A DNA stretch of 59,345 nt, from NCBI GenBank assembly GCA_024279275.1, contig JAJRRS010000166.1, positions 1-59,345 of the forward strand, given 5' to 3'. The notes beneath the pieces are model-generated. The model worked only from the letters and a program-made list of their open reading frames with translations, was not told where the DNA came from and searched no databases. The position numbers were made by a program, and so were the translations under genes. This DNA comes from Planctomycetota bacterium. Lineage in GTDB: Bacteria > Planctomycetota > Phycisphaerae > Phycisphaerales > Phycisphaeraceae. Positions 1-59,345 of the stretch are shown in pieces (positions within the stretch are counted from its first letter, which is position 1; the number at the start of each line of letters is the position of its first letter).

Positions 1-1
1 C

Positions 2-130
2 CTAAGCAACCGTATCTTCGCTGATCAGGACGAACTGTGGGACGCATGCGTGGTGGCCTGGAACCACCTGGGTCCCCAACGCCTGGCCAGCATCTGCCAC
101 ACCGATTGGGTCGCGCTGGAATTAAGATGA
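2..130 (+). CDS. IS630-like transposase, C-terminal end (partial)
   Basis: The window opens inside a reading frame that ends at a TGA at 128-130. The 42 visible residues (LSNRIFADQDELWDACVVAW... ending DWVALELR) resemble the C-terminus of IS630/Tc1-mariner DDE transposases, which usually end with an N-R-x-F/Y segment, a helical D-A-x-x-A-W-N segment and a final short I...DW motif. The catalytic DDE core lies outside the window, so intactness cannot be judged. No terminal inverted repeat is obvious in the 190 bases downstream. Confidence 0.55.
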   Translation, partial: LSNRIFADQDELWDACVVAWNHLGPQRLASICHTDWVALELR

Positions 131-322
131 AGGCGTATTACTTGACTCGGTAATCGCTATCCACACATGCCGCCATATCCATATAATGATACTAGCGAGT
201 CCGCTGTTGCTTTAGTCCCTGCAACAAGTTAAGTCTTGTACTATAATTAACATCCGATATGATGGGCCCGCCGCTCATCGATGTGTTCGGTATGTTCGGC
301 AAACAGGGGGTGGAGAAAGACA

Positions 323-982
323 ATGATATTTCATTTCGGTATACCCATGCGCTCACGCATGGGCGCGGCAGTTGTGGCCTTGACGGGCCTGGTGTTTGTT
401 TCGACGACGCAGGCATCGATTACAATCAACGCGGTGGAGTCCGGCGGGAGCGTGGTATTCAGTTCGCAAGCCGGCGGCTCGTTGAACATGACTGCGTGGG
501 GAACTCCCCAATTTACCAATAATGAAGAAGGTTCCAAAGGATCAATCGTTAATGTGGCGGTAGATGGAGACGGAAGGAGAAATGATCTTACCTCCCTCCC
601 GGCCGGAAGCTACACCGACCAATATAGTATTGCGACGGTTGCAATCCCATCAGCGTGGCTCGGCCATGGCACGAACCACGTTTCATTTTCATCAGATTCA
701 AGTGGTATACCCTTCTTGTTTACCACATTCACCTCAATTGCCGATTCGCGGATCCGTGTCCCTGCCGGTTACGTGTCCGGTGCCACCCTCGGCACGTTCT
801 CGTTTTCGCTTCCGGGTACCTTCGCTTCATTAACGCTCAACCCCGGCACACACACATGGACCTGGGCTAACGGAACCGCTAATGAGGATTCGGTGATCCT
901 GAACATCGGCGTCCCCGAGCCCGCATCACTGGCGCTGCTTGGCCTAGGCGGACTGACGATGCTGCGCCGCCGCACAGCCTAA
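323..982 (+). CDS. PEP-CTERM sorting domain protein
   Basis: Secreted protein of 219 residues with a basic start, a hydrophobic signal segment (VVALTGLVFVSTTQA, cleavage likely after TQA) and a beta-rich Ser/Thr/Gly-rich body. The C-terminus has the classic sorting signal: VPEPASLALLGLGGL followed by a short hydrophobic stretch and RRR. PEP-CTERM proteins are handled by an exosortase at the inner membrane and often end up in the envelope or extracellular matrix; no exosortase gene is in this window. The ATG at 323 is chosen over the one at 281 because GGAGAAAG lies just upstream and the signal peptide then starts properly. The body has no recognised domain. A strong terminator follows. Confidence 0.85.
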   Translation: MIFHFGIPMRSRMGAAVVALTGLVFVSTTQASITINAVESGGSVVFSSQAGGSLNMTAWGTPQFTNNEEGSKGSIVNVAVDGDGRRNDLTSLPAGSYTDQYSIATVAIPSAWLGHGTNHVSFSSDSSGIPFLFTTFTSIADSRIRVPAGYVSGATLGTFSFSLPGTFASLTLNPGTHTWTWANGTANEDSVILNIGVPEPASLALLGLGGLTMLRRRTA

Positions 983-1011
983 GCGCGTCACGACAATCCA
1001 GATCAACAACC

Positions 1012-1040
1012 ACGACCCCGGTGCAAGCCGGGGTCGTTTT
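1012..1040 (+). terminator. Rho-independent terminator
   Basis: A perfect 10-bp stem, ACGACCCCGG / CCGGGGTCGT, closes a 6-base loop (TGCAAG) and is followed by TTTG. It sits 30 bases after the PEP-CTERM gene and fits its transcription end. Confidence 0.85.
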
Positions 1041-1250
1041 GTATACGGCCGCTGACCGCGCCGCCGTCATATCCGCATGACCCGACCTACCGCAGCACAC
1101 ACACGCGGCGGTGTTGGCGTTGGTAATTACATGAGGTCGTGAATGAATCAGCCCCCGGCATCCTGCGCCGCTGGCCACGGAATCCCCACCCCGCACGCAC
1201 AAGAACAGAGCTTCCAAACCCTGCGCATAGTTAAGTAAGAGGTTACTGCC

Positions 1251-1796
1251 TTAGCAAACACACCCCACCCGGTTCCAAGGCATCTTCGCCAGCACCATCC
1301 CCATACCGCACCAATCCGTCACCCCCGCAAAGATCAGCCCACAACCCACAAAGCCCGGCACAACCATAAACCACGGGCTTACCGTGACGGACAACAACGT
1401 CCCGCCCGCCACCAACGCCCCAGCCGCAATCCGCACCTGCCGCTCCAGCGATAAGGTCTGCTTGCCATGCTTCACCGCAAGCCCCGCACGCTCACACGCC
1501 GGCGTCCCGCCTTCCACGTTCACCGCCACCACGCCCGCCTCGCACAGCTTCTCGCACGCCTGCTTCGCACGCGCACCGCTCTGACACACCACATATACAG
1601 GCGATTCGCTCGGACTCTTGCGCTGCTTTACCAAATCCTCCGGGTCCAGCGCATCCAACGGCACATTCATCGCCGCCTCCACATGCACGCTCTCATACTC
1701 CACAGGCGTCCGCACATCGATCAGGTCAATCTGCTCATCCAGAACAAGCAACTCGCCCAATTCCTCAGGTGTAATAGTTTGTAGTGTCACGATCAA
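1251..1796 (-). CDS. Rhodanese domain protein with YgaP-like membrane tail
   Basis: 181 residues. Residues 1-110 form a rhodanese domain: the DVRTPVEY motif is at 27-34 and the catalytic loop CQSGARA has its active cysteine at Cys71. Residues about 118-170 form two hydrophobic segments of the DUF2892 type found in the membrane rhodanese YgaP of E. coli, which carries sulfane sulfur as a persulfide on this Cys. The gene starts with a 4-base ATGA overlap with the end of the upstream oxidoreductase gene, so the two are translationally coupled. With the ArsR regulator upstream, the operon fits sulfane-sulfur or persulfide handling; this role is inferred. Confidence 0.85.
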   Translation of the reverse strand: MIVTLQTITPEELGELLVLDEQIDLIDVRTPVEYESVHVEAAMNVPLDALDPEDLVKQRKSPSESPVYVVCQSGARAKQACEKLCEAGVVAVNVEGGTPACERAGLAVKHGKQTLSLERQVRIAAGALVAGGTLLSVTVSPWFMVVPGFVGCGLIFAGVTDWCGMGMVLAKMPWNRVGCVC

Positions 1797-3484
1797 GCCT
1801 CTCCTAGTGTAAGTTCTTTGCTCGCAAGAGCGTGCTTCCGCATGACCACACCCCCGCTTAGATTAAATACGTCCTTAAACCCATTCTGCATCAGCACCCG
1901 ACAAGCAACATACGACCTCAGCCCGCTCGCACACGTCACCACCGTCGGCCTGCTGGCATCCAACTCATCCAGCCGACCCCGCAAATCATCGACCGGAATA
2001 TGCACCGGGTCTGTCACATCCGGGAATGCCATCTTCGCCACCTCCCCCGCCGACCGGACATCCAACGCCTGCAACCCCGACAAGTCCGCACCACAATCCA
2101 ACACCTTCACATGCCCATCCAATTCATTGCAAGCCGCAAACGCCGCCATATGCACCGGGTCTTTCGCCGCCCCATAAGGCGGAGCATACGCAAGGTCCAG
2201 ACCCGTCAGGTCATACACCTTCGCACCAAAACGCATCGCCGTCGCGATCACATCCATCCGCTTATCTATCCCATCCGCACCAACCGCCTGCGCCCCCAGC
2301 ACCTTCCCCGTCACCGGCTCATAAATCAGCTTAAGAACCATCTGCTTCGCGCCCGGGTAATACCCCACATGCTGATTCGCCAAAACCGTCACGCTCTTCG
2401 CATCACGCCCCAGCCGCTCCGCGAGCTTCCGTGACATCCCCGTCATCCCCGCCGCTAGCCCGAACACCCGCGCGATCGCCGTCCCATATACCGCCGTCGC
2501 GGGGTCCGACTTACCCGTCGCCGCATGCTCTCCCGCCGCACGCCCCGACCGGTTCGCCGGCCCAGCCAAAGGCACACGCATCATCTTCCCCGTCGGCCCA
2601 TACTCATACTCCGCCACATCACCCACCGCATAAATAGCCTTATCTTCCGTCTGCCCATACTCATTGGTTAATACCCCGCCCGTCTCCCCCAGCGACAGCC
2701 CCGCATCCACCGCCAGTTTCACGTTCGGCCGAACACCCACCCCCATAATCACCAAATCCGTCCCCAACACCGTCCCACTATTCAACACCACCGAATCCGC
2801 CAACCCATCCACCGTCCGAATCTCCTTGATCCCATCACCCAGATGCAGATCAACCCCCTTCGCCTCCAACTCCGCTTCCAGAATGTGCGCCATCTCCGAA
2901 TCCAAAGGCGGCAGCACCTGCTCCACTAATTCGACCAGCCGCGTCTCGATCCCAAGCCCGTGCAACTGCTCAACCATCTCCAACCCAATAAAACCCGCAC
3001 CAATCACCACCGCGCGCTTAGGCTTGGTCACATCCAGATAACTCTTGATCCGATCCACATCCTCCACATTCCGCAGCGTAAACACATTCGCCGAATCCAC
3101 CCCACCAATCGGCGGAACTATCGGCGAAGCACCCGGCGCCAAAATCAACTTGTCATATCCCAACTCATAACTCTCCCCCTCACGATGATCCAACACGGTA
3201 ATAATCTTCCGCGCCCGATCAATAGCTGTCACCTCCTGCCGCGTCCGCACATCAATATTAAACCGCTTCTCAAAAAGCTCCGGCTTCGCCACCAGCAACT
3301 TCTCGCGATCCGTAATCTCACCCCCCAGGTAATAAGGCAACCCGCAGTTCGCAAACGAAACATGCCGATCCTTCTCCAGCATGATAATCTGCGCACCCTC
3401 GTTCATACGCCTCGCCCGCGTCGCCGCCGAAGCGCCGCCCGCAACACCGCCCACGATTACAATACGCAATGATTGACCGCCCAT
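1793..3484 (-). CDS. CoA-disulfide/persulfide reductase-like flavoprotein fused to rhodanese
   Basis: 563 residues. An N-terminal FAD-binding Rossmann fold (VIVGGVAGGASAATRARR) is followed by SFANCGLPYYLGG, whose Cys47 is the single redox cysteine of CoA-disulfide reductases. A second NAD(P)-binding fold (VVIGAGFIGLEMVE) and the dimerisation domain follow. The last 110 residues are a rhodanese domain with the loop CASGLRS, active Cys518. Enzymes of this architecture (CoADR-RHD) reduce CoA disulfides, CoA persulfide or polysulfide with NAD(P)H. The start ATG has TTGGAGG upstream. It lies 18 bases downstream of arsR and overlaps the next rhodanese gene. Confidence 0.9.
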   Translation of the reverse strand: MGGQSLRIVIVGGVAGGASAATRARRMNEGAQIIMLEKDRHVSFANCGLPYYLGGEITDREKLLVAKPELFEKRFNIDVRTRQEVTAIDRARKIITVLDHREGESYELGYDKLILAPGASPIVPPIGGVDSANVFTLRNVEDVDRIKSYLDVTKPKRAVVIGAGFIGLEMVEQLHGLGIETRLVELVEQVLPPLDSEMAHILEAELEAKGVDLHLGDGIKEIRTVDGLADSVVLNSGTVLGTDLVIMGVGVRPNVKLAVDAGLSLGETGGVLTNEYGQTEDKAIYAVGDVAEYEYGPTGKMMRVPLAGPANRSGRAAGEHAATGKSDPATAVYGTAIARVFGLAAGMTGMSRKLAERLGRDAKSVTVLANQHVGYYPGAKQMVLKLIYEPVTGKVLGAQAVGADGIDKRMDVIATAMRFGAKVYDLTGLDLAYAPPYGAAKDPVHMAAFAACNELDGHVKVLDCGADLSGLQALDVRSAGEVAKMAFPDVTDPVHIPVDDLRGRLDELDASRPTVVTCASGLRSYVACRVLMQNGFKDVFNLSGGVVMRKHALASKELTLGEA

Positions 3485-3502
3485 GTCAAACCTCCAATTT
3501 GT

Positions 3503-3823
3503 TTAGCTTCCCTGACCGTGCTTACGGATACAGTCGATCACGTTCTCCGCATTCGGGTTCTCGACCCTGTAATAAGCCGTCCGCCCATCCCGACGCACCC
3601 CCAAAATCCCATGCGCCCGCATATGGCTAAGGTGCTGACTCACCGCACTCGGCGCCAGCCCAACCTCCTCCGCCAACTCACCCACACTCAACTGCCCCCC
3701 CATCAGCAACTCCACGATCTTCAACCGATGCGGGTGCGCCAACACACGCAACACCTGCGAGCAAGCTTCCAGGTCAGACATCCGCAACGGGGCCGGGGGG
3801 GCTGGGGCCTTTTGATGACTCAT
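3503..3823 (-). CDS. ArsR-family transcriptional regulator
   Basis: 106-residue winged helix-turn-helix protein: recognition region LSVGELAEEVGLAPSAVSQHLSHMRAHGI, wing RRDGRTAYYRV. The ELCVCDL metal site of arsenic sensors is absent. It has only two cysteines, Cys21 in the first helix and Cys98 in the last helix. That is reminiscent of thiol-based ArsR repressors such as BigR/SqrR, although the first Cys is not at the same place. It is first in the operon with the CoADR-rhodanese gene and a second rhodanese gene, and a perfect palindrome lies 10 bases upstream of the ATG, so autorepression relieved by reactive sulfur is a reasonable inference. No Shine-Dalgarno precedes the ATG; an internal ATG at 3781 (MSDLEAC) is an alternative start. 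Confidence 0.85.
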   Translation of the reverse strand: MSHQKAPAPPAPLRMSDLEACSQVLRVLAHPHRLKIVELLMGGQLSVGELAEEVGLAPSAVSQHLSHMRAHGILGVRRDGRTAYYRVENPNAENVIDCIRKHGQGS

Positions 3824-3832
3824 AATATCAAT

Positions 3833-3852
3833 ATATCATACTAATATGATAT
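3833..3852. promoter_or_regulatory. Palindromic operator upstream of the arsR operon
   Basis: ATATCATA-CTAA-TATGATAT is a perfect 8+8 inverted repeat in an AT-rich patch within otherwise GC-rich DNA. It lies 10 bases upstream of the arsR start codon. Size, symmetry and placement fit an ArsR-dimer operator overlapping the promoter. Binding is inferred. Confidence 0.7.
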
Positions 3853-3920
3853 GTCAAGCCCAACAACAATCCCCACCACGACGGCCGTAGGGGCCTAAAA
3901 CACCAGAACCGCCCGCATCC

Positions 3921-4448
3921 TTAGCCGCTTGCGGCTTCGCGACTCTTACTCTTACAGGCTTTCTTCCCCACGCCCAATATCCCCGCCCCACACTCCGGAC
4001 AACTCACCGACCCCACACTCCCCCGCAAGTCATACCCGCAGGCGGGGCAGTGGCCCACCGGATACCGCTGGCGATGCCACAGACAAAACGCAACGATCGG
4101 CCAGGCCGAAAATCCGAGGAACACGATTGACAGGGGCACCGGAAACAACGGTTCAAGGCCTTGGTACTGCGCAAACCGCATCCAGGAGTACTGCATCATC
4201 GGCTTCCCACGGTAAGCTGGACGGGTCGTTACTTTGAATCGCGGTGCTGAGACTGAATCGTAGGTCACGCGTGCTTCGCCGTGAAGGATGTCGATGAGGA
4301 GGCTGGAATCTCTCGAGAGAGGACATGCCACGTTCAGATATCGGAAGTAGGATCCGAGCAATAGCACGCCAAAGAAGATCGCCATTACCGTCACGGCGCA
4401 CAAAATAGTTTTCTCAAGCCGACCTCGGCGTTTGTACTCTCCGCTCAT
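3921..4448 (-). CDS. Membrane protein with C-terminal CPxCGYDLRG zinc ribbon
   Basis: 175 residues. There is an N-terminal membrane segment (about residues 13-33), a periplasmic-like loop, a second hydrophobic stretch (VPLSIVFLGFSAWPIVAFCLW), then a zinc ribbon CPACGYDLRG...CPECG. This combination is common in planctomycetes; its function is unknown. The start at 4448 is preferred over 4463 because it makes a 4-base ATGA overlap with the upstream gene and has GGGGAGG upstream. It forms a two-gene operon with a similar, smaller protein. Confidence 0.7.
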   Translation of the reverse strand: MSGEYKRRGRLEKTILCAVTVMAIFFGVLLLGSYFRYLNVACPLSRDSSLLIDILHGEARVTYDSVSAPRFKVTTRPAYRGKPMMQYSWMRFAQYQGLEPLFPVPLSIVFLGFSAWPIVAFCLWHRQRYPVGHCPACGYDLRGSVGSVSCPECGAGILGVGKKACKSKSREAASG

Positions 4449-4783
4449 ATCACCTCCCCGCACTCACTGCACTCGGGCTTGCTCAGCCCCCTAAGGATAT
4501 ACCCGCACCGCCGGCAGCGGGTTTCGGTGTCGGCTTTGGGCTTGAGGATGAGGTGGTGGGCGGAAACAGCAACTAGAGAGCCAAGGAACGCAAACGGCAT
4601 TACGAAGAAAACCGCACTTATCAGTGCGTTCCACCAGTACGCATACTGCCGTGAGAGAGACAATGATATTTGAAATGCCCATGCCAATGTGGTCGTCTCT
4701 ATGGTAGAAGCAAGTGTTGCGACGACCGCGCCTAACAGTCCGGCGAGGGTGTATCTCGTTACCTCTCGTTTAGTAATCCGCAT
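4445..4783 (-). CDS. Small membrane protein with zinc ribbon
   Basis: 112 residues (MRITKREVTRYTLAGLL...). Two predicted membrane segments are followed by CRRCGYILRG...CSECG, the same C-terminal zinc ribbon type as its operon partner. The start at 4783 has TTGGAAAAG about 7 bases upstream; the longer frame to 4930 would add a low-complexity Gly/Val stretch and is rejected. Function unknown. Confidence 0.65.
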   Translation of the reverse strand: MRITKREVTRYTLAGLLGAVVATLASTIETTTLAWAFQISLSLSRQYAYWWNALISAVFFVMPFAFLGSLVAVSAHHLILKPKADTETRCRRCGYILRGLSKPECSECGEVI

Positions 4784-5046
4784 GACGTCTACTTTTCCAA
4801 GCACGACCAGCCGCGCCAACTCACAACCACGACCATCCCCCCGGCATATCCCCAAGACCACATTATCATGCCCCTCCCACTTCACACCGTCAACACCCAA
4901 CCCTACACCAAGCACCCAAACCCATCCCACGCCCCCAACCCACGCTTGCGGTTTAGCCTCCCCCTCCTCACATCATCAATCATAATTCACCAATCACACA
5001 TCTCCCCCCAAGCACCCCCCGAATAAACCCCTATAATGCCCCCGCT

Positions 5047-5129
5047 GGCCGCGTGCCCGAGTGGACTAAGGGGGCGGATTGCAAATCCGCTAGCGTAAGC
5101 TGACGTCGGTTCGAATCCGACCGCGGCCT
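5047..5129 (+). tRNA. tRNA-Cys (GCA) with long variable arm
   Basis: Full cloverleaf by eye: acceptor GGCCGCG/CGCGGCC (5047-5053, 5122-5128), D arm CCC...GGG, anticodon stem GCGGA/TCCGC with loop TTGCAAA (anticodon GCA at 5081-5083), and T arm GTCGG-TTCGAAT-CCGAC. The discriminator base is T, as required by cysteinyl-tRNA synthetase. The region between anticodon and T stems (5091-5104) is 14 bases and can form a small hairpin (AGC-GTAA-GCT), a class II feature normally seen in Ser, Leu and bacterial Tyr tRNAs. CCA is not encoded. Confidence 0.9.
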
Positions 5130-5757
5130 TTTCTCATCATTTCTAACAGATCCCCAGCCAATCACCGCCAGGCTCTCCACCGCAAATCTTGGCCAGTCCG
5201 CATCTCTCGCGACACTTTCATGCGCACACATCCGCCACTTTTCAATCACAATCCATCAGCCATGTGATATTCTCGCATACGCCCCGCACACCTGAACTTA
5301 CGCCTGTTGCACCCCCGCAATCCGCCACGATTCGGCGCACAAACACGACATTTCCACCATAAGTGGAGACACAACTTATTCCCTGGAACTAGATCCGGGG
5401 GCGTGTCTGCCGACAACCTCACGACGGCGATCGACAGCTACCCTGAGTATCCAAAGATTAAAAGGACCAGGACTCGAGGGCTGCCCCCACCCCCGCCCCC
5501 GGATGTGTATCAGGTTTCACCTGCTACACATCCGGGAACCCGACCCCGGGAAAGCAACGGATGAAACTTCATCCAAGCTCCGGGGGCGGGAACTCCGGGG
5601 GGGGGGACTTGGTAGCGGATCGCCCCGGCCAGATGACGGACTCACAGGACACGGGCTTGACCTGGTCCCAATGACCCCGCGCCTGCCGTTACCGCCGGTG
5701 AATCGTGAGGTATGAATTCTGATCGCTGAGTGCTGATGTAAAGAACAGGAAAAATAT
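5130..5757. other. Non-coding stretch with two strong hairpins
   Basis: There is no convincing reading frame in these 628 bases. The notable content is two adjacent stem-loops at 5498-5536 and 5539-5590, described separately, within C-rich and G-rich tracts. I saw no RNase P, tmRNA or SRP RNA hallmarks. Confidence 0.5.
5498..5590. ncRNA. Candidate structured RNA: tandem stem-loops
   Basis: Stem 1 spans 5498-5536: CCCGGATGTGTA pairs with TACACATCCGGG, then one T/C mismatch, then CAGGT/ACCTG around a TTC loop, giving 17 pairs. Stem 2 spans 5539-5590: CCCG-A-CCCCGG pairs with CCGGGG-G-CGGG and encloses a smaller hairpin GGATGA/TCATCC (5559-5574). There is no T-run on either side, so a simple terminator is unlikely. 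Strand and transcription are unknown; it could also be a repeat or a mobile-element end. Confidence 0.35.
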
Positions 5758-5972
5758 TTAACCACAAAAACACCGAGACCCCAGAGAAATATATATCGAG
5801 CGATACACCCCACGAAGCGCCGCGACTTGTCGCGTCCCCTTCCTAATCTGCGTCATCTGCGCAATCTGCGGATACTCCCTCTCCGATTCTTTTCTCTGCA
5901 CCCTCTGTACCCTCCGTAAACTCTTCCGGGAATCCCTCCCCACCCTCTCCGTGTCTCCGCGCCCTTCGTGAT
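5758..5972. repeat. Dispersed intergenic repeat, GCAGATTGCGCAGAT family (copy 1)
   Basis: Contains CGCGACTTGTCGCG (a small hairpin), then the module ATCTGCGTCATCTGCGCAAT and CTGCGGATACTCC, then pyrimidine-rich text derived from CAGAG-type repeats. The 28868-28985 copy is nearly the same sequence in the opposite orientation over roughly 110 bases. Related copies are at 27405-27571 and 33979-34120. Confidence 0.75.
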
Positions 5973-5993
5973 ATCCCCCATGCTTCTCTTCAA

Positions 5994-6419
5994 TCACTTC
6001 ATCGTCAACACCACGATCCCCGCCACCGTGAGCGCGGTCCCCGTAACCAGCCGCAGCGACATCGGCTCGCCCCCGAAGATCACCGCCGCCATCGCACCGA
6101 ACATCGGAGCAGTAAAAGCGATCGGCATCACCTGACTCAAAGGCGCACCCTTGATAGCCATGTAAAAACACAACATCCCGATCGACCCAGCCAGCAGCCC
6201 GCCATCCAGAACCATGTACAGCAACGCGGGCGTGCCCGCACCCGAAAGCGTCTTGAGTTGAGGCGCAGCAATCAACCCCAACACCACCAGCGCCACCGCG
6301 GTACGGACGCTGATCCCCACCTGAGGCGAAAGACCACCAAGGTGCAGCCCCTTCTTCTCGAAATACCCACCGATCCCCCACGCGGCGGCGGTCATCAGTG
6401 CAAACAATTGCGGCTTCAT
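5994..6419 (-). CDS. EamA-family (DMT) transporter, single-domain
   Basis: 141 residues with about four hydrophobic helices (LFALMTAAAWGIGGYFEKKGL, VRTAVALVVLGLIAA, GLLAGSIGMLCFYMAIKGAP, ALTVAGIVVLTMK). The motif FYMAIKGAPLSQVMPIAFTAPMFG fits one EamA repeat; most drug/metabolite transporters have two, so this short form probably works as a dimer. The start at 6419 is chosen for AGGGAGGG immediately upstream. The substrate cannot be told. Confidence 0.75.
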   Translation of the reverse strand: MKPQLFALMTAAAWGIGGYFEKKGLHLGGLSPQVGISVRTAVALVVLGLIAAPQLKTLSGAGTPALLYMVLDGGLLAGSIGMLCFYMAIKGAPLSQVMPIAFTAPMFGAMAAVIFGGEPMSLRLVTGTALTVAGIVVLTMK

Positions 6420-6524
6420 ACAGCCCTCCCTAAACGCGACATCGACGCGGTAGCCTACCCAATCAAAAAGCCCAGGCACGAGCCGTGCGTGGGCTTGGAT
6501 ATTCTTAACTCTGACGCCGCCCGT

Positions 6525-8708
6525 TTACTTGATAAACAGCATCTCCTGATACGTCGGCAACGGCCAAAGATCATCGGCGACAATCCCTTCCAACGCATCC
6601 GCAGCAGCACGCACCGCGAGCATCGCAGGCAGGATCGTGTCGCAATAATGACGGGCCTCGGCCTTGAGGTTCTTGGCGTGGTGCTCCATCGCCTCCTCGA
6701 GCAAGGCGGTCGAATCCTGAAGATCCTTGACCAGCGAAGTGACCGTATCAAGGGTTCGAATATCGAAATCGAAGCCGTTGGCCTTGAGGTTTGTGCAGGT
6801 CGAAGCAAGCTCGTTCTGATAACGGACCGCAGCGGGGAATATCCGCGTCCTTGATATCCGGACCGTGAGAATGGCTTCAACATTAACCACCGCACAGTAC
6901 TGCTCGAAGTAGATCTCCTGCCGGCTCGCCAGCTCGCGTTTGGACAACACGTTGTACTTCTTGAACGTCGCCACGACCTCGGGAGACGTGATGGCGGGCA
7001 GAGCATCGGGCGTCGTCCGGTTGTTGGAAAGCCCGCGTTTTACCGCCTCTTTATGCCATTCATCGGAGTACCCATCACCATTGAAAATGATCGCACCATG
7101 TTCCTTGATGATCTTCTGCACCAACTTCTGCACAGCAGCGTTGAGCTTCTTGGGATCGCCCTTGGTCGCCTTCTCCAACTCGGTAGCGGCGTAGTCCAGG
7201 CTCTCTGCGACAATCGTGTTCAACGCAACCAACGGCCCAGCAATACTCTGAGCGGAACCCAACGCACGGAACTCAAACCGATTACCGGTAAACGCGAACG
7301 GGCTGGTGCGGTTACGGTCCCCAGCATCACGCGGCAGCGGCGGCAGCGTGTCCACACCGATGTTCATCACGCCGCCTTTCTTGCTCCGCTTGGCGCTGCC
7401 ACCCTTGGCGATCTGCTCAAAAACATCCGCAAGCTGTTCGCCCAGGAAGATCGAGATGATCGCCGGCGGTGCCTCGTTGGCGCCCAACCGATGGTCGTTG
7501 CCCGCGTGAGCAATCACCGCACGCAGCAGGTGGTTGTACTTATGCACCGCACGGATCACAGCCGAGCAGAACACCAGGAATTGCGCGTTATCGTGCGGCG
7601 TCTCGCCTGGCTGCAACAGGTTGCCCAACTCGGCATTACCCATCGACCAGTTCAAGTGCTTGCCCGACCCGTTGACACCGGCGAACGGCTTCTCATGCAG
7701 CAGGCACTCCATGCCGTACTTCTGCGCCACCCGCTTCAGCGTAATCATCACCAACTGCTGATGGTCGGTGGCCACGTTGGCGTCCTCAAAAACAGGGGCG
7801 ACCTCGTACTGCCCCGGGGCGACCTCGTTGTGACGCGTCTTGATGGGGACGCCGAGCTTGTAAAGCTCGCGCTCGGTCTCAAGCATATAAGCCAGAACAC
7901 GCTCGGGGATCGCACCGAAGTAGTGATCGTCCATCTCCTGGCCCTTCGGCGGGGGGGCACCGAAGAGCGATCGTCCTGCGGTGAGCAAGTCGGGGCGGGC
8001 AAAGTAGAAGTTGCGGTCGATCAGGAAGTATTCCTGCTCCGCCCCCGCAGTCGCCTTGATGCGCGGCGAGTCTTCGTGGCCGAACAATTTAAGAACCCGC
8101 TGCGCCTGGCTGTTCAGTGCCTGCATGGAGCGGAGCACGGGCGTCTTCTTGTCCAACGCCTCGCCGGTCCACGAGACGAACGCGGTGGGGATACACAGCG
8201 TTGTGCCGTTGGGATTTTCCATAACGTACGCCGGGCTGGTAACGTCCCAGGCCGTATACCCACGGGCCTCGAAGGTGACGCGGATACCGCCCGAGGGGAA
8301 GCTCGACGCATCCGGTTCGCCTTGGATAAGCTGCGCACCGGAGAACTCGGTGATCGCGCCGCCCTCGCCATCCGGACTCAGAAACGAATCGTGCTTCTCA
8401 GCGGTCAGCCCGGTCAACGGGTAAAAGACGTGAGCGTAATGGGTCGCGCCCTTGCCGATCGCCCAGTCGCGCATGGCGGCGGCGACGACGTCGGCAATCG
8501 ACTCGTCCAGCTTCTCACCCTGCTCAAGAGACCGGGCCAGTTTCTTGTAAATTTCTTTGGGCAGCTTCTCACGCATGACCCAGACGCCAAAGACATTGCA
8601 CCCGAACAGGTCGCGCGTCGGGGTCTCCGCGAAGTTCAAGGGTTCACTGATCGGCTGATAGTTGGTCACCGCTGTGACCGCTCGTGTTCGTGCGTTGGTG
8701 CCACTCAT
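6525..8708 (-). CDS. glnN: Glutamine synthetase type III
   Basis: 727 residues, in the size range of GSIII (about 700-750, against about 470 for GSI). It makes glutamine from glutamate, ammonia and ATP in the cytoplasm. Family marks include [13 protein letters not shown] near the N-terminus, the catalytic-core segment [25 protein letters not shown] and [10 protein letters not shown]. The start at 8708 ([10 protein letters not shown]) has CAGGAGCGG upstream; the frame extends to 8762 but without a ribosome site. It is transcribed away from the aconitase gene across a 457-base intergenic region. Confidence 0.95.
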
Positions 8709-9165
8709 TGGCCATCCGCTCCTGTTCCGCAAAAAGAGATCGTCAGATTCCATCCGAGCCACAATGACCAGAGCATATCGCGTTACGCCTCACCGGATCG
8801 GCTCATACAAGCACCATCCGTGATCGGTCGTCGAAATGTCTCTGATACAGGCCATACTCTAGCAGACGACCTATTTTGATGCAAGAAAAGTCCGTCAGCG
8901 CGCAAGTTTCAGGCACTTCAGCCACGCCTCGCCTATAGATGCTGCGTTTAGTTGTTTTTGAGCAATACAAGATACTGTAAATCCCATTGGATGGCTGAGA
9001 TTTACTGGCCTTCGTATAGGCATAAGATTATGTACAACAAGCATATGGAGTGATTTTACGGCTTGCCTTGTTCATATCTCCCTTAGATTGACTCATAACT
9101 GCATAGCATCGATTTGACTCCGGGTTCCTGCTAAGATGCAGTGCTCACCAAGAGGAAACTATATT
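8709..9165. other. Divergent intergenic region glnN / acnA
   Basis: These 457 bases between two divergent housekeeping genes should hold both promoters. TTGACT hexamers occur at 9088 and 9114, but no well-spaced -10 box accompanies them, so I do not assign a promoter. No small ORF with a ribosome site and no strong hairpin was seen. Confidence 0.4.
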
Positions 9166-11895
<2,730 letters not shown>

Positions 11896-11957
11896 GCTGT
11901 AAAAGTTGTAGTGGTTGGCTATACTCGTTCAATGATCTAAACTTGTATCGAGAATAA

Positions 11958-12103
11958 GCCAGCACGCCACCTGTAGGATTGATTGTTGTCGTTGATTCAC
12001 GACAGTGTGCATTAATGCTTGCACATAGGCAGCCCGTGTAACTTGGTATGTGATATTTACACGCGCACTTTAGCGGATGTAGAATCCTGCGGTGGCTGCT
12101 GGC
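11958..12103 (+). ncRNA. Candidate retron ncRNA (msr-msd) upstream of the RT gene
   Basis: A long inverted repeat brackets this segment. The 5' arm is 11958-11980 and the 3' arm 12083-12103. They pair as GCCAGCA/TGCTGGC, GCCACC/GGTGGC and GTAGGATT/AATCCTGC: 21 pairs (one G-U) with only two single-base bulges on the 5' arm. This is the a1/a2 arrangement of retron RNAs. Inside are TGTCGT-loop-ACGACA (11987-12004), TGTGCA-loop-TGCACA (12006-12025) and CGTGTAA-loop-TTACACG (12035-12063), the last in the place expected for the msd hairpin. The 3' arm ends 8 bases before the RT start codon. The branching guanosine is not certain, and the msr/msd border is inferred. Confidence 0.65.
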
Positions 12104-12111
12104 ACTTTTAA

Positions 12112-13911
12112 ATGGCTGGCATGAAAGTAAAACTAGAAAATGATCCCGTAGTCTTGGCCAAACGCTTGACCAGCGATACGTTTCGTTTAAACACGAGAAT
12201 AGATGTAGCGGAATTACTTGAGGTGCCCAACAAGTTTCTCTGTTCCATACTTCGAAAAGGTGGTGATCGCGCTCAATACAATCATTTTAAAATACCGAAG
12301 GCCACCGGTGGCTACAGAAAAATATCATCTCCGCCAAAGAATCTGTCTATACTGCAAAAAAAGCTGGCCGCTATATTACTAGCGGCGCACTCGCCTAAAC
12401 CATCTTCTCACGCATTTCTTAAAGATAGATCTATACGCACAAATGCAGAACCACATTGTGGCTGTAGGAATGTCTTGAATCTTGATCTTAAAGACTATTT
12501 CCCAACGATTCACATTGGGCGTTTTATTGGAATACTAATAGCACCGCCATATCGTCTCGGCAGGCAGGCGTCTTACACAATCGCACAAATCTGCTTTGAA
12601 CATGATGGCAGATTACCTCAGGGCGGAGCCACCTCGCCAATAGTTTCGAATATGGTTACCAAGTCTTTAGATGATTCTCTTCAGAACCTTGCAGCGTCTT
12701 CAGGATGCAAATATACGAGGTATGCAGATGACATAACATTTTCGACTACCCGAACGTCCATGCCTTCAGAGTTGTCACGCATTGATAAGGACACCGGTAA
12801 AGTTAGAGTTGGCGGCGCATTGAAGGATGCAATCGATAAAGCAAGCTTCAAAATTAATTACAAAAAGGTTCGCCTCCAGACCTCATTACACACGCAGCGC
12901 GTGACGGGAATAACTGTAAACGAGTTTCCAAACCTCAGGCGATCATATATTAATAATGTTGACTCAATCCTTCAGGGGTGGGCTAAGTATGGGTATGAAA
13001 AGGCATATAAGCACTATATTGCCAAGTGTGGGCTAGACCCCTCATGCTTAAAGAAGAAGCCGTCATTATTGAAGAACGTCTTAGCCGGAAAACTAACATT
13101 TCTTGAAATGGTTCGTGACTCCGACGCACCTATTTGCAGAAGGATTCGTTGGGCTATGAGCGAGTTGATGCCCACGAACATTTCTCCGCCATGCAAACTG
13201 GAGGCACTAAGGTCTATGCCGCTCACAGGACAAAGGGATGGGTTTAGTGGTTGGCAGAATGTCAATAGACGGCTTAGGGCGAGCATTCTCTTTATAGAAG
13301 GAGTGAATGAAAAAGGAGACAAGCAATGCGCATCTGGTTTTGTTGTCGGGAATGACTGCCTCATTACGGCAGGACACATACCGGCTAAACTCAAAGAGAT
13401 TGTCGTACATCATCAGGACTCCGAGTTGATTCCAAGCGAGTGCGTGCACATTAATGAACCAGGAAAGCTCGATGTGGCAGTAATGCTGTTTGATGACGCG
13501 CCGTTCACTGATATTGCGAAAGTGTATGCCCAGCACAGACTACCGGAAGTCGGCGAGGAAGTCGCGGCGATTGGATACCCAGTTATAGCAGGGCGTAACC
13601 CCACAATTGTTATGCATGTCGGAACTGTCGAGGCGATTACTCATGGATATAAAGACGGGGTATTCATTCAGACAAGTTTCGCATCGGGTGGCGGGCTTAG
13701 CGGCGGTGTGTTGGTTGATAAAGGTGGGTTGGGAATAGGAGTTATGGTGGAAAATGTCTACTTGGAAACAAAAGGCCACGGCGGCCAAGAGGCTGTAGTT
13801 GCGCCCGCCAGACTATATGGTCAAGCAACACCAATTGAGTACGCGTTACTACTTCGTAGATATGGCGCGGATTTTAGAGATAGGTGGCTGAAAAAGAAAC
13901 CGGCAGAGTGA
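12112..13911 (+). CDS. Retron-type reverse transcriptase fused to trypsin-like serine protease
   Basis: 599 residues. Residues 1-330 are a retron RT: NAxxH as NAEPH at 111-115, motif A LNLDLKDYFP with Asp125, PQGGATSP at 169-176, YADD at 204-207 and the retron VTG motif at 264-266. Residues about 385-575 look like a chymotrypsin/trypsin-fold protease: His422 in ITAGH, Asp454 in KLDVAVML and Ser530 in GGGLSGG. There is no signal peptide, so it should act in the cytoplasm. Retron RTs use an adjacent ncRNA as primer and template to make msDNA, and known retrons are anti-phage systems in which the effector is released when msDNA or host functions are disturbed. Here the protease would be the effector; this is inference. 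Codons are much more AT-rich than in the neighbours, suggesting transfer. There is no clear Shine-Dalgarno; ATG 12121 is an alternative start. Confidence 0.93.
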   Translation: MAGMKVKLENDPVVLAKRLTSDTFRLNTRIDVAELLEVPNKFLCSILRKGGDRAQYNHFKIPKATGGYRKISSPPKNLSILQKKLAAILLAAHSPKPSSHAFLKDRSIRTNAEPHCGCRNVLNLDLKDYFPTIHIGRFIGILIAPPYRLGRQASYTIAQICFEHDGRLPQGGATSPIVSNMVTKSLDDSLQNLAASSGCKYTRYADDITFSTTRTSMPSELSRIDKDTGKVRVGGALKDAIDKASFKINYKKVRLQTSLHTQRVTGITVNEFPNLRRSYINNVDSILQGWAKYGYEKAYKHYIAKCGLDPSCLKKKPSLLKNVLAGKLTFLEMVRDSDAPICRRIRWAMSELMPTNISPPCKLEALRSMPLTGQRDGFSGWQNVNRRLRASILFIEGVNEKGDKQCASGFVVGNDCLITAGHIPAKLKEIVVHHQDSELIPSECVHINEPGKLDVAVMLFDDAPFTDIAKVYAQHRLPEVGEEVAAIGYPVIAGRNPTIVMHVGTVEAITHGYKDGVFIQTSFASGGGLSGGVLVDKGGLGIGVMVENVYLETKGHGGQEAVVAPARLYGQATPIEYALLLRRYGADFRDRWLKKKPAE

Positions 13912-13951
13912 TTTCATCAGTCGGTTACAAAAGGTAACGCATAAACGGAGA

Positions 13952-14653
13952 TTGCGTTTGCGATTCACTGTTGATTCAAACCAGTTGCAACTAAATCGGA
14001 AGACCACGGTGGGTTTGGCGGTGTTTCCGGTGGCGCTCACGGCCATCATGGTGGTTTTATTAACCACGGACGCGACGCGTGGGGTTGCGATGCGACTATC
14101 GCGTGAGAACAGTGTGATTGAGTTTGTCTCGGCGGGGCTGATGCTGGGAGGCGGGGTGTTTGGGTTGCGTCTTTCGTGGAAAGCGAAGGGGCAAGGGGAT
14201 GTGTGGTGGGTGTGGGGGTTTTTCCTGTTGTTTTCGTTGGGGATGTTGTTGGTCGGGATGGAGGAGATCGCGTGGGGGCAGAAGCTGTTTGGGTTTGCGA
14301 CGCCGGCGGTTGTGGAGGGGATCAATCAACAGGGGGAGATGACGCTGCACAACCTGCCGGGGCTGCACGGGCACTCGGAGATGATGTGGGCGGCGTTTGG
14401 GATAGGGGGGCTGGCGGGTGTGTTTATCAGGCGGTGGCGGGTGTTTGAGAAGATTGCAACGCCTGGGGTTTTGATCGCGTGGTTTGTGATGATCCTTCTG
14501 GTTGCGTTGCCGTCGGCGTGGAACGAGTTCGGGTCGATCGAGCGTCGGGTAGACCTGCTGATCGACCGGATGGATGAGTTCAACGAGATGCTGATCGCGA
14601 TGGTGAGTTGTCTGTATGTCTGGCTGTGTGCGAGGCGGGTGTTGTTGAATTAA
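13952..14653 (+). CDS. Multi-pass membrane protein, function unknown
   Basis: About 233 residues with six hydrophobic segments (VFPVALTAIMVVLL, FVSAGLMLGGGVFGL, VWGFFLLFSLGMLLVG, MWAAFGIGGLAGVFI, VLIAWFVMILLVALP, MLIAMVSCLYVWLC). A short conserved-looking motif GMEEIAWGQKLFG follows the third segment; similar EEI-WGQ motifs occur in uncharacterised bacterial membrane proteins. The start is uncertain: the frame opens at a TTG with GGAG too close, and an internal start is possible. It is GC-rich like the chromosome, not AT-rich like the retron just upstream, so it is probably not part of the retron cassette. Confidence 0.7.
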   Translation: MRLRFTVDSNQLQLNRKTTVGLAVFPVALTAIMVVLLTTDATRGVAMRLSRENSVIEFVSAGLMLGGGVFGLRLSWKAKGQGDVWWVWGFFLLFSLGMLLVGMEEIAWGQKLFGFATPAVVEGINQQGEMTLHNLPGLHGHSEMMWAAFGIGGLAGVFIRRWRVFEKIATPGVLIAWFVMILLVALPSAWNEFGSIERRVDLLIDRMDEFNEMLIAMVSCLYVWLCARRVLLN

Positions 14654-14666
14654 TCGAGGGGGTTAT

Positions 14667-15755
14667 TTAATTCTGTGGCGTGAGGTCGTTGAGTGTGATG
14701 GGGTGTTGGATATGCACGTTGCCTTTCGGGTCGATGATCTGCAGTGTGGCGGTGGGGGCGGGGCGGTTCCAGTCTATTGTGATCAGGCCGAAGTTTGGAA
14801 GGTGGTAGCGTTGCCCGACGCGGTGGCGGTTGGATTCGTCGTTTTCTAGGCCTGATTTGTTCAGGCCGCTGGCGGTGATGTCGTAGAGCGGGTAGGGGGC
14901 GGTGTCATCATCGAGGCGGGAGAGTTCGGCGTGGTGGCGATCGCCTGAGAGGAAGACGACGCCATTGGCTTTGGTTTCACCGATCAATTCGATCAGGCGT
15001 GTGCGTTCTTTTGGGAACATGGCCCAGGTTTCCCAGCCGTGTTCTTCTGTGAGGAATTGGATACTCGAAACGATCAGCCGAAGGTCGGCGGGTTGTTCGA
15101 GTTGTTCTTTGAGCCAGTCCCACTGTGTTTTGCCGAGGACGGTGACGAACGGGTCTGGGTTGGGGACGTATCGGCCGGAGGTTGGGTAGTGTTCACCCTT
15201 GGTTCTGCGTGTCAGTCGGCTGCGGTGGTAGCGTGTATCCAGGAGGATGACCTGGACGCGTTGGCCTTGCGGGCCGAACATCTGTGCGTGGTAGACGCCC
15301 TCACGGCTGCGCCGGGGTGAGTCGCGAGGGACGCCCCAAAAGTCAAGAAAGACTGACTGTGAGACGGCTTTGTTTGGGTGTTCTATGCCTGCGTCGTTGA
15401 TGCCGTAGTCGTGGTCATCCCAGGTTGCGAGGATGGTGCAGGCTTTTTTGAGTTGGCGGAAGCCGGGGTGGTTGCCGAGTTGCTTGTAGCTTTGGCGGAG
15501 TTCGTCTTCGTCAACGGTGTCGGCGTAGACGTTGTCGCCTACGAAGATCATCAAGTCGGGGTTGGCTTGTGCGATGGCACGGAAGGCGGGGATGGGCCTG
15601 CGTGGATCGGAGCATGAACCGAAGGCGATGCGTTGCAGGGCAGGTTTGGCGGAGGGTTGCGTGTCGGGCTGAGTTTCAGGCTGGGCTATGGTGGGTGCTG
15701 CGATCAACAACAGGAAGAGCATTGCCACACGGGGGATAGTTCTTGCTTTGTTCAT
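14667..15755 (-). CDS. PhoD-like alkaline phosphatase / metallophosphoesterase, secreted
   Basis: 362 residues. An N-terminal signal peptide (MNKARTIPRVAMLFLLLIAAPTIAQ) is followed by a PhoD-type metallophosphatase domain. Likely metal and catalytic motifs in order are AFGSCSDP, FVGDNVYADT, TWDDHDYG, and FLSGDRHHAEL near residue 260. This family hydrolyses phosphomono- or diesters outside the cytoplasm with Fe/Ca or similar metals. It lacks the extra N-terminal domain of Bacillus PhoD and so belongs to the shorter PhoD-like group. It ends 14 bases from the convergent upstream membrane gene. Confidence 0.88.
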   Translation of the reverse strand: MNKARTIPRVAMLFLLLIAAPTIAQPETQPDTQPSAKPALQRIAFGSCSDPRRPIPAFRAIAQANPDLMIFVGDNVYADTVDEDELRQSYKQLGNHPGFRQLKKACTILATWDDHDYGINDAGIEHPNKAVSQSVFLDFWGVPRDSPRRSREGVYHAQMFGPQGQRVQVILLDTRYHRSRLTRRTKGEHYPTSGRYVPNPDPFVTVLGKTQWDWLKEQLEQPADLRLIVSSIQFLTEEHGWETWAMFPKERTRLIELIGETKANGVVFLSGDRHHAELSRLDDDTAPYPLYDITASGLNKSGLENDESNRHRVGQRYHLPNFGLITIDWNRPAPTATLQIIDPKGNVHIQHPITLNDLTPQN

Positions 15756-15772
15756 GTGTGTAGTTTACCTAT

Positions 15773-15800
15773 AAAAAAGCGGACCGTTGCCGGCCCGCTT
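15773..15800 (-). terminator. Intrinsic terminator of the two-gene membrane operon
   Basis: Read on the minus strand, AAGCGG-G-CCG...CGG-T-CCGCTT forms a stem with one mismatch and a four-base loop, followed by TTTTTTA. It lies just past the end of the minus-strand gene ending at 15864. Confidence 0.75.
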
Positions 15801-15863
15801 CACAGATCACTGATTACTGATTACAAATTACTGCACGAGAGCATGTGCCCTATCGCAGGGCGG

Positions 15864-16601
15864 CTAGGCTGGTTTGGCTGCGGGTGCGGGTTGCGTGTCG
15901 GGCCAGGATTCCTGGAGTATCAGGCCGATGACGGCGGGGACGAAGACCAGGAGGGGGATGACCAGTTGGCTGGCGGTGAGGCCTGACTTGATGGTGTCGT
16001 GCCAAGGCTCGAAACTTAACAGCAGCGCGAGGCCGCCGAGGACGGCGATGGTTGCGCCGCTGACGGAGGTGAAGAGGACGACCGAGAGTTTGAAGAGGAT
16101 GAACGCGAGCATGCCGCAGAGCATCAGGCCGACCAGTGCGCCGATCCAGTAGGCATCGACGGGGATCTCGGTGGTGGTGGCTTTGTTGAGTGCCGAGGCG
16201 ATGCCGGCCCAGAGGTTGGCACCAATGAATGCGCCAGCGATGCCGCCGAAAACAGCGACCGCGAACTTCATCAAGGGGAACGCCAATGCGCCGAACAGCA
16301 GGCCCAAGCAGCCGGCGACGATGAAGGGAGCTTCGATCTGTTGTCCCATCCAGTACCCGGCGAACAGGCCGATCAAAAGCGCGATAGCGACGGTGGCGAT
16401 TTTGTAGAAGCGGTAGCCGTTGAGCATGCACATCAGCCCGACGATCAGGAACACAACGGCCCAGACGACGCTGAGTGTCTGGAGGTTTTCGACCAGAGCT
16501 TCGGGCTGAGCGAGTGTGTCGGGCCTGGAGAACATGGCGGTGACGGTATCGAACAGGTTCTGCAGTGGGGATTGACTTTCGGCGGCAAGGATGGAAACCA
16601 T
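15864..16601 (-). CDS. Multi-pass membrane protein (TMEM198/DUF4203-like pattern)
   Basis: 245 residues with about eight closely packed hydrophobic segments rich in Gly and Ala (for example VWAVVFLIVGLMCMLNGYRFYK, then IALLIGLFAGYWMG). The spacing of short Gly-rich helices recalls the TMEM198/DUF4203 group, although I recognise this only by pattern. The start at 16601 has TAGGAGCC upstream; the longer frame to 16643 is not used. It is the second gene of a minus-strand pair with a similar protein, with a terminator after it. Function unknown. Confidence 0.72.
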   Translation of the reverse strand: MVSILAAESQSPLQNLFDTVTAMFSRPDTLAQPEALVENLQTLSVVWAVVFLIVGLMCMLNGYRFYKIATVAIALLIGLFAGYWMGQQIEAPFIVAGCLGLLFGALAFPLMKFAVAVFGGIAGAFIGANLWAGIASALNKATTTEIPVDAYWIGALVGLMLCGMLAFILFKLSVVLFTSVSGATIAVLGGLALLLSFEPWHDTIKSGLTASQLVIPLLVFVPAVIGLILQESWPDTQPAPAAKPA

Positions 16602-16680
16602 CGCACGGCTCCTACTAAAGTAGATTGGGGGCACCTTCGGCAAACAATCGCGTGGAGGTGTCGCCCATCAGGCGTCGTGC

Positions 16681-17601
16681 TTATTTATCGGCTTTGTCTG
16701 CGAAAAAAGTCCACTGTAAAAACAGGCCTATAAATGTTATCAGACCCAGACACAGCAATACCCCCCGTGGAGAGGCGGGGAGCCAGTTAAGGTGTTCCGG
16801 CATGAGCTGTGCGAGCAGTGAAAACGAGCTAAAAAGCATCAACACCGAGCCGGTCGCCGCGGACTGGAGCGATGCGGCGAGGTAGGGGCCGATCAGTCCG
16901 ATGAGTAGGCCGACGACAGCGGCGATGAATCCGGTGATCATCACGCCGCCTCGGACACCGGTGCCGGCCTGTGCCCACCAGTCGCCCAGTGATTGCCGGT
17001 AGTACCCTGCCATGCCCCGCAGTGCCTCGAGGATCGCTGAGCCGATCTTGGCGGCGGCTTCCTTGTTGATCGAAACGGTTGCTGAGGCTTCGCCGTCTTC
17101 GTCACTATCGCTGTCGAAAGCTGAGGCTATCCCGTCACGGATCGGATCGACGAGGGTGTCGATCGGGATGTTCAGGGTGAGGTCTTCGCTGGCTTCCGTG
17201 TCGGATTCAACCAGTGCGGAGATTTTTGCGGCGGGGGCGTCTGCTTTTTCATCGACCGGGGCCTGCTGCCAAAGAAGCACGGATGCGGAGGCGGCGAGGC
17301 CGAAGATAACTGCGCCGGTGAGTGCCATCCACACACGGAACAGTAGCGCAGCCAAGAGTGCCCCGGCGATGGCGGTACCGATGACCATGGCCAGCATGAT
17401 GGCACCCTGATCGATCAGGGCTTCGCCGAGTATGACGCCGCCGATTCCCCCGAGGATCAGGCCGCTGAACGCGCATACGGGGCGGGCCAGTTTTCTGCCT
17501 AATAGCCACAGCAACAGGCCTACGCCCAAGGCCAGTGCAGGTGCTATGACGCCGACGGAGCCGAGCTTTTCGAGCATCTGTTGGAGTTGTTCTTGGCCCA
17601 T
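16681..17601 (-). CDS. Multi-pass membrane protein, relative of the downstream gene
   Basis: 306 residues. Residues about 17-110 are Gly/Ala-rich membrane helices (GVIAPALALGVGLLLWLLG, FSGLILGGIGGVILGEALI). A hydrophilic acidic loop (about 115-205, with SDSDEDGEAS) follows, then more helices (VMITGFIAAVVGLLIGLIGP, GVLLCLGLITFIGLFLQW). It resembles the downstream protein in its first half, so the pair may be an old duplication; the acidic loop is specific to this one. It is divergent from pheA. Function unknown. Confidence 0.72.
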   Translation of the reverse strand: MGQEQLQQMLEKLGSVGVIAPALALGVGLLLWLLGRKLARPVCAFSGLILGGIGGVILGEALIDQGAIMLAMVIGTAIAGALLAALLFRVWMALTGAVIFGLAASASVLLWQQAPVDEKADAPAAKISALVESDTEASEDLTLNIPIDTLVDPIRDGIASAFDSDSDEDGEASATVSINKEAAAKIGSAILEALRGMAGYYRQSLGDWWAQAGTGVRGGVMITGFIAAVVGLLIGLIGPYLAASLQSAATGSVLMLFSSFSLLAQLMPEHLNWLPASPRGVLLCLGLITFIGLFLQWTFFADKADK

Positions 17602-17731
17602 GCTTGTTTGGTCCTGGGTCGTCCTTGCCGTTGTGTTGGAGGTGGCGATCGGCTGATGCGTTTGGCCGGGTGGACGCTCTGATACTATCTTATCGCCAAA
17701 AGTACTGCGTCGCCGCTACAATGCTGAGCAC

Positions 17732-18859
17732 ATGAATCCGACCATCCCCGGTAATCCCGACACCCCCGGTTCCCCCAGTAACCCCGACAAGCTACTGGCA
17801 CCGCTACGAGCGCGGATCGACGAACTGGATCAGCAGATCATCCACCTGCTGAACCAGCGGGCCAGGGTCGTGGTCGAGGTTGGGAATATCAAGAAGACCG
17901 GGGATAACCCGATCTACGTCCCCGAGCGCGAGCGGCAGGTGCTGGACCAGGTTCGGTCCTACAACGAGGGGCCTTTGCCGGACGCCTGCTTGGAAGCGAT
18001 CTGGCGTGAGTTGATGTCGGGGAGTTTTGCATTAGAGCGACCGTTGCGTGTGGGGTATCTGGGGCCGCCGGGATCGTTCAGCCACCTCGCCTCTCGGCGG
18101 AAGTTCGGCGCGTCGATCGAATACGACGACCTGGACGACATCGCTGCGGTGTTCGACGCCATCCATCGCGGGCACATCGACCTTGGGCTGGTGCCGATCG
18201 AAAACTCATCGGTGGGTGGGATCGGCGAGACGCTGGATTGTTTCCTGGGTGCTGATGCGCGGGTCTGCGCCGAGGTGTTGATTAATATTCATCACAACCT
18301 GTTGGCGAATGATCCGCCGGAGAAGATCACGAAGATCTATTCCAAGCCGGTGGCGATGGCGCAGTGCAAGAAGTGGTTGGCTGGGCAGTTACTGAATACG
18401 GAAAAGATCCCGACGGCTTCGACGTCCAAGGCCGCCGAGATCGCTTCGCAAGAACCCGGGGCCGCAGCGATCGGGTCCACGCTTGCGGGGGAGGTGTATG
18501 GGTTGAAGGTTCAGTTCGCTAACATCGAAGACAACCCGCAGAACACGACGCGATTTTTCGTTATTGGCAAACACGCGCCCAAGCCCAGCGGGGACGACAA
18601 GACCAGCATCATGTTCACTACCGAACACAAGGCCGGTGCTCTGACGTCGGTGCTGGATGTCCTGCGTGACTACGGGTTGAATCTGACTCACATCGATAAG
18701 CGTCCCAGCCAACGTGCCAACTGGGAGTACATCTTCTTCGTTGACGTGATCGGCCACATCAGCGATGCGAAAGTTTCCGAGGCGATTGAGAAGGCCAAGA
18801 GCCATTGTCTGCAGATGACGGTGATGGGTTCGTATCCCCGGGCGGCAGAGGTGCTGTAA
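17732..18859 (+). CDS. pheA: Bifunctional chorismate mutase / prephenate dehydratase (P-protein)
   Basis: 375 residues. After a Pro/Gly-rich N-terminal leader (about 22 residues) comes a chorismate mutase domain (LRARIDELDQQIIHLLNQRA...), then prephenate dehydratase (VGYLGPPGSFSHLA...; PIENSSVGGIGETLD) and a C-terminal ACT domain (GALTSVLDVLRDYGLNLTHI, then DKRPSQRANWEYIFFVD), which normally senses phenylalanine. It converts chorismate through prephenate to phenylpyruvate. The leader derives from the CCCCCGG-type repeat seen elsewhere in this window, so it is probably dispensable. Confidence 0.95.
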   Translation: MNPTIPGNPDTPGSPSNPDKLLAPLRARIDELDQQIIHLLNQRARVVVEVGNIKKTGDNPIYVPERERQVLDQVRSYNEGPLPDACLEAIWRELMSGSFALERPLRVGYLGPPGSFSHLASRRKFGASIEYDDLDDIAAVFDAIHRGHIDLGLVPIENSSVGGIGETLDCFLGADARVCAEVLINIHHNLLANDPPEKITKIYSKPVAMAQCKKWLAGQLLNTEKIPTASTSKAAEIASQEPGAAAIGSTLAGEVYGLKVQFANIEDNPQNTTRFFVIGKHAPKPSGDDKTSIMFTTEHKAGALTSVLDVLRDYGLNLTHIDKRPSQRANWEYIFFVDVIGHISDAKVSEAIEKAKSHCLQMTVMGSYPRAAEVL

Positions 18860-18985
18860 TCCAGCACCCGGGGCAGTGTTTCAGTGAGTTGAGTGTCGCA
18901 GCCTTGTGGAAAGTGCGTGGTGTTTTCCCGTGCCCGGCTGGCGTCGGTTTCGTATAATTGACATACCTATTACGGAGGACACACG

Positions 18986-19360
18986 ATGATCAACCCGCTC
19001 TTATTTGGACACGCAGGCTTGGGGGGCGGCGGTTCGACCAGCGGCGGTGACGCGGCCCGCGCTAGTTCAGCGGCCGGGAGCGCGAAGCGTGATGTAACCC
19101 ACCTGGCAGATCGGCTCGACCGGCTGAGCCTGGTGTGCATGGCGATGTGGTCGCTGATCCAGGACAAGACCCAACTCACCGAGAAAGACCTGCTTGAGCG
19201 GGTCAAGATGATCGACCTGATGGACGGGGTCGAAGACGGCAAGGCCTCACGCACCATCCAGAAGTGCCACGCCTGCAACCGCGTGATGTCGGCACGGCAC
19301 CGCAAGTGCTTGTACTGCGGCGAGAAGAAGCTGGCGCAGAGCGCGTTTGATACGATCTGA
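18986..19360 (+). CDS. Small zinc-ribbon protein, function unknown
   Basis: 124 residues. A Gly/Ser/Ala-rich N-terminus is followed by a helical middle (LADRLDRLSLVCMAMWSLIQDKTQLTEKDL is the core) and a C-terminal zinc ribbon CHACNRVMSARHRKCLYCG. The start ATG has ACGGAGG upstream. Proteins of this layout appear to be common in planctomycetes. It overlaps the frame of the next gene but not that gene's chosen start. Confidence 0.75.
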   Translation: MINPLLFGHAGLGGGGSTSGGDAARASSAAGSAKRDVTHLADRLDRLSLVCMAMWSLIQDKTQLTEKDLLERVKMIDLMDGVEDGKASRTIQKCHACNRVMSARHRKCLYCGEKKLAQSAFDTI

Positions 19361-19391
19361 ATTCGTCGAAACTTCAGCCGGGAGGTTTGTG

Positions 19392-20537
19392 ATGCGCAAG
19401 CGGATTAAGCGGTTGGCCATCGGTTTGTTGGTACTGGGTGTGCTATCGTTTGTTGTGTGGATCGCTCTTGGCCTGCACGGGCGATTGACGTTGATGAGGG
19501 AGATCGCCCTGTGGCGCGATATGGGTATTGCATTGGTCGTCGAGGATCGTACAGAGGCTGAGACGGAAGCGGCGTCAGACCCCCGCCTGGATAAGGCGAT
19601 GAGGTTGTACGGCGAGGTGCCTGAATACTATCGAGACACCGTTGATGATTATTCGTCGGACGCCTTCGATGCCATGTCTGAGGCGGTCGAAGCATTCGCC
19701 GATGTTCGGGTTCTGATGCACGAGATTACTGCCGAATCGGCTGGGCCTTGGGGCGGCGAGGTGTCGGTGTCAATCTCTGATATCGCTAACCTGATTGACC
19801 GTCTCGGTTCCGCCAGACGTGCTAGCCGCCTCTTCGCATCCGAAGCGACGGTGTATGCCGAACAGGACGACTGGGTCGCCGCTTCTGGTTCTATTGAGGC
19901 CGGGCTGGTCGTTGGCCGCCGGGTTAATGAGCACCACGCATTAATTGCCATGCTTACCACCGTTGCGATCGATCACGCAATGATTGACCGGATAGAGGCA
20001 CTTTACTCGGAAGGCGGATGGCCCAGCGATTCGGCCATAGATGCTCTAAGGGAGATTGACTACCGAGCTGATATCCCTTCAATGCTCGAAGGGGAGGCAT
20101 TACTCTACTTGCAAGTTTCGGAGGTGTATTCGAGTTCACCGTTGGTCCTATACGATACTGCATATGCACTTGGGCAATACCGACGAGTCTTAAAGACTAT
20201 CAAGACAGATCAGACGCCGTTAAGGGAATTGGTATACGAATTAGACCCGCCCTGGTGGGCTTACCTATATAAAGTATCAGCGGTTGCGTTTGATCAATCG
20301 ACCGAAGTGCTGACAAATGCCCAGGCCCGTGTGGACCTTGCGAAGACGGCCATTATGTTAAGACGATACAAGGCTGAACACGGGACGTATCCTGCAAGGT
20401 TGGCAGAGTTGACAGATGTCCCGACTGATCCGTGTAGCGGTGGGGCGTTTGACTACCGGCGGGAAGAGGACGGGTTCGTGTTGATCAGTTCGGGGGACAA
20501 CGATGGCGAACCGATCGATTGGCGTTGGGAGAAATAG
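19392..20537 (+). CDS. Membrane-anchored protein of unknown function
   Basis: 381 residues. An N-terminal basic stretch and one membrane helix (LAIGLLVLGVLSFVVWIAL) anchor a mostly helical soluble region. The C-terminus (IMLRRYKAEHGTYPARLAELTDVPTDPCSGG...YRREEDGFVLISSGDNDGEPIDW, broken here) has the pattern YP..L..L...P.DP..G..F.Y....G..L.S.G.DG seen after pseudopilin-like helices and in many planctomycetal anchored proteins. The start at 19392 has CGGGAGG upstream. Codons in the middle are slightly more AT-rich. Function unknown. Confidence 0.7.
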   Translation: MRKRIKRLAIGLLVLGVLSFVVWIALGLHGRLTLMREIALWRDMGIALVVEDRTEAETEAASDPRLDKAMRLYGEVPEYYRDTVDDYSSDAFDAMSEAVEAFADVRVLMHEITAESAGPWGGEVSVSISDIANLIDRLGSARRASRLFASEATVYAEQDDWVAASGSIEAGLVVGRRVNEHHALIAMLTTVAIDHAMIDRIEALYSEGGWPSDSAIDALREIDYRADIPSMLEGEALLYLQVSEVYSSSPLVLYDTAYALGQYRRVLKTIKTDQTPLRELVYELDPPWWAYLYKVSAVAFDQSTEVLTNAQARVDLAKTAIMLRRYKAEHGTYPARLAELTDVPTDPCSGGAFDYRREEDGFVLISSGDNDGEPIDWRWEK

Positions 20538-20561
20538 CACACGCGCGTTGTGCAGTAAGAA

Positions 20562-20588
20562 AAACCCACGGATTGAATCCGTGGGTTT
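20562..20588. terminator. Bidirectional terminator hairpin
   Basis: AAACCCACGGATT-G-AATCCGTGGGTTT is a perfect 13-base inverted repeat between convergent genes. It begins with an A-run and ends with a T-run, so it can terminate in both directions. Confidence 0.85.
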
Positions 20589-20635
20589 CGTGGGTGGTGT
20601 CGTTGTTGTGATCACTTCTCGAAGACACGACGGGT

Positions 20636-21526
20636 TTAGGCGTCGGTCTTGTCCATGTGGATGTCCATCTGCGGGAAGGGGATGCCGATGCCGGCGTTGT
20701 CGAGGTGTTGCTTGACGGCGCGGGTGGCGGCTTCCTTGATGCCCCAGTAGTCGGCGGCGTTGCACCAGACGCGGACGGTCCAGTTGACGGACGAATCGCC
20801 GAGGTTGCCCAGCACGATCGCGTGGGCTGGGTCGGTGAGGGTGCCTTCGACAGATCGTGCTGCCGCGTCGAGTATTTCGCGGGTCTTGTCGATGTCGGCG
20901 GAGTAATCCACGCCGACAGCGACATCGACGCGGCGTGTGTCGTGGTGGCTGATATTTTCGATGGTTGAGCCGTAGATTGCGCCGTTGGGGATGATGATGC
21001 GGCGGTTGTCGGGGGTGTCCATCGCGGTGGTGAACAATGAGATTTCGTAGACCTTGCCGGTGATGCCGCCAGCGTTGACGACGTCGCCGATCTTGAAGGG
21101 TCGGAAGATCAGGAGCATGACGCCTGAGGCGAAGTGGCCGAGCGTGCCGGAGAGTGCCATGCCTACGGCGAAGCCCGCGGCGGCGAGGATGGCGGCGAAG
21201 GCGGTGACTTCAACGCCCATCTTGCCCAGCGCGATAATGACGCCGAGGATGAGGACCGTGTACTTGGCCATCTTGCCGAAGAAGCGTGCGAGGGTGAGGT
21301 CTATCTTTGCCTTGGTGACGGCCTTGGTTACGGAACGGCTGGCGATCCCTGAAAGGATGTACGCGGCGATGAGGATAATCAGTGCGAACAGCAGGGGCAG
21401 GCCGTAGTCTTGAGCGAGTTCGGTTAGTTTTTCAGGGGTTAGCCAGGCGGTGAAATCTTGCGGGGCCGGGAGCGGGGGGGCGTCGGTTGGCATGGGTGTG
21501 TCTTGTGCGAGAAGCAGCGTGAGCAT
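20636..21526 (-). CDS. mscS: Small-conductance mechanosensitive channel (MscS family)
   Basis: 296 residues, the size of E. coli MscS (286). Two hydrophobic helices precede the pore helix, which has the Gly/Ala packing GFAVGMALSGTLGHFASGVMLL; this is followed by RPFKIGDVV and the beta domain (GKVYEISLFTTAMDTPDNRRIIIPN). The C-terminal alpha/beta domain ends with IPFPQMDIHMDKTDA. It forms a homoheptamer in the inner membrane that opens under osmotic downshock. GGAGA lies upstream of the start. Confidence 0.93.
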   Translation of the reverse strand: MLTLLLAQDTPMPTDAPPLPAPQDFTAWLTPEKLTELAQDYGLPLLFALIILIAAYILSGIASRSVTKAVTKAKIDLTLARFFGKMAKYTVLILGVIIALGKMGVEVTAFAAILAAAGFAVGMALSGTLGHFASGVMLLIFRPFKIGDVVNAGGITGKVYEISLFTTAMDTPDNRRIIIPNGAIYGSTIENISHHDTRRVDVAVGVDYSADIDKTREILDAAARSVEGTLTDPAHAIVLGNLGDSSVNWTVRVWCNAADYWGIKEAATRAVKQHLDNAGIGIPFPQMDIHMDKTDA

Positions 21527-21625
21527 AGGTATGTCTCCGTAACTTAATGGGGCCTGATCGTGTGAATGAATACTCTAAGCCGATGAATCAGATGGGTATT
21601 CTAACAGACTGACGGGCGGGGGGGG

Positions 21626-21746
21626 TAGCCCCGAAAAGGCACAAGAAACACAAATCTGAATCGTAGAATAAGAGTGTTTGGTGTATTGATTGATGGCGGC
21701 GGACTTCTACGCATTTTTCGTGTCTTTTGTGCCTATTTGTGGCTAC
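21626..21746. repeat. Inverted repeat element, GGCACAA family (copy 1)
   Basis: The left arm (TAGCCCCGAAAAGGCACAAG and on) and the right arm, reverse-complemented (TAGCCACAAATAGGCACAAA and on), match over about 30 bases around a spacer of about 60 bases. A second element of the same type is at 36879-37018. No ORF is inside. Confidence 0.7.
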
Positions 21747-21794
21747 ATTCGATGGATCGGTGCGCGTGAGTATTTAGAGTAACATGGAAACAGA

Positions 21795-22880
21795 ATGATC
21801 GTGAAAGCTCGGCTTAATCCGATCGGTGTGGCGCTGATGGTGGCGTTGGTTTTTGCATGCGCGTCGGCGTCGGCTCATGCGGCGGGTGTGGCGGAGAAGA
21901 CGTTCGAGGCAACGGATACGCCGGTGGTGCGGGAAGAGGAGACGGAGAAGATACGAGCGGTGCTGGATCGTGTGTTGTGGGAGCCGGGTGATTTTGAGGT
22001 CCGTTGTACGGCTACGCCGGGGCTGGGGTATGACGCGCTGGTGCGTTTTGATTCGCCGTTGCCTTCGGGCAAGCGGTGGGTCGATCGGGTGGTGCTGAGG
22101 TGGTACGCGGCACGGGACGAAAACGGTGAAGCTATCGAGGCGCCAGCGGTGCTGATGGTTCACACGCTGCAGCCACAGATGTTGATCTCGGATCAGTTGG
22201 CGCGGAGTTTTGCCGGGCGCGGGTTGCACACGTTTGTGTTGCAGTTGCCGGGGTATGGTCAGCGGTGGGATGGGCCGGGTGTGTTTCCTGGGGTGACGGC
22301 GCTGGTGAACGGGCGTCAGGCGGTGGCGGATTGCCTGCGGGCACGAGATGCGATCTTGGTGTTGCCGAACATCGAGCCTGGGCCGATCGCGTTGCAGGGG
22401 ACGAGCCTGGGCGGGTTTGTCGCTGCGACGGCGGGTGGGATTCAGACGTCATTTGATCCGGTGGTGTTGCTGATAAGTGGAGGCGACTGCTACGAGGCTA
22501 TGATGAATGGGCAACACGACACGCGGTTTTTGCGTGGGGCACTTGCGAGGAAGGGCTACACGGGGCGGGCGTTGAGGGAGTTGTTAGAGCCGGTCGATCC
22601 GGTACATGTTGCCTCACGGCTAGACCCCGAGCGTACCTGGTTGATTTCTGCGCGGGACGACATGACGATTCCCCGGGCCAGCAGCGATGCGCTGGCGGAG
22701 GCGATCGGTTTGGATGAAGAGCATCGGCTCTGGTTGGGTACCAATCACTACACGACGCTGCTGATGCTGCCGGGGGTCGCGCAGGGGATGGCGGATATTA
22801 TCCTGAACAAAGATCACCACCCCGCTACCGCGCCCAAGAGAATGCCGGGGTTAGGGGCAGGAGGCAATCCCCAGAATTAA
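21795..22880 (+). CDS. Secreted alpha/beta hydrolase
   Basis: 361 residues with a signal peptide (about 1-28, VALMVALVFACASASAHA). The alpha/beta-hydrolase core has nucleophile motif GTSLGG (Ser near residue 204), a likely Asp in ISARDDMTIPRAS (near 288) and a likely His in GTNHYTTLL (near 317), giving a complete Ser-Asp-His triad. The substrate is unknown; the fold covers esterases, lipases and peptidases. The stop codon overlaps that of the convergent GH57 gene by 4 bases. Confidence 0.82.
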   Translation: MIVKARLNPIGVALMVALVFACASASAHAAGVAEKTFEATDTPVVREEETEKIRAVLDRVLWEPGDFEVRCTATPGLGYDALVRFDSPLPSGKRWVDRVVLRWYAARDENGEAIEAPAVLMVHTLQPQMLISDQLARSFAGRGLHTFVLQLPGYGQRWDGPGVFPGVTALVNGRQAVADCLRARDAILVLPNIEPGPIALQGTSLGGFVAATAGGIQTSFDPVVLLISGGDCYEAMMNGQHDTRFLRGALARKGYTGRALRELLEPVDPVHVASRLDPERTWLISARDDMTIPRASSDALAEAIGLDEEHRLWLGTNHYTTLLMLPGVAQGMADIILNKDHHPATAPKRMPGLGAGGNPQN

Positions 22881-24076
22881 ACAGACGCCCCCGGGGACTC
22901 GGACCCCATCCGGGTGCGCAGGTGGTCCAGGACGTTCATGAAGTTGATGTAGCTGTCGTAGGGTGATTCGTAGGGGTTGAAGTACTTGTGGACGTCGCCG
23001 TCGGAGAAATACTTGGTACACATGTAGTAGAAGTGGTCGCTGGTGGTGAGCGTGCGCCAGTCGGAAAGCAGGGCGGGGTCGTCGGCGGTCTTGATCGGGT
23101 CTTCCAGGCGGTAGAGTTCGTGCAGGGCGCTGGACTGCATGGCGTTGCCCATCCAGGCGGAGAGGTCGCGTTCGGTGTCGGCCCAGGAAGTCATCTGTGT
23201 CACGTCGTAAGAACCTACGGGTTCGTAGGACTCGAGTGTTTCGCTGGGTGTGTGAAAGCCTATGCCGCGATCGAGGACCTGGGTTGGTAGTGCTTTGAGG
23301 AAATCGAAGATGCCGGTCTCCTGCCACTGGTGTTCGCCGAAGGTTTCGTAGTCCATGAACAGGTTGACGGTGTCGGCCCCGTCTTCGGCTGCTTTGGCGA
23401 TCCAGTCGGCGTACTTCTCGGCGGTCAAAGGCCACTCGTTCCAGTCGCGGTTGCTGAAACGAAACGCGATGTCGTCGGACATGCGGTAGTTTTTTAATAA
23501 TAGCGGGAGTTGCGGGTGGGCAGGCGGGGTGTAGAGGTGGTTGGGCGATCGGGTGTCCAGTGATGCGTCCACACCCTCGGCGAGTATGCCGGTGAATCGT
23601 CCCATCTCAGCGACGTGTGCCGCGAGGGTATTGTTGTAGATCAGCTCGGTGTTGCGGAACACGGCGGGGGTCTGGCCGAACAGGTCTTCGATCATGCGGG
23701 TGTGCATATCTACCTGTTGGTCGAACTCGGCTTTGCTGTAGTGGAAGGCGAGGCTGTGGTGGTAGGTCTCGGCGAGGAACTCGCAGCAGCCGGTATCGAC
23801 CATCTCGCGGAAGAGGTCCAATACCTCGGGCGCATGACTTTTAAGCTGGTCCACCACACACCCGGTCATCGAGAACCCGACCCGAAAGTCGCCCTTGTGT
23901 TTGCGGATCAGGTTTAACAACAGCTTCGTCGCGGGGAGGTAGCACTTGTTGGCGACCTTGCGGAGGATGTGGCTGTTGCGTGGGGTGTCGAAGTACTGGG
24001 TGTCGGCATCAAACACGCTGTAGCGGCGCAGCCGACGGGGCTGGTGCATCTGGAAGTAGAAACAAACGGACGCCAT
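22877..24076 (-). CDS. Glycoside hydrolase family 57 (alpha-amylase-like)
   Basis: 399 residues. It has the GH57 marks in order: HQP at 11-13, a catalytic-nucleophile candidate Glu144 in RNTELIYNN and an acid/base candidate Asp242 in LFMDYETFGEHQ. GH57 enzymes cleave or transfer alpha-1,4 glucans (alpha-amylase, 4-alpha-glucanotransferase, branching enzyme); the subgroup with C-terminal SDHFYYMCTKYFSDGDVHKYF resembles intracellular alpha-amylases. There is no signal peptide. The start at 24076 is chosen because the family begins at this point; upstream codons add 23 residues without a ribosome site. Confidence 0.9.
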   Translation of the reverse strand: MASVCFYFQMHQPRRLRRYSVFDADTQYFDTPRNSHILRKVANKCYLPATKLLLNLIRKHKGDFRVGFSMTGCVVDQLKSHAPEVLDLFREMVDTGCCEFLAETYHHSLAFHYSKAEFDQQVDMHTRMIEDLFGQTPAVFRNTELIYNNTLAAHVAEMGRFTGILAEGVDASLDTRSPNHLYTPPAHPQLPLLLKNYRMSDDIAFRFSNRDWNEWPLTAEKYADWIAKAAEDGADTVNLFMDYETFGEHQWQETGIFDFLKALPTQVLDRGIGFHTPSETLESYEPVGSYDVTQMTSWADTERDLSAWMGNAMQSSALHELYRLEDPIKTADDPALLSDWRTLTTSDHFYYMCTKYFSDGDVHKYFNPYESPYDSYINFMNVLDHLRTRMGSESPGASV

Positions 24077-24311
24077 GGGGTGCGGCTCTTGGGCGGTGAG
24101 TATCGTAACGGGCCGGCCTGCGGTCGGCGTGTTGAGTAGAGCCATTGTCTACGCCCCGGCGGGTTGTGCAACCACGCTCCTGTATAGGCCATACAAACGC
24201 CCGACGGGGACCGGAATCCCTGCGGAATTTACGCCGCCGCTTGGTCCGGCGACACCCCATCAGCTATACTCCCGCTCCTGAACCCAAGCTCCAATCCCCC
24301 GGCCAAACACC

Positions 24312-27300
24312 ATGCCCACACCGCCTACCGCCAGCGAAGTTAGACAGCAGTTCATCGACTACTTCAAGGATCGCTGTGCCCATACCGTCGTCCCATCCAG
24401 CCCGGTGGTCCCCCACGACGACCCGACGCTGTTGTTTGCCAATGCGGGGATGAATCAGTTCAAGCCTTACTTTTTAGGTACGGAGCAGCCGCCGTACCCC
24501 CGGGCGGTGGATACCCAGAAGTGCATCCGGGCCGGCGGCAAGCACAACGATCTGGAAGATGTCGGCAAAGATACCTACCACCACACCTTCTTTGAGATGC
24601 TCGGCAACTGGTCCTTCGGCGACTACTTCAAGAAAGAAGCTATCGACTGGGCATGGGATTTACTCACGTCTAAAGATCATTGGGGGATCGAGAAGGACCG
24701 CCTGCACGCGACTTATTTTGAGGGTGATGCTGCCGAGGGCCTGGAACCCGACACCGAGGCCCGCGACCTCTGGCTGAACTATCTTCCCGCCAGCCAGGTC
24801 CATCCGGGGAACAAGAAAGACAACTTCTGGGAGATGGGCGATACCGGCCCATGCGGCCCCTGCTCGGAACTGCACTTTGATCGTACACCCGACAAGTCCG
24901 GTGCCAAACTCGTTAATGCCGACGCGCAGGATGATGTCGTCGAGATATGGAACCTGGTCTTCATCCAGTACAACCGTGGGGCCGACAAGAAACTGACTCC
25001 GCTGCCCGCTCAGCACGTCGACACCGGCATGGGCTTTGAGCGCATCGTCCGTGTGTTGCAAGGCAAGCAATCCAACTACGACACGGATGTGTTTACGCCG
25101 TTGTTTGATGCGATCCAGAAAGCCACGGGAGCCAAACCATACGGCGGCGGCGAAGGAACGATGGAAGACCACACCGACATCGCCTACCGGGTGTTGGCGG
25201 ACCATATCCGGTGTCTGACGTTTGCGCTGACGGATGGGGCGGTGCCGAGCAATGAAAAACGGGGATATGTTCTTCGGTCGATTCTACGTCGTGCCATGTT
25301 CTATGGGCGATATCAATTAGGCGTCGATCTTCCCGATCCATTCTTGTATAAGTTGGTTGATGCGGTGGTCAACCTGATGGGTGATGCTTTTCCTGAACTG
25401 AAAAAAAATCCAGCTCGTGTTGCGGAGATTATTCGGGAGGAAGAAGAGAGTTTTGCAAAAACTCTCGGTCGTGGCATGAAGCGGTTTAATACGGCTATTT
25501 ACGATGAAATAGGTAAAGCTATCTCTCTATCGAATAGTAATAAGCCTCAGAGCGAGCGCCTTAATTTCAGACTTGCTAATACTTATTCTGTGACATCTAA
25601 TGAACTTCACAGCCAAGAGATAGTAGATTTTCAAGAAAATGAATCTTTGCCGCTTGGTCCAGATACACAGCTATGTGTATATCGGGTGTCGGATGATGAA
25701 GTGCAACTTCAATTACCCTTTGGTCAGATCACCGCAACGCATCTTTCTACCCTTTTGCCAGATCCACTTCAGATTAGTGCTTCGGCTGCCTTTAAGCTCC
25801 ATGGAACCTTTGGCTTCCCAATAGGCCTGACCAATCTCATCGCTGAACAACGAGGATTTACTGTAGACATCGTTGGCTTCAACAAACTCATGGATGAGGA
25901 CCGTGTGAGTTCCCGAGGCGGGAGCTGTGGTGCGGATTCTCGGCAATCGTTGGTCGAGCATGTACAGAAGGGGGATTTGCCTGTCACGGAGTTTGTCGGG
26001 TACGAGTACACCGAACTTCCCGTGGGCGAGACGCCGTTGCATGTGTTTCGTGTGGGGAACAACTGCGGGTTGTACAAGGTTGCTGAAAAAGTATCGACCG
26101 GTCGGCCTTGCGCGGTGGTGGTGGGTAAGACGCCGTTTTATGCTGAGGCTGGCGGGCAGGTCGGGGATACCGGGGTGATTCAAATAGAAGGCGGCGCCCG
26201 GGTCAAGGTTACGGACACGATTAAGATCGGCGATGTGACGTTCCACCTCGGCGAGGTGGTGGCGGGGACGTTGGTGCCGTCGGATAACGCCAGGGTTTCG
26301 TTGGCTGTTGATCGCGGTCGGCGGGCGAAGATCATGAGTAACCACACGACGACCCATGTGATGAACAAGGCGTTGCGCGATCATGTCAACCCCGAGGCGA
26401 TGCAGAAGGGGTCGCTGGTCGATGACCAGAAGCTGCGCTTTGACTTCTCACATAAAGCTGCACTAACCCAGGACGAGTTAGCCCGGGTTGAGCAGCAGGT
26501 GAACGCGGATATTGCTTCTGATTTGCCGGTGTATACAGCGGAGGTTCCGCAGGACAAGGCGATCAAGATTAATGGGCTGCGTGCGGTGTTTGGTGAGAAG
26601 TACCCGCCGAGGGTTCGCGTGGTGTCTATTGGTGTGCCGGTGGATGAACTGCTGGCGAAACCTGCGAACGCGGACTGGGCCAGGCTCTCGATCGAGTTCT
26701 GTGGGGGGACGCACCTTAAGAAGACCGGGGATGCGGAGGGGTTTGTGATTCTTAGTGAGGATGCGGTCGCCAAGGGTGTTCGGCGGATCACGGCACTGAC
26801 CGGGTCGGCGGCGCACCAGGCGGAGGCCAACGCTCAGGGTTTACTTAATCGTCTGGAAGCGATCAAGAGTGCGGGGGATGAGGCGAACCTGGCGGATAAC
26901 CTTGCCAAGTTGAATACTGAGATCGGCGAAGCCACGCTGCCCGCCATCGCCCGCGCCAAGCTGCGCGACGGCATGGCGAAGCTGCAGGAGCTTGCCAAGA
27001 AAATCGAGAAGCAGAAGAGCAAGGACAGTGCTGGGCTGGTGGTCGAGACCGCGAGGCAACTGGCGGAGCAACTCAGCGGCGAGGTGATCGTCACAGCGAT
27101 CGAAGGCGCGGATGCCAATGCCCTGCGTACCGCGATGGATGTGATCCGTAAGAAGCACCCGGAGGCGGCGTTGCTGCTTGCCGGCTCGGCGGGAGATGAC
27201 AAGGTTGCCCTCATTGCGTCTGTGCCTAAGGACAAGATCGGTAAGGGGCTTAAAGCTGGGGACTGGGTCAAGGAGGCGGCAAAAGTCGTCGGCGGGGGTG

Positions 27301-27404
27301 GCGGGGGGAGGCCCGACACGGCGCAGGCGGGGGGGAAGGAGCCGGCGAAGATCCCGCAGGCGTTGGAGGTTGCGAAGTCGTTTGCTTTGGGAAAACTGGG
27401 ATAA
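24312..27404 (+). CDS. alaS: Alanyl-tRNA synthetase with internal insertion
   Basis: 1030 residues, longer than the usual 870-880. It charges tRNA-Ala. The catalytic core has HTFFEMLGNWSFGDYFK and DTGMGFERI; the editing domain has NHTTTH (about 678-683) and CGGTH, which bind zinc; the C-terminal domain ends with a Gly-rich segment and AQAGG. The extra length is mostly residues about 398-488 (DNA 25503-25775), between TLGRGMKRFNTAIYDEI and ASAAFKLHGTFGFP, where E. coli AlaRS has about a dozen residues. This insert and its flanks are AT-richer than the rest, but the frame is open throughout and all core motifs remain, so the enzyme should be active. Confidence 0.95.
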   Translation: MPTPPTASEVRQQFIDYFKDRCAHTVVPSSPVVPHDDPTLLFANAGMNQFKPYFLGTEQPPYPRAVDTQKCIRAGGKHNDLEDVGKDTYHHTFFEMLGNWSFGDYFKKEAIDWAWDLLTSKDHWGIEKDRLHATYFEGDAAEGLEPDTEARDLWLNYLPASQVHPGNKKDNFWEMGDTGPCGPCSELHFDRTPDKSGAKLVNADAQDDVVEIWNLVFIQYNRGADKKLTPLPAQHVDTGMGFERIVRVLQGKQSNYDTDVFTPLFDAIQKATGAKPYGGGEGTMEDHTDIAYRVLADHIRCLTFALTDGAVPSNEKRGYVLRSILRRAMFYGRYQLGVDLPDPFLYKLVDAVVNLMGDAFPELKKNPARVAEIIREEEESFAKTLGRGMKRFNTAIYDEIGKAISLSNSNKPQSERLNFRLANTYSVTSNELHSQEIVDFQENESLPLGPDTQLCVYRVSDDEVQLQLPFGQITATHLSTLLPDPLQISASAAFKLHGTFGFPIGLTNLIAEQRGFTVDIVGFNKLMDEDRVSSRGGSCGADSRQSLVEHVQKGDLPVTEFVGYEYTELPVGETPLHVFRVGNNCGLYKVAEKVSTGRPCAVVVGKTPFYAEAGGQVGDTGVIQIEGGARVKVTDTIKIGDVTFHLGEVVAGTLVPSDNARVSLAVDRGRRAKIMSNHTTTHVMNKALRDHVNPEAMQKGSLVDDQKLRFDFSHKAALTQDELARVEQQVNADIASDLPVYTAEVPQDKAIKINGLRAVFGEKYPPRVRVVSIGVPVDELLAKPANADWARLSIEFCGGTHLKKTGDAEGFVILSEDAVAKGVRRITALTGSAAHQAEANAQGLLNRLEAIKSAGDEANLADNLAKLNTEIGEATLPAIARAKLRDGMAKLQELAKKIEKQKSKDSAGLVVETARQLAEQLSGEVIVTAIEGADANALRTAMDVIRKKHPEAALLLAGSAGDDKVALIASVPKDKIGKGLKAGDWVKEAAKVVGGGGGGRPDTAQAGGKEPAKIPQALEVAKSFALGKLG

Positions 27405-27571
27405 ACACAGAGGCGCAGAGACGCAGAGAGGAACGGATGAAGAGTTATCCGCAGATTTCGCAGATTGCGCAGATGAAGAAGGAGCAAACGCGGCCCGCTT
27501 CTCTGAAAATCTGCGCCATCTGCGCAATCTGCGGATACTTCCGCTCTGTGCCTCAGTGTCTCTGTGTTAAA
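27405..27571. repeat. Dispersed intergenic repeat, GCAGATTGCGCAGAT family (copy 2, inverted pair)
   Basis: Two oppositely oriented copies face each other. The left side reads AAACACAGAGGCGCAGAGAC and then CCGCAGATTTCGCAGATTGC. The right side carries ATCTGCGCCATCTGCGCAAT and ends with the complement GTGTCTCTGTGTT. Together they make a hairpin about 165 bases long that fills the gap between alaS and dapL. Confidence 0.8.
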
Positions 27572-27583
27572 TTGGATTGAATC

Positions 27584-28825
27584 ATGCCTACGATCAACGA
27601 CAACTTCCTTAAACTCGCGGCAGGCTACCTCTTCCCCGAGATCGAGCGAAGGGTTGCCGAGTTCACCAAGGGCAACCCGGACGCCGCGGCGAAGATTATC
27701 AAGCTGGGGATCGGCGATGTCACCGAGCCGTTGCCCGAGGCGTGTGTGGTGGCGATGCATAAGGCGGTGGACGATCAATCCAAACGTGAATCGTTTCATG
27801 GTTATGGGCCGGAGCAGGGGTATGCCTGGCTGCGCGAAGCGATTGTCGAGCACGATTACCTGGCTCGCGGCTGTGATATCAGTGCCGACGAGGTGTTCAT
27901 CTCCGACGGCTCCAAGTGTGACTGCGCCAACATCCTGGACATCCTTGGCAGTGATAACATCATCGCTGTGACCGATCCGGTGTATCCGGTGTATGTCGAT
28001 ACCAACGTGATGGCGGGTAACACCGGCGGGGCGGACGAGGTCGGCGACTACGGCGGATTGGTTTACCTGCCGGCAACCGTGGAAAACAATTTTACGCCGG
28101 AGCTGCCCGCATCCAAGGTCGATGTCATCTACCTTGGCTATCCCAACAACCCCGCCGGCTCGGTCGCAACCAAAGAGACACTCAAGAAGTGGGTGGACTA
28201 CGCCAAAGAACACGGCTCGCTAATTCTATTTGATGCGGCGTATGAAGCGTTCGTTACCGAGGCGGATATCCCACGGTCGATCTACGAGATTCAAGGGGCG
28301 CGTGAGGTGGCGATCGAGTTCCGCAGCTTCTCGAAGAATGCTGGGTTCACCGGGACACGGTGCGCCTTTACCGTTGTGCCCAAGGGGCTGACAGGCAGAG
28401 CGTCCGACGGTTCGGATGTCGAGTTGCACGGGCTGTGGCAGCGTCGGCAATCGACCAAATTCAACGGGGTGTCCTACATCATCCAACGCGGTGCCGAGGC
28501 GGTCTACTCCGAATCGGGCAGGCAGCAGGCCGCTGGGCTGGTCAGTTTTTATCTGGAAAACGCACGGATTATTCGTGAAGCGCTTGAGCGGGCCGGCATG
28601 ACGGTGTTTGGTGGCGTGAACGCGCCGTATGTCTGGATCAAGACACCTGCTGGGCAGACCAGTTGGCAGTTCTTCGACACGCTTCTGAACGACACCCATA
28701 TCGTCGGCACCCCCGGCAGCGGGTTCGGCGCGGCGGGCGAGGGGTATTTCCGGCTTAGCGCGTTTAACAGCCGGGAGAATGTGCAAGAGGCGATGCAACG
28801 GATCGGGGCGGTGTTGGCGGTGTGA
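27584..28825 (+). CDS. dapL: LL-diaminopimelate aminotransferase
   Basis: 413 residues, the usual size. It converts tetrahydrodipicolinate directly to LL-diaminopimelate in lysine and peptidoglycan-precursor synthesis, bypassing the acylated DAP branch. Signatures: the N-terminal [43 protein letters not shown], and the PLP-lysine motif [13 protein letters not shown] with Lys251. This pathway is typical of planctomycetes, chlamydiae, plants and some others. It is preceded by the repeat pair described above. Confidence 0.96.
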
Positions 28826-28867
28826 AGTGTGATTGATGAATGATGAGTGCTAATTTTCGTGAGGGGG

Positions 28868-28985
28868 ATTTGACTACAGAGGTCATCGAGGGCGCAGAGG
28901 AGGAGGCGGGGGAGGGGGAGTATCCGCAGATTGCGCAGATGACACAGATTATGAGGGGGCGCGACTAATCGCGGCGCTTCGTAGG
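28868..28985. repeat. Dispersed intergenic repeat, GCAGATTGCGCAGAT family (copy 3)
   Basis: Contains GGGCGCAGAGGAGG, then TATCCGCAGATTGCGCAGAT and GACACAGATTATGAGG, then GCGCGACTAATCGCGGCGCT. Reverse-complemented, it matches copy 1 (5805-5920) closely along the whole length, including the CGCGAxTxxTCGCG hairpin. Confidence 0.8.
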
Positions 28986-28997
28986 GTTCATATCGGT

Positions 28998-29480
28998 ATG
29001 CTGGTGGTCATGCCTGACGAATCAATTGACATCGTGTGTGAAGCCTTGGCACTGCTCACTGAGTGCCGGACCGCAAGCCTTGCCACTGTTGATGAGCGAG
29101 GCGAACCCCACGCTGCCAACATCCAATACGTCCACGACGAACGGTTGCGGTTGTATTTCATATCCGGTGAGGACACGGCACACAGCCGACACATCGCGGT
29201 GAACCCTGCTGTTGCTTTGACCGTCTACAACCATGACGATGAAAATCCTGCCAGTATTCGTGGCCTGCAACTGCATGGGCGGGCGGAGCCGGTCACCGAG
29301 CAGGCGGAGCGTAGCTGCGCCCTGGCCCTGTATGCCGAGCGATTCCCGTTCATCGCAGACGAGCCTGCACTCCGCGCTGCGGTAGAGAAACAGACGTTCT
29401 ATTGCATGACCCCGACCTGGCTACGGCTGATTGATAATCGTCGGGGGTTTGGGTGGAAGGTGGAGAAAGAATTGGGATAA
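28998..29480 (+). CDS. Pyridoxamine 5'-phosphate oxidase-like flavin-binding protein
   Basis: 160 residues with the split-barrel pattern of PNPOx-like proteins: ASLATVDERGEPHAANIQYVHDERLRLYF, then DTAHSRHIAVNPAVALTVYN and GLQLHGRAEPV (segments quoted in part). Members bind FMN, F420 or heme. Residues needed for true PdxH are not evident, so a general oxidoreductase or stress protein is more likely. An ATG at 29010 (MPDESID) may be the real start. A short GCTAAGACACGAAGAGCGCG repeat fragment follows the stop codon. Confidence 0.78.
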   Translation: MLVVMPDESIDIVCEALALLTECRTASLATVDERGEPHAANIQYVHDERLRLYFISGEDTAHSRHIAVNPAVALTVYNHDDENPASIRGLQLHGRAEPVTEQAERSCALALYAERFPFIADEPALRAAVEKQTFYCMTPTWLRLIDNRRGFGWKVEKELG

Positions 29481-29511
29481 CCGCTAAGACACGAAGAGCG
29501 CGAAGAAGAGG

Positions 29512-29934
29512 TTAAGAGGGGGCATCCTGCAAGAGTTCTTGAACCACAGCGATCCAGTCGGCTTCAACCCAATCACCACCGATTGGCCCGACACGTCTGA
29601 CCGACCAGCCAGCCAGTTCCAGATCCCCTTGCATCCAACTGCCTCGGGTAACATTGCTGGTGTGAATAATGACGGGACAGATGGGCGTAAGCTCCGCCAA
29701 ATGACGGGCCACTTGCAGGCCATCGCCAGGATCGTTGGTGTCTCCGTCGTCGGGGTAGAGGTCGTGATCTAACGAGACGAGTTGGGCTTGAGCAAGATGT
29801 TGATCCACTTCGGCGATCATCTTGACTGCCGATCGCCACACTCGAACATCAAGCTCGATCTTTGCGGTTTTAAGGGACTGGTAAAAACGTCTTAGCCGCT
29901 CGCGATCGTCTTCGAGGATGAGGATGGAACCCAT
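29512..29934 (-). CDS. Cyclic-phosphate-processing receiver-like (cREC) protein
   Basis: About 140 residues with a receiver-like fold: ILILEDDRERLRRF at the start, then SLDHDLYPDDGDTNDPGDGLQVARHL, then PVIIHTSN near residue 92. The LDHDL plus G-D-G pattern is that of cREC domains, proposed to process cyclic phosphate ends in RNA repair, rather than a phosphotransfer response regulator. It is downstream of rpoZ and coaC on the same strand, and its upstream TTG codon at 29943 would overlap the coaC stop. ATG 29934 is taken as the start. Confidence 0.65.
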   Translation of the reverse strand: MGSILILEDDRERLRRFYQSLKTAKIELDVRVWRSAVKMIAEVDQHLAQAQLVSLDHDLYPDDGDTNDPGDGLQVARHLAELTPICPVIIHTSNVTRGSWMQGDLELAGWSVRRVGPIGGDWVEADWIAVVQELLQDAPS

Positions 29935-29939
29935 AGGAT

Positions 29940-30572
29940 TCAACGATCCTTCAGTTGCTTGATGATCGCGTCCAGTATCGCCTCCGGCTCAGTCATCCGC
30001 CCGGCCCCCTCGGTGCGACAGGCTTGCCAGCCGTCATCGGGGCCGATGAGTTGGGCGTTGGGGAGGGTCTTTAGGGTGGCGACGTTTTTCTGGACGATTG
30101 TGTTGGCCCACATGTCGGCGTTCATCGAGGGGGCGATGAGCAGGGGGGTTTGGTTGGGGAGTGCGCAGGTGATGAGGGTGACGACGTCGCCGGTCAGGCC
30201 GTGGGCGAGTTTGGCGATGAGGTCGGCGGTGGCGGGGGCGATGACCATGAGTTCACACCATCGTGCGACGCCGACGTGTTGGCTGTCGGGGTGGTCGTCG
30301 GATTGCCAGACACTGGTGAGGACGGGTTTGCCGGAGAGTGATTGGAAGGTGAGTGGGCCGACGAAGCGTGTGGCTGCGTCGGTCATGAGGACGCGGACTT
30401 CGGCGCCTTGTTGGACGAGTTTGCTGACGAGTGTGGCTGTTTTGTAGCAGGCGATCCCGCCGGAGAGTGCGACGGCGATGCGGCGACCGGACAGCGCCCC
30501 CGGATCCCTCGGTTGCCCCAAGGGGACGGGGTTGTCTGACTGATCGTGTGATGTTTCAGATGGCGGGGCCAT
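29940..30572 (-). CDS. coaC: Phosphopantothenoylcysteine decarboxylase (CoaC-type flavoprotein)
   Basis: 210 residues. A Pro/Asp-rich leader of about 30 residues is followed by an HFCD flavoprotein domain: VALSGGIACYKTATLVSKL, PLTFQSLSGKPVLTSVW, the HV pair in DSQHVGVARW, VIAPATADLIAKLAHG, and PSMNADMW with the PxMNxxMW active-site motif, then GAGRMTEPEAIL. It decarboxylates phosphopantothenoylcysteine in CoA synthesis. It lacks the CoaB synthetase half found in the common CoaBC fusion, which must be encoded elsewhere. It lies 35 bases downstream of rpoZ. Confidence 0.9.
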   Translation of the reverse strand: MAPPSETSHDQSDNPVPLGQPRDPGALSGRRIAVALSGGIACYKTATLVSKLVQQGAEVRVLMTDAATRFVGPLTFQSLSGKPVLTSVWQSDDHPDSQHVGVARWCELMVIAPATADLIAKLAHGLTGDVVTLITCALPNQTPLLIAPSMNADMWANTIVQKNVATLKTLPNAQLIGPDDGWQACRTEGAGRMTEPEAILDAIIKQLKDR

Positions 30573-30607
30573 GGGTGACGGCTCCGGCGGCTAGGACCCG
30601 CGTTTGG

Positions 30608-30820
30608 TCAGACTTCTTCGTGGCCTTCTTCCAGCTCGTAGTTGATCTTGCCTTCGACGACTTCCTGCACGGCGATCTCGAAGTCGGTTCGGCCGTCACG
30701 TTCGACCAGTGGACGGGCACCTTCCATCAACTCGCGGATGCGGTGCTGGATCAGTGCGGTGAACTTGAATCGTCCGCCGAGGTCGTGAATGATCTTGTCG
30801 TCTTTGAGTGCTTCGATCAT
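30608..30820 (-). CDS. rpoZ: RNA polymerase omega subunit
   Basis: 70 residues: MIEALKDDKIIHDLGGRFKF then TALIQHRIRELMEGARPLV and an acidic tail ELEEGHEEV. The helical segment FTALIQHRIREL matches the conserved omega helix (usually ...R..LV...A.R.R.L), and the position directly before a CoA-synthesis gene is the common bacterial order. The start at 30820 is chosen; the longer frame to 31087 reads Pro-rich translation of the C-rich intergenic repeats. CGGAG lies 10 bases upstream. Confidence 0.8.
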   Translation of the reverse strand: MIEALKDDKIIHDLGGRFKFTALIQHRIRELMEGARPLVERDGRTDFEIAVQEVVEGKINYELEEGHEEV

Positions 30821-31061
30821 TTTTGTGATGCTCCGGGGTGGGGTTGCCGGGGGGTTGCCGGGGGTGCTGGGAGTGGAGGCAGTGACTGTGCCAAGCCCTA
30901 AAGTATAACTGGTGTAATGAGCGGGGACAAGCGGGGTTTGGGTGGGATTTGAGGGCTGGGGATGGCTTGGGGGTGAATGAGGTGGGATATCCGGGGGTAA
31001 TCCGGGGTAAACCGGGGGTGGCGGCTTGCTGGGGGGCGTTGGCCTGCTACCATCCGACGCC

Positions 31062-33101
31062 ATGAAGACAAGTCTTGCCTGGCTCAATAGCTATCTGGAT
31101 AAGCCGATCACCGCGGATCAGGCGGAACCTCTGCTGACGGATGTGGGGTTTCCTTTTGATGGCTGTGATGAGTTGACGCTTTCAACGGGGGCGACGGACA
31201 CGCTGATGGACGTCGAGGTGACCAGCAACCGCAGCGATTGCCTGAGCCATCTGGGCCTGGCGCGTGAGGTGGTGGCAGCATCGGGGCTGTCGCTGGTGCC
31301 GCCGGAGATTGAACTGCCGAGCGATACCGGTGTAGCCATTGGTGATTTGACGAGTGTTGAATCGAACGAGCGGGGACTCTGCCCGTTGTATACGGCACGG
31401 GTGATCACGGGCGTGAAGATCGGGCCGAGTCCGAAGTGGCTTGTCGAGCGCGTCGAGGGGGCGGGGTTGCGCAGCGTGAACAACGTGGTGGACATCACTA
31501 ACTTTGTGCTGTTGGAGTTGGGTCAGCCGTTGCATGCTTTTGACATGGGCAAGCTGGCGGGGCGGAAGATCATCGTTCGGCGAGCGCAGGGTGGCGAGCT
31601 GTTCACGGCGATCGATGGCAGCAAGCATAAGTTGACCGGGAAGATGCTGGTCATCGCGGATGCTGAAAAGCCTGTTGCGATTGCGGGGGTGATGGGCGGG
31701 CTTGATAGCGAGGTGACAAACGAGACGACGGACATCCTTTTGGAGTCTGCTATCTTTGATCCGTTGAGTGTGCGAAGCACCAGCCGGGCGTTGAAGCTGG
31801 GGAGCGATTCGAGTTTTCGGTTTGAGCGGGGCGTTGACCCAGTAGGTGTGGATCGTGCGAGTCGGCGTGCGGCGAAGTTGATTGTGGAACTGGCGGGGGG
31901 CACGCTTGCCGAAGGTGTGATCCGGATTGGTGATGATGAACCCGCCCCGGCCAAGGTGTCGATGCGCGTTAGCCGATGTGTGGCACTATTGGGGATCGAC
32001 CTTGATGCTGAGCATATTTGCGGTTCACTGGATCGACTGGGACTGACTCCGCAGGTGGACGGCGACATCGTGACCTGCACCATCCCGACGTACCGTTTGG
32101 ATCTTAAGCGTGAGGTCGATCTGATTGAAGAGGTCGGTCGGCTGTATGGCTACGACAACCTGGCGGTACATTCCCGGATTGAATTAGAGGTTCGGCCTAA
32201 GCAGAACGAGGTCGTCGCCCGACAGGAGCTTGGGCGGGTGCTGGCGGCGCACGGGTATCACGAAACGATCACGCCATCGCTATTGACCGAGGAACATGCC
32301 AAAGCGTTCTGCCCTGATTCGCTTGAGCCGATGGCGTTGGCGGGGGAGGCTCGGCGGAAAGATAGATTTCTGCGTCCATCGTTGCTGGCGAGTCTGTTGA
32401 ATTGCCGAAAGCACAACCAGGATCGGGGCAACGAGGGGGTGCGTTTGTTTGAGGTGGCGGGCACCTGGGGCGACCGGGATGGCAAGACCAGTCAGGTCAC
32501 ATCCCTGGCCACGCTGACCGACGCGCCCGATCCGCACGAGGGTTTCCGCAATGCACGCGGGGCGATCGAGGAACTCACACAGATGCTGGGCGGTGATGAT
32601 GTGGCGAAGACGCTGGCTTTTGAGCCGGTGGACGATGCACGGTATCAGCCAGCAGCCAGGGTGATGCTGCATGGCGAAGAGTGCGGCCGAATCGGTGTAC
32701 TCTGCGATGCATTCCAACACCGGTTCGGCCTACAGGCCCCGGTCGTATTGATGGAGGTTGATTACGCTCCCTTCGCTGCGAACTTCCCGCCTAATCGCAC
32801 CGTCGGCAACCTGCCACGCTTCCCGGGGATCGAACGCGACCTGAGCATTGTCGTTGATGAGGCTGTTACCTGGCGACAGGTTGAAAAATGTGTCGTCGAT
32901 GCCGATCCAAAGATGCTTGAAGACCTGCAGTTTGTCACCATCTTCCGTGGCAAGCAGATCGGCAAAGGCAAGAAGAGCCTGAGCCTGCGGATGCGGTTCC
33001 GTAATCCCGATGCGACGCTTCGCCACGATGAGGTTGATCCGCAGGTTAATGCGGTGGTGGAGAAGTTGAAGTCGGGGGTTGGCGCGGAGTTGCGGGGGTA
33101 A
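31062..33101 (+). CDS. pheT: Phenylalanyl-tRNA synthetase beta subunit, short form
   Basis: 679 residues against the usual 780-800. It starts MKTSLAWLNSYLDKPI, then runs straight to DVEVTSNRSDCLSHLGLARE with no space for the N-terminal tRNA-binding (EMAPII/OB) domain found in most bacterial PheT. B3/B4 (RSVNNVVDITNFVLLELGQPLHAFD), B5 (VSMRVSRCVALLGID), the core motif SDSSFRFERGVDP and the C-terminal anticodon-binding FDX-ACB domain (NLPRFPGIERDLSIVVDE to the end) are all present. It works as an alpha2beta2 enzyme with PheS, which is not in this window. Confidence 0.94.
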   Translation: MKTSLAWLNSYLDKPITADQAEPLLTDVGFPFDGCDELTLSTGATDTLMDVEVTSNRSDCLSHLGLAREVVAASGLSLVPPEIELPSDTGVAIGDLTSVESNERGLCPLYTARVITGVKIGPSPKWLVERVEGAGLRSVNNVVDITNFVLLELGQPLHAFDMGKLAGRKIIVRRAQGGELFTAIDGSKHKLTGKMLVIADAEKPVAIAGVMGGLDSEVTNETTDILLESAIFDPLSVRSTSRALKLGSDSSFRFERGVDPVGVDRASRRAAKLIVELAGGTLAEGVIRIGDDEPAPAKVSMRVSRCVALLGIDLDAEHICGSLDRLGLTPQVDGDIVTCTIPTYRLDLKREVDLIEEVGRLYGYDNLAVHSRIELEVRPKQNEVVARQELGRVLAAHGYHETITPSLLTEEHAKAFCPDSLEPMALAGEARRKDRFLRPSLLASLLNCRKHNQDRGNEGVRLFEVAGTWGDRDGKTSQVTSLATLTDAPDPHEGFRNARGAIEELTQMLGGDDVAKTLAFEPVDDARYQPAARVMLHGEECGRIGVLCDAFQHRFGLQAPVVLMEVDYAPFAANFPPNRTVGNLPRFPGIERDLSIVVDEAVTWRQVEKCVVDADPKMLEDLQFVTIFRGKQIGKGKKSLSLRMRFRNPDATLRHDEVDPQVNAVVEKLKSGVGAELRG

Positions 33102-33125
33102 ACGCAAGGACGCTGAGTAAGAGTT

Positions 33126-33199
33126 GACAGGATGACAGGATGGACTGGATAACAGTGGGTTCTAACAAGAAATCATCTTGCCTATCCTGTCATCCTGTC
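33126..33199. repeat. Inverted repeat of GACAGGATGACAGGAT type
   Basis: The left arm GACAGGATGACAGGATGG (from 33126) is answered by the right arm TATCCTGTCATCCTGTC (33183-33199). The flanks (ACGCAAGGACGCTGAG, TTGGCGTTTTTGGCGG) also pair loosely. It fills the gap between convergent pheT and the glycosyltransferase gene. Confidence 0.75.
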
Positions 33200-33235
33200 T
33201 AAACGCTTGTTTTCAGTCTTGGCGTTTTTGGCGGT

Positions 33236-33949
33236 TTAATTTTCCACATCTTCGCGCCTGGGGTCGTACCACAGTCCTAGTTTGTCGCGGCTTTTCATTG
33301 AGTTCATGCCGCCGAGGGCGAAGTTGAGCAGCATTCGGATGAGTTCCCAGAAGCCGTAGGTGCGCAGCTTTCGGCCGGAGGTGACGGCAGGCTCGCGAAG
33401 AAGGATAAACTTGCCTTGCTTGTGCATCGCCTGGCTGAATGCGACTTCTTCGGCGGCGAAGAGTTCTTCGTCGAATCCGCCGACGGCGTCAAAGGCTTGG
33501 CGTGTGCTGTAGACAAAACAGCCGGCGGCTAGGCCGGAGAGTCGGTAGAAGAACATGAAGACGGGGACGGTCATGCGGGCGTGGAACGGCATCTTGCCCT
33601 CAAACGCAACCGATGCGCCGCCGCCGACCGCACCGGCCTGGATATTTTTCTGGACGCCGCGCAGCAGGGGCAGGCTGATGGTGGTGTCCGCATCAACGAA
33701 GATCAGGACGTCGCCCGTAGCTTCGGCCGCACCGCTGTTGCGTGTCTTGGCTATCTGGCGGTGATCGACGTGGACGACTTGAGCGCCATTTTGCTGAGCC
33801 ACTTCGGCTGTCGCGTCGGTGGAGGCGTCGTTGACGACGATAATTTCGTATACCTCGCCCAACTCTTTAGCCGCTGCGTGGATCGATTCGATCGTGCGCT
33901 GGAGCAAGGGCTGCTCGTTGTGTGCGGGGATGATGAATGAATACATCAT
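33236..33949 (-). CDS. Glycosyltransferase family 2
   Basis: 237 residues of GT-A fold: SFIIPAHNEQPLLQRTI at the N-terminus, VNDASTDAT, the nucleotide-sugar/metal motif VDADT near residue 92, and a membrane-associating stretch MTVPVFMFFYRLSGLAAGCFVY (part) around 127-148. The CDS begins with two Met codons. The acceptor is unknown; such proteins build polysaccharides, polyprenyl-sugars or glycolipids. Confidence 0.85.
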   Translation of the reverse strand: MMYSFIIPAHNEQPLLQRTIESIHAAAKELGEVYEIIVVNDASTDATAEVAQQNGAQVVHVDHRQIAKTRNSGAAEATGDVLIFVDADTTISLPLLRGVQKNIQAGAVGGGASVAFEGKMPFHARMTVPVFMFFYRLSGLAAGCFVYSTRQAFDAVGGFDEELFAAEEVAFSQAMHKQGKFILLREPAVTSGRKLRTYGFWELIRMLLNFALGGMNSMKSRDKLGLWYDPRREDVEN

Positions 33950-33978
33950 GGTGGATGATAGCAGGCGGATGGGATGAT

Positions 33979-34120
33979 TTCACCGCTGAGGGCGCGGAGA
34001 ACGCAGAGGATACGGAAGGAGGGGGATGGGAGGGGAGCGTCCGCAGATTGCGCAGATGACACAGATTAAGAGGATGCGCACTTGGCCACGCATGATTCCT
34101 ATCTGTGGAATCTGCGGATC
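33979..34120. repeat. Dispersed intergenic repeat, GCAGATTGCGCAGAT family (copy 4)
   Basis: Contains CACCGCTGAGGGCGCGGAGA, then CCGCAGATTGCGCAGATGAC and ACAGATTAAGAGGATGCGC, and on the right the opposing ATTCCTATCTGTGGAATCTG. It has the same module order as copies 1-3. Confidence 0.75.
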
Positions 34121-34149
34121 ACTTCTTGTTGATCGTTCTGCGGTCAGGC

Positions 34150-35523
34150 TTACCGCTTGATGGTTTTGCTGGGTCTGGCGCGTCGGCGGTTGGGCTTGGC
34201 TCGGCCTGATGTTGGGGCGGCGTTGGATTGGCCTTGGGATGAGTTCTTCTGCCAGGCGTTGCGTTTGGCGCCGTTGGCGGGCTTGCGCTTGGAGCGGTGG
34301 GTGGAGCCGCCTGCAGACTTAGTCGGGCGTTGGCCTGTGGGTGAGGCGGAGGGCCTTGGGCCCGGCGACGGGATCGAGTGTTTGAGGAGCGTGATCTGTG
34401 TGCCGATCATCTTCTCGATATCGCGGAGGGTCCGGCGTTCGTCATAAGCACAGAAGGTGATGGCTTGACCCTTGACGCCGGCGCGGCCGCTGCGGCCGAT
34501 GCGGTGGACGTAGGTCTCGGCATCGCCCGGCATGTCGAAGTTAACCACGTGCGAGATGTCGTTGACATCCAAGCCACGGGCGGCGATGTCGCTGGCGACC
34601 AGCACGAGGGTTCGGCCGTTCTTGAAGTTCTGCAAGGCTTTCATGCGTGCGTTTTGCGTCTTGTTGGAGTGGATCGCATCGGCGGTGAAGCCGGAGGCGT
34701 TGAGCCGTTTGGTGATCTTGTCGGCACCGCGCTTGGTGCGGGAGAAGACCAGGGTGCGGGTCATGTCCTTGCCTTCCAGGAGCTTGTCCAGAAGGTCGGC
34801 TTTGCTACGGGGGTCGATGAGGTAGGCGGACTGCTTAACTGTTTCGGCGGTCTTGGTCTTCGCGGCGATCTTCACGACAGCGGGGTCGGTGAGGATCTTG
34901 TCAGCAAAGACCTGGATCGATTTGGGCATCGTCGCGGAGAACATCAGGGTCTGCCGTTGCTTGGGCATCATCCCGATGATCTTCTTGATGTCGTGGATGA
35001 AGCCCATGTCCAGCATGCGGTCGGCCTCATCGAGAACGAGGATCTCGACGCTGTGGAGGTTCAGTGCCCGCTGATTGAGCAGGTCCATCAGTCGGCCGGG
35101 CGTGGCGACGACGATATCGACGCCTCGCTTAAGCGACTGAACTTGTGGGCGTTGGTTGACGCCGCCGAAGATGACGGTGCCGCGGAGGTCCATGTTCTTG
35201 CCGTAGTTGCGGAAGCTGTCGCCGATCTGGGCGGCGAGTTCACGGGTCGGGCTGAGGACCAGTGCCCGGATAGGGCGATGTTCTGGGGTGCGACCGGCCT
35301 TGCCCTGGGTGGCTTTCTTAGGCTTTTGGCCGTGCAGTTTCTGGAGGATGGGCAGGGCAAACGCGGCGGTCTTGCCGGTGCCTGTCTGGGCGCACCCGAG
35401 CATGTCCCGGCCGGCGATGGCGTGGGCGAATGTCTCGCGTTGGATCTGGGTTGGGGTGGTGTAACCCTTGGCTGACAAGGACAATAGCAATGGCTCAATG
35501 AGCCGCATCTCTTTAAATGACAT
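34150..35523 (-). CDS. DEAD-box ATP-dependent RNA helicase (RhlE-like)
   Basis: 457 residues. Q motif (GYTTPTQIQ), Walker A AQTGTGKTAAF, VLSPTRELAAQIG, DEAD, SAT in LMFSATMPK, then in domain 2 DIAARGLDVNDISHVVNFD and HRIGRSGRAG. The basic C-terminal tail (about 370-457; RSKRKPANGAKR, KPNRRRARPSKTIKR) probably binds RNA. RhlE-type helicases work in ribosome assembly and RNA decay, often in the cold. The start at 35523 (MSFKEMRL) matches the family; an upstream ATG at 35556 would add 11 residues. Confidence 0.93.
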   Translation of the reverse strand: MSFKEMRLIEPLLLSLSAKGYTTPTQIQRETFAHAIAGRDMLGCAQTGTGKTAAFALPILQKLHGQKPKKATQGKAGRTPEHRPIRALVLSPTRELAAQIGDSFRNYGKNMDLRGTVIFGGVNQRPQVQSLKRGVDIVVATPGRLMDLLNQRALNLHSVEILVLDEADRMLDMGFIHDIKKIIGMMPKQRQTLMFSATMPKSIQVFADKILTDPAVVKIAAKTKTAETVKQSAYLIDPRSKADLLDKLLEGKDMTRTLVFSRTKRGADKITKRLNASGFTADAIHSNKTQNARMKALQNFKNGRTLVLVASDIAARGLDVNDISHVVNFDMPGDAETYVHRIGRSGRAGVKGQAITFCAYDERRTLRDIEKMIGTQITLLKHSIPSPGPRPSASPTGQRPTKSAGGSTHRSKRKPANGAKRNAWQKNSSQGQSNAAPTSGRAKPNRRRARPSKTIKR

Positions 35524-35730
35524 GTGTACAGGTTTATTCCTGGGTCTTGGACCCATATTAGCCGGAAGTAGCCGCAGATAAATCGGGGGGATAAATCCAG
35601 GTAGTCCGGGCGGTGGTTTAGGCCGCCAGAATCATTGGATCCGTTGGCCTGAAGCGAGGCCGGTGCCGCGCAGCACATCAGTTTAGCATGGATGGTCGGG
35701 AATAGCGAATGCGGGGCTTGAGATAGGAAT

Positions 35731-35862
35731 TCATTGCTTTGAGAGTGTGGGCGGGACCATGGCAGCTCTCAAAACCGTGATGATGCCAAACGCAGCTAAG
35801 GTTTCTAAAAAGAAGCTCTTAAACCAGTTCAACGTAGTCATGGTCCAATGGAGTGTTGCCAT
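35731..35862 (-). CDS. Small ORF (43 codons) with ideal ribosome-binding site
   Basis: MATLHWTMTTLNWFKSFFLE followed by TLAAFGIITVLRAAMVPPTLSKQ. The start codon is preceded by AAAGGAGGT at ideal spacing, one of the best Shine-Dalgarno sequences in the window. The middle (NWFKSFFLETLAAFGIITVLRAAMV) would make an amphipathic or membrane helix. It is upstream of the helicase on the same strand, about 210 bases away. No family is recognised; it could be a small membrane protein or a leader peptide. Confidence 0.55.
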   Translation of the reverse strand: MATLHWTMTTLNWFKSFFLETLAAFGIITVLRAAMVPPTLSKQ

Positions 35863-36040
35863 AACGACCTCCTTTCGTGTTAGAAGATACAGGATAATCC
35901 TGGTCAACATCACGATAAGAAAGCTGCTCAGTGGGTCCGCGGGACATAGTCCCGCTCACACTGTCACCTGTCATTATACAGCATGCTGGTTATGAGCAAC
36001 TAGAAGTAGATTAGTCTGATCGAAAGTGAATTGCTCACAT

Positions 36041-36802
36041 TCAAATCGCATTAAACCCCTGTCCCTTCGGATCAGCCACCGCGATGACTGCTGCGTGGAC
36101 GCTGCGGGCGTTGGCTTGGTTTAGCAGGCGGGTGCAGGTGCTTAGGGTGGCGCCGGTGGTTTTTACATCGTCGATGAGGATGACATCGTGGCCGGCGAGG
36201 TCGATGTTTTGAATGTCGAAGGAGTGGCGGACGTTGTCGTGTCGACGTGAGGGGGCGATGGCGGTCTGGGGCGGGGTGTGGCGGGTGCGTTTTAGGATCG
36301 GGGCGTAGGTGAAGCCTCGTGTTTTGGCGACGGCTTTGGCGATGAGGTCGGCCTGGTTGTAGCCGCGGTGCCAACGGCGGAAGCGGTGCATGGGGACGGG
36401 GCAGACGATGAGTCCCCCGCCCCCGGATGTTTCGCTCTTGTCAGTTTCTGATAACGGCGGTGATGCCAGGGCTTGTGCAAGTTGTTCACCCATCCATTGG
36501 CCGTAGCGCCATCGGCGGTGGAACTTGAGGTCGCGTATCCAATCGTCGATGGGTTGGCCGTAGAACCCCAGGCGGGTGATGCGTTGCCAGGGGAAACGCA
36601 GGTTCAGGCAGAAGGCGCAGCCGCGTGGTGTGACCGAGCCTGGGCCGGCGGAGGCGCCGCAGCGCGGGCAGTAGTCGTCGGGCGAGTCGGGGTGCCAGTC
36701 GGCGGTGCCTTGGGGTTGGTGGCCGGGCGGGACACACTCATCGATAAGCTGGCCCAGCCAACGGCGGGCACGGGACAGGGCGGGCGTGTGGGCGGTGGTC
36801 AT
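36041..36802 (-). CDS. comF: ComF-family phosphoribosyltransferase-like protein
   Basis: 253 residues. The N-terminal four-Cys zinc finger (CPRCGASAGPG...GCAFCLN) and the C-terminal PRTase domain with the PRPP loop VILIDDVKTTGATLSTC are the ComF layout; FHRRWRYGQWMGEQLA and the RFRRWHRGYNQADLIAKAVA region also fit. ComF proteins take part in DNA uptake and recombination in competent bacteria, although many carriers are not known to be competent. It is divergent from the DHODH-like gene. Confidence 0.88.
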   Translation of the reverse strand: MTTAHTPALSRARRWLGQLIDECVPPGHQPQGTADWHPDSPDDYCPRCGASAGPGSVTPRGCAFCLNLRFPWQRITRLGFYGQPIDDWIRDLKFHRRWRYGQWMGEQLAQALASPPLSETDKSETSGGGGLIVCPVPMHRFRRWHRGYNQADLIAKAVAKTRGFTYAPILKRTRHTPPQTAIAPSRRHDNVRHSFDIQNIDLAGHDVILIDDVKTTGATLSTCTRLLNQANARSVHAAVIAVADPKGQGFNAI

Positions 36803-36878
36803 GACGGGTTTGGTTATACTCCCGCGTGGTCACGGTGGCCAGAAGATTTTACTTAGACGGGTTGTAGCGGGGAGTGTT

Positions 36879-37018
36879 TAGCCACGAAGAGGCACAAAAG
36901 GCTCAAAAAAGAAGCAGGGGCAGGATTTAGATGGATGGCTCAGCCCCAGGGGATTCGAGTTTTTGAGGCGAGATGGGGCGTTACTGTTATTTGTGAATTT
37001 TGTGCCTTTTTGTGGCCA
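36879..37018. repeat. Inverted repeat element, GGCACAA family (copy 2)
   Basis: The left arm TAGCCACGAAGAGGCACAAA pairs with the right arm, which reads TTTTGTGCCTTTTTGTGGCC on the plus strand. The spacer is about 90 bases. It matches the element at 21626-21746 in arm sequence and layout. Confidence 0.75.
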
Positions 37019-37030
37019 TTGCTCCGTGCC

Positions 37031-37080
37031 CCCGGATACCCCCGGATACCCCCGGATACCCCCGGATACCCCCGGATACC
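37031..37080. repeat. Tandem decamer array, five copies
   Basis: Five perfect head-to-tail copies of CCCGGATACC occur immediately after the inverted repeat. Degenerate relatives occur at 57920-57964 and in C-rich stretches elsewhere. Confidence 0.95.
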
Positions 37081-37199
37081 CCACCGAAGCACCGGGGCGG
37101 TGCATCAGTGGGCTTTTGGAAAGAGGTAGGTTTGGTAGTCATTTAGGTAGTGAGTCGGTTGGTTTGAGATCATTATTAAATCGCTTTGCGGGAGTCGGA

Positions 37200-38039
37200 T
37201 TGTCTGATAGCTCAATACAAGTTCCGCCCGCAATGTTGCCGTTGGTGATCTCTGCGCCGTTTGGGAATTACATACAGCCTAAGGGCGCGACTCCGACGCT
37301 GGGGACATTTACGCTGCATCGTCGGTCGGGGCGGTTGTGGCGGATCATCAAGACGGTGCGGTACCGCAGGAAGCAGCGGGCGTGGGTGAATAAGATCGGG
37401 CTGCGCAACCCGGGGATCGACTGGCTGGCCCAACGTGTGCAGCGGGGGCGTTGCGATGTGTCTGACAAGATCGTGAGTATCCACGGGTTTGATGAGCAGC
37501 AGTGGTGGGGGTTGCTGGAGCAGATCGCGGTGGTCAGGCCGATGGCGGTTGAGTTGAATATGAGTTGTCCGAATGTCGGGGAGATCGATTGGCCGACGGA
37601 CTTGTTTTCTCGGTCGGTTGCAACGGGCGTGCCTGTTGTGGTGAAGCTGCCGCCGGTGAATTATGAGTTGATGGTCGAGCAGGCGGTGGCTGCGGGGGTT
37701 CGCACGTTTCATTGTTGTAACACGCTGCCTGTGCCGGAGGGTGGGATGAGTGGGCTGCCATTGAAGCCCAAGTCGTTGGCGTGTATCCGCGACCTGCGTG
37801 GCAGGCCGTATGGGAAAGAGCTGATGCTCATCGGCGGCGGGGGGATTTATGAGGTGAGTGATATCGATGCTTATGCCGAGGCGGGTGCGGACTGTGTGGC
37901 GTTGGGGACGAAGACGATGAACCCGGTTTACTTGTTCTCGCATCGCGGGCTTGGGCCGTTTGTCGAACGTGCCCGGCAGCGGTTTGGAGGTAGCGAGAAC
38001 ACGCGGATCTGCGATCCACCGCTAAACGGTGAGGCCTGA
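37200..38039 (+). CDS. Dihydroorotate dehydrogenase-like FMN protein
   Basis: 279 residues. A TIM-barrel flavoprotein pattern: MLPLVISAPFGNYIQPKGAT, AVELNMSCPNVGEIDW, PVVVKLPP with the FMN-contacting Lys, and LIGGGGIYEVSDIDAYAEAG followed by ADCVALGT at the phosphate site. It resembles class 1 dihydroorotate dehydrogenase but is short and lacks a clear catalytic Cys/Ser loop, so its substrate may differ. The TTG at 37200 has GGGAG at good spacing; ATG 37233 is the alternative. The frame continues upstream into repeat DNA. Confidence 0.75.
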   Translation: MSDSSIQVPPAMLPLVISAPFGNYIQPKGATPTLGTFTLHRRSGRLWRIIKTVRYRRKQRAWVNKIGLRNPGIDWLAQRVQRGRCDVSDKIVSIHGFDEQQWWGLLEQIAVVRPMAVELNMSCPNVGEIDWPTDLFSRSVATGVPVVVKLPPVNYELMVEQAVAAGVRTFHCCNTLPVPEGGMSGLPLKPKSLACIRDLRGRPYGKELMLIGGGGIYEVSDIDAYAEAGADCVALGTKTMNPVYLFSHRGLGPFVERARQRFGGSENTRICDPPLNGEA

Positions 38040-38059
38040 TGTGGTGATGATCTACCGGC

Positions 38060-39088
38060 CTAAACCCGATCCTTAGGCGAGATCGCTCGGGTGACTTTGA
38101 AGGCCCGGTTGCCGCGGTATTGACCGAGTTGGCCGATGTATTTTCGTTTGCCTTCGACGGAGAGGGACAGCGGGCTGGCGGCGGGTTTGCCGGTGAGGAT
38201 GACGTCGCCGACCTGTAGGTTGATCAGGTCGGTGATACTCATGGTGGTGTCGGCGAGGATGGTGGTGACGTCGAGCTTGGCGGCTTCGAGGTGGCCTTCA
38301 AGCCGAAGGCGGAGGCGGTTGTCGTTGGTGTTCTTTTTGTAGGCAGCCCAGGTCTGGTTGGAGAGCTTGTCGATGACCGACTCGATGACGTTGTAGGGGA
38401 TGCACAGGCTCATGGTGCCGGCCCGGTTGCCCATCTTGACCTCGAAGCTGATGACAACGACGACCTCGTTAGGCGGAACGATCTGGACGAGTGCGGGGTT
38501 ACTCTCGGATTCTTCGAGCTGAAAATCAAGCGGCATGATATTCGCCCAGGCCTCGGCCAGGCTGGTCTTGGCCCGGTCGATGATCTTGCTGACCAGGCGT
38601 AACTCGATCGCGGTGAGTGGGCGTTGGGGGATGAAGAGGTCGGCGTTGGAGCCGCCCAGCAGGCGATCGATCACCGGGTAGATGATCAGCGGGCTGATCT
38701 CCATGCACATGTTCCCGTCCAGAGGCTCGCAGGACAGGAGGTTGAAGCAGGTCGGGTTCGGCAGGGAGTGGGTGAACTCGCTGAAGGTCATCTGCTCGGT
38801 GTTGGCGACCTTGACCTCGACGATGGTGCGGAGGAATCCGGAGAGCAGGGCACCGTAGCTGCGGGCGAAGGCCTCGTGGAGCGTCTGCAACGCACGCATC
38901 TGGTCTTTACTGACACGCTCGGGGCGCTTGAAGTCGTAGTCGCGGATCTCGATGTCTTCGGTGCTGCCGATGCGTCGGTCGCTGTAGAAGACACAGGTTG
39001 CCTCGGCAGAAACCTCCTCGTCACCCCCATCGGTGTCCACCGCGGCGAGTAAGGCATCGACTTCATTCTGGTCAAGCAGATCGGACAT
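38060..39088 (-). CDS. fliM: Flagellar motor switch protein FliM
   Basis: 342 residues. The N-terminal LLDQNEVDALLAAV is the EIDALL-type segment that binds phosphorylated CheY. The middle domain (DYDFKRPERVSKDQMRALQTLHE is its start) and the C-terminal SpoA/FliN-like domain (TTMSITDLINLQVGDVILTG) are complete. It forms the C-ring with FliG and FliN and sets rotation direction. No other flagellar gene lies beside it, so flagellar genes are dispersed in this genome. Confidence 0.95.
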   Translation of the reverse strand: MSDLLDQNEVDALLAAVDTDGGDEEVSAEATCVFYSDRRIGSTEDIEIRDYDFKRPERVSKDQMRALQTLHEAFARSYGALLSGFLRTIVEVKVANTEQMTFSEFTHSLPNPTCFNLLSCEPLDGNMCMEISPLIIYPVIDRLLGGSNADLFIPQRPLTAIELRLVSKIIDRAKTSLAEAWANIMPLDFQLEESESNPALVQIVPPNEVVVVISFEVKMGNRAGTMSLCIPYNVIESVIDKLSNQTWAAYKKNTNDNRLRLRLEGHLEAAKLDVTTILADTTMSITDLINLQVGDVILTGKPAASPLSLSVEGKRKYIGQLGQYRGNRAFKVTRAISPKDRV

Positions 39089-39297
39089 AGGGGCCTGGGT
39101 CCTGGGAGTGAAGAGTCACAGTCGTGTTATCGGTCGCCTTGGGGGCTGGGCTTCAATACAGCCACCTGTCACAGGCGGCACGCAGATCGAAGCGGTAGAA
39201 TGGCCTGTCGTCAACCCATCACACAACCAATCGCCGCCCCGACGGCCCGTGCCTCCTGCCAGACCCCAGACCCTGAACCCCAGCCCCCACCAAATCC

Positions 39298-39759
39298 ATG
39301 AACCTACCCGCCAAACTCGAATCCCTCGGCCTGACACTCCCCCCAGCCCCCAAAGCCGTCGCGGCGTATCTGCCGGCGATCCGTAGCGGGGAGATGATTA
39401 TCGTCAGCGGACAACTCCCCTTGGAAGACGGCCAACTCACCGTCACCGGCCCGGTCCCGTCATCGACTCCACTGGACGCCGCCCAGAACGCCGCCCGCCG
39501 TTGCGTCCTCAACGCACTGGCTGCGGTGGACCCACTGATCGATAGCGACTGGTCACGCTTGGTCCGGGTCGCCCGCGTCGGCGTCTTCGTTGCAAGCGAT
39601 CCCACGTTTACCGAACAGCATCTGGTTGCTAACGGGGCAAGTGAGTTGCTGTTTGAGATCTTTGGCGAACCGGGTCGTCACGCCCGTGCTGCGGTGGGCG
39701 TGCCCTGCCTGCCGTTGGGGGCGTCGGTGGAGGTGGAGTTTATGTTTGAGGCGAGGTAG
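39298..39759 (+). CDS. ridA: RidA/YjgF/YER057c family protein
   Basis: 153 residues, the normal length. It has the N-terminal LGLTLPPAPKAVAAYLPAIR, SGQLPLEDGQL, a central AAQNAARRCVLNALAAV helix and the C-terminal HARAAVGVPCLPLGASVEVEF with the conserved Arg that binds substrate carboxylates. RidA proteins deaminate reactive enamine/imine intermediates; this long form with extra N-terminal residues belongs to the YjgF-like subgroup related to aminoacrylate deaminases. It is preceded by a C-rich CCAGACCCC tract. Confidence 0.9.
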   Translation: MNLPAKLESLGLTLPPAPKAVAAYLPAIRSGEMIIVSGQLPLEDGQLTVTGPVPSSTPLDAAQNAARRCVLNALAAVDPLIDSDWSRLVRVARVGVFVASDPTFTEQHLVANGASELLFEIFGEPGRHARAAVGVPCLPLGASVEVEFMFEAR

Positions 39760-39867
39760 GGCAGACTCATGACCGGACCAAACTCAAGATTAAGGTGCCT
39801 GGCACGTTCTCCGGTTCCGGACACCCGAACAACTGTATCTGACCTGCTCGGTAGAAAACCTCTTGAT

Positions 39868-40254
39868 TAACGCCAGAGGATCATCACGTTGTGGGTGAAG
39901 CAGTGCAGGAGGATGTCGCGGTTCTGGGCGTGGTAGCGGCGCGAGGTGATGGCGTGGCCGAGGTTGCGTTTAGCGTGTCGCTGTTGAAGCCGTGAGCATG
40001 CTCATGACGGTTTCGACCTGCCAGCGTTGGCCGTAGTTTGTGCGTTTGATGTTTTTGAATAGCCGTTGCATCAGCCGACGATACTTGCCTTTCGCGGGCT
40101 TGGTCGAAGGTCGACCGGCTTTGGGTGGGATGATGCTGGTGATGCCTAAAGCGTCTCGCAACAGTTGGTGGTTGGGTTCCGAGTCGTAGCCAGCGTCGGC
40201 GTAGAGCGTGTCGATCGTGAAGCCTGGGATGAGTTGGGTTTGCAGCCGTTTCAA
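39868..40254 (-). pseudogene. Transposase remnant (IS4/IS5-type DDE), 5' truncated and frameshifted
   Basis: The frame from 40254 gives FTIDTLYADAGYDSEPNH...IPPKAGRPSTKPAKG...WQVETVMSML, typical of the C-terminal half of IS4/IS5-type transposases, including the DAGYDS (Asp) and the Glu in VETV. After MSML the frame breaks; one base away it continues as RLQQRHAKRNLGHAITSRRY and LLHCFTHNVMILWR before a stop at 39868. The N-terminal half, including the first catalytic Asp, is absent. No inverted repeats were found. It is inactive. Confidence 0.75.
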
Positions 40255-40579
40255 TTCTCCGACGTCCGGCGTGGGGTAGGCCGAGGGCGGGCGAGGGGTA
40301 AGTGCAGTTGAAGGCTGGGTTAATGATTGTGGGGCGTGTTATTGAGGTGTGACGGTCGACGAATCGGCTCCGCCGGTGTGAGAGGGGGGCGGATGGGTGG
40401 CGAGGTTGACGAAAGATTGATTTACAGCGACACTTACGAGATAAGCTGGGGGTGATAGAGGGGGCGTCCGGGGGTTGTTCTGAGGGATCAGGTTGGTTGG
40501 ATCAGCGTCCGCGAAGCGGGCGAGGTTAAGTCGGCGGTGATGACTGCTGGCACATACTTATTTATTCGGAGTATTTCAC
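40255..40579. other. Intergenic region after the transposase remnant
   Basis: These 325 bases have no credible ORF. I saw no terminal inverted repeat of the IS and no other structure I can defend. The promoter for the following operon is probably here but could not be pinpointed. Confidence 0.35.
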
Positions 40580-41944
40580 ATGGCACGTGCGCGAAGTGGT
40601 GGCGGATCAGGGTCGGCTGTGGCGGCACTGGTGTTCTTCGGTGCGGGGTTTTTCATAAGCCTGCTGCTGGCGGTTGTTTTCTACACGCAGGTCAGCGGTG
40701 CCCGTCAGGGTCAGGCCGGGGCTGAGGCCCGGTTAGCGGAGTACGCCTCGCCGAGCGAGCAGAGTTCGCCGGAGGTTGAAGCGTTGAAGACGGGGCAAGG
40801 CTCGGTGGTCGGGGCGCTGCTGGAGGAGCGTAACTGGCTGCGTAAGCAGATCGCCAACGATACGGGCAAGAGCCGTGATGAGATCAAGGCTTCGTTTGTG
40901 ACGCTGGGCATTGCGGATCGCACGTTGCTTCCGGAGGTGTCACGCCTGCAGAACGAAGAGTCGGCGTTGAAGGAATTGAATAACACACTGCAACAGGACT
41001 TGGCGAACGCCCGCGCCCGCGCGAAAGCGGCGGAGAAGGCCAAGGCCGACCTGGATCAGAGTTATAAGGATGCACTTGCGAACCTGGGCGCGACGGTCGA
41101 TCAGACCGGTGATGTGCTGAAGACCACCCAGGTCAAGATCCAGGAGCAGAAGAGCACGCTGGATGGTCAGATGGCTGACACGCGAAGCGAATACGTCGGC
41201 CAGATCGCGGGCTTGGAAGATACGATCGCCCAGGGCAATGCCGAGATCCGTCGTCTGTTAAAGATTATTGATGACCTTGGTGGCGGCGGCGAGTTGGACC
41301 CTGGGCCGGGGAACCTGACGCGGGCCGACGGGCGTGTGGTTTCTGTGATCGGCGGACGGTCGGAGGTGTATATCAGTCTGGGCCGATCTGATCGGCTGCA
41401 GATGGGTATGACGTTTGAGGTGTTCGACGACAATGACTTGGTCAAGCTCAATGAGTACCAGCAGGTGCGTGGCAAGGCGACGCTGGAGGTTGTGAGTGTG
41501 AACGACGCGGCTTCGGTGGCCCGGATCGTTCGGCTGGAACGTGGGGCCTCGGTCAACGACAACGACCAGATCGTGAACCTGGCTTACGACCCGCAATCTA
41601 TCCAGAAGTTTTATGTGTACGGCAAGTTCAATATCGACGCCAACGGGGGGAAAGAAGTCGATGACCGGGACCGTATCGTCAGCATGATCAGCCAGTGGGG
41701 CGGCAAAGTGACCGACGATCTGACCTACGACGTGGACTATTTGGTGCTGGGTGCGGAGCCTCCGCTGCCGACGCCTCCGCCGGATGGCGAGGTTGATCCG
41801 GTAAAGATCAGGCAGTATGTCGCGGCACAGCAAGAGTTCGAGACCTATCAGGAGTTGATCGGCGAGGCGCGGTCCAAGTCGTTGAACATCCCGGTGCTGA
41901 ACCAGAACAGGTTCCTGGCACTGGTGGGTTATTACGACCGCTAA
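40580..41944 (+). CDS. Membrane-anchored coiled-coil protein with BRCT-like C-terminus
   Basis: 454 residues. One N-terminal membrane helix (VAALVFFGAGFFISLLLAVVF) is followed by a long coiled coil (about 50-220, e.g. EESALKELNNTLQQDLANAR), a beta-rich segment (VVSVIGGRSEVYISLGRSDRL) and a final 110 residues that look like a BRCT fold: YGKFNID, IVSMISQWGGKVTDDLTYDV, DYLVLG, then NIPVLNQNRFLALVGY. With an N-in anchor, most of the protein would face the periplasm, unusual for BRCT, which is usually a cytoplasmic phosphopeptide module. It is cotranscribed with the acyltransferase gene (14-base gap). Function unknown. Confidence 0.7.
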   Translation: MARARSGGGSGSAVAALVFFGAGFFISLLLAVVFYTQVSGARQGQAGAEARLAEYASPSEQSSPEVEALKTGQGSVVGALLEERNWLRKQIANDTGKSRDEIKASFVTLGIADRTLLPEVSRLQNEESALKELNNTLQQDLANARARAKAAEKAKADLDQSYKDALANLGATVDQTGDVLKTTQVKIQEQKSTLDGQMADTRSEYVGQIAGLEDTIAQGNAEIRRLLKIIDDLGGGGELDPGPGNLTRADGRVVSVIGGRSEVYISLGRSDRLQMGMTFEVFDDNDLVKLNEYQQVRGKATLEVVSVNDAASVARIVRLERGASVNDNDQIVNLAYDPQSIQKFYVYGKFNIDANGGKEVDDRDRIVSMISQWGGKVTDDLTYDVDYLVLGAEPPLPTPPPDGEVDPVKIRQYVAAQQEFETYQELIGEARSKSLNIPVLNQNRFLALVGYYDR

Positions 41945-41958
41945 GCCGACCGGCACCG

Positions 41959-42984
41959 ATGGCTAAGAACCAAGGCCCGATTACAGTCTGGTCGCAGTAC
42001 ATCGCCGCCCGCTTGGCGGCGATGGGGCTGACGATGTTCGATATCGATATGAACCTGCGGACGGCCGCGGGGGTCGGTCGGGCGATGTACCTGTGGGACA
42101 AGCGCCACCGTGAACGTGCCTGCCGAAGCATCTCGCTGTCGTTCCCAGATTGGTCAACACAAAAAGTCGAGCGTGTTTGTCGAGGCTCGTTTGAGCATTT
42201 TGTGCAGTTGGCGATCGAGGTGTGTCATACGCCGCGAGTGATTAGCCGGGACTCCTGGCCGAAGCGGACCTCGACGGGAAACCTTGGGCCGGCCTTGGAA
42301 CTGCTCAACGCACGCAAACCAGCGATCCTGCTGACAGGGCATCTGGGCAACTGGGAGGTGCTGGGGTACCTGCTGGCGGTGATCGGTTACGAGATCAGTG
42401 CGGTTGCCCGACCGATCGACAACCCGCTGATCAACGACTGGCTGCTTGGGATCCGTGAGAACAAAGGGTTGCGGATCATTACCAAGTGGGATGCGACCCA
42501 GCGGATGCTTGACGTGTTGGGCCGGGGCGGGACGTTGGGGTTTATTGCGGACCAGAACGCGGGGGACAAGGGGATGTTCGTGCCTTTTTTCGGTCGATTG
42601 GCCAGTTCGTACAAGTCGATCGGGCTGCTGGCGATCCGCGAGGAGGTCCCGATCGTTTGTGGGTACGCCCACCGGATCGGGCCTGGATTCCACTACGAAT
42701 TGGGGGTGGCCGATGTGATCCATCCCGGCGACTGGCAGGACAGGCACGACCCGTTGTATTATGTGACCGCTCGATACGCCCGGGCGATCGAAACGATGGT
42801 CAGGATGCGGCCCGAGCAGTACCTTTGGATGCACCGCCGATGGAAGAGCCGGCCCCGCTATGAGCGACAGGGGACGGAGATGCCCAAGGCGTTGCGTCGG
42901 AATCTGGAAGACCTGCCGTGGATGGATCAGGCCCAGTTGGATCGGCTGATGCAGCCGCCCGCCGAGGCCGACGTGCCTGCCTAA
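41959..42984 (+). CDS. LpxL/HtrB-type lipid A or lysophospholipid acyltransferase
   Basis: 341 residues. The HX4E motif typical of LpxL-family late acyltransferases is in LLTGHLGNWEVLG (about residue 120). GFIADQNAGDKGMFVPFFGR and PEQYLWMHRRWKSRP are further family motifs. These enzymes add an acyl chain to lipid A or a related lipid at the cytoplasmic face of the inner membrane. The classical N-terminal membrane helix is weak here. It lies 14 bases after the BRCT-like protein gene. Confidence 0.88.
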   Translation: MAKNQGPITVWSQYIAARLAAMGLTMFDIDMNLRTAAGVGRAMYLWDKRHRERACRSISLSFPDWSTQKVERVCRGSFEHFVQLAIEVCHTPRVISRDSWPKRTSTGNLGPALELLNARKPAILLTGHLGNWEVLGYLLAVIGYEISAVARPIDNPLINDWLLGIRENKGLRIITKWDATQRMLDVLGRGGTLGFIADQNAGDKGMFVPFFGRLASSYKSIGLLAIREEVPIVCGYAHRIGPGFHYELGVADVIHPGDWQDRHDPLYYVTARYARAIETMVRMRPEQYLWMHRRWKSRPRYERQGTEMPKALRRNLEDLPWMDQAQLDRLMQPPAEADVPA

Positions 42985-43134
42985 GATTCTCCGGCACGGT
43001 TTGCCGGGAAACAGGATCGCCCCGGGATGGAAGTAAGAAACCCGCGTAAGCCCCGAGCTTTCGCTTGAAATACCCCCCGGATGCGTAGGCTCAGCAAGAG
43101 CCAACCCGACGCAATTAACCTTAGAGAAAGCATT

Positions 43135-43542
43135 ATGAACCCGATGACGGATGAGAACGAAGAATTACGGCTGGAATCATGCAAGGTCTTGATCGTGGAC
43201 GACGACCCTGAGGTGCGTGCGGCGATCGATCACGCGCTACAGGCAGAGGGTGCGTTGACGCAGTATTGCGGCGACGGGAACTCGGCGGTGCGTATCTGTG
43301 AGGCCGAGCCGCCTGACCTTGTGATCCTGGACATGATGCTGCCCAAACGGTCGGGATTTCTTGTGCTGGACAAGATCAAGCAGTTGGAAAATACCCCGCT
43401 GGTGGTGATGGTGACAGCCAATGAAGGCCGGCGTCACCAGCAATACGCTGAGACGCTGGGTGTGGATGGATACATCCTCAAGCCTGTGCGTCTTGAGCGG
43501 TTGATCACGATGGCTCAAAAACTGCTGGAAGCCCGAGCCTGA
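43135..43542 (+). CDS. Stand-alone response regulator (receiver domain only)
   Basis: 135 residues forming one REC domain. The acidic pocket is in VLIVDDDP (22-24), the phospho-acceptor is Asp66 in VILDMMLP, the conserved Thr is in VMVTANEG and the Lys is in YILKPVRLERL. There is no output domain. The start at 43135 has AGAGAAAG upstream. It would work as a CheY-like switch or phosphorelay; no kinase is nearby. Confidence 0.92.
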   Translation: MNPMTDENEELRLESCKVLIVDDDPEVRAAIDHALQAEGALTQYCGDGNSAVRICEAEPPDLVILDMMLPKRSGFLVLDKIKQLENTPLVVMVTANEGRRHQQYAETLGVDGYILKPVRLERLITMAQKLLEARA

Positions 43543-43769
43543 CCCCCTTGTGACATTGGGCGACGGATCCGGCTTCTCGGCCCGATCTGGGGGGCATTTG
43601 GGCGGCTGGTTTTCGCTTAAGTGCTGTTGGCTTATACTGGTGGGGGGTTTCCGGGGCGGCTGCAGGTGATAAAATCCTGTGACCGCGACCGGTTGCGGCG
43701 ACCGGGGACAAAGGCTTAAGCGGTTGTCGGCCAAAGGTGTGAAAGCCCAGGCCTTACTTTGGAGACGTC

Positions 43770-44978
43770 ATGATGAGTGCATCCCACAGAAGCCCGTGCC
43801 TGAGATTTGTGTGCGCCTTGGCGATGATGATGTGGTCCAGCCAAGCCCTCGCCCGTGAGGCTGTGGTGACGACCCTTGACGGCCGGGTTCTAACTGGCGA
43901 ACTGGTAAATGAGGACGAGGTGACGGTGACGCTTCTGATTTCCGGGATCAAGACACCGATACCACGCCGATCGATTCAGGAAATGGAATTGTTGCCCGAA
44001 CCCAGGGAGCAGTACCGGCAGATGCGAGCGGAGTTGGAAGATGACGACCTGGACGGCCGGTATCGTCTGGCATACACGCTGTATGAGAAGAAGTGGTTCG
44101 ACCTGTCGATGTCGGAACTGAACTCGCTTGAGCGGGCTTTCCCGCAGAGCGATAAAATCCGTTCATTGAAGACCGTCGTTCAGGTCAGGATCGATCGTCT
44201 ACAGGAAGCGGTGCCAAGGGAAACGACCAACAACACCCAGACGCCAAGAGGCTCAAGGCAAAGCCCGGTCACGATCGTTACCGAAGCCCCGGGCCAGGAG
44301 CAGTTGCTGACCCAGGAGCAGATCAACCTGATCCGTATTTACGAGGCAGACCTGGATACCCAGCCGCGGGTGACACTGCCACCAGAGACAATTGATAAAT
44401 TATTCGAGACCTACGCCAGCGACGATCGGCTGGTCAAGGACCAACGTGCGTTCCGTCAGCTCCCGGGGTATGAGCAGTTGAACATCCTGTTTGATCTGCA
44501 GGCCCGTGAGCTTTACGGCGATGTGGTCATCCGGCAGGATTCGCCGGCGATCAAGACGTTCCGCTCACAACTGCATCAACGTTATGTCTTGAACTACTGC
44601 GCCACGACAGGCTGCCACGGCGGAAAATCACCCGGTGGGCTGTTCCTGTTCCGCATCCAGCCCAACAGCGACCCGACCGTCTACACCAACTTCTACATCC
44701 TCAGCCGGATGGAGAAGGCCCAGGGCATGATGCTCGACCGCGATATGCCCCGTCGATCGCTGCTGCTGCAGTATGGCCTGAAGCGCGACGCCGCAGCAAC
44801 GCCACACCCGGACGTGCCGGGCTTGCGTCCGCAGTTTATTACTGAGCAGGACAAGCGTTTTCAGGTCTATGTCGATGTGATCGACCAGCTTTGGAAGCCC
44901 GCTCCGGAATACGGCATCAGCTACCGCCCGCCGGTCTGGCAAGAGGATCAAGACCAGGCCGAAACGCCCGAGGAATAA
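43770..44978 (+). CDS. Secreted protein with heme-like CX4CH motif
   Basis: 402 residues with a signal peptide (about 1-29, MMSASHRSPCLRFVCALAMM then MWSSQALA). A beta-rich N-terminal part (VVTTLDGRVLTGELVNEDEV) is followed by a helical region, a Thr/Ser/Pro-rich linker and a C-terminal domain containing NYCATTGCHGGKSPGG. This looks like a cytochrome c heme site, but the spacing is C-x4-C-H, not the usual C-x2-C-H. Such variants occur in planctomycetal secreted proteins; heme binding is unproven. TTGGAG lies upstream. Function unknown. Confidence 0.75.
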   Translation: MMSASHRSPCLRFVCALAMMMWSSQALAREAVVTTLDGRVLTGELVNEDEVTVTLLISGIKTPIPRRSIQEMELLPEPREQYRQMRAELEDDDLDGRYRLAYTLYEKKWFDLSMSELNSLERAFPQSDKIRSLKTVVQVRIDRLQEAVPRETTNNTQTPRGSRQSPVTIVTEAPGQEQLLTQEQINLIRIYEADLDTQPRVTLPPETIDKLFETYASDDRLVKDQRAFRQLPGYEQLNILFDLQARELYGDVVIRQDSPAIKTFRSQLHQRYVLNYCATTGCHGGKSPGGLFLFRIQPNSDPTVYTNFYILSRMEKAQGMMLDRDMPRRSLLLQYGLKRDAAATPHPDVPGLRPQFITEQDKRFQVYVDVIDQLWKPAPEYGISYRPPVWQEDQDQAETPEE

Positions 44979-45082
44979 CGCGCTCGGCGACGTGGCCGAA
45001 CGGAACCCGCCAAGCCACGCATTTGTGCCCGATTTCAAACGCCCGCCAATGGGCATGATTTGTGAAGCGAAAGGACGACCCC

Positions 45083-46480
45083 TTGCCCAAGATTCTCCCC
45101 ACCTTGTTCGTGCATGTTGGCATGGCCTTGTGCCTGGCAGGCTGCAACAGCGAGGCTTCGCAGCAGGCCGAGGCGCAGAAATACCTGGACGCGGCGATGG
45201 CCACACTGGGTCAGGCAAACGCAGGCTATATTCAGCGGGCCGAGGGTAGTTCCGCAGGCGGGCTGCAGACCTACCGCCAGGAAACCATGCAGTCGGCCTT
45301 GGACGACCTGAACAAGGTGCTGGATCTGAACGCGCCACCGCAGCAGGTTCAGGCACTGCGAAAGCTCGCGGAGATCAACGCATCGGCGGCACTTTACAAA
45401 ACGGGGCTGGCGGCGGACGAGAACGCGGTCCTGGGCGGGCGTTCCACCTCGCTGCAAGGCTACCTCATGGCGTTGGAAGGCTCGGCCATCCGGTCGGCTT
45501 CACTGAAACCTCAGACCGAGGACTCCTTAATCAAACTTCAGGAAGAGATCCAGCGGCAGACCGCCACGCGCGAACAACTGACTGCAGAGACGGCCGACCT
45601 TGCCAGCAAACTCGGCGCGGTGACCGCCAAGGTTCAAGCGTTTATGGACCGCGCGGATGAAGGTAACGCCCAGGCGCAAGCACTGGGTGAGCAAGCGTTC
45701 GTTTCACAAGGCGAGCACATGTACGACCTTCAGGATCAGGCGGCAGAACTGGAGCGTCAGGCGGCGGTCGAGTCGGCGGCCGGCGAACAGGAACAGGTGA
45801 TTGCGACCGACCTGTCGAAACGGCTGCGGCTGGCCCAGGCACAGCTTGATACCACCCATCAACTGCTGGACGAGTTGGAACAGCAGGTGAAAGCCACCCG
45901 CGAAGCAACCGCCCGGCAGACCGACGCATCCGCCAAAGCCGAGGCCGACAGCCAGGAAGCGGCGAAGATCATGGCGGATGAGTTCAAGCAGATCTCAGGC
46001 GTCCACAAGGAATCAATCCAGAATCGTATGACCGATGCGGGTGCGAAGATCGACAAGGCGGTCATCGACCTGACTAAGGCGGTCCAGATCGCCGGGAATC
46101 TATCCGACCGTAAAGCCGCCGCAGCAAACCAGTCGATGGCCCAGCTTCAGTTGCTTGCGGCCTACGTCGATCAGGCACATATCGCAACCAGCCACGCCAG
46201 GTATCTCGGCGACCTTGCAAGCATGGCCGAGTCTCTGGCGCTCAGCACCGAACGGGTCACACCCCAGGACGCGACAACCTACAGGCAGCAGGCAGAAGAC
46301 CTCGCCGAGTCACAGAAAACATTGAACGCCAAGGCCACTAAGGCGATCGAGGCGGGCAACGAATTAGCAGAGCAACTGGCACCCGAGGGGTCCACGCCGG
46401 AAGATGGGGATATAGAAGCCATCGCCCTGAAACAGAAGGTTCGCCTAGCCGCGTATAACGAGTTGGCGAAGAACCCGTGA
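45083..46480 (+). CDS. Lipoprotein with long coiled coil
   Basis: 465 residues. Signal MPKILPTLFVHVGMALCLAGC contains a lipobox (LAGC), so the mature protein starts with lipidated Cys21. The rest is almost entirely helical with heptad-like patterns (LIKLQEEIQRQTATREQLTA..., QLDTTHQLLDELEQQV), predicting long coiled coils. The TTG at 45083 is chosen for AAAGGACG upstream; GTG 45062 and ATG 45119 are alternatives. It lies about 100 bases after the CX4CH protein on the same strand, so the two may form a unit. Function unknown. Confidence 0.72.
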   Translation: MPKILPTLFVHVGMALCLAGCNSEASQQAEAQKYLDAAMATLGQANAGYIQRAEGSSAGGLQTYRQETMQSALDDLNKVLDLNAPPQQVQALRKLAEINASAALYKTGLAADENAVLGGRSTSLQGYLMALEGSAIRSASLKPQTEDSLIKLQEEIQRQTATREQLTAETADLASKLGAVTAKVQAFMDRADEGNAQAQALGEQAFVSQGEHMYDLQDQAAELERQAAVESAAGEQEQVIATDLSKRLRLAQAQLDTTHQLLDELEQQVKATREATARQTDASAKAEADSQEAAKIMADEFKQISGVHKESIQNRMTDAGAKIDKAVIDLTKAVQIAGNLSDRKAAAANQSMAQLQLLAAYVDQAHIATSHARYLGDLASMAESLALSTERVTPQDATTYRQQAEDLAESQKTLNAKATKAIEAGNELAEQLAPEGSTPEDGDIEAIALKQKVRLAAYNELAKNP

Positions 46481-46670
46481 TTCAATGAGGTGCGATTCGG
46501 GGTGGCCCGCCCGAATTCCAACCATTCATATCTGTACTGATGACCGATCAAGCCAATCGCGGTGCCGGTCTATGATCGAAACATCATAACCTGACGTTGG
46601 TTGTCACTCTGGACCCGTAAAAGCCCGTGAATCCGCAAGCGGTTTGATAACGGTCACGACGAAAGAAGTA

Positions 46671-47009
46671 TCACAGCCCGATCTGCAGCTCGGTCAGCGC
46701 GGTGGAGGTGTCGTGTGAGAATTGAAAAACCTTGTCCAGCCCGGTCGTCAGGAACACCACCCAGACCGGGTCCGACGGGGCGGTCAGGCGAAGCTGTATC
46801 TCGCGGTCGGTCGCAGACTTTCGCAGGCGCAATAGTGCTGAGAGATTCGAGCTGCCGATATGAACCACGCTGGACAAATCGAGGATGAGGTGCGGCATCC
46901 GGTCGGGGGCCAGAACCTGGTCCGCGAGGTGGTCCATGTCCTCGGTGAACGCGGGGTCGTCGTTGAGCCTGACGACCCAGATCGTATCTGACCACTTTTG
47001 TATCGACAC
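46671..47009 (-). CDS. STAS-domain protein (anti-sigma factor antagonist-like)
   Basis: 112 residues, the size of SpoIIAA/RsbV proteins. HLILDLSSVVHIGSSNLSALL matches the STAS beta-strand/helix with a phosphorylatable Ser in IGSSNL. Such proteins bind anti-sigma kinases. It starts with GTG, 52 bases downstream of gyrA on the same strand, with AAGGG upstream. Its partner is not in the window. Confidence 0.78.
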   Translation of the reverse strand: MSIQKWSDTIWVVRLNDDPAFTEDMDHLADQVLAPDRMPHLILDLSSVVHIGSSNLSALLRLRKSATDREIQLRLTAPSDPVWVVFLTTGLDKVFQFSHDTSTALTELQIGL

Positions 47010-47061
47010 GGTTAACGGCCCTTCGATGGTCCTGTCTGATTACCCTTACCAGACGAGATAT

Positions 47062-49827
47062 TCAGGTTTTCGGCTCGCTGAGTTCCGGCTCGGTATCGTT
47101 GTCCCCGCCCTCGGATTCCGCGACCCGTGCCACGGCGACGAGCCGGTCTTCGCTATCAATCTTGATGACCCGCACGCCCTGGGTGTTGCGCCCGATCCGG
47201 CTGACGGACCCGGCGTTGATGCGGACGATCATCCCGTTGAACGTGATCAGCATCAGGTCGTCTTCCGGGCTGACAATTTTAAGTGTCACGACCTTGCCGT
47301 TGCGTGCGTTGGTGACGATGTCGCGTCGGCCCTTGCCGCCTCGGCCCTGGGTCCGGGTCGAGCCGTCTTCACTCTTGACAAGGTATTCGTGTAACGGGGT
47401 GCGTTTGCCGTAGCCGTTCTCGCAGACGGTCAGCAGGTCGGCCTCGTCGCCGGTATCCCCGGAACCTTCTTCGGGGGCAGCTCCGGGGGCGGGGGCGGGC
47501 GTGATCTTGACCAGACCCACAACCCGGTCGTCTCCGCTTAGGGAAATCCCCTTAACCCCGCTGGCGTTTCGGCCCATCACCCGGGCGTCGTTCTCGTCAA
47601 AACGGATCGACATCCCGTTGTGCGTGCCAAGCAGCAGGTGGTCGTTGCCCTCGGTCCATGTTACGCCGATCAGCGAGTCCCCATCGCGGAGGTTCAAGGC
47701 GATGATGCCCGAGCGGTTGACGTTGCGGTAGTCCTTCAAGGCGGTGCGTTTCACCAGGCCCATCGCGGTGGCAAACATCAGGAAATTCTCACCCTTCTCA
47801 AAATCAGAGATCGGCATGAACTCGCAGATCCGCTCGCCATCTTTCAGATCGATCAGATTCACAATCGCCCGGCCACGGGTGGTCCGCGGAGCCTCGGGGA
47901 TCTCATAAACCTTGATCTTAAACACACGGCCGGTATCGGTGAAGCACAATAAATCGTCGTGCGTTGAGGCGACAAACACCTGCTCGGTAAAGTCGTCGTC
48001 CTTGCTGCGTGCCCCGATCACACCCCGTCCGCCCCGGCCTTGTACGCGGTATTCCTCGACAGGCAGCCGTTTGACGTACCCAGCATGGGTGATGGTGACC
48101 ACCACCTGCTCGACCGGCGTAAGAGCAGCCATATCCAACTCGCCGACCTCGCCCGCCTCGATGATGGTTCGACGGTCGTCGGCGTATTTACGCTTTAGCT
48201 CGGCGGTGTCTTCCTTGATGATGTCCAACACGCGCTGCTGGTCGGCGAGGATCGATTCAAGCTCCTCGATCTGCGCAATCAGCTTGGCGTAATTATTCAC
48301 CAGCGTCTGGATCTCAAGCCCAACCAACTGGATCAACTGCAAACGGCCGATCGACTCGGCCTGGACACGGCTGAGATAAACGTCGCTGTCGGCGGAGATA
48401 TTGAGAAGCCGTTCGGGAATGTGAGGAGCCGAGGGGTGGCTTGCCGGGATGCGGAAGCCACGCTTGGTCAGGCGATCGATTGCCTCGTCGCGCGTCTGGC
48501 TGGTACGGATCAGCTTGATGACTTCATCGATATCGCAGACCGCGTAGATCAGCCCTTCGATCCGGTGCGCCTCCTGCTGCGCGTGGCGCAGGCGGTAAGC
48601 GGTCCTTCGACGGATCACTTCGATGCGGTGATCGACGAACAGACGGATCAGTTCCTTTAACCCCAGCGTCCGGGGCTGACCCCTCACCAAGGCGATGTTG
48701 ATGATGCTGAACGTCGACTGCAACGGCGTCATCTGATAAAGCTGGTTCTCGACCACGGTTGGGTCGGCCCCGCGTTTAAGCGTGATGACCACCCGCATCC
48801 CGCCTCGGCCGGACGATTCATCCACGATGTCGGAGATGTCCGTGATCCGGTCGGCCTTACGCAGCGTGACGATCTTGTCGACGATGCTCGCGTTCTTAGA
48901 CACCTGATAAGGGATCTCGGTGACAACCAGCAGGTTACGACCCTTCTTGGTTTCTTCGTGGTGGATCTTGGCCCGGACCGTCACTTTGCCCCGCCCGGTG
49001 GCGTAGGCCTGGGCGATCCCCGCTTTGCCGCAGATGCTGCCGCCGGTCGGGAAGTCAGGCCCGGGGACCATTTCCATCAGCTCAAGCAGGCTGATCTCCG
49101 GGTTATCAATCAACGCAATGACCGCGTCACATATCTCACCCAGATTGTGTGGCGGCATCGAGCTTGCCATACCGACGGCGATGCCGGTCGAGCCGTTGAT
49201 CAGCAGGTTGGGCAACTTGGCGGGCAGAACCTTCGGCTCATCATATTGCTCATCAAAGTTCGGCTGCCAATCAACGGTGTCCAGCTTGAGGTCTTCAAGA
49301 AGCTCGACCGCGTGACGGTGCAGGCGGGCCTCGGTGTAACGCATCGCGGCCGGGGGGTCCGGGTCGATGGAGCCGAAGTTGCCTTGCTTATCGATCAGCA
49401 GTGCCCGGGTCTTCCAGAACTGGGCCATATTCACCAGGGTCGGGTAGATCGCCCCGTCGCCGTGGGGGTGATACTTCTTCATCGTCTCGCCCACGATGCC
49501 GGCACACTTGGAATGCTTTCGGCCCGGGGAAAGATTCAGGTCGTTCATCGCCACCAGAATCCGCCGCTGCGAAGGCTTAAGCCCGTCGCGCACGTCCGGC
49601 AAAGCCCGATCCACGATCGTACTCATCGCATACGTCAGATAGCTCTCGCCAAGCTCCAACTCGATCGGCTGATCCACCACACGCCCAGCCGCCACGGGAG
49701 CCAGCTCGGAGGGACTATCCGGGGTGTCAGGGGAATCCGTGGACTCATCCTGAGAATCGCCGGAGTCGGGAAGGTCGGGGGAGTCGGGAGAACCGGGGGT
49801 TGTCGGGTCTTGAGGGTCGTCGCTCAT
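47062..49827 (-). CDS. gyrA: DNA gyrase subunit A
   Basis: 921 residues. The cleavage domain has [29 protein letters not shown] (in part), the catalytic Tyr164 in AMRYTEAR and six C-terminal beta-propeller blades, including the GyrA-box-like [10 protein letters not shown] and QGRGGKGRR. It forms A2B2 with GyrB and introduces negative supercoils. The N-terminal 45 residues (rich in Asp, Ser, Pro, with repeated DSPD) precede the normal start region and come from a C-rich repeat. At the quinolone region it reads GDGAIYP, with Gly125 where E. coli has Ser83 and Pro129 where it has Asp87. Confidence 0.96.
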
Positions 49828-50276
49828 GGGTCTGATCGGTCCTGATAGTGCGTTCTTTTCAGGCCTGACTGGCCTGCTTTCTCAAGCGGATATTATACCT
49901 GTTTTCACCCGCACGAGCGACCGTGTGAAGCATCTCTTTATGCCTCCTATTCCATCTTGGCTGCGGTCTGATTCTGCGTTCCCATCGCCGTTACATTTCG
50001 ACGTAAATCGCCCCCGATTTGCCAAAAGATAAATAAGTCTTGACATATCGGCCCCGGCGCGTTACAGATCACATTGATTCACGGCCAATCCTCTAGGGCG
50101 GCTGGAGAATCGTAGGCATGTCTGCCTCATACCCATACCGCGACATATTCAAGGGCGTCACCGTTGTGCATTGCGCTAGAACAGTGCGGACGTAGAGCCG
50201 ACGTTGCGCGGCCTACATGAACGTTAACTGGAGGAGAGAAAGGAGGAATGAAGAACACCGGATTAAGGAGCTTGCT
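49828..50276. other. Divergent intergenic region gyrA / glycine-rich gene
   Basis: These 449 bases hold the gyrA upstream region and the leader of the glycine-rich gene. One promoter-like pair is at 50040-50068, listed separately. No ORF is credible. Confidence 0.4.
50040..50068 (+). promoter_or_regulatory. Possible promoter of the glycine-rich gene
   Basis: A perfect -35 hexamer TTGACA (50040-50045) is separated by 17 bases from TACAGA (50063-50068), a weak -10. It lies about 210 bases upstream of the start codon. Only moderately convincing. Confidence 0.35.
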
Positions 50277-51992
50277 ATGTGTATCAAACGGAGTCTTGCG
50301 ATTTGTGTCGTGTCGTCGTGCGTTGTCTGGCCGGGAACCGCCCATGGCGATGTGCTGGCCGTCGATCCTGTTTTCCCACTGACGCAGATCGGGCAGCACG
50401 GGGACATCGGACGGGGCGGGTCCGGCGGCACCGGCAATCGCGGAGGTTATGGCGGAGGTTACAACCTGGTCACGACCGGGGCGAATCTCGGATGGACACC
50501 TTATGTTGGCGAGCAGGGCATCAAAGGCGGCATCGGCAATCGCGGCGGCACGGGGGGCACCGGCGGGCAGGGGGTCTTGGTCATCGAAGGCATGGACCCC
50601 GGGGCGTCACTTACAAACTTCGGTGAGGTTCTACTCGGCGGAGAAGTCGGCGTGCTGGGTGACAAGGGTATAACGGGTGTGAAGGGTGGTGCCGGGGGAC
50701 ACGGCGGTGCCGCGTTCTTCGGAGGCGCGGTCGGTTTGGAACCCAACCCGGACCCGTGGCCCGCGACGCAGCAAGGCGGTGCACGGGGACTCTATCTCGG
50801 TAACGGACATGATGGGGTAAATGCCGGCGGAGGTGGGGGCGGGGGTGACGCTGGCGTTGTTTACAACCCGGGCTTCCCTCTTTTCGGTGATGGCGGCGAC
50901 GGCGGCGATGGATTCACGGGAGCGAAGGGGGCGGGCGGTTTGGGGACTCACGGCGATAATGAATCCGTGGTTCTATCGACCGATGGCACACTCGCCCCAA
51001 ACAGCATGCTTCAGATCGGCGGCAGTGGGGGGCGCGGGGGAAAAGGCGGGCAAGGTGGCTCCGGCAGTGGCGGCGGCGGCGGGGCAGGCTCCATCGGCAA
51101 CATCTACGTTATCATCCCGTTTATCTATAACCCCACAGCCGGCGGCGCGGGAGGGGCTGGGGGTTCAGGCGGTCCGGCTGGATATGGTGGCGCTGGCGGA
51201 GATGGTGTGATCGTCATCGGTGATCGTGGAAGGTTTGTCAACGAGCAAAGCGGCAGTATCCGCATCGGCCATAGTCTCGGGATGACTAGCGGAACTCTGC
51301 AGGTCCAGTACGGCGGACAGCTCGTAAATCATGGCTCGATTGTTGTGCAAGACGGCTCGTTGCTGCTGGATCATCACGCCTACCTGAATAACCAGGGTTC
51401 CATCGACTCTTCTGGTGTCTCCATAATCACATCCACCGCGGCCACGGTCATCAACGACGGCATAATCACGACGCCGCTTTTCGAGAACAACGGTTTCCTT
51501 AGTGGAACCGGCTTGATCGCCGGAGACCTGGTAAATTACCTGGAGTTTGCCCCCGGCAATTCCACGGGCGTGTTCAGTGTCGATGGCAACTACAGCGAGC
51601 AATTCCGTCTCGTAATCGAGCTTGCGTCGATTGCTGACTATGACTCCCTTACGGTGTCCGGCAACGTCACTTTTGGGAGCCTTGCCAGTCTGCATCTGGA
51701 TTTCATTGAGGGCTTCGGCGAGAACGAGCTTGTCGATAACGACGCCTTCGATCTCATCCGATACCACGGAGAATTGCTCGGCCGATTTGGAAGTATCAAC
51801 GACAGCGAGGCCCCGCTTACGATGGGGTCTTCTTGGGACCTGGATTACGCCCATGACCTAGGCGAAGGTTGGAGCAGCGTGCGTCTGATCTATCACGCCG
51901 TTCCTTCTCCAGCGTCACTGGTGATGATAAGCGCTGGCCTGGTCCTGATAGCGATCCCAAGGCCAAGCTCGAAACGCAGAAACTCTCACTGA
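50277..51992 (+). CDS. Very glycine-rich secreted protein with PEP-CTERM-like end
   Basis: 571 residues. Signal peptide MCIKRSLAICVVSSCVVWPG TAHG, then about 300 residues of irregular Gly-Gly-X repeats (GRGGSGGTGNRGGYGGG, GGGGGGGDAG, GGRGGKGGQGGSGSGGGGG), then a beta-rich part resembling autotransporter or filamentous passenger repeats (VNHGSIVVQDGSLL, NNGFLSGTGLIAGDL, YNSEQFRLVIE-like). The end is VPSPASLVMISAGLVLIAIP followed by RPSSKRRNSH, a PEP-CTERM pattern with VPSP instead of VPEP. AAGGAG precedes the start. A secreted matrix or adhesion role is inferred. Confidence 0.8.
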   Translation: MCIKRSLAICVVSSCVVWPGTAHGDVLAVDPVFPLTQIGQHGDIGRGGSGGTGNRGGYGGGYNLVTTGANLGWTPYVGEQGIKGGIGNRGGTGGTGGQGVLVIEGMDPGASLTNFGEVLLGGEVGVLGDKGITGVKGGAGGHGGAAFFGGAVGLEPNPDPWPATQQGGARGLYLGNGHDGVNAGGGGGGGDAGVVYNPGFPLFGDGGDGGDGFTGAKGAGGLGTHGDNESVVLSTDGTLAPNSMLQIGGSGGRGGKGGQGGSGSGGGGGAGSIGNIYVIIPFIYNPTAGGAGGAGGSGGPAGYGGAGGDGVIVIGDRGRFVNEQSGSIRIGHSLGMTSGTLQVQYGGQLVNHGSIVVQDGSLLLDHHAYLNNQGSIDSSGVSIITSTAATVINDGIITTPLFENNGFLSGTGLIAGDLVNYLEFAPGNSTGVFSVDGNYSEQFRLVIELASIADYDSLTVSGNVTFGSLASLHLDFIEGFGENELVDNDAFDLIRYHGELLGRFGSINDSEAPLTMGSSWDLDYAHDLGEGWSSVRLIYHAVPSPASLVMISAGLVLIAIPRPSSKRRNSH

Positions 51993-52001
51993 TGCTGGTC
52001 G

Positions 52002-52042
52002 GCGGTGCATGGTCGTTGTCACGGTCGTAAGCCATGCACCGC
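52002..52042. terminator. Hairpin between convergent genes, possible terminator
   Basis: GCGGTGCATGG and CCATGCACCGC form a perfect 11-bp stem with a 19-base loop, between the ends of a plus and a minus gene. It has no T-run. Confidence 0.45.
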
Positions 52043-52046
52043 GGGA

Positions 52047-52748
52047 TTAATCGATAGGTTTTCCGCACTCTGGGCAGGTGTCCGAAACCGTCCCGTGCAG
52101 GTCGTATTTGCAGCCCTGGCAGCCGACGAAGTTGCGGATAATCCCGATGCGGAAGTTACGCCAGGCGGCGGGGGTGTCGAACATGGATGACGCAAATGTG
52201 TAATAGGGGTTTGCGCCTAAACCTAAAAGGACGTACCGTTTCGTAACGATTGCTCGTGTGGCAAGGCTCCACTTTATGTTCGTGTTAAATTGATCGTCGT
52301 CTATATGGATTCCCTGCTGCGAGAAAGTCCATCTTGTAAGATTGATCCCTGTGGACCTAATGCTTCTAACAGAACGCCAACTAGTGACATACGGTTGGAA
52401 AAGCACAAGATAAACAGCAATAAACGGCAGTGACATTGTTATCACAAGCGGCCAAGTCCACGATTCGTTTAAGGCTTTGAAACAGGAAAATACAGCGAGA
52501 CCGACGAAAATCAAAAACAAGGTTAAGGCCAATATTAAGAACGGTATCCTGAGTTGTGACCTTCTGCACAACAATACTGCATTCCCGTAATCCCAAACGC
52601 GCAACAACCCGCTGGCCTTGATCTCCTCATCAAACGGCCAGATCACGTCCCGGGTTTCAGGGGTTTTCGCTGTCACGCAGTTCTGATTGTAGCAGCCGTG
52701 GGCAGACCGTGTCCTATCCCCTCGCTTGGCGATAACGCCATCCGGCAC
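52047..52748 (-). CDS. Membrane protein with C-terminal zinc ribbon
   Basis: Up to 233 residues. Two membrane helices (FLILALTLFLIFVGLAVF and WPLVITMSLPFIAVYLVLF) are followed by a soluble region and the C-terminal zinc ribbon CQGCKYDLHGTVSDTCPECG. It is the third such protein in the window (see 3921-4783). The start is uncertain: GTG 52748 gives the longest frame, GTG 52676 (MTAKTPETRD) is equally possible, and neither has a ribosome site. Codons are AT-richer than the neighbours. Function unknown. Confidence 0.6.
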   Translation of the reverse strand: MPDGVIAKRGDRTRSAHGCYNQNCVTAKTPETRDVIWPFDEEIKASGLLRVWDYGNAVLLCRRSQLRIPFLILALTLFLIFVGLAVFSCFKALNESWTWPLVITMSLPFIAVYLVLFQPYVTSWRSVRSIRSTGINLTRWTFSQQGIHIDDDQFNTNIKWSLATRAIVTKRYVLLGLGANPYYTFASSMFDTPAAWRNFRIGIIRNFVGCQGCKYDLHGTVSDTCPECGKPID

Positions 52749-52812
52749 TACACTGCCCCGCTAAAACCAACCCCCAACCCCCAACCCCGAATCCCAACCC
52801 CCGAAGCACCCC

Positions 52813-53901
52813 ATGGAAGCAGGCATAGTCGGACTCCCCAACGTCGGCAAATCCACGCTGTTTAACGCGCTGACGGCGGCGGGGATACCCAGTGAGAATT
52901 ACCCGTTCTGCACGATCGAGCCTAATGTCGGTGTCGTGCCTGTACCGGACGGTCGGCTTGAGATTATCCAGAGCCATATTAAGACCCAGAAAGTCATCCC
53001 GGCGATCCTTCGGCTGGTGGATATCGCGGGGCTGGTCAAAGGCGCGAGTAAGGGGGAGGGGCTTGGCAATAAGTTTCTCACGCACATCAAGAACGTCGAC
53101 GCGGTGCTGCATGTGGTGCGGTGCTTCGAGGATGACGACATCGTGCATGTTGATGGCAAGGTCGATCCGATCCGTGACATCGACACGATCGATATGGAGC
53201 TGATGCTATCGGACATGGCGACCATCGAGTCGTCGATGGCCAAAGCGGTCCGCACCGCACGCACGGGCGACAAAGAAGCCAAAGCCCGGGTCGTGCTATT
53301 AGAAAAATGCATGAAACGCCTGGATGCCGGCCAGCCGATTCGGGGGGTCGAACTGGATGAGCAACAGGAACAAGATATCAAGAGCTTCGGGTTCATCACC
53401 GCCAAGCGCGTGCTCTATGTCGCCAACGTTGATGAAGATGATCCGCAAGGCCAGGGTGATCTGGTCAAACTCGTGCGCGAACGTGCGGAAGCGGAAGGCG
53501 GGGTGGTTGTGCCGGTGTGTGCGAAGCTGGAGAGTGAGTTGGCCGAATTGGATGAGGCTGATCGCGCGGAGTTGTTGGAAAGTGTCGGGCTTGAGGAGCC
53601 TGCACTAAACTCGCTGACCCGGGCGGCGTATGGGCTGCTTGGTTTGCAGAGTTACTTTACCGCCGGCGAAAAAGAGGTCCGTGCCTGGACGATCCCGATC
53701 GGCGCGACGGGGCCACAGGCGGCGGGCGTGATCCACACGGACTTTGAGCGCGGGTTTATCCGCGTGGAGGTGTATTCGGTGGATGACCTTGAGGAACACA
53801 AGAGCGAAAAGGCGATCAAGGAGGCGGGGAAGATGCGCGTCGAGGGGAAGGACTATGTGATGCGGGATGGGGATGTGTGCCACTTCTTGTTTAATGTGTA
53901 A
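52813..53901 (+). CDS. ychF: Obg-like ATPase YchF
   Basis: 362 residues, the usual length. [11 protein letters not shown]-type P-loop ([15 protein letters not shown], 9-23), the switch segment [27 protein letters not shown] in place of a standard NKxD (ATP preference is typical of this family), and a C-terminal TGS domain ([20 protein letters not shown], then [17 protein letters not shown]). YchF binds ribosomes and responds to oxidative stress. It is preceded by an AACCCCCAACCCC tract. Confidence 0.96.
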
Positions 53902-53912
53902 CGATGAGGTTG

Positions 53913-53986
53913 AACCGCCAAGACGCCGAGGACGCCAAGAGGGCGAAGAGGTGGGAACAGGGATGAACACAGATAAACACAGATGA
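53913..53986. repeat. Intergenic repeat of CAAGACGCC and CACAGAT modules
   Basis: Contains ACCGCCAAGACGCCGAGGAC and then GATGAACACAGATAAACACAGATG, both common dispersed-repeat modules. It lies immediately after the ychF stop codon. Confidence 0.6.
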
Positions 53987-54071
53987 GAAGGGTTGGTTTT
54001 TCTGCGGGTTGCCAGTGTTTCAGCGCGTGCAGGCGGTTACGTTGCAAGAACTTCAATAGGGCCGGGCTGGT

Positions 54072-55046
54072 TTATGTTCGCAGTGCTGACAGTGCCGCCT
54101 GGCAGACGGTCCAGGCGTAGGCGAAAGCGAAAACAACTTGAGCCACCAGCGCGGCGAGCACGGCCAGGCAGCCCAGCAGTGGGACAAACATCAGCAGGGT
54201 CAGGATAACGATCAGGAAAAAAGTCTTCAGCAGAAACTCGGTCTGGGCGTAGAGGCTGTCATTATCCAGGTAAATGGAGAGCTTTTGGAGGAACCCCAGG
54301 AAGCAGCCGGCCCCGACCAGAAATGGGATATTCTGGGCTACTGAGAACCACTCGTGAAGCACGCCCAGCTCGATGAGAACCAGGAACACAGCCCCTCCCA
54401 GGTAGAACGCGATGGAAGCAATCAGCAGCATCCGGCCCGCGTCGGCGGGGGCGGCCAGAGACAGGAACGGGCCGAGGACCAACAAAGGAAGCCCGATGAG
54501 TGTGCCGATGCCAGCGATCATCAGCAGGATATCGCCCGTCGGGTTGCCACCGTTAGCCTGGCCTTGGCCGATCACGGCCAGGGTGACACCGATCATCAGA
54601 AGCAGGTACCCCAGGCCGTGAATCGCCAGTCCGATGCCGGTGATTTTGGTTTGCATGGCGGAAAAGGTTTCTGCTCGCGACGCTTTTTCGCCGGGCAGTA
54701 CCCGGGTTTGGCCGATCTTTTTCCCTGTTTTTACTTCCTTGCCACAGTTCACACAGAGCGCGGCGGTCGGGGAGATACTCGAACCACACGACGGGCAAGA
54801 CACGCGTGTCGACGAACCGGCCGGCTCAGCCTCCCCATCAGAAGAGCCTATCAACTGTGACCAGTCCGGCCCGTCATCGATCGGGGCGTCTTGATCGATA
54901 TCGTAAGGGGCCAGCTCTTCAAGCTGCGGCGGTTCGACGATAAATTTCTCGCCACACTTACAGCGGACTTTCTTCCCTTCAAGCTCGGGTTTGTAGCCAT
55001 ATTGCCGATCGCAATACGGACACGCGAATGTTGGCCCGTCACTCAT
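54072..55046 (-). CDS. Membrane protein with two N-terminal zinc ribbons
   Basis: 324 residues. A first zinc finger CPYCDRQYGYKPELEGKKVRCKCG (in part) is followed by an acidic linker, then a second CPSCGSSISPTAALCVNCG and about six hydrophobic helices (LGYLLLMIGVTLAVIG, IAGIGTLIGLPLLVLGPFLSL, IASIAFYLGGAVFLVLIEL, FLLKTFFLIVILTLLMFVPLLG). Start ATG has AGGGGG upstream. The combination is seen in many planctomycetal proteins; function unknown. Confidence 0.78.
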   Translation of the reverse strand: MSDGPTFACPYCDRQYGYKPELEGKKVRCKCGEKFIVEPPQLEELAPYDIDQDAPIDDGPDWSQLIGSSDGEAEPAGSSTRVSCPSCGSSISPTAALCVNCGKEVKTGKKIGQTRVLPGEKASRAETFSAMQTKITGIGLAIHGLGYLLLMIGVTLAVIGQGQANGGNPTGDILLMIAGIGTLIGLPLLVLGPFLSLAAPADAGRMLLIASIAFYLGGAVFLVLIELGVLHEWFSVAQNIPFLVGAGCFLGFLQKLSIYLDNDSLYAQTEFLLKTFFLIVILTLLMFVPLLGCLAVLAALVAQVVFAFAYAWTVCQAALSALRT

Positions 55047-55114
55047 ATGAACCCCCTGTCAATAATCTATGGATCTCGGAATCTGCCCCACCCCTTGTGG
55101 GCAGTATTTTATAC

Positions 55115-56284
55115 CTATCGTTGCAACAACTGCTCCCGTTGGATCATAACTTTCAGGGTGTGGCAGACCAGCTCGACCTGGGTTTCGTCCATGCGGTTGA
55201 AGAAAGGCAGCGCGATGGTGCGTTCGCTGATGGATTCGCTGGCGGGGTAGTCGCCTTTTTTGTAGCCGAAGAGCTTGCGGTAGAACGGCTGGAGGTGGAT
55301 GCAGGGGAAGTAGTTGGAGGCTCCGATTTCGTGGCGTCGCATGCCGGTGATGATGCGGTCGCGTTCGGTGTGGCGGTACTGGTCGGAGAGGCGGACGACG
55401 AAGACGAACCAGGACATGTCCTGTTCGGTGCCGGGCTGGACGTTGGGGAGGATCAGGTCGTCGAAGTCCATGAGTCGGCGCATGTACATGCCGGCGACGT
55501 TGCGGCGTGCGGTGAGGAAGGAATCAAGTCTTTCCATCTGAGAGCAGCCCAGCGCCGCGGTGATTTCGGACATGCGGTAGTTGTAGCCCATGCGTTCGTG
55601 TGCGAGCCAGGCGCCGGACTTGTTGGCGTCACCCTTGTGTGCGTTGGCAGGTCGCCCCTGGTTGCGCATGGATTTGCAGAGATCCGCCAGGTGGTCGTCA
55701 TCCGTGACGATCATGCCGCCTTCGCCGGTGGTGATTTGTTTGTTGGGGTAGAAGCCGAAGACGGCTGCGCGTCCGAAGGAGCCGACGGGCTTGCCCATGT
55801 GGACCCCGCCGAGTGCTTCGCAGGCGTCTTCGATGAGGATGACCTCGTGTGCGCCTGCGATCTGTGTGATGCGTTCCATGTGCTTTGGGTTGCCGAAGAT
55901 TTCGACCGCAAGGATGGCCTTGGTCTTCTCGGTGATCGCGGCCTCGAGTTTGGTCGGGTCGAGGTTCAGGCTGGCCGGGTCGATATCGACAAATACGGGG
56001 GTGGCTCCGGCCATGAGGATGCAGTTGGCGCTGGCGATAAAGCTGAACGGGGTGGTGATGACTTCATCGCCCGGCCCGATGCCCAGAGCCGTTAGAACCA
56101 GATGCAGGCCGGCGGTCCCGGAGGATACCGCCACGCCGTGAGATCGCTTGGTGCGTGCGGCGACCATCTGCTCGAAGAGGTCTTGGCGAGGTCCGATACT
56201 CAGTCGGCCGGAACGCATCACGTTTGTCACCGCTTGGATATCCGATTCGGTGATATCAGGCTGACTCAGGGGGATTTCACTCAT
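55115..56284 (-). CDS. DegT/DnrJ/EryC1/StrS aminotransferase
   Basis: 389 residues of PLP-dependent sugar aminotransferase. PLP-Lys182 is in GFYPNKQITTGEGGM; the phosphate-binding region is VSSGTAGLHLVLTALGI, with IEDACEALGG for the cofactor Asp. These enzymes make amino sugars for polysaccharides and antibiotics or act as regulators. The start ATG overlaps the upstream gene's stop by four bases (ATGA), so they are coupled. The exact sugar substrate cannot be told. Confidence 0.93.
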   Translation of the reverse strand: MSEIPLSQPDITESDIQAVTNVMRSGRLSIGPRQDLFEQMVAARTKRSHGVAVSSGTAGLHLVLTALGIGPGDEVITTPFSFIASANCILMAGATPVFVDIDPASLNLDPTKLEAAITEKTKAILAVEIFGNPKHMERITQIAGAHEVILIEDACEALGGVHMGKPVGSFGRAAVFGFYPNKQITTGEGGMIVTDDDHLADLCKSMRNQGRPANAHKGDANKSGAWLAHERMGYNYRMSEITAALGCSQMERLDSFLTARRNVAGMYMRRLMDFDDLILPNVQPGTEQDMSWFVFVVRLSDQYRHTERDRIITGMRRHEIGASNYFPCIHLQPFYRKLFGYKKGDYPASESISERTIALPFFNRMDETQVELVCHTLKVMIQREQLLQR

Positions 56285-57900
56285 GGGGTTGCGTTTCCAA
56301 GGACACGGCCAAGGGCTTGTTGGGTTTGGCCGGTGCGTTTGAGGTATAGCCAAGCGACCTGAACACGCAGGGAGTCTTCCAGCCGGCTCCCGCCGCGGGC
56401 AATCATGGAGAGGTCCGCCATCTGTTTGTCGTCCATCGGCTGATCGGATCGTGCCTGCAGCAACAAGGCAAGCCCTTGTGCATCGACACTGTTGAGTTGA
56501 TCTTCAATACCCCGCACCACATCCAACGCATCGACTTCGCGTGTTCGGATCAGGCCAAGCAGGATCGCCTGAGTCAGCAGTTTGTCGGTCGATGGGTCGA
56601 TCAGCAGGGGGCGCAGGAGTTTTACTGCCGCATCGGAGTCGCGTTCGTAGAGGGCTTGTGCGGCCTGGACCGCTTCATCAAGCCGACGGGCCTTGCCGCG
56701 AACTGGGCTGTGTTCGTAAGCGAGCACCAGACCCAGCAGGATGATCTGCGCATCGAAGTCCGATGCATGGTCGCGTGCATAGGAGATCGCCCAGGCGTTG
56801 ATCATCGGGTGGCCGAACTCCAGGAGTGCGGCGATCGGGTCGGCTGCCTGCGATGAACCGGTGGCGATGTGCGTGCCTGCTTCACCGATGGCCGCCAGCA
56901 TCGGGTCGGCGTCCTGCGTGAGCGTCTCAAAGATGTCGGCATCCAGCCAGGGCGAGAGGTGCAGGGCTACAAGCGCCAGGCGGACCCGGCCTGCAGGTGA
57001 ACCTGCCGCACTGGCGTAACGTGTCTGCCAAAGGTCTACCGCACCGGGTTCGCCGAAGCGCAGCGCGGTACGCAGAGCCAGCAGTTGGAGTATGGGGTCG
57101 TTGCCGGGGTCTTTGGCAAGCGCCAACGCCCAGGGAGCAATGCGGTTGAACTCGTGCTTCAAGGCGGTCTGCAGAAGCATCACGCGGACCGTGTCCTGCT
57201 GAGGATCGTCAGAGGTGTTGACCAGATTGCTGAGATAGTCAAGCCCGGCGGGGTCATCCAGTTGAGCCAGCAGCAGGGCGGCCAGCGCAGAACCGCCGAG
57301 TTTTTTCGCGTGGGTCAGAGTTCCACGAAGCATGGCGGTGTCGTTGAATTCGCCAGCCTGTGTCAAGCGGATCGCGACAAGGACTTTGACCTCCTGGGCC
57401 AACCCATCCCATTGAAGTATTTGTTTGGCTCGCTCATGGTCGAGTAGCTCGCCATCCATCGCAGCGGTGATGACGGTGCTTTGCACCAGCGGGTCATCGA
57501 TCTGTGCGATCAGTGAGAGATCAACGCTTTTGTCGGGGCTGATCTCCGCCAGGCCCAGGATGCCGTGGATCTTCAGGCCGGGATGCTCGGAGCGGGCGAG
57601 GAACTCAAAGAGCGGTTGGGTGGCGGGGTCGCTGAGGTGACGGATGGCTTTGAGCAGCAGGTTATGCGTGCCACGACGATCGACGACCGTGCTCTGCGAA
57701 AGCAACAGGACCGCAGCGTCCATGACATCATCGGCATCGTCCTGCGCGTCAGCCTGTGCAATGGCGGGGCCGGGGAATACGCACAACCCACCGCCGGGCA
57801 AACCCGTAGTCGGCAGCACAGTCAACACAGCAGCGAGATATAACCAGCCCGGCTTGAGCGTCATAGCCCACAGTTTACGCGATCGCCCCCGGAGCGACAT
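56281..57900 (-). CDS. Secreted helical-repeat protein, function unknown
   Basis: 539 residues. A signal peptide (about MSLRGRSRKLWAMTLKPGWL then YLAAVLTVLPTTG) is followed by a body made of repeated antiparallel helical pairs (LLLKAIRHLSDPATQPLFEFL, ALRTALRFGEPGAVDLW and others) that resembles HEAT- or TPR-like arrays. Start options are ATG 57900 and ATG 57864; neither has a ribosome site. The frame extends upstream into C-rich decamer DNA reading RYPPRYPPRYSPG, which is rejected as start region. It overlaps the DegT gene by four bases. Confidence 0.65.
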   Translation of the reverse strand: MSLRGRSRKLWAMTLKPGWLYLAAVLTVLPTTGLPGGGLCVFPGPAIAQADAQDDADDVMDAAVLLLSQSTVVDRRGTHNLLLKAIRHLSDPATQPLFEFLARSEHPGLKIHGILGLAEISPDKSVDLSLIAQIDDPLVQSTVITAAMDGELLDHERAKQILQWDGLAQEVKVLVAIRLTQAGEFNDTAMLRGTLTHAKKLGGSALAALLLAQLDDPAGLDYLSNLVNTSDDPQQDTVRVMLLQTALKHEFNRIAPWALALAKDPGNDPILQLLALRTALRFGEPGAVDLWQTRYASAAGSPAGRVRLALVALHLSPWLDADIFETLTQDADPMLAAIGEAGTHIATGSSQAADPIAALLEFGHPMINAWAISYARDHASDFDAQIILLGLVLAYEHSPVRGKARRLDEAVQAAQALYERDSDAAVKLLRPLLIDPSTDKLLTQAILLGLIRTREVDALDVVRGIEDQLNSVDAQGLALLLQARSDQPMDDKQMADLSMIARGGSRLEDSLRVQVAWLYLKRTGQTQQALGRVLGNATP

Positions 57901-57919
57901 CAAGGGATAACAGAGGGAA

Positions 57920-57964
57920 GGACCGGGGGAGTACCGAGGGGGATACCGGGGGGGATACCGGGGG
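57920..57964. repeat. Degenerate tandem C-rich decamer/11-mer array
   Basis: Plus strand reads as imperfect repeats of GATACCGGGGG (GACCGGGGGA, GTACCGAGGG, GGATACCGGG, GGGGATACCGGGGG). It is the reverse complement of the array type at 37031-37080. Confidence 0.8.
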
Positions 57965-58047
57965 CAAACTGTCTGCTGAGCATCCGTCACACGGAAACAT
58001 CCTGCGGGATTGACCCCCGATGCTGCTGCGGCGACGATAGTGGGTTC

Positions 58048-59136
58048 ATGGCCTACGAAAGAAACAATATCCGCAGCTTAAGCCCCTATGTCCCCGGCGA
58101 ACAGCCTCAGGACACCCGGGTCGTCAAGCTGAACACCAACGAGAACCCGTACCCCCCGGCCCCCGGCGTGCTTGAAGCCATCACGGGTGTCGGGGCCGAT
58201 GCGCTAAGGCGATACCCATCTCCGACCGCCAGCGAGTTCCGGGCAGTAGCGGCGCAGACACACGACCTTGATGCTGACCAGGTCATTGCAACCAATGGCG
58301 GCGACGAATTATTGCGCCTGGCGATGACGGTGTTCTGCAACCCAGATGGGGATGAAGGGGTGGGGGGGATCGGCGAGACCTGGCCGACCTATTCGCTTTA
58401 CGACGTGTTGGCGCGGATCCATGACACGCCGATCGTTCGTGTACCACTTGAAGAAGACTGGGCGATTCCCCAAGACTTCGCGGGCCAGCTAAATGACGCG
58501 GGGTGTCGCTTGGCGATCGTGGTCAGCCCGCACGCACCGTCCGGGCGCTATGAATCCTGCGACCGGCTGCGTCAGATCGCCACGGAATTTAAGGGTGTGT
58601 TGCTGATCGATGAGGCGTACACGGATTTCGCACGAGACGACGCTATCGATCTGATCCGTGGCGAAGACGCGATGGATAATGTTCTGCTGCTGCGGACACT
58701 GAGCAAGGGCTACTCGCTGGCCGGGCTGCGGTTTGGCTACGGCCTTGCCCATCGGAACCTGATCGCGGTACTGGATAAGGCACGCGACAGCTACAACACC
58801 GATATCCTCGGCCAAGTCGCTGCGGTGGCGGCCTTGAACGGCCAAGAGCAGGCCCGCACATCCTGCGCCAAGGTCGTCGATGAACGGCGAAGGGTCGGCG
58901 ATGAGCTGGCACGGCTGGGCTGGTGGGTCTGGCCCAGCGACAGCAATTTTATCCTCACGAAACCCCCCGCCCCCGGTTCCGGGCAAAACGCACGAGATAT
59001 CTACGAATCACTCAAGGCCCAGGGGGTATTCGTGCGATACTTCGATCAGGACCGCCTCCGTGATAAACTGAGGATCACCATCGGAACACCCGACCAGAAC
59101 AACACCCTGCTGCGTGCCCTGACTAGCAGAACTTGA
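58048..59136 (+). CDS. hisC: Histidinol-phosphate aminotransferase
   Basis: 362 residues. Class I/II PLP aminotransferase with LNTNENPYPPAPGVLEAI at the N-terminus, ATNGGDELLRLAMTVFCNPDG, SPHAPSGRYESCDRL and the PLP-Lys220 in LLRTLSKGYSLAGLRFGYG. It converts imidazole acetol phosphate to histidinol phosphate in histidine synthesis. It is followed by hisB, so this is part of a his operon. Confidence 0.95.
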   Translation: MAYERNNIRSLSPYVPGEQPQDTRVVKLNTNENPYPPAPGVLEAITGVGADALRRYPSPTASEFRAVAAQTHDLDADQVIATNGGDELLRLAMTVFCNPDGDEGVGGIGETWPTYSLYDVLARIHDTPIVRVPLEEDWAIPQDFAGQLNDAGCRLAIVVSPHAPSGRYESCDRLRQIATEFKGVLLIDEAYTDFARDDAIDLIRGEDAMDNVLLLRTLSKGYSLAGLRFGYGLAHRNLIAVLDKARDSYNTDILGQVAAVAALNGQEQARTSCAKVVDERRRVGDELARLGWWVWPSDSNFILTKPPAPGSGQNARDIYESLKAQGVFVRYFDQDRLRDKLRITIGTPDQNNTLLRALTSRT

Positions 59137-59208
59137 CCGAATCAATCCCCCCCAGACCCTAGACCCCAATACCCTAGACCCCATCCCCCAGCCCCCCCCG
59201 GACCTTCC

Positions 59209-59345
59209 ATGCCAACACGCACCGCCAAAATCACACGCAAGACCAACGAAACCGACATCACCGTCGAGTTGAATCTGGACCCGGCCAAGACCGGCGACTA
59301 CTCGAATAAAACCGGCGTCGGGTTCTTCGACCACATGCTCGATCA
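59209..59345 (+). CDS. hisB: Imidazoleglycerol-phosphate dehydratase, N-terminal end (partial)
   Basis: The first 45 residues run to the window edge. [23 protein letters not shown] is not a conserved catalytic segment but [10 protein letters not shown] matches the FDHMLD histidine-ligand motif of HisB, which binds Mn. The position directly after hisC supports this. It dehydrates imidazoleglycerol phosphate. A repeated ACCCTAGACCCCA tract precedes the start. Confidence 0.88.

What the first reader, a model, noticed from the sequence alone, without database searches (positions are those of the whole stretch)
11958..12103. Upstream inverted repeat and internal hairpins define a candidate msr-msd RNA
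A 21-bp repeat with only two bulges brackets 102 bases that contain three hairpins, and it ends 8 bases before the RT start. This is where retrons place a1-msr-msd-a2. The 21-pair a1/a2 stem is longer than in Ec86 (about 12). No TAGC branch motif is clear right after a1, so the priming guanosine may differ from well-known retrons.
Basis: partly seen in the sequence, partly recalled or inferred. Interest (0 to 1): 0.85.

Follow-up and report, generated by a model that had tools for sequence, protein, structure and literature searches.

The report
Retron RNA beside an RT-protease gene
The inverted repeat is the template RNA of a retron, a bacterial anti-virus device that copies part of a small RNA into DNA; here it sits just before a gene that fuses the copying enzyme to a protein-cutting enzyme, a recognised but little-studied retron kind (type XI).

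Summary
Arms 11958-11980 and 12083-12103 form 21 pairs with two one-base bulges around 102 nt, ending 8 nt before ATG 12112. The ORF (12112-13911, 599 aa) is a retron RT fused to a trypsin-like protease (PADLOC RT-Protease_XI, E 8.5e-122; intact YADD, NAXXH, VTG and H422/D454/S530).

Two tests that did not use the window as input support an msr-msd RNA. A covariance model of the msr hairpin, built from 29 relatives without the window, finds 11970-12021 as its best site in 59 kb (E 9e-4; next best E 7.5). In a swap test over 39 loci each a1 pairs far better with its own a2 than with others' (0 of 20,000 permutations); the window's arms beat all 38 swaps both ways.

Mapped on the Eco2/Ec67 cryo-EM structure, the priming base is most likely G11981 (context TTGA, not TAGC; Eco2 uses CAGA), the msr hairpin is 11985-12006, and about 65 nt (12017-12081) are copied. 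The cassette is GC-poor and absent at this spot in sister genomes.

It is a new member of a known kind. Gating of the protease by msDNA is inference. No msDNA or phage test was available.

The parts
11958..11980 (+). a1: 5' arm of the a1/a2 inverted repeat
   Evidence: 21 pairs with 12083-12103; a1 prefers its own a2 over 38 swapped partners in both directions, -39.0 kcal/mol
11981..11981 (+). predicted priming (branch) guanosine, context TTGA
   Evidence: First base after a1; same place as rG15 of Eco2 (PMC12405507; L215); many relatives share G-A-T-T just before the hairpin. Inference.
11982..11984 (+). single-stranded spacer ATT (counterpart of Eco2 ssRa)
   Evidence: Alignment with Eco2 rA16-rU19 and relatives
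11985..12006 (+). msr hairpin, 8 bp, loop UGAUUC
   Evidence: Held-out model R1 hit 11970-12021, 24.3 bits, E 9.2e-4; hairpin covaries in relatives
12007..12016 (+). msr tail ending UUAAU (counterpart of Eco2 ssRb); predicted RT stop just after it
   Evidence: Eco2 ssRb rG43-rU51 ends in UUAAU too. Inference.
12017..12081 (+). predicted reverse-transcribed msd template, about 65 nt; cDNA would start with dT opposite A12081
   Evidence: Mapping on Eco2, whose msd is 67 nt. The predicted cDNA holds a 7-bp CGTGTAA/TTACACG stem, but its fold is no better than shuffles (z -1.09). Inference.
12083..12103 (+). a2: 3' arm, preceded by AG as in Eco2-type RNAs
12112..13911 (+). RT-protease fusion, 599 aa
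   Evidence: PADLOC RT-Protease_XI E 8.5e-122 over aa 25-553; Pfam RVT_1 and Trypsin_2
12184..13146 (+). retron RT domain (aa 25-345): NAXXH at N111-H115, YADD 204-207, VTG 264-266
   Evidence: Foldseek best match Eco2 9lm3, E 4.7e-25
13258..13776 (+). trypsin-like (HtrA/DegS-type) protease domain (aa 383-555), catalytic residues H422, D454, S530
   Evidence: Triad invariant in 14 RT-protease fusions; Foldseek DegS 3lgv E 4.1e-10

Best explanation
A type XI retron. One transcript carries a1-msr-msd-a2 and an RT-protease fusion. The a1/a2 stem brings the priming G11981 next to the template end. The RT binds the msr hairpin, primes on the 2'-OH of that G, and copies about 65 nt (12081 back to about 12017) into DNA branched to the msr. 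By analogy with Eco2, the RT-msDNA complex is taken to hold the fused protease inactive until a phage nuclease or DNA-binding protein damages the msDNA; the freed protease then cuts target proteins and stops infection. Shown here: RT family, protease family, intact motifs, and the RNA's arms and msr hairpin by comparative tests. Inferred: branch base, template limits, msDNA production, autoinhibition, trigger, target, defence. The confidence given is for the retron-RNA reading (msr-msd of a type XI retron); the gating of the protease by msDNA I would put at about 0.6.
For: RT-Protease_XI match over both domains and Pfam RVT_1 + Trypsin_2. Retron motifs and triad conserved. Held-out msr model hits the window and, in dozens of other held-out RT loci, sites mostly within about 120-310 nt upstream of the RT match. 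a1/a2 swap test 0/20,000. Msr hairpin covariation, 8 of 8 pairs with changes on both sides. Msr landmarks shared with Eco2. Eco2 is also the closest solved structure. GC 43-49% against 56-61% in the flanks, and other genes at this spot in same-genus genomes, consistent with an acquired defence cassette.
Against: No RNA or msDNA data. The closest full-length fusion, L121, was not found by R1 at E<=10, although its upstream folds into 22-pair arms with a hairpin. L121 and L132 have A, not G, at the place of G11981. The predicted cDNA folds no better than shuffles. Several Eco2 RNA-contact residues differ (R184->S, H281->Q). The msr hairpins in the model were chosen for having a stem, so alone is biased.
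Confidence: 0.9

Rival explanations
1. The retron RNA is right, but priming is from another guanosine, for example G11976 or G11977 in GGATT, with a shorter a1/a2 stem.
For: L121 and L132 keep GGATT/AATCC but have A where the window has G11981. The review notes that the stem may contain the priming base (PMC6868368).
Against: G11981 lies in the same alignment columns as the G of GATTT in many relatives, and AG precedes a2 as in Eco2-type RNAs.
Confidence: 0.2
2. The stem is only a regulatory 5' leader or terminator-like structure of the RT gene.
For: It lies directly before the ORF, and a TTTT run follows the stem by two bases.
Against: The msr hairpin model and its position upstream of many retron RTs; the 102-nt interior; no terminator call on this strand.
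Confidence: 0.04
3. A decayed retron that no longer makes msDNA or defends.
For: Single copy in one genome, absent from same-genus genomes; long branch in the RT tree; H281->Q and R184->S at Eco2 contact sites.
Against: 599-aa ORF without interruption, all catalytic residues intact, 21-pair arms intact.
Confidence: 0.1

Closest known systems
Retron type XI (PADLOC RT-Protease_XI, PDLC02959/PDLC02960)
   Same: Single gene; RT followed by trypsin-like protease; both domains match in one stretch.
   Different: Only 36% identical to the nearest full-length relative found, L121 from Acidobacteriota. Whether this type's ncRNA has been described elsewhere could not be checked: the Mestre 2020 classification and the Khan retron census are not held.
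Retron Eco2 / Ec67 (type I-C, RT-Toprim)
   Same: Closest solved RT by sequence and by fold; one msr hairpin with the same GUUG...CAGU closing pairs, a UUAAU tail, AG before a2, msd of similar length, non-TAGC priming context.
   Different: Effector is a protease, not a Toprim RNase; a1/a2 arms of 21 pairs, longer than in Ec67; only 8 nt between a2 and the ORF.
Retron type XII (RT-TIR)
   Same: Next best RT model; fused single-gene design.
   Different: No TIR domain; the NCBIfam RT-TIR match covers only the RT part and is below its cut-off.
Nuclease-protease pairs of Hachiman, AVAST, Lamassu and DRT (PMC12799240)
   Same: Trypsin-like protease fused to a defence enzyme.
   Different: There the protease is at the N-terminus and activates the product of a neighbouring MBL nuclease gene; here it is C-terminal, and the adjoining genes are aconitase and a membrane-protein-like ORF that sister genomes keep without the retron.

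Membership tests
Retron | RT with YADD, region X NAXXH and region Y VTG | tested here: met
   N111-A-E-P-H115, Y204-A-D-D207, V264-T-G266; definitions from PMC6868368
Retron | Non-coding RNA upstream with complementary 5' and 3' ends (a1/a2) | tested here: met
   21 pairs; covariation by swap test, 0/20,000
Retron | Msr hairpin of the kind the RT recognises | tested here: met
   Held-out model hit, E 9.2e-4; binding itself not tested
Retron | Priming guanosine in or next to the inner end of a1 | tested here: inconclusive
   G11981 fits, but its context is TTGA, not one of TAGC/CAGA/CAGC/GAGC/ACGC, and L121/L132 have A there
Retron | Production of 2'-5' branched msDNA | not testable with these tools
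   Needs expression and sequencing
Retron type XI | RT and trypsin-like protease in one gene | tested here: met
   PDLC02960 E 8.5e-122 over aa 25-553; Trypsin_2 407-544; triad H422 D454 S530
Retron type I-C (Eco2/Ec67) | C-terminal Toprim domain | tested here: not met
   Pfam finds Trypsin_2, no Toprim; the Eco2 solved chain aligns only over the RT
Any Rfam 15 RNA family | Match to a curated covariance model | tested here: not met
   No match up to E 10 in 11880-12130; the genuine Ec67 locus has no gathering-level match either, so this is uninformative about retron membership

The most novel reading that the evidence does not exclude
An RNA/DNA-gated protease: the msr RNA bridges RT domains into a trimer, as in Eco2, and this sets three DegS/HtrA-like protease domains, a family that naturally works as trimers, so that damage to the msDNA by phage switches proteolysis on.
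Probability: 0.25. Interest if true: 0.7.

Novelty: new member of a known kind. Interest (0 to 1): 0.42.

Why it matters
I found no paper in the held library on the mechanism of an RT-protease retron. This locus gives a compact system from a bacterium of a group where only 2 of 392 sampled phylum genomes (this one included) had a comparable match, with exact predictions for its RNA, priming base and cDNA. If the protease is msDNA-gated, it would show that one RNA-DNA sensor can drive Toprim, TIR or protease effectors, and it would give a target for asking what the protease cuts.

Tried and rejected
Single-protein scan of viral contigs found nothing. Counting long stems in MFE folds upstream of 178 RTs against shuffles was weak (10 or more pairs: 154/178 against 62% of shuffles), so it was replaced by the model-anchored swap test. 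Rfam gave no family. No promoter-like site was found just upstream of a1, and the sites found were at shuffle level. A DNA hairpin in the predicted cDNA was no better than chance. Clean empty site: same-genus genomes carry other genes between aconitase and the next conserved gene, so insertion ends cannot be read to the base. RT tree: the protease label needs 8 changes, but starred branches do not exclude one origin, so repeated fusion is not claimed. Mestre 2020 and the retron census could not be read.

Full report
OBSERVATION. The inverted repeat is at the stated coordinates: a1 11958-11980 pairs with a2 12083-12103 in 21 pairs with two one-base bulges, enclosing 102 nt and ending 8 nt before the ATG at 12112. 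The fold of 11940-12115 has z -4.65 against dinucleotide shuffles, 0 of 200 as stable. In a tiling of the whole window it is the single best near-perfect enclosing stem, although stems of 19-20 pairs occur elsewhere. Only the first of the internal hairpins has comparative support.

THE GENE. ORF 12112-13911 (599 aa) matches PADLOC RT-Protease_XI over both domains (E 8.5e-122) and Pfam RVT_1 and Trypsin_2. It carries NAXXH (111-115), YADD (204-207), VTG (264-266) and an intact protease triad H422/D454/S530, invariant among 14 RT-protease fusions. The AlphaFold model (mean pLDDT 77.5) matches Eco2 best (E 4.7e-25), and its C-terminal part matches DegS (E 4.1e-10).

THE RNA: INDEPENDENT TESTS. 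Upstream regions of related RTs were read from viral contigs, GTDB genomes and plasmids. From 29 of them, without the window, an msr-hairpin model was built. It finds the window at 11970-12021 with 24.3 bits, E 9.2e-4; the next site in 59 kb has 10.2 bits, E 7.5. It also finds many other held-out loci, mostly within about 120-310 nt upstream of the RT match, the true Ec67 RNA of E. coli S10 (31.2 bits; a near-identical Ec67-like RNA was in the training set, so this one is not independent) and two RTs of the same class, L222 and L223. The hairpin in the training set covaries at all 8 pairs (0/500 shuffles on the covariation score), with the caveat that these hairpins were picked for having a stem. 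To test a1/a2 without that bias, 39 loci located by the model were used: the 31 nt around a1 were paired with the downstream region of their own and of every other locus. Summed own energy is -1033.5 against -643 +/- 23 for permuted partners, 0 of 20,000. The window's own duplex, -39.0, beats all 38 swaps in both directions. Some loci are close relatives of each other, so 39 loci are not 39 independent cases; relatedness also makes the swapped partners better than unrelated ones would be.

MAPPING ON Eco2. The Eco2 paper (PMC12405507) places the branch at rG15, a spacer at 16-19, the hairpin at 20-42, a tail at 43-51 and the copied template from rG52. The Ec67 RNA of E. coli S10 (L215) fits those numbers. 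By alignment the window has G11981, ATT, hairpin 11985-12006 (closing pairs GUUG/CAGU as in Eco2), a tail ending UUAAU at 12016, and a template 12017-12081, 65 nt, with G12082 before a2. The review PMC6868368 records CAGA for Eco2 and TAGC for most others; the window has TTGA. Eco2 residues F46, R56, K245 and R247, which hold the msr tail, are conserved (F59, R69, K252, R254); R184, which contacts rG15, and H281, which stacks on the hairpin loop, are not (S189, Q288).

CONTEXT. The cassette has 43-49% GC against 56-61% around it. DNA similarity with same-genus genomes stops at the end of aconitase (about 11885-11893) and resumes near 14018-14071 in four of them, further downstream in G431; those genomes carry other genes there. 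RNA and RT-protease therefore lie together in one segment that the sister genomes lack.

MECHANISM. Eco2 is an RNA-bridged trimer whose effector is thought to be shielded by the msDNA until phage DenB damages it (PMC12405507). The same logic with a protease is my best explanation; steps from branch formation onward are inferred. HtrA proteases work as trimers (general knowledge), which makes the trimer idea worth testing but is not evidence.

NOVELTY. Type XI is an existing class in PADLOC, so this is a new member of a known kind. The primary papers on the class were not readable here, so I cannot say whether its RNA has been drawn before.

Noticed in passing
L222, reverse complement about 1322-2953 (G556, same class): The RT nearest in sequence (44%) lies next to a trypsin-like protease read in another, overlapping frame, with an msr hairpin hit upstream: either a split type XI retron or a frameshift in a fragmented assembly.
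   Followed up: partly
window 11896-14020: Variable spot after aconitase: same-genus genomes carry other genes here (a DinB-like ORF, other small ORFs, and a transposase-like ORF in L220; names by eye, not by search).
   Followed up: partly
L132, L003 and L005: Related RTs with other C-termini that are not the trypsin-like domain, yet with msr hairpins of the same kind in L132 and L003: the same RT-RNA core seems to carry many effectors.
   Followed up: no
L038 and L039: RT-protease genes followed by an ATP-dependent endonuclease or ATP-binding protein gene (in L039 with an IS3 transposase between), unlike the single-gene layout of the window.
   Followed up: no
window 14000-15750: Strong positive GC skew (0.25-0.44) over the genes just downstream of the retron.
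   Followed up: no
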